A DNA stretch of 18,417 bases. Source: Desulfobacula sp. GTDB taxonomy: Bacteria > Desulfobacterota > Desulfobacteria > Desulfobacterales > Desulfobacteraceae. Under the pieces are notes generated by a model. It was not told the origin of the DNA. It was given only the letters and a program-made list of their open reading frames with translations, and ran no database searches. The translations under genes and the position numbers were made by a program. The DNA lies in assembly GCF_021107415.1 (NCBI RefSeq), contig NZ_JAIOSW010000305.1:1-18417 (forward strand), read 5' to 3'. Below, piece by piece: positions 1 through 18,417 of the stretch (position 1 is the stretch's first letter; each line of letters starts with the position of its first letter).

Positions 1-6
1 AAAGTC

Positions 7-1185
7 ATGCAAGACGCATATATCGTACAATCGGTCAGAACCCCTGGCTGCAAACAAAACAGAGGACTGTACAAACAGACAAGGCCTGAAGAACTGATTA
101 CCTTTATCATGAAGTCTGCCGTTGAAAGAACCAAAAACCTTGGTTTTGAACATTTTGATGATGTTATGATCGGCTGTGCCTTTCCTGAAGCTGAACAAGG
201 TCTCAACATCGGCAGGGTTGCATCTCAAATGGCCGGGTTTCCCGAAAAAGTATCCGGTGCAACCGTTAACCGCTTCTGTGCATCCGGCCTTGAAGCCATT
301 GCCCTTGCATCCGCAAGAGTCCAGATGGGCTGGTCAGATATAACCATGGGTGCCGGTATTGAATCCATGACCTTTGTTCCCATGGGAGGAAACCTTCCCC
401 GGCCTCATCCCGAATATTCCGGAATCCACCCGGAAAACTATATTTCCATGGGTATTACAGCAGAAAATGTTGCCTCCCGTTACAATGTATCCCGGGAAGA
501 CCAGGATAAGTTTGCCGCAAAATCCCAGGCAAAAGCAGCAAGAGCCCGCGATAACGGTCTGTTTACGGAAATAATTCCCACACCTGCCACTAAATATGTA
601 AAACTATCGGATGGGAAATACAAAAAAGAGCAATTCATTGTTGAACACGATGATGGTATCCGGGAATCAACGCCTGAAGGACTTGGAAAACTTCGGGCGG
701 CTTTCGCTGCTGCCGGCAGTGTCACCGCAGGAAATTCCTCCCAGACAACAGACGGTGCAGCAGCAACTATTATTGCATCAAAAGGCAAATGTGATGAATT
801 AGGACTTAAACCCATTGCAAAACTTATTGCCTATACAACCGTGGGATGCAAGTCCGATGAGATGGGTGTGGGCCCCCGCTATGCCATTCCAAAAGTTCTT
901 AAACAAGCCGGGATGACCATTGATGATATTGATATCTATGAAATCAATGAGGCTTTTGCATCCCAGGCCCTTTACTGCATCAGGGAGCTGGGCCTTGAAA
1001 AGTATATGGACATAATCAATATCCACGGGGGCGCAATCGCATTGGGTCATCCCCTGGGATGCACCGGTGCAAAACTGACAGCTACCTGTCTTGCCAACCT
1101 CAAAGAGGTCAATGGGAAATACGGAGTTGTCTCCATGTGCATTGGCGGCGGCATGGGTGCTGCAGCCATATTTGAAAAAGTATAA
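7..1185 (+). CDS. fadA: acetyl-CoA C-acyltransferase (3-ketoacyl-CoA thiolase)
   Basis: A thiolase of 392 residues, the full usual length of the family. It should cleave 3-ketoacyl-CoA with CoA to give acetyl-CoA and a shortened acyl-CoA, the last step of cytoplasmic beta-oxidation. The acyl-accepting cysteine is C91 in NRFCASGLEA; the NEAF motif is at 314-317, the catalytic histidine is H348 in the glycine-rich GGAIALGHPLG stretch, and the second catalytic cysteine is C378 in CIGGG. The MGVGP stretch (286-290) and the region around residues 148-190 look more like degradative FadA-type thiolases than biosynthetic acetoacetyl-CoA thiolases, but this is judged by eye. The ATG lies six bases into the window, so its ribosome binding site and any partner (typically a FadB-like hydroxyacyl-CoA dehydrogenase) would be outside. 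A strong terminator follows. Confidence 0.93.
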   Translation: MQDAYIVQSVRTPGCKQNRGLYKQTRPEELITFIMKSAVERTKNLGFEHFDDVMIGCAFPEAEQGLNIGRVASQMAGFPEKVSGATVNRFCASGLEAIALASARVQMGWSDITMGAGIESMTFVPMGGNLPRPHPEYSGIHPENYISMGITAENVASRYNVSREDQDKFAAKSQAKAARARDNGLFTEIIPTPATKYVKLSDGKYKKEQFIVEHDDGIRESTPEGLGKLRAAFAAAGSVTAGNSSQTTDGAAATIIASKGKCDELGLKPIAKLIAYTTVGCKSDEMGVGPRYAIPKVLKQAGMTIDDIDIYEINEAFASQALYCIRELGLEKYMDIINIHGGAIALGHPLGCTGAKLTATCLANLKEVNGKYGVVSMCIGGGMGAAAIFEKV

Positions 1186-1210
1186 TTTAGAACCTTCTTA
1201 TTCTAAGAAT

Positions 1211-1252
1211 AAAGGGGCTGTATCCAACCTGATTACGGATACAGCCCCTTTT
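1211..1252. terminator. bidirectional intrinsic terminator between the thiolase and aor genes
   Basis: A perfect 15-bp stem: AAAGGGGCTGTATCC (1211-1225) pairs with GGATACAGCCCCTTT (1237-1251) around an 11-base loop. T residues follow on the plus strand and A residues precede, so the hairpin has T-rich tails in both directions. It sits between two convergent genes (stop codons at 1185 and 1262) and probably ends transcription of both. Confidence 0.93.
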
Positions 1253-1261
1253 GATCTTTTT

Positions 1262-3136
1262 TTATAGATTCAATGCATCTGCAGCATATTCCAGATTTAA
1301 AGATTTTAGTTTTTCCCGCATGGGTGATCCGGTTTCCACATCCCAGCCTCTTGCCGTATAGTATTCATCCAGCATGAGTTTTAATTCTTCCTTGCTGATG
1401 GAATGACCTTTGGAAGCCCCTCCGGGAATTGGTTCATTCATCAGTCTTTCAGGAAGAGTGTCGTCTGCGCGCGTAAACCCCTCTCTTACATTGAAGGCCC
1501 TTGCCAGGTTATTTATCCGTTCGCCAACCATAAGGATATCATCGGGTGTATAAGAAATGCCGGTCACAGCTTCCATGAGATCTGCCGTATTTTGGGCGGC
1601 AATGCCGACAACGGCCATGTCAAGGATAAAAGCACACATGGTTGGCGCATCTGTGGTTGCTGTCCGAATATCCTGGTTCCATTTGGTCAACTCCCCTTTA
1701 CCCTCAACCGCAAATCGGTCCACTTCTTTTGGAACCGGTATTCCGAATATTTCCTGGAAAGCATATCCACGACAATGATCAGCACCGGTAAAAGAGGTTG
1801 CAAAATTGAGTCCGTGAGCTTTAGCTCCTCTGACATCATAGGCAGGAAGCTCTAAGCCCTTTACATGCATGGCATACTTTTCAGATCCTTTACCGATTTT
1901 TTCAGCGGCAATTTTGGAGCCATCAGCAAGGAGGCCTCCAAGTCCTTCACGAAAGGACATTTGTTTAAGGATGGCCATCATGGCTTTATCATTACCAAAG
2001 GTTAATTCAACGCCACCCGTGTCTTCCTTTGTCAGTATACCTTTTTCATAGAGTTCCATGGCAAAAGCGATGGATACGCCGGAGGATATGGTATCAAACC
2101 CCATTTCATCTGCCAGGCGGTCTGCGGCAATGATGGCATCAATATTTTCGACCCCGGTGGCACCTCCAAAAGAATACATGGTCTCAAACTCAGGTCCTTC
2201 GGTCATGGTCCCTGCATACTCACCCGTCTTGGCCAGTTTCACCTGGCTACAGCCTACCGGGCAGCCGTAACAGTATTCTTTTCCCACATTCCGAGTGACC
2301 TGAACCTCAGTTCCAATTTTTTCTATTGGATCATACTCACCAGTTGCTGAAAAATTTTTAGTCGGAAAAATTCCCATATGGCACGTATGGTCTACTACCA
2401 TTGGAGTTCCCATTTTTGAAAATGCAGGATAAAGAATTTCACTATCCTTCATGGCTTTTGTAAAGACTTTTCTGGCTTCTTTGAGTTTGTCCCTGTCTGC
2501 TATTTTTATTTTCTCAACACCCCGAACTGCAATGGCTTTAAGATTTTTCGAGCCCATTACAGCCCCAAGCCCTTTTCTTCCCACTGCCCGCCACTCATTA
2601 ATAATAGAGGCGATTTTGATCTTGTTTTCTCCTGCCGGTCCAATGCAGGCAATTCTAACATTCTGATCATTGAGTTCATTTTTAATGATTTGCTGGGTAT
2701 CGGTGGTTTTCATTCCCCAGAGTTTTTTAGCACTTCGGAACTTTACCTCTCCATCTTTTATCCAAATATAAACCGGCTCCTTTGACTGCCCTTCAACAAT
2801 CAGCACGTCATAGCCGGCAAACTTCAGCTCAACCGGGAAATGACCACCGGACAGAGCCATGCCCACCGCACCTGTCAAAGGGGATTTAGCTGTAACAGCC
2901 ATCCGGCTGGCACAAGGAACGCTGGTGCCTGAAAAAGGGCCCGGAGCAAAAATGAGTTTGTTATCAGGGCCCAGGGCATCTGCATTTGCCGGAACCTCAT
3001 CAAATAAATATTTAATACCAAATCCTGCTCCACCGATGAAATCCTTTGCCATCTGAAAGGGGAGATTTTCCTCTTTCACTGTTTGATCAGTTAAATTGAT
3101 TCTTAAAATTTTTCCTGTATACCCACCTTTGTACAT
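1262..3136 (-). CDS. aor: aldehyde:ferredoxin oxidoreductase, tungsten/molybdenum bis-pterin enzyme
   Basis: A cytoplasmic AOR-family protein of 624 residues, close to the usual 600-650. The family oxidises aldehydes to carboxylic acids with ferredoxin as electron acceptor (or the reverse), using a tungsten bis-pyranopterin centre and one [4Fe-4S] cluster. The N-terminal domain begins with the typical GGYTGKILRINL stretch. The cluster ligands are visible as C289-x2-C292-x3-C296, with the distant fourth cysteine at C501 in TDAPTMCAF. Pterin-contact regions are present around KNLKAIAVRG (197-206) and GADHCRGYAF (451-460). The start is secure: AAGGAGG lies a few bases upstream of the ATG. A candidate promoter with an internal inverted repeat lies about 60 bases upstream. 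The substrate (aliphatic or aromatic aldehyde) cannot be read from the sequence. No accessory or partner subunit gene is adjacent, so it may work as a monomeric/homodimeric ferredoxin enzyme. Confidence 0.93.
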   Translation of the reverse strand: MYKGGYTGKILRINLTDQTVKEENLPFQMAKDFIGGAGFGIKYLFDEVPANADALGPDNKLIFAPGPFSGTSVPCASRMAVTAKSPLTGAVGMALSGGHFPVELKFAGYDVLIVEGQSKEPVYIWIKDGEVKFRSAKKLWGMKTTDTQQIIKNELNDQNVRIACIGPAGENKIKIASIINEWRAVGRKGLGAVMGSKNLKAIAVRGVEKIKIADRDKLKEARKVFTKAMKDSEILYPAFSKMGTPMVVDHTCHMGIFPTKNFSATGEYDPIEKIGTEVQVTRNVGKEYCYGCPVGCSQVKLAKTGEYAGTMTEGPEFETMYSFGGATGVENIDAIIAADRLADEMGFDTISSGVSIAFAMELYEKGILTKEDTGGVELTFGNDKAMMAILKQMSFREGLGGLLADGSKIAAEKIGKGSEKYAMHVKGLELPAYDVRGAKAHGLNFATSFTGADHCRGYAFQEIFGIPVPKEVDRFAVEGKGELTKWNQDIRTATTDAPTMCAFILDMAVVGIAAQNTADLMEAVTGISYTPDDILMVGERINNLARAFNVREGFTRADDTLPERLMNEPIPGGASKGHSISKEELKLMLDEYYTARGWDVETGSPMREKLKSLNLEYAADALNL

Positions 3137-3202
3137 TTTTTGCCTCCTTGGCTAAATTGTAGAAATCAAGGATTAAACCCGAATAAAAACATACCCGCCT
3201 TC

Positions 3203-3231
3203 AACATATCCGAACTGCCGGATATGGTCAA
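3203..3231 (-). promoter_or_regulatory. candidate sigma70-type promoter of aor
   Basis: On the minus strand TTGACC (3231-3226) and TATGTT (3208-3203) are separated by exactly 17 bases: five of six matches to the -35 consensus and four of six to the -10. Transcription would begin around 3195, leaving a leader of about 60 bases before the aor ATG at 3136. Assigned by eye. Confidence 0.5.
3205..3226. promoter_or_regulatory. 8-bp inverted repeat, candidate operator in the aor promoter
   Basis: CATATCCG (3205-3212) and CGGATATG (3219-3226) form a perfect 8-bp inverted repeat with a 6-base spacer. It fills the gap between the candidate -35 and -10 hexamers of aor and overlaps the edge of each. That is where a dimeric repressor would act. 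No regulator gene is adjacent to identify the protein. Confidence 0.5.
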
Positions 3232-3296
3232 ATATTTTTGAGAACTACTATAGAATAAAATATCCCAGACAAACGACCTCAACGCTTCTTATTTTT

Positions 3297-3325
3297 TTGG
3301 TAGTTTAGATACAATATATTATAAC
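3297..3325 (+). promoter_or_regulatory. candidate promoter for the decayed unit upstream of the M20 gene
   Basis: TTGGTA (3297-3302) and TATAAC (3320-3325) are separated by 17 bases and point away from aor. The -10 matches five of six consensus bases and the -35 four of six. Such A/T-rich DNA yields chance matches, so the call is weak. If real, it would have driven the unit containing the broken frames at 3396 and 3636 and then the M20 amidohydrolase gene. Confidence 0.3.
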
Positions 3326-3362
3326 CAGAGCGGAGAATATTCGGCCAATGACTGAAAATTCT

Positions 3363-3377
3363 TGCTCACTGTGAGCA
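3363..3377. repeat. 15-bp palindrome in the leader region
   Basis: TGCTCAC-T-GTGAGCA is a perfect inverted repeat with a single central base. It lies about 40 bases downstream of the candidate plus-strand promoter and 18 bases before the ATG at 3396, a position suited to an operator. Nothing in the sequence names the regulator. Confidence 0.45.
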
Positions 3378-3395
3378 GGAAAGGTATAACTTGAA

Positions 3396-3560
3396 ATGTT
3401 GTTTGACTCTGTCTCCAGTTTTTTGGAGCAGGATCACAACATACCCTTGGCAGCCCTTATATAGACTTTATTGCAAAAAACAGATGAAAAGAAGTCAATG
3501 CAAAGCTGGGGCATCAATTACTGGAAAAATAAAAATCTTGCGTTTGGTAATAAAAATTGA
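3396..3560 (+). pseudogene. unidentified broken reading frame with an in-frame TAG
   Basis: From an ATG at 3396 the frame runs 22 codons to a TAG at 3462-3464, then stays open for 31 more codons to a TGA at 3558. An AGGAAAGG purine stretch lies 10-18 bases before the ATG. The text on both sides of the TAG looks protein-like (MLFDSVSSFLEQDHN before it; MQSWGINYWKNKNLAF after it), which suggests one former reading frame interrupted by a nonsense change. I do not recognise the family. A different frame (3391-3579, starting TTG) is also open and has no recognisable content. A chance open frame in A/T-rich DNA remains possible. Confidence 0.25.
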
Positions 3561-3571
3561 CTGGCTTTTTG

Positions 3572-3600
3572 TTGAATGATTTAAAGTGAAAAGGTATTAA
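3572..3600 (+). promoter_or_regulatory. weak candidate promoter ahead of the racemase remnant and M20 gene
   Basis: TTGAAT (3572-3577) and TATTAA (3595-3600) are 17 bases apart, each with four of six consensus matches. It could allow the intact M20 gene to be expressed although the gene before it is broken. The surrounding DNA is very A/T-rich, so this may be chance. Confidence 0.22.
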
Positions 3601-3635
3601 GTATTTTTTAAAATATAAATTAAAGGTCTTTTTAT

Positions 3636-4123
3636 ATGGCTGTATTTAATAATGTTTCCAAATTTGGATTAATTTACATGGATGCCAGACGATATCCTTA
3701 TCTATGCGGCCGCTACCATTGGTGCTGTTGTCACCCTGGCCAAAACAGGGTTTCTCACCCTTTAAGACCGGATGTCAACACGGTTGATGTCACTGAATTT
3801 TACGATTCAAAAAAGGATAATGGAAAGGCGTTTGGAAGGAGTATGGTCATCTCGGGGAGTCCCATGCAGACCGGTCTCCCTGCGGTACAGGAACTGCATC
3901 AAAACTGGCGCTTCTGCACCATTACAAGAAAATCAAAATGCATCAGCCATATATCAACTACAGCCCGTTGGGAACCACCTTTTGTGCACAACTGGTCAAT
4001 AAAGAAAAAATCGGCTCCTATGACGGATTTGTCACACAGATTAAAGGTATGGCTTATATAACTGGGGTACATCAATTTTTAATTGAAAATCATGACCCTT
4101 TCCAGAAAGGATATATTGTATAA
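3636..4123 (+). pseudogene. proline racemase family pseudogene, multiply frameshifted and internally deleted
   Basis: The family (proline racemase, hydroxyproline 2-epimerase, trans-3-hydroxyproline dehydratase) uses two active-site cysteines and is about 330 residues long. Its pieces are readable here in three frames. One frame gives FGLIYMDARRYPYLCG (about 3663-3710). After a 2-base loss in the CGH motif, a second frame gives ATIGAVVTLAKTGFL (3712-3756), ending at TAA 3763. The first frame resumes with PDVNTVDVTEFYDS from 3768. After loss of about one base in the G run 3854-3857, a third frame gives ESHADRSPCGTGT (3857-3895) and then KMHQPYINYSPLGTTF and AYITGVHQF, to TAA at 4121. The two cysteine motifs are about 59 codons apart instead of roughly 165, so about 100 codons are missing inside, and the N-terminal 70-80 residues are absent too. 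This is a relic, not a sequencing slip. Confidence 0.88.
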
Positions 4124-5295
4124 TGAACGCATTTGCAGATATAGTTTTAAACTTGGACGAATTAATTCAGTTCAGAAAGGATTTGCACCAGAATCCCGAA
4201 CTTTCTCGAAATGAAATAAATACACAAAAAAAAATATATGATTTTATTTCCAGATTTGATCCTGACGAAATAATTACCAATATTGGCGGATATGGCCTGG
4301 CTGCAATATATAATGGAAATGCTCCGGGACCAACTTTGGCCTTTCGGGCAGATATTGATGCATTACCCATTCAAGAAAAAAATCATTTCCCTCATGCTTC
4401 AAAAATTAAAAATGTGAGTCACAAATGCGGTCATGATGGTCATACGACAATGGTTGCAGGTTTGGGAAAAATTTTACAGGACAAAAAACCTGAAAAAGGA
4501 AGAGTCGTTTTGATATTCCAGCCTGCCGAAGAAACCCTGGACGGCGCTAAAAAATTTGTTGAAGATCCGAAATTTAAAAAAATAAAACCGGATTATTTAT
4601 TTGGTATACATAATTTTCAGTCTGAGGAGGAAAATCAAATACTGCTTCGATCCGGTCAAATGAGCCCTGCAGTGACCACAATGCTTGTTGATCTGGAAGG
4701 AACCGCTGCTCATGCATCTCGGCCTGAAAGCGGTGTCTGCCCATATAATGCAGCAATAAAAATAGTTGCTGGGGCATATGAATTACAGAACAATAAAGAT
4801 ATTTATTCTGATGATTTTTCAATGGTAACCATTGTAAATTTTATATTGGGTAAAAACCCCGGATATGGCACCGCACCTGCTGACGCGCATATTGCAATGA
4901 CCTTAAGAGCTTATAAAGATGACGTATTAAGCGGATTAACCGGTCAGATTGAAAACTATATTATTAAGACTTCAAAACTGGAAAACTTATTAAACTGGAA
5001 AATTTCCTATACTGATGAGACTATTTCCTGCACCAATGATGAACAATGCTGTCAAATTGTTGAAAAAGCTGCAAAAGAGAATAATTTAGATGTTCAATAT
5101 ATGGATGTCCCCATGAGAGGGGGCGAAGATGTGGGCTACATTATTAATACCTGCAGCAAAGGAGGTGCATTTTTTTTATTGGGCTCAGGCCGGGATCAGC
5201 CTGATCTGCACGCACCTGATTTTGATTTTCCCGACAGATTAATTGAATCCGGTATAAAAATATACAACTCCATTATAACTCAGATATTAAATTAA
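4123..5295 (+). CDS. M20 family metal-dependent amidohydrolase / N-acyl-amino-acid deacylase
   Basis: A 390-residue protein of the M20D type (hippurate hydrolase, N-acyl-L-amino-acid amidohydrolase, aminobenzoyl-glutamate hydrolase group), of normal length and without a signal peptide, hence cytoplasmic. Metal-site residues are visible: C102 and H104 in KCGHDGHT, E136-E137 in PAEE, H163 in GIHN and H363 in DLHAPDFDFPD. RADIDALPI (75-83) and the dimerisation-domain histidine H197 (AAHASRPE) are also typical. The cysteine ligand marks this subgroup, which removes acyl groups from N-acyl amino acids. Its ATG overlaps the stop codon of the wrecked proline racemase gene (TAATG), so the two were once translationally coupled; AAAGGA lies 11 bases before the ATG. 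It looks more A/T-rich than the dpp genes downstream. In context it is a candidate deacetylase for N-acetyl-L-glutamate made by the convergent dgcA/dgcN-like pair, but that substrate is inference. Confidence 0.88.
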   Translation: MNAFADIVLNLDELIQFRKDLHQNPELSRNEINTQKKIYDFISRFDPDEIITNIGGYGLAAIYNGNAPGPTLAFRADIDALPIQEKNHFPHASKIKNVSHKCGHDGHTTMVAGLGKILQDKKPEKGRVVLIFQPAEETLDGAKKFVEDPKFKKIKPDYLFGIHNFQSEEENQILLRSGQMSPAVTTMLVDLEGTAAHASRPESGVCPYNAAIKIVAGAYELQNNKDIYSDDFSMVTIVNFILGKNPGYGTAPADAHIAMTLRAYKDDVLSGLTGQIENYIIKTSKLENLLNWKISYTDETISCTNDEQCCQIVEKAAKENNLDVQYMDVPMRGGEDVGYIINTCSKGGAFFLLGSGRDQPDLHAPDFDFPDRLIESGIKIYNSIITQILN

Positions 5296-5307
5296 TATTC
5301 ATACAAA

Positions 5308-5336
5308 TTGACAAGCTCTTTCTTTATTGATAATAA
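5308..5336 (+). promoter_or_regulatory. candidate sigma70-type promoter of the peptide-transport operon
   Basis: A perfect TTGACA (5308-5313) and TAATAA (5331-5336) are 17 bases apart, immediately after the M20 stop codon. Transcription would start near 5343, giving a leader of about 140 bases before the binding-protein gene. The leader has a short GCCG-A-CGGC inverted repeat at 5428-5436 but no riboswitch I recognise. No convincing terminator separates the M20 gene from this operon, so read-through is possible. Confidence 0.55.
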
Positions 5337-5484
5337 TTTACAATATAACCATGGGGAACGCTATGAATCCATGTCATTGACTGTTATTTAAGTTTCCCTC
5401 CTTATCCGGGGAGCATATCTAAAATTCGGCCGACGGCTGTTGATTCCGTTCTCTTCCAGCTAAATATAATAAAGGAGTAATAGA

Positions 5485-7086
5485 ATGAAAAAATTAATGT
5501 TTTTTACGGCATTATTAGCACTTGTGGCAAGTGCCTGGGTATCTCCGGTGTTTGCAGCAAGAAGCGGTGGAACTCTCAATTTTATGGCACCTTATGGAGG
5601 AGATCTCTCCAGCCTTAACCCCTACACGACCAGTAGATATCAGGATTACCTGGTCTCAATGAATATCCATCGCAGCCTGTACCGGTGGGATGCCCAAAAA
5701 AGCATTCCCGTGCTTGACCTGGCAGAAAGTGTAGATATATCCGATGACGGCCTGACCTATACATACAAGCTGCGTCCCAACATCAAGTTTCATAACGGCC
5801 GCAAATTGACATCCGATGACATCATCTGGAGCTATACACATATTGCTTCCATGAAACCTGCTTCACCTTCCTTTATACATATCATGCCAATTCAAGGAGC
5901 CAAAGACTTGAATAATGGCAAGGCCGATACCATTAGCGGGCTAAAAAAAATAGATGCCCTGACATTTCAGATGACTATTGAAAATCCAGTAGATATGAAG
6001 TTTTACCTGTGGTTTCCTACCGTAGCTATTCTGCCAAAGGAAGAAGTGGAAGGCAATGAGGATAATTTCAGAATCAATCCCGTTGGCTGCGGACCGTTTA
6101 AATTTGTTAAATGGGTTAAAGGATCTGAAGTCATAATTGAAAAATTCGATGATTTTTATATGAAAGGCCTGCCGTATCTTGATAAGGTAAACTACAAAAT
6201 CATGGGTGAAGCAGCTCCCCGTGACCTTGCCTTCAAAGCAAAAGATCTGGATGCCACCATTGTCGGTGCTGTCAACTATCCTGAATACCTTGCAGATCCT
6301 GTGATTTCCAAAAATATGATCGAAGTTGCCGAGATGTTTACCCGTCTGGTAGGTATGAACCCTGCATTTAAACCATTTGCCGACAAACGGGTTCGTCAGG
6401 CCATCAACCATGCCATTCCGGCCGACCTGATCATCGAAAAAATTCTCAAAGGCAAAGCTTTCCCTGCCAGGGGATTTCTGCCTTCAACATCACCGGCCTT
6501 TGATCCCAATGGGAAAAAATATGAGTATAATCTTGACAAAGCCAAACAACTCATGAAAGAAGCCGGATATGAAAAAGGTTTTGCCATTGAGCATGCAATC
6601 GGTACTGCTAATAAATCCTGGGGTACAGGTATTTATGAGGCAATGATGCCTTTTTTGAAAAAAATTAACATAAGCATAAAAATTGAGCAGATGGAAGGTG
6701 CTACCATGGATCAGCGGATTCGTGACGGTAAATACCAGATGTTTATCTGGTCACTTGACTCCGGGCCAGACCCTCTGGTAGTCCTCCATAGGTGGCATTC
6801 AACTACCCCTGTAGGCAGTGGCAATTATGTCAAATATAACAACCCGGAATTTGACAAATTTTTAGATCAGGCAGCCAAAGAGCGTGACGAAGCAAAAAAA
6901 ATAGAACTGATCAAAAAAGCTGACGCTGTTTTTACTAAGGATGCCCCAGTCTGGTTCTTCAATTACAACAAGGCTGTCATGGCATTTCATCCCTGGGTGC
7001 ACAACCTGTCCAAGGTAGCCCCGGAAATGATGTTCCAGGATCTCACCAGTGTGTGGGTGGATGAAACCTCTCCAAGAGCCAAATAA
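5485..7086 (+). CDS. dppA: peptide ABC transporter substrate-binding protein (SBP family 5)
   Basis: A 533-residue exported solute-binding protein of the DppA/OppA type. Residues 1-24 form a Sec signal peptide: two lysines, a hydrophobic core and a small-residue cleavage site near VFA-AR. There is no lipobox cysteine, so a free periplasmic protein is expected, in line with a Gram-negative cell. The mature part starts with the GGTLNFMAPYGGDLSSLNP stretch that opens this family, and GPFKFVKWVKGSEVIIE (about 203-219) is its usual mid-domain segment. AGGAG lies a few bases before the ATG. It heads the operon with two permeases and two ATPases, so it sets import specificity. The ligand is not readable; peptides with D-amino acids are inferred from the M55 D-aminopeptidase in the same operon. 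Note that B. subtilis uses the name dppA for the M55 peptidase. Confidence 0.93.
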   Translation: MKKLMFFTALLALVASAWVSPVFAARSGGTLNFMAPYGGDLSSLNPYTTSRYQDYLVSMNIHRSLYRWDAQKSIPVLDLAESVDISDDGLTYTYKLRPNIKFHNGRKLTSDDIIWSYTHIASMKPASPSFIHIMPIQGAKDLNNGKADTISGLKKIDALTFQMTIENPVDMKFYLWFPTVAILPKEEVEGNEDNFRINPVGCGPFKFVKWVKGSEVIIEKFDDFYMKGLPYLDKVNYKIMGEAAPRDLAFKAKDLDATIVGAVNYPEYLADPVISKNMIEVAEMFTRLVGMNPAFKPFADKRVRQAINHAIPADLIIEKILKGKAFPARGFLPSTSPAFDPNGKKYEYNLDKAKQLMKEAGYEKGFAIEHAIGTANKSWGTGIYEAMMPFLKKINISIKIEQMEGATMDQRIRDGKYQMFIWSLDSGPDPLVVLHRWHSTTPVGSGNYVKYNNPEFDKFLDQAAKERDEAKKIELIKKADAVFTKDAPVWFFNYNKAVMAFHPWVHNLSKVAPEMMFQDLTSVWVDETSPRAK

Positions 7087-7099
7087 AAAAATGCATACC

Positions 7100-7136
7100 A
7101 TGACCGGGGAAGCCATTGGGCTTTCCCGGTCATTTT
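7100..7136 (+). terminator. intercistronic hairpin with T run between binding protein and permease genes
   Basis: TGACCGGGGAAGCC (7101-7114) pairs with GGCTTTCCCGGTCA (7119-7132), a 14-bp stem with one G-T wobble and a 4-base loop, followed by TTTT (7133-7136). It is built like an intrinsic terminator but lies inside an operon. The usual role of such a hairpin is to protect or partly terminate the transcript so that far more binding protein than permease is made. Confidence 0.78.
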
Positions 7137-7173
7137 GATCGAACTTAGTGTCTATAAGGTACTAAAAGGATAA

Positions 7174-8121
7174 ATGATGTTTGCTTATGCCCTTCGCAGG
7201 CTGCTTCAATTCATTCCCACCATTTTAGTCATTACCCTGATTATGTTCATGCTGCTGAATGTACTGCCCGGCAATGCTGCACTCATGGCTGCCGGAGACC
7301 AGGACAGCGGTATGATCACCGAGCAGTATATAGAACAGATGAAGAAAGAATGGGGGTTAGACAAGCCATTGTGGCAACGGTATGCCATTTATCTGAAAGG
7401 GCTTGCCATTGGTGACCTGGGACGTTCATTCCTCAGGCGCGAACCCGTAACCCAGCTGCTCAAGGAAAGACTGTGGCCCACACTGAAACTGGCCGTTGCA
7501 GCCATGCTGGTTGCCGTATGTTTTGGAATTCCTCTTGGTTTCTATTCAGCCCTTCGCCAGGGCCGGGTGCCTGATACCATCACAATGATGGGAGCGGTAT
7601 CAGGCGTGTCCATACCACAATTCTGGTTAGGGTTGCTTTTAATGTATTTTGTTTCTGTCAAACTGCATTTATTACCCCCCTTAGGATATGGAGACGGCTC
7701 CATAAAAAATATTATCCTGCCCGCATTTACACTTGGGATAGGTTATGTCGGACTTTTAGCGCGAACCACACGTGCAGCGGTTGTGGAAATCCTTACCACT
7801 GATTACATTCGCACCGCCAGGGCCAAAGGTCTGTCTGAATTTCTGGTAAACAGAAAACATGTCATGAGAAATGCATTGATTCTGATACTGACGACAGCCA
7901 GTCTTCAGTTCGGAGAGTTAATAGCCAATACGGTTATAGTGGAAAAGCTTTTTTCATGGCCGGGACTGGGCTCTCTTCTGGTGGACTCCATTTTTCAACG
8001 AGACATCCCCATAACCCAAGGCTGTATCCTGGTAATTATCCTTGTTTTTTTAATGGTCAACTTAATCGTCGACCTGCTCTATGGAGTGATCGATCCAAGA
8101 ATCAGGACATCGTTTAAATGA
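7174..8121 (+). CDS. dppB: peptide ABC transporter permease (DppB type)
   Basis: A 315-residue inner-membrane permease of the BPD_transp_1 family and of DppB length. It begins with the typical FAYALRRLLQFIPTI segment forming the first membrane helix (about 9-30); further hydrophobic helices lie near 104-125, 140-163, 183-197, 235-258 and 283-305. The EAA loop that docks onto an ATPase is DYIRTARAKGLS (210-221). SWPGLGSLLVDSI (261-273) and the C-terminal DLLYGVIDPRIR are standard. Two ATGs are adjacent (7174 and 7177); AAAGGA ends at 7170, so the second has the better spacing and the protein may be one residue shorter. The stop overlaps the start of the next permease gene (ATGA), indicating coupled translation. 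It forms the channel with DppC. Confidence 0.95.
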   Translation: MMFAYALRRLLQFIPTILVITLIMFMLLNVLPGNAALMAAGDQDSGMITEQYIEQMKKEWGLDKPLWQRYAIYLKGLAIGDLGRSFLRREPVTQLLKERLWPTLKLAVAAMLVAVCFGIPLGFYSALRQGRVPDTITMMGAVSGVSIPQFWLGLLLMYFVSVKLHLLPPLGYGDGSIKNIILPAFTLGIGYVGLLARTTRAAVVEILTTDYIRTARAKGLSEFLVNRKHVMRNALILILTTASLQFGELIANTVIVEKLFSWPGLGSLLVDSIFQRDIPITQGCILVIILVFLMVNLIVDLLYGVIDPRIRTSFK

Positions 8122-8960
8122 ATAAAAATTTATATAAAATTTTACACCAGACCAATCTTATGGTCGGGGGCATCATCACCTTATTTGTAATCACAGCCGC
8201 TATTTTTGCACCGGTACTGGCACCATACCACCCCATAGATGATGCAGATTTAATGGTTTCGGAAGAGCCGCCCGGAAAACCATACTGGTTCGGTACGGAT
8301 ATTCAGGGCCGCGACATCCTGTCACGGGTCATATACGGTGCCAGGATTTCACTGGCAGTAGGTTTGATAAGCCAGGTTTTCAATACGATTATCGGGGTCT
8401 CTTTAGGCCTGAGCGCGGGTTTTTTCGGCGGATGGTGGGATGATCTGGTTATGGGACTGACCAATATCATGCTCTCTATTCCATCATTGATTTTTGCACT
8501 GGCAGTAATGGCCCTGTTAGGCCCTGGGCTTATAAACGTCTTTATTGCCCTGGGATTCACCAATTGGTCATATTCCTGCCCCATCACCCGGTCCCAGGCC
8601 CTGGCGGCAAAAAACCTGGATTATGTCAAGGCTGCCCGGGCGCTTGGCTATGGCCGCATACGGCTTATGTTCACCCAGATTCTGCCGAATATCATAGGCC
8701 CAATTCTGATCATTGCCACATTGGGAGTTGCCGGAGCAATTCTTCTGGAAGCAGCCCTCTCGTTTCTTGGCCTTGGCGTGCAGCCGCCTACTCCCTCATG
8801 GGGAGCCATGTTGTCTGCTGCCCGGGAGCAATTATTTACAGCGCCATGGATTTCCGTTTTTCCGGGGCTTGCCATCTTTATAACAGTACTGGGGCTCAAC
8901 CTGCTGGGTGATGGCCTGCGGGATATATTAGATCCTCACACTCTGACCCAACGCAATTAA
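8118..8960 (+). CDS. dppC: peptide ABC transporter permease (DppC type)
   Basis: The second channel subunit, 280 residues, BPD_transp_1 family with the OppC/DppC N-terminal segment. Residues 16-34 are the first membrane helix, followed by the conserved periplasmic stretch FGTDIQGRDILSRVIYGAR (58-76). The EAA loop is DYVKAARALGYGR (168-180), followed by ILPNIIGPI (188-196). PPTPSWGAML (223-232) near the C-terminal end is a hallmark of the DppC family. The start codon overlaps the dppB stop by four bases (ATGA), so both subunits should be made together. It ends 19 bases before the amidohydrolase gene. Confidence 0.95.
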   Translation: MNKNLYKILHQTNLMVGGIITLFVITAAIFAPVLAPYHPIDDADLMVSEEPPGKPYWFGTDIQGRDILSRVIYGARISLAVGLISQVFNTIIGVSLGLSAGFFGGWWDDLVMGLTNIMLSIPSLIFALAVMALLGPGLINVFIALGFTNWSYSCPITRSQALAAKNLDYVKAARALGYGRIRLMFTQILPNIIGPILIIATLGVAGAILLEAALSFLGLGVQPPTPSWGAMLSAAREQLFTAPWISVFPGLAIFITVLGLNLLGDGLRDILDPHTLTQRN

Positions 8961-8979
8961 TAATGAATAAGGAGCATTA

Positions 8980-10566
8980 ATGTCTTCACAAGAATTTGCC
9001 ATATATTCTTCAAACATTTTCACCGGGATTCCGAGGCAGCTTTGGGCTGAAGCTGTTGGAATTAAGAACGGCTGTATTGCTGTGGTGGGAACCAACCAGG
9101 AAGTAAAATCCGCTCTTCCCAATGCAAAAGCTGTTGAATTGCCGGGACGTCTGGTCTCTCCTGGGCTTGTGGATGCTCACTGCCATTTTGTCAGCTATGC
9201 CCGCGCCCAACTGATGATTGATCTTACAGGCCTGCCCAGTATAGAAGGCTGCCGCAACATAATCAAAGAAGCTGTCTCAAAAGCAAAGCCGGGCCAATGG
9301 CTCATAGGACGAGGATGGAACCATCATCTATGGAAAGAAAACCGGGTGCCTGCCAAAGAAGACCTTGATGATATAAGTCCTGATAACCCGCTTCTGATGA
9401 TAAGGGTCTGCGGCCACAGTGAATGGCTTAATTCAAAGGCCCTGCAACTTGCCGGCATCACACCTGAATCACCAGACCCACCGGGCGCCCGCTTCGATCG
9501 GGATGCCGGCGGAGAGCTTACAGGCCTTTTGCATGAAGCCAGGGACCTCATCATGGAAATAATTCCTCCCGTTGGGGATGACGAACTTAAAACCACTGTC
9601 CATGCCGCCCAGTCAGAGCTTCTAAGTCTGGGTCTGACCGGAGTGCATACATGCGAGTCTCTGGAGGAATGGAAGCTTTTGCGTGAAATGGACCAGAATA
9701 ACCAATTAAAACTCAGAGTCCATCATTTGATCCAGAGTTATGACCTGAACGAGGCTGATGGACTTAACCTCAGCTGGGGAAAAGGAAATCAACAGCTCTG
9801 GATCGGGCATCTCAAGCTTTTTGCAGACGGATCACTGGGGTCAACAACCGCACTGATGCATGAATCCTATGAGGGTGATCCGGATAATTACGGTATCCAC
9901 TGCCTTGATGCAGATGAACTGAAACATTATGTCCTTGAAGCATACAAGCGGGGACTCAGCGTAGCTATCCATGCCATCGGGGATAAGGCCGGCACAAATG
10001 CTTTGGATGCCATTGCCAATGGCCGCAAACAATATCCCGGCCTTTGGAGAGACCGCATCGAGCATGTTCAGCTTTATAAGTCTGAAGACCTTGCCAGGTA
10101 TCGGGATATGGGTATTGTGGCTTCAGTGCAGCCGATTTTTGTTCCGTCTGACTGGCATGTGGCAGACAAACTCTGGGGCAATAAACGATGCTCCACCAGG
10201 GCATATGCATGGAAAACATTAATGGAAAACGACATACAGTTACAATTTGGTTCCGATGCCCCGATAGAGCAAATAAGACCGATCCTCGGGTTGCAGGCGG
10301 CTGTTCTCCGCCAGACATCTGATCTTAAGCCGGAAGGAGGATGGCAGCCGCAGCAGAGACTTACTTTGGAGGAGAGCCTGGCAGGCTTTACCAGGACCGC
10401 AGCCTGGACTTCACAGAAAGAAGATTACTCAGGCTCGCTTCTGCCGGGAAACTGGGCTGATCTAACCGTCTTTGAAAAGGATCTAACTGTTACACCTGCC
10501 CGGGAATGGCATAATGTAGATGTGGAAATGACAATTATAAATGGTGAAATAGTTTATCGTAAATAA
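8980..10566 (+). CDS. Amidohydro_3 / YtcJ-type metal-dependent amidohydrolase
   Basis: A 528-residue cytoplasmic enzyme of the amidohydrolase superfamily, Amidohydro_3 group (YtcJ, N-substituted formamide deformylase and relatives), normal length. Metal and catalytic signatures of the TIM barrel are in order: DAHCHF with H67 and H69, LKLFADGSLGS with K279 as the likely bridging lysine, HAIGDKA with H331, RIEHVQ with H362, and GSDAPIE with D426. The small beta-sandwich domain is made from both ends (1-60 and about 485-528, with NWADLTVFEKD). There is no signal peptide. AAGGAG sits six bases before the ATG. The gene lies between the permease and ATPase genes of the importer, so its substrate probably enters through that importer or is released from it: an N-acylated or cyclised amino acid or peptide is plausible. 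The family is too diverse for a specific reaction to be named. Confidence 0.88.
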   Translation: MSSQEFAIYSSNIFTGIPRQLWAEAVGIKNGCIAVVGTNQEVKSALPNAKAVELPGRLVSPGLVDAHCHFVSYARAQLMIDLTGLPSIEGCRNIIKEAVSKAKPGQWLIGRGWNHHLWKENRVPAKEDLDDISPDNPLLMIRVCGHSEWLNSKALQLAGITPESPDPPGARFDRDAGGELTGLLHEARDLIMEIIPPVGDDELKTTVHAAQSELLSLGLTGVHTCESLEEWKLLREMDQNNQLKLRVHHLIQSYDLNEADGLNLSWGKGNQQLWIGHLKLFADGSLGSTTALMHESYEGDPDNYGIHCLDADELKHYVLEAYKRGLSVAIHAIGDKAGTNALDAIANGRKQYPGLWRDRIEHVQLYKSEDLARYRDMGIVASVQPIFVPSDWHVADKLWGNKRCSTRAYAWKTLMENDIQLQFGSDAPIEQIRPILGLQAAVLRQTSDLKPEGGWQPQQRLTLEESLAGFTRTAAWTSQKEDYSGSLLPGNWADLTVFEKDLTVTPAREWHNVDVEMTIINGEIVYRK

Positions 10567-10598
10567 ATACCGGATACCAGACATAAAGGGAGCTATTG

Positions 10599-11582
10599 GT
10601 GAGTAACAACGAACATATATTGAACGTTCGAGACCTGAAAACCTATTTTTATACTTTGGAAGGTGTTGCCAAAGCCGTGGACGATGTATCATTCCATGCA
10701 AACCCGGGAGAAACACTTGGCATTGTAGGAGAATCCGGCAGTGGCAAAAGCGTTTCTGTTCTGTCAATCATGCGCCTGATCAAGAATCCGCCGGGCAAAA
10801 TTGTCAGCGGACGGATTGAATTTGACGGTACCAATCTGCTGGAGCTGCCGGAAAACAAAATGCGCAAAATCCGGGGAAACCGGATTTCCATGATTTTCCA
10901 GGAGCCCATGACATCCCTGAATCCTGTATTTACCATAGGAAACCAGATTGCAGAAATGTTTGTCGTCCACCAGGGACTGAATAAAAAGGACAGCCTTGAC
11001 CGGGCAATAGATATGCTCGACAGGGTAAAAATTCCTTCTCCCCGCAATCGAGCACAGGAATTTCCCCACCAGCTTTCCGGCGGCATGCGTCAGCGTGCCA
11101 TGATTGCCATGGCTTTGGCCTGCAACCCTGAAATTCTGATTGCTGACGAGCCTACAACGGCTCTGGACGTCACCATCCAGGCACAAATACTCGAGCTGAT
11201 GCTGGAACTAAAGGAACAATATAATACGGCTGTACTGATGATTACCCATGATCTGGGCGTGATTGCTGAAATTGCACAACGGGTGGTTGTCATGTATGCA
11301 GGCAAGGTGGTTGAGGAAGGACCGACAAAAGATCTGTTCGAAAATCCTAAACATCCTTATACCAAGGGATTGTTGCAATCAATACCCATACTGGGACGGC
11401 GGGCCAAATACGGGAGGGACCGCTTGACTGAAATCCCAGGCATAGTTCCAAGTTTATATGAATTACCCAAAGGATGCAGCTTTCAACCCCGCTGCCAGGA
11501 ATGCATTCCTGAGTGCAGGGTAACCCTGCCTGATTTAAGGCCCCTGGAACTGGAGCGTAAAGTACGATGTCATTTGTATTAA
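10599..11582 (+). CDS. dppD: peptide ABC transporter ATP-binding protein (DppD type)
   Basis: An ATPase of 327 residues when started at GTG 10599. That codon has AAAGGGAG ending six bases before it; the TTG directly upstream (10596) is too close to this site. Walker A is GESGSGKS (44-51), the Q-loop Q101, the signature LSGGMRQ (159-165), Walker B ILIADE (179-184) and the switch histidine H217. The C-terminal oligopeptide-transporter extension holds C293, C299, C302, C306 and C324; cysteines in this region have been reported to bind a [4Fe-4S] cluster in some Opp/Dpp ATPases. It should pair with DppF on the cytoplasmic face of DppBC. It follows the amidohydrolase gene by 32 bases, in the same operon. 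Confidence 0.93.
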   Translation: MSNNEHILNVRDLKTYFYTLEGVAKAVDDVSFHANPGETLGIVGESGSGKSVSVLSIMRLIKNPPGKIVSGRIEFDGTNLLELPENKMRKIRGNRISMIFQEPMTSLNPVFTIGNQIAEMFVVHQGLNKKDSLDRAIDMLDRVKIPSPRNRAQEFPHQLSGGMRQRAMIAMALACNPEILIADEPTTALDVTIQAQILELMLELKEQYNTAVLMITHDLGVIAEIAQRVVVMYAGKVVEEGPTKDLFENPKHPYTKGLLQSIPILGRRAKYGRDRLTEIPGIVPSLYELPKGCSFQPRCQECIPECRVTLPDLRPLELERKVRCHLY

Positions 11583-11660
11583 TAAAAATCGAAGCTTATG
11601 GACCGGGAACACTGGTGTTTTCTGTTCTGTCTTCCAAAAACAGTCAAGGAATCTGATCAA

Positions 11661-12623
11661 TTGGAAACACTTCTTAGCGTAAAAGATCTAAAGGTTCATT
11701 TTCCGGTTAAAAAAGGATTTTTTGGTAATACCACCGGATATGTGCATGCTGTGGACGGAATCTCGCTGTCATTGGAGAAAGGTGAAACATTAGGGATTGT
11801 GGGTGAGAGCGGCTGCGGCAAAACTACTGCCGGGATGGCTATGTTAAGGCTTGAAGAGCCCACTGAAGGCCAGGTCTTTTTTCAAGACAAAGATATTGCC
11901 AAAATGACACATAAAGAGAGGAAATCCCTGCGTTGTGAAATGCAGATTATTTTTCAGGACCCCTATTCTTCACTGAACCCCCGCATGCCGCTTAATCGAA
12001 TTATAGCGGATCCCATGAAAATTCATAATCTCTACACAGGCAAGGCTTTAAAGGAACGGGTTGCTTACCTCCTGGAAACAGTGGGACTGTCACCTGAACA
12101 GGGTAATCGTTATCCCCATGAATTTTCTGGAGGACAGCGCCAGCGGATTGGTATTGCAAGGGCCCTGGCCCTCAACCCAAAGCTGATCATAGGTGACGAA
12201 CCTGTATCAGCCTTAGATGTTTCAATCCAGGCACAGATCATCAACCTTCTCATAGATCTTCAGAAGGAATTCCAGCTTTCCTATATTATCATTTCCCATG
12301 ACCTCGCCGTGGTTGAGTACATCTGCGACAGGATCGCAGTTATGTACGTAGGTAAAATAGTTGAATTTACAACCTATGACAAATTGTACAGCGATCCCAA
12401 ACATCCCTATACCCAGGCATTACTTTCAGCGATCCCCAAACCCGAGCCAGGAGCAAGAAAACAGCGTATCGTATTGGGGGGAGATGTCCCCAGTCCCATC
12501 AATCCCCCTTCGGGCTGTCGTTTTCACCCCCGTTGCCCAAAGGTAATGGATATCTGTCGGCAAAGACAACCGGAATTATCCGATGTAGAATCCGGTCATC
12601 AAGTTGCTTGCCATCTATATTAA
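11661..12623 (+). CDS. dppF: peptide ABC transporter ATP-binding protein (DppF type)
   Basis: The second importer ATPase: Walker [10 protein letters not shown] (48-56), Q-loop Q99, signature FSGGQRQR (155-162, with F in place of the usual L), Walker B LIIGDE (175-180) and switch histidine H213, followed by the C-terminal extension with C286, C292, C299 and C317. The start is uncertain. An ATG at 11598 is in frame but has no good ribosome binding site and adds 21 residues (from [10 protein letters not shown] onward) unlike the family. The TTG at 11661 is preceded by AAGGA with a 10-base gap and gives [19 protein letters not shown], the usual DppF beginning, so I chose it. This leaves 78 untranslated bases after dppD. 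The product is 320 residues, normal for DppF. Confidence 0.9.
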
Positions 12624-12639
12624 AAAAAGGCAATTAATC

Positions 12640-13443
12640 ATGAAAATTTATATCAGTGCTGATATTGAAGGCATAACCGGAACAACAGACTGGAGTGAAG
12701 TAACAAAAAGCTGTGATGATTACGCCCAATTCCAGGAACAGATGACAAAGGAGGTGTGTGCAGCCTGTGAAGGAGCTGTTGAAGCAGGTGCCACCAGTAT
12801 ACTCGTTAAAGATGCCCATTCAACTGCCTGCAATATCATTGCATCAAAACTGCCTGAAAAGGTAAAGCTTGTCAGGGGCTGGAGCAGACATCCCTATATG
12901 ATGATGCAGGAGATAAACAAAAGCTTTGATGCAGCTTTCATGATTGGATATCACTGTGCAGCAGGAGCAGGAGGGAATCCCCTTGCACACACCATGAGCA
13001 GCACTCTTATTGCAGATATTGAGATAAACGGACATCCACTTGTATCTGAATTTTTCTTAAATACATATACTGCTGCCCTTGAACAGGTTCCTGTTGTTTT
13101 TTTATCAGGTGACAGGGAGATTTGCAGGGAAGCCAAAAAACTTTTATCTGAAATCATCACAGTTCCGGTAAAAGAAGGATCAGGCGGTTCCACCATCAAT
13201 ATTCATCCTGATGAGGCAATACAAAAAATAAGAGCTGCAAGCAAAAGAGCCCTTGAAAAACCACTTGTTCCTTTTAAATTTGAACTACCTGAATATTTTA
13301 CTGTTAAAATTACTTATTTAAATATTAAAGATGCCTATAAAGCATCATTCTACCCCGGATCAAAACTTATTTCTCCAAAAATTGTATTGTTTGAAACTCA
13401 AAATTATTTTGATGTTCTAAGAATGCTTGTTTTTGTTTTGTAA
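12640..13443 (+). CDS. M55 family zinc D-aminopeptidase
   Basis: A 267-residue member of peptidase family M55, whose type member is the D-aminopeptidase DppA of B. subtilis (274 residues); that enzyme removes N-terminal D-amino acids, preferring D-Ala. All expected zinc ligands are present: D8 and E10 in SADIEGITG, H60 in KDAHST, H105 in GYHCAAG and E137 in the segment after ADIEINGHPL. The catalytic histidine H117 is in the conserved AHTMSS. The start at ATG 12640 is chosen because AAAAAAGG lies nine bases upstream and the protein then begins MKIYISADIEG as in the family; an in-frame ATG at 12604 would overlap the end of dppF and add 12 odd residues. There is no signal peptide, so it acts in the cytoplasm on imported peptides. 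It is the last gene of the importer operon, and a terminator begins at its stop codon. Confidence 0.92.
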   Translation: MKIYISADIEGITGTTDWSEVTKSCDDYAQFQEQMTKEVCAACEGAVEAGATSILVKDAHSTACNIIASKLPEKVKLVRGWSRHPYMMMQEINKSFDAAFMIGYHCAAGAGGNPLAHTMSSTLIADIEINGHPLVSEFFLNTYTAALEQVPVVFLSGDREICREAKKLLSEIITVPVKEGSGGSTINIHPDEAIQKIRAASKRALEKPLVPFKFELPEYFTVKITYLNIKDAYKASFYPGSKLISPKIVLFETQNYFDVLRMLVFVL

Positions 13444-13461
13444 CTGCCACGGGCAGTTTTT
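13442..13461 (+). terminator. intrinsic terminator of the peptide-transport operon
   Basis: AACTGCC (13442-13448) pairs perfectly with GGCAGTT (13452-13458) around a 3-base loop and runs into five consecutive T residues (13457-13461). The stem overlaps the stop codon of the M55 gene. On the minus strand no T run follows, so it does not obviously terminate the convergent operon; I see no clear terminator for that one. Confidence 0.85.
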
Positions 13462-13502
13462 GAAGATTTTATCGAATATATTATTTTTTTATTAATGTGC
13501 TC

Positions 13503-14681
13503 CTAATCCCTGGCAATACCTGGTTCCAGACGTTTGGCACTATGTACTTTATCATGATTTTTGATGAACTGACGAATGACAGGCAAAAGATTGGAAAGGC
13601 CATCCTCCAGCGGCAGGATCACAGGGATATTCAGCCTTGCTTCAAGGGTTTGCCTGTATTGTTCCAGATCTTGTTTTGAGCCCCCGGTCCCATTGAGGGT
13701 AACAGCCAATACTTTTGTCTTGTACATTTCAATCAGCCTTATCTCATCTGCTACATCCGGCAGCAGGCAACCGATGTCTTCAGTTGCAGCATAAAATTTT
13801 CTGAATGGGGTATGTTGAAGGATGACTCCCTTTACATTGCCGGAAACAATAATCTCCGATCCACAGGGGCCCAAGGGATTTCTCAATGAAGACTGCCCTT
13901 CGATCAGGATAATATCCGGAGACGATTCCTGCTCACATTCAATAATCGCTGTCTCTATCTCCCCGCTGACAAAATCATTTATTGTGGTGTCCAGGATAAA
14001 CCCGTGGAGATTCCCCTGAAGCCATCCTGTCTGACCGGTATATATCATTTCAGCATGAATCTTGTTTGCCAGACATGTCTCAATGATCATCCGGGATGTT
14101 GTGCGCTTGCCAAGGGCGCAATCCATACCCAATATTGCCAGCCTGGGAACTTTCATTTGAAAAATCCGACCGGACCAGAAGTGAAGCTGGTCAAAGGGTT
14201 TGTGGCGGCGGATGTCTATAATTTCAGCATTATGGGTCTTGGCGACTTCCCTGAAAACAGGGTGATCTCCAAGCAGCATGTGCATCCCATTGACAATGGA
14301 AATACCAAGTTTCAGGATATCCAGTGCCAGCGCCTGCCATTGCTCATTGAGTCTGCCGCCGCTCAAGGCAACACCGATAATCGCGTAATCCGGCTTGGTG
14401 CCTGCTGCCTTTATGTATGCATCAACAGTTGCATAAACCGGGATGTTCCTATACATTCCATCAAGGACTTCACCGGCATCCCGGCCTGCACTGTTATAGT
14501 CGATAACACCTTTGATATCAAATCGTTCAGTACCACGAATCAAGCCATGGGCTGTTTTTGCATCTGCATGTTCCAAACTTCCATTGGTAAGGATAAAGGC
14601 TGATCCCATCATGATATTCTTTTTTCTATGTTCCAAAATATTTTCAACCTTATCGACATCTTCAATTTTTTTATAATTCAT
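13503..14681 (-). CDS. dgcN: DUF1611 protein, DgcN-type D-glutamate N-acetyltransferase candidate
   Basis: A 392-residue DUF1611 family protein. The N-terminal half is a Rossmann-like domain (ALSGGRLNEQW near 105-115, then VNGMHMLLGDHP at 130-141). The C-terminal half is a P-loop domain with GMDCALGKRTT (185-195), then TGQTGW (215-220) and IEGQSSLRNP (260-269). Members have been described as DgcN, which acetylates D-glutamate with acetyl-CoA, working with the neighbouring racemase DgcA. The start overlaps the stop of the epimerase gene (TAATG), so translation is probably coupled. A second start is possible at M24 or M25 (14612/14609), which would give the shorter N-terminus more usual in the family, but neither has a clear ribosome binding site. 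There is no signal peptide. The DUF1611 assignment is firm; the D-Glu acetyltransferase activity follows from family and neighbour and is not proven here. Confidence 0.85.
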   Translation of the reverse strand: MNYKKIEDVDKVENILEHRKKNIMMGSAFILTNGSLEHADAKTAHGLIRGTERFDIKGVIDYNSAGRDAGEVLDGMYRNIPVYATVDAYIKAAGTKPDYAIIGVALSGGRLNEQWQALALDILKLGISIVNGMHMLLGDHPVFREVAKTHNAEIIDIRRHKPFDQLHFWSGRIFQMKVPRLAILGMDCALGKRTTSRMIIETCLANKIHAEMIYTGQTGWLQGNLHGFILDTTINDFVSGEIETAIIECEQESSPDIILIEGQSSLRNPLGPCGSEIIVSGNVKGVILQHTPFRKFYAATEDIGCLLPDVADEIRLIEMYKTKVLAVTLNGTGGSKQDLEQYRQTLEARLNIPVILPLEDGLSNLLPVIRQFIKNHDKVHSAKRLEPGIARD

Positions 14682-15745
14682 TAGATTCTTTTCACTCCCA
14701 ATCCAGGTTGTTCAGTGGTGATAAGCCACCCATTATCAAGAATAAAACCGCCTGTTACCAGGTCCTTTGCCAAATCCAGGCTCCCGTCCAGATCCAGAAA
14801 TCTAGTGGCCCTTGATGCAAAAGCTGCGTGCAGCGCACCTGCAATGGAAACAATGCTTTCATCCATGCATCCCCACATGAGATCAATACCTGCGTGGCAG
14901 GCCATATCGGCAATTTCCAGGCCAGGCCCGATCCCGCCGCATTTCATCAGCTTAATATTGAAAATACCAAAAGGATAGGGCTCAAACAGACAATTTAAAG
15001 CGGTTTTTGGAGAAAGAAGGCTTTCATCCGCGGCCGAGAGCCTGCGCATATGTTCAGGCAGGGATCGCATCCCGTCAAGATCCAATGCAGTAAGAGGCTG
15101 TTCCACAAACTCAAGCGCATCTTTTGTGGCATCAAAAAACCGCTTATATTCTGATAGAGTATAACCCTGGTTTGCATCTACCCGGATACGCATGGCAGTT
15201 TTGAATATTTCTTTAAGCCGCATAACGCGTTCAATATCTTCTTCTACATCAAGCCCGGTTTTAATTTTTAAAATGGTAAACCCCTGTTCCTGATACTCCC
15301 GGGCCTCCATCAGCATCTCTTCTATAGATTTGATCCCTATGGTTATGGAAGTCTGCAGCCGGTCATGAACCCGGCCCAGAATATCAACCAGGGGTACGCC
15401 AATCGTAGTAGCCAAAAGATCATGCAGGGCGATATCAGCCGCCGCAAGAGCCGCAGGAGTATCAGTCATGGCTTCATTCAATTTTTGGAGTAATGCCCTG
15501 TGGTACATAACATCCTGACCCTTAAGAACAGGTTCCAATTGCTCATTCAAAGCTTTTTCACAGGTCATAATGCTCTCACCGGTTACACCTTCTGCCGGTG
15601 AACCTGCACCAATCCCAACATTGCCATTATCATCTTCCAGAAGAACAAACAGATTTTCAACCGAGTCAATCCGCTCATATGCAATGGTGTAAGGACGCGT
15701 CAATGCCAGGTTCTCTTTCCAAATAGTAATTTTTTTTATTTTCAT
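14681..15745 (-). CDS. dgcA: enolase-superfamily dipeptide epimerase / DgcA-type N-acetyl-D-Glu racemase candidate
   Basis: A 354-residue enolase-superfamily enzyme of the muconate-lactonising/dipeptide-epimerase group. The two acid-base lysines are K162 (in LKIKTG, 159-164) and K268 (in KLMKCGG, 265-271). The magnesium ligands are D190 (RVDAN), E215 (FVEQP) and D240 (SAADES). A D-x-D pair, D318 and D320 in FLDLDG, is the motif that in L-Ala-D/L-Glu epimerases holds the free amino group of the dipeptide. Two functions fit: epimerisation of L-Ala-D-Glu from murein peptides, or racemisation of N-acetyl-D-Glu as DgcA, which is supported by the coupled DUF1611 gene downstream. A purine stretch AGGGG lies nine bases before the ATG. 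It is the first gene of the minus-strand pair that converges on the importer operon. Confidence 0.88.
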   Translation of the reverse strand: MKIKKITIWKENLALTRPYTIAYERIDSVENLFVLLEDDNGNVGIGAGSPAEGVTGESIMTCEKALNEQLEPVLKGQDVMYHRALLQKLNEAMTDTPAALAAADIALHDLLATTIGVPLVDILGRVHDRLQTSITIGIKSIEEMLMEAREYQEQGFTILKIKTGLDVEEDIERVMRLKEIFKTAMRIRVDANQGYTLSEYKRFFDATKDALEFVEQPLTALDLDGMRSLPEHMRRLSAADESLLSPKTALNCLFEPYPFGIFNIKLMKCGGIGPGLEIADMACHAGIDLMWGCMDESIVSIAGALHAAFASRATRFLDLDGSLDLAKDLVTGGFILDNGWLITTEQPGLGVKRI

Positions 15746-15798
15746 AACTTAATGCCCCTATAAATCATTTTTTAAACCAAAAATTAAGATCCTGTTTG

Positions 15799-15804
15799 AT
15801 TATA
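15799..15804 (-). promoter_or_regulatory. candidate -10 box for the dgcA-dgcN-like pair
   Basis: A perfect TATAAT reads on the minus strand 53 bases before the epimerase ATG. No good -35 hexamer stands 17 bases upstream, so an activator may be required or the match is chance. It lies just past the stop codon of the regulator-like fragment. Confidence 0.35.
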
Positions 15805-15810
15805 GCCCTG

Positions 15811-16002
15811 TCATTTCGGCATCCAGCCTTTTATATGGGGAGGAAGCTGTGTCCACTTTCTGCGTGTATGGGTCACCATAAAGGATTCAGCATGTCTGAT
15901 ACCGTCAAGCTTACTCATTTCTTCCTCATAGAATTTAAACATCCATTGAATACCTTCCGTTACTATGACTTCTACAAAAATATCAGCCTTACGACGTCTT
16001 TT
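15811..16002 (-). pseudogene. start-less fragment resembling an Lrp/AsnC-type RAM (ligand-binding) domain
   Basis: Between a TAA at 16005-16003 and a TGA at 15813-15811 the minus strand is open for 63 codons. It reads FVEVIVTEGIQWMFKFYEEE, then MSKLDGIRHAESFMVTH, then RKWTQLPP. This follows the beta-alpha-beta pattern of the C-terminal RAM domain of Lrp/AsnC regulators, including the equivalent of their SKLxGVxxxET stretch. No DNA-binding helix-turn-helix lies before it, and no ATG or GTG with a ribosome binding site begins it; uvrA ends only 13 bases upstream. I read it as the 3' relic of a regulator, perhaps once controlling the neighbouring D-amino-acid genes. The family assignment is by eye and tentative. 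Confidence 0.5.
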
Positions 16003-16015
16003 TTACGACCTCTTG

Positions 16016-18417
16016 CTAATTGAAAATTTCCTTTAAATAGTGCCCGGTATAGCTTTTTGGCTTCATAGCTATCGTTTCAGGAGGCCCTTGGGCAATAATT
16101 TCCCCTCCGCTGTTACCCCCTTCAGGCCCAAGATCAATAATCCAGTCTGCTGTTTTAATGACATCCAGGTTGTGCTCAATAATGATTACCGTATTGCCGG
16201 CCTTAGTCAGGCGTGAAAGGACTTTTAAAAGGAGTCTGACATCCCTGAAATGGAGTCCTGTTGTGGGTTCATCAAGGATGTAGAGGGTTTCTCCGGTATC
16301 CCTTTTGGCAAGTTCCCGGGCAAGCTTGATTCTCTGGGCCTCTCCACCCGAAAGCGTGGTGGCTGCCTGTCCAAGCTTGATGTAGGAAAGCCCTACATCC
16401 ATTAATGTATTCAGAATATTTGTGATTTTGGGATGGTTTGCAAACAGCTTTTTTGCCTGCATGACAGACAGATTCAGGATATCGGAAATGGAATGACCCT
16501 TATACGTAATTTCAAGGGTTGCCCGGTTGAACCGTTTTCCCATACAGACTTCACAAGGAACAAATACATCGGCCAAAAAATGCATCTCCACTTTAATATG
16601 ACCGTCACCTCTACAGGCCTCGCACCTGCCACCCTTTACGTTAAAAGAATATCTTCCCTTTTTATATCCCCGGGCTTTTGATTCAGGCAGCATGGCAAAA
16701 AAATCCCGGATATGGTCAAACACTTTGGTATAGGTGGCAGGGTTGCTTCGAGGGGTCCGGCCGATGGGCTTCTGGTCAATATTAATAATTTTGTCCAGAT
16801 GGGAGAGTCCTTTGATTTTGTCATGCCGGCCTACAGTCATTTGGGAGCCATGAAGCTTGACTGCCAGGGCCGGATAGAGAATCTGATTAATCAGAGTTGA
16901 TTTTCCCGCCCCGGATACGCCCGTGACTGCCACTAAAAGCCCCAGGGGTATTTTTACCGTAATATTTTTCAAATTATTCTCAGAGGCTTTGACAATGGTG
17001 ATCCATTTACTTCCCCGACTTTTATGACTTTTCCTTTTTTTAGGGATATCTATTTGTTCTTTACCGGTTAAAAATTTACCGGTGATGGATGCCGGGTTCT
17101 CTTTAATCTGATCCGGTGTGCCCTGGGCCACGATCTGTCCGCCAAGATGCCCTGCCCCGGGACCGATATCCACGATCCAGTCGGATTCTTCCATGGTTTC
17201 CCGGTCATGTTCCACAATGATCAGGGTGTTGCCGATATCCCGCAAATGATGAAGGGTGTGCAATAGTTTGATATTATCTCTTTGATGCAGACCGATGGAC
17301 GGTTCATCCAGGATATAGAGAACCCCTGTAAGCTCCGAGCCCACCTGGGAAGCAAGTCTGATTCTCTGGGATTCACCGCCGGAGAGAGTCGGCCCGCTCC
17401 TGTCAAGTGAGAGGTAGTCCAGTCCCACATTTACAAGAAACCCGAGCCGATCTGAGATTTCCTTTAGCAGTTCTTCGGCAATCAATTTCTTATTTCCAGT
17501 CAGGTTCAGTCCATTAACAAAATCAAAGGCTTCCTTGACGGTCATAGCCGTCACATCCATAATCGATTTTTTATTGATATGAACATGAAGCACTTCATTT
17601 TTCAACCGCTTGCCCTGACAGGCAGGACAGGTGCTGGCTGTCATAAATGCGGAATAGTATTTTTTTTGGCCCTCGGACTGGGTGGACTTGTATCGCCGCA
17701 TCAGGGTATGAATCAGTCCTTCATGGGTTCTGGTAAATTCCCCCTGAATCTTGGCTGAATTCCAGTTGACCGTCATCTCTTTATTTTTTGAGCCATACAG
17801 GAGAAGGTCTTTATCTTTTTGGGACAATTTTTTCCAGGGAATATCAAAATTGATACCCCATTGCCGCTCCATGGCCTTAAGCTGGCTCATGCCCCAGGAA
17901 TTATCATTTTGATACCGTGGTTTTTTAATAAAATAATTCTTCCACGGGATGACCGCACCCTGCCGGATGCTTAAATCCTTATCCGGCACAACCTTGTCCG
18001 GGTCCATGGAAAGCAGCGTTCCAATGCCATTGCAATCCGGACACATGCCCAGAGGTGAATTAAACGAAAAAATCTGTGGCGTTAATTCCGGGTATGCAAC
18101 CCCGCAGCAGGATCGGGCCTCACTCATTTTCAAATCTTCTCTGCCCGGCATATGGACAATCATCTGACCATTCCCCAGTTTAAGTGCATTCTCCACAGAG
18201 TCGGTCAGGCGTTTCTCAAACTTTTTATCATTTTTAATCTTCAGGCGGTCCACCACAACTTCTATATGGTGTTTCTTGATTCTGGCAAGGGGCTGAACAT
18301 TTTCAAGTCCTTGAACAACTCCATCCACCCTGACCCTGGCATACCATTGTTTTTTCAGCTTTTCAAGCCTGTCTTTATGTTCTCCCTTCCGGTTTTCCAC
18401 AATGGGGGAAAGGATCA
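16016..18417 (-). CDS. uvrA: UvrABC system protein A (excinuclease ATPase), 5' end outside the window
   Basis: UvrA recognises bulky DNA damage and loads UvrB in nucleotide excision repair. About 800 residues are visible; a full protein is about 940. The frame stays open to the window edge (ILSPI-V-ENRKGEH), so the GTG at 18400 is internal and roughly the first 140 residues, with the first Walker A, are missing. Counting from that GTG codon: cysteine pairs CPDC (120-123) and CPAC (258-261); first signature LSGGESQRIRLAS (339-351) with Walker B LYILDEPSIGLH (361-372); second Walker A GVSGAGKST (494-502); zinc finger C593/C596 and C616/C619; second signature LSGGEAQRIKLA (683-694) with Walker B LYILDEPTTGLH (706-717). 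It ends with a TAG. All visible motifs are intact, so it appears functional and unrelated to the catabolic genes. Confidence 0.97.
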   Translation of the reverse strand, partial: ILSPIVENRKGEHKDRLEKLKKQWYARVRVDGVVQGLENVQPLARIKKHHIEVVVDRLKIKNDKKFEKRLTDSVENALKLGNGQMIVHMPGREDLKMSEARSCCGVAYPELTPQIFSFNSPLGMCPDCNGIGTLLSMDPDKVVPDKDLSIRQGAVIPWKNYFIKKPRYQNDNSWGMSQLKAMERQWGINFDIPWKKLSQKDKDLLLYGSKNKEMTVNWNSAKIQGEFTRTHEGLIHTLMRRYKSTQSEGQKKYYSAFMTASTCPACQGKRLKNEVLHVHINKKSIMDVTAMTVKEAFDFVNGLNLTGNKKLIAEELLKEISDRLGFLVNVGLDYLSLDRSGPTLSGGESQRIRLASQVGSELTGVLYILDEPSIGLHQRDNIKLLHTLHHLRDIGNTLIIVEHDRETMEESDWIVDIGPGAGHLGGQIVAQGTPDQIKENPASITGKFLTGKEQIDIPKKRKSHKSRGSKWITIVKASENNLKNITVKIPLGLLVAVTGVSGAGKSTLINQILYPALAVKLHGSQMTVGRHDKIKGLSHLDKIINIDQKPIGRTPRSNPATYTKVFDHIRDFFAMLPESKARGYKKGRYSFNVKGGRCEACRGDGHIKVEMHFLADVFVPCEVCMGKRFNRATLEITYKGHSISDILNLSVMQAKKLFANHPKITNILNTLMDVGLSYIKLGQAATTLSGGEAQRIKLARELAKRDTGETLYILDEPTTGLHFRDVRLLLKVLSRLTKAGNTVIIIEHNLDVIKTADWIIDLGPEGGNSGGEIIAQGPPETIAMKPKSYTGHYLKEIFN

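Follow-up and report, generated by a model that had tools for sequence, protein, structure and literature searches.

Cell-wall D-amino acids form a sizeable pool in seawater and marine sediments that is degraded slowly, and in the DgcN/DgcA pathway members of the DUF1611 and epimerase families act one after the other (PMC10845958). A comparable arrangement is the dpp-ykf block of B. subtilis, which comprises the M55 peptidase DppA, a dipeptide importer and the L-Ala-D/L-Glu epimerase YkfB. The dipeptide epimerase of M. capsulatus (3rit, 3ro6) was crystallised with L-Arg-D-Lys in the case of 3rit. The N-succinyl-Arg/Lys racemase 2p88 belongs to the same superfamily and acts, by its title, on N-acyl basic amino acids, so that the fold accepts the type of substrate considered below; however, it is only 30% identical to the epimerase studied here and lies outside its clade. 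The DgcN-DgcA pathway was reportedly the subject of a paper in ISME J in 2023. To our knowledge, the acetyltransferase DgcN is the sole DUF1611 homologue with a named activity, and D-amino acid recovery by anaerobes is poorly known.

The window, i.e. the whole stretch of 18,417 nucleotides that was analysed, comes from a bacterial relative of marine sulfate reducers. All genes named in the first-pass annotation were recovered as open frames, with M20, the peptide-binding protein (SBP), DppBC, Amidohydro_3, DppDF and M55 on the plus strand and DUF1611 and the epimerase on the minus strand (Table 1). Its placement of the block end at 15745 had to be revised, as the remnant of an Lrp regulator follows beyond this point and the remnant of a proline racemase precedes 4123, its stop codon overlapping the start of the M20 gene. 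In tblastn, the Lrp remnant was 73-83% identical to Lrp of four related loci (L001, L002, L003 and L006), and a Pfam scan of this piece by itself reached no family. The Lrp gene of L006 is intact (160 aa), and in the relatives Lrp precedes the epimerase. DUF1611 and the epimerase have one base in common (14681), while M55 and DUF1611 converge with 59 bases between them. Altogether, the convergent layout with its broken regulator looks rearranged. The start codon of M55 is likely the ATG at 12640. An open reading frame at 3636-4061 (+) overlaps the broken-gene pieces and matched no Pfam family, and an Rfam scan of the window gave nothing at gathering scores. Terminator-like matches (14 versus 13.3 in shuffles) and promoter-like matches (36 versus 26.4 in shuffles, sd 5.5) in the window were not used as evidence.

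Table 1. Features of the locus, with positions in the window and supporting profile scores.
Feature	Position	Strand	Support
Proline racemase remnant, C-terminal end, one frame	3821..4123 (about)	+	Pfam Pro_racemase 85 bits, profile 238-324 of 325
M20 amidohydrolase (TIGR01891)	4123..5295	+	Pfam 118 bits
Peptide-binding protein, SBP family 5	5485..7086	+	Pfam SBP_bac_5 293 bits
DppB-type permease	7174..8121	+	Pfam BPD_transp_1 135 bits
DppC-type permease	8118..8960	+	Pfam BPD_transp_1 101 bits
Amidohydro_3 metal-dependent hydrolase	8980..10566	+	Pfam 348 bits
DppD-type ATPase	10596..11582	+	Pfam ABC_tran 105 bits
DppF-type ATPase	11598..12623	+	Pfam ABC_tran 108 bits; PRK11308 430 bits, above cut-off 408
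M55 D-aminopeptidase	12640..13443	+	Pfam Peptidase_M55 (PF04951) 289 bits, cut-off 25
DUF1611 protein	13503..14681	-	Pfam N and C domains 80 and 169 bits
Enolase-superfamily epimerase, M. capsulatus dipeptide epimerase type	14681..15745	-	Pfam MR_MLE N and C 49 and 129 bits
Lrp/AsnC regulator remnant, C-terminal 54-57 residues (C-terminal third)	15814..15984	-	tblastn

The M20 protein exceeded the cut-off of TIGR01891 (204 versus 153.75 bits). Its best solved match was yxeP (1ysj), and the N-alpha-acyl-glutamine aminoacylase 6slf also matched; judged by these similarities, it is likely an N-acyl-amino-acid hydrolase or a carboxypeptidase. For M55, the described set of zinc ligands was confirmed: the five positions aligned with Asp8, Glu10, His60, His104 and Glu133 of B. 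subtilis DppA (1hi9), which we take to be the zinc ligands of the family, are all conserved. M55 belongs to the DppA family, but it missed the NCBIfam DppA equivalog cut-off (165 versus 430 bits) and is not called an orthologue of the B. subtilis enzyme.

The epimerase was 51% identical to 3rit over the whole chain and grouped with the M. capsulatus enzyme in the tree, apart from the clade formed by 30 DgcA and E. coli YcjG (support 1.0). By whole-chain similarity and clade it is of the M. capsulatus dipeptide-epimerase type, and it may epimerise dipeptides. Both enzymes share the motifs CMDES and DLDGS, and Lys160, Lys162 and Lys268, presumably catalytic, as well as Asp191, Glu219 and Asp244, presumably the Mg ligands (1jpm numbers), are retained in the window and also in all 54 epimerases compared. 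These residue counts cover 54 of the 56 epimerases (L052 and L056 were too short), 49 of them with DUF1611 beside, and the structure alignment comprised the window and 38 of the 56 loci. In M. capsulatus (L042), DUF1611 lies six bases upstream of the epimerase gene. The gene order is reversed compared to the window, and matches to dpp or M55 genes in the 21 kb of L042 were limited to a weak DppF-like one 7 kb away.

At position 24, the window epimerase has Glu and that of M. capsulatus Arg. In the 54 epimerases this position was Glu in 18, Arg in 11, Lys in 9, Gln in 5, Ala in 4, Asp and Thr in 2 each, and His, Asn and a gap in one each. Its value as an indicator of a basic substrate was weakened, since the position varies widely and M. 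capsulatus has Arg despite its basic ligand. The DxD motif, which we take to bind the ammonium group of a dipeptide, is present in the window epimerase. It was dropped as a test between dipeptide and N-acyl substrates because all 30 DgcA carry it. A basic residue is possibly the substrate, though the case for it is thin.

In the midpoint-rooted DUF1611 tree, 12 DgcN formed one clade (0.999), while the window protein grouped with pair-type proteins (those beside an epimerase), sister-type proteins and the T. maritima protein (0.995). Nevertheless, 22 columns were invariant across 36 pair-type proteins and 11 DgcN, including the P-loop Gly-Lys, GQTG, DF, EGQ and Arg294; this structure alignment comprised the window, 35 of the 50 partners and 11 of the 21 DgcN. 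Immediately after the P-loop Gly-Lys, all 36 pair-type proteins have Arg, whereas all 11 DgcN have Met or Lys. Among the 120 listed relatives, the window's own protein included, 119 had Arg at this position and a single one had Thr. In a separate second-look alignment of the DUF1611 model, further families may stand beside those listed. The missing Ser/Thr at this point argues against an Mg-ATP enzyme. The protein has a DgcN-like fold but forms a separate subfamily, and it is predicted to act as an N-acyltransferase of a D-amino acid.

The first-pass annotation had read the pair as being arranged like DgcA/DgcN and, with M20, possibly converting D-Glu via N-acetyl-D-Glu and N-acetyl-L-Glu to L-Glu. 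The tie between a DUF1611/epimerase pair and an importer/D-aminopeptidase operon stood, whereas the identification with DgcN/DgcA was rejected on family cut-offs, trees, residues and gene order. What the two systems have in common is the same two families side by side, the DUF1611 core residues and the Mg and lysine residues of the epimerase. However, the epimerase belongs to another clade and reached 140 bits against the DgcA cut-off of 400 (NF042940). DUF1611 was 25% identical to DgcN 7xrj and reached 109 bits against the DgcN cut-off of 480 (NF041892), relatives in L042 and L008 scoring 119 and 116. The DgcA pocket signatures are replaced: ISRG in the 20s loop, seen in the DgcA rows aligned there (many are gapped in this trimmed region), reads IAYE in the window with Glu at position 24, and CM(V/L)(G/A/S) at strand 7, present in 30 of 30 DgcA, reads CMDE. 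The order of epimerase followed by DUF1611 is the reverse of that in all 21 DgcA loci showing DUF1611; the other 9 of the 30 had none within about 1.5 kb on either side. These 30 are the best loci of the 106 genomes matching among 349. A true DgcN/DgcA pathway acting on D-Glu is accordingly improbable.

The combination of DUF1611 and the epimerase was not confined to the window. DUF1611 lay beside the epimerase on a common strand in 50 of 56 loci of many phyla, M. capsulatus included, with one gene order in 33 and the other in 17, and the matches were at most 200 bp apart in 48 of these 50. In L052 the epimerase is in two pieces, and the gap of 680 bp is about 230 bp when counted from the second piece. 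DUF1611 was absent beside the epimerase in L023, L032, L054 and G152, and for the sister-clade epimerases it was missing within the stretch examined in 5 of 8 (L127 included). The tree distances of both proteins were correlated (r = 0.73 for 49 loci and the window, L052 left out; none of 999 permutations was as high), a value which still includes shared species history. Within the small set of references, the outgroup that came next was a T. maritima protein in either case, 2zad in the epimerase tree and 2g0t in the DUF1611 tree. Since the same two families also occur in DgcN/DgcA, DUF1611 pairs with two separate epimerase lineages. No paper linking DUF1611 with dipeptide epimerases was found among the open-licence papers searched.

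That the genes are kept together in relatives, which had been named beforehand as a point for refutation, was borne out. In two of the 56 epimerase loci, both from other genomes (L006 and L008), the genes run in a single direction as epimerase-DUF1611-SBP-DppBC-Amidohydro_3-DppDF-M55, and L007 carries part of the block. Compared to the window, SBP was 74%, DppB 82-83% and DppC 87% identical in these two loci. In L008, an M20 gene (73% identical) lies upstream of the pair, adjoining a broken Lrp and the DUF1611/epimerase pair; this is the only other locus among the 56 with M20 at the pair. Amidohydro_3 occurred in 4 of 7 genomes with the epimerase and in 20 of 242 genomes of the order overall (P = 0.001). 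M55 likewise occurred in 4 of 7, compared to 12 of 242 overall (11 without G002; P about 1e-4). Both P values ignore relatedness, and the M55 sample is not quite the same genome set: the two samples of 242 genomes represent the orders of G001 and G002, and only the latter contains G002. Importer, M55 and epimerase as such are already known as the dpp-ykf theme, while their linkage with a DUF1611/epimerase pair is new as far as the open-licence papers searched show.

It is very improbable that the dpp-M55 operon and the DUF1611/epimerase pair are unrelated and were joined in the contig by chance. The rearranged layout with broken genes at its flanks would fit such an origin, as would the low number of loci, 2 of 56, in which M55 was matched together with the pair. 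Against it speak two other genomes, in which these genes all run in one direction, and the enrichment of Amidohydro_3 and M55, albeit uncorrected for relatedness. That the pair recurs in 50 of 56 loci, and that two additional genomes combine it with dpp and M55, is more than chance. We tentatively favor, at somewhat below even probability, that the block is an island for D-peptide uptake and stereo-inversion, containing a capping-and-inversion pair with the logic of DgcN/DgcA and another substrate. Dpp would import peptides containing D-residues, which M55 and the amidohydrolase/M20 enzymes would trim. DUF1611 would then cap a D-amino acid by acylating its amino group, the degenerate P-loop of the protein presumably holding the nucleotide part of the acyl-CoA. 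The epimerase, which is Mg-dependent and of the two-lysine kind, would invert the alpha carbon of the capped residue, possibly a basic one instead of D-Glu, and M20 may take the cap off. The gene content, the conserved linkage, the catalytic residues and the separate clades were observed; the acyl transfer by this DUF1611, the identity of the amino acid and of the acyl group, and this role of M20 are inferred.

Almost equally likely is that the enzyme simply acts as a dipeptide epimerase. Here, the block would be a dpp-ykf-like island for murein peptides, in which imported dipeptides, probably ones with a basic residue, have their C-terminal D-residue inverted by the epimerase, dipeptidases complete the process and DUF1611 carries out a separate accessory step; we regard this as a real possibility that stays clearly short of even. 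A dipeptide substrate without any capping step is conceivable because the nearest solved relative was crystallised with a dipeptide. A gene cluster whose representative (L005 only) is nearest the N-acyl-D-glutamate deacylase 3gip occurred in 15 of 56 loci and directly beside the pair in 10, with neighbor rows taken partly from 55 loci without L056 and Pfam scans of chosen representatives, several of which gave no family; this cluster counts in favor of the capping-and-inversion reading. Such a deacylase would, on the other hand, undo the cap if both acted in one compartment, which argues against capping. However, the dpp-ykf-like reading leaves DUF1611 in 50 of 56 loci across phyla and the correlated trees unexplained. 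Moreover, Pfam detected neither NlpC/P60 (YkfC) nor LD-carboxypeptidase (YkfA) among the ten block proteins, although both may lie elsewhere in the host genome; compared to B. subtilis, the window has DUF1611, M20 and Amidohydro_3 instead, and an epimerase of another clade. The L006 genome also holds a classical operon, so that its DUF1611 operon probably does something else. In a further reading, DUF1611 would be an ATP-using ligase joining an L- to a D-amino acid, followed by inversion by the dipeptide epimerase and release of both residues by a dipeptidase. This is quite improbable given the missing Ser/Thr behind the P-loop Gly-Lys in all pair-type and DgcN proteins aligned, with one Thr among the listed relatives, and given that DgcN is an acetyltransferase.

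Beyond this locus, DUF1611 and the Methylococcus-type epimerase may constitute a widespread, unrecognised inversion system, a proposal we consider less likely than not. The "dipeptide epimerases" of this clade would then use the DUF1611 product, i.e. an N-acyl or N-aminoacyl D-amino acid, possibly basic, and in some Desulfobacterales the system would be wired to a D-peptide importer and M55. A DUF1611 partner of a structurally solved dipeptide epimerase raises two testable questions, namely what the real substrate of the epimerase clade is and what DUF1611 makes outside the DgcN group, and the answers would bear on dozens of genomes of many phyla.

For Amidohydro_3, the solved matches were 3icj and 3igh, both uncharacterised. 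In many of 20 further genomes having Amidohydro_3, it was located near DppBC.

Scanning a collection of 84,980 genomes with the epimerase of the window as query yielded 56 loci, in 50 of which a DUF1611 gene adjoins the epimerase gene on the same strand. The epimerase gene comes first in 33 of these pairs and the DUF1611 gene in 17, and the two are separated by at most 200 bp in 48 of the 50; the other distances are 1,599 bp and 680 bp, the latter shrinking to about 230 bp when a second epimerase piece is counted. Three of the remaining six loci (L015, L040, L056) are fragments or ended by a contig edge, and no local DUF1611 was found beside the epimerase in the other three (L023, L032, L054), the genome of L054 carrying such a gene elsewhere. 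According to the record titles, the hosts of the pair include Desulfobacterota, SAR324, Bacteroidota, Marinimicrobia, Calditrichota, Planctomycetota, Acidobacteriota, Actinomycetota and Gammaproteobacteria. The last include M. capsulatus strain Texas (L042), where a gap of 6 bases separates the epimerase gene, of the solved dipeptide epimerase type, from the DUF1611 gene upstream. Tree distances of epimerase and DUF1611 were correlated across 49 loci and the window (r = 0.73, 0 of 999 permutations as high), for part of which shared species history must account; mapped onto the trees, gene order switched twice for the epimerase and once for DUF1611.

Within the order of the Desulfotignum bin carrying L008, the epimerase was found at 55% or above in seven of 242 sampled genomes, with DUF1611 adjoining it in all except G152. 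Eight additional genomes of this sample hold a sister-type epimerase; DUF1611 lies within about 2.5 kb of it in three (L127, L165, L166), and none was seen near the other five within the stretches examined. In L165 and L166 a compact set brings together a PLP enzyme, DUF1611, an 800-residue protein whose C-terminal domain is of creatininase type and the sister-clade epimerase; the family scan covered L165. For DgcA, the epimerase of the known D-Glu pathway, DUF1611 was seen in 21 of the best 30 loci from 106 genomes with a match, upstream in 21 of 21 (short stretches examined).

All ten genes of the block in the window are open frames. Since the named relatives of its DUF1611 and M55 proteins belong to the Desulfobacterota (e.g. 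Desulfopila sp. 69%, a Desulfobacula bin 82%), the host is likely sulfate-reducer-like, as judged from sequence. The stop of the degraded proline racemase family gene overlaps the M20 start, and its putative upstream pieces, in other frames, show a resemblance by eye only.

Features of the window and of compared loci
Feature	Location	Position	Strand	Basis or remark
Thiolase	window	first in window order		named by eye from sequence
Aldehyde ferredoxin oxidoreductase	window	after thiolase, before block	-	named by eye from sequence
Degraded proline racemase family gene	window	about 3634-4123, directly before M20	+	Pfam match limited to C-terminal piece 3821-4123
M20, SBP family 5, DppB, DppC, Amidohydro_3, DppD, DppF, M55	window		+	ORF listing and family search
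DUF1611, MR_MLE-type epimerase	window		-	ORF listing and family search
Lrp/AsnC regulator, last 54-57 residues	window	15814-15984, upstream of epimerase	-	73-83% identity to relatives
uvrA	window	after epimerase, truncated by window end	-	named by eye from sequence
Lrp, first 47 residues	L008	9859-9999		internal stop
DUF1611-epimerase pair	L042	8919-11056
Classical dpp operon	L125	600-9523
Set with sister-clade epimerase	L165	3417-9940
Set with sister-clade epimerase	L166	3550-9168
S13 and decarboxylase genes after the pair	L053	12217-15064

In L008 the genes M20, broken Lrp, epimerase, DUF1611, SBP, DppB, DppC, Amidohydro_3, DppD, DppF and M55 all run in one direction, with identities to the window of 87% for DppC and 58% for M55. 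L006 shows the order Lrp, epimerase, DUF1611, SBP, DppBC, Amidohydro_3, DppDF, a reversed GntR-type gene and M55, while in L007 SBP-DppBC-Amidohydro_3 lies about 2 kb away from the pair. The pair is followed by a different Dpp set (36-47% identity) in L001, L002, L005, L010 and L025, and the dpp queries of the window detected no dpp set of any kind in the remaining 48 of the 56 loci. M55 occurs in four of the seven epimerase genomes compared to 12 genomes overall (11 without G002, the genome of L006; P about 1e-4), and Amidohydro_3 in four of seven compared to 20 overall (P = 0.001), in 242-genome samples that were not quite identical and uncorrected for kinship. The first-pass annotation had joined importer, M55 and pair into one locus for D-Glu conversion by acetylation, racemisation and deacetylation; the linkage is its best supported part, borne out by L006, L008 and part of L007, whereas the D-Glu chain is the weakest and was not upheld.

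In relatives an Lrp regulator precedes the epimerase. It is whole in L006, and in the window the part beyond the C-terminal piece is absent on the uvrA side. Judged by these sequences, the local regulator has been lost repeatedly, leaving a C-terminal piece in the window and an N-terminal piece in L008. The convergent layout of the window thus probably derives from one co-directional operon; as far as the sequence alone can tell, it may also reflect a chimeric contig.

At the sequence level, the parts of the block, their recurring linkage and the pair as a separate subtype are established. Family knowledge assigns to the block peptide import, D-aminopeptidase action and inversion at the alpha-carbon by two lysines and Mg. 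The pair-type DUF1611 would cap a D-amino acid using acyl-CoA, the epimerase would act on the capped residue and M20 would take the cap off again; which amino acid would be capped we can only infer. Nearly as likely as this capping is that the epimerase inverts dipeptides, as in a dpp-ykf-like system. G002 also holds a further operon, of the classical type, with SBP-DppBCDF-NlpC/P60-epimerase-M55 (L125), which follows the B. subtilis dpp-ykf theme (PMC2954226). Its epimerase differs from the pair type (32% identity), and no DUF1611 match was obtained in this operon.

Of the 56 loci, 15 contain a member of a gene cluster whose representative comes closest to the N-acyl-D-glutamate deacylase 3gip; in 10 of them this gene directly adjoins the pair. 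In Marinimicrobia (L013, L020, L021, L022, L029, L046) the pair is accompanied by a Cys/Met PLP enzyme, a D-aminoacylase-like gene and a protein of ~357 residues, for whose cluster representative in L035 no Pfam family was found. In Calditrichota-type genomes (L053, also L052 and L033) the pair is followed by an S13 D-Ala-D-Ala carboxypeptidase and an Orn/DAP-type decarboxylase, both families being scanned in L053 only.
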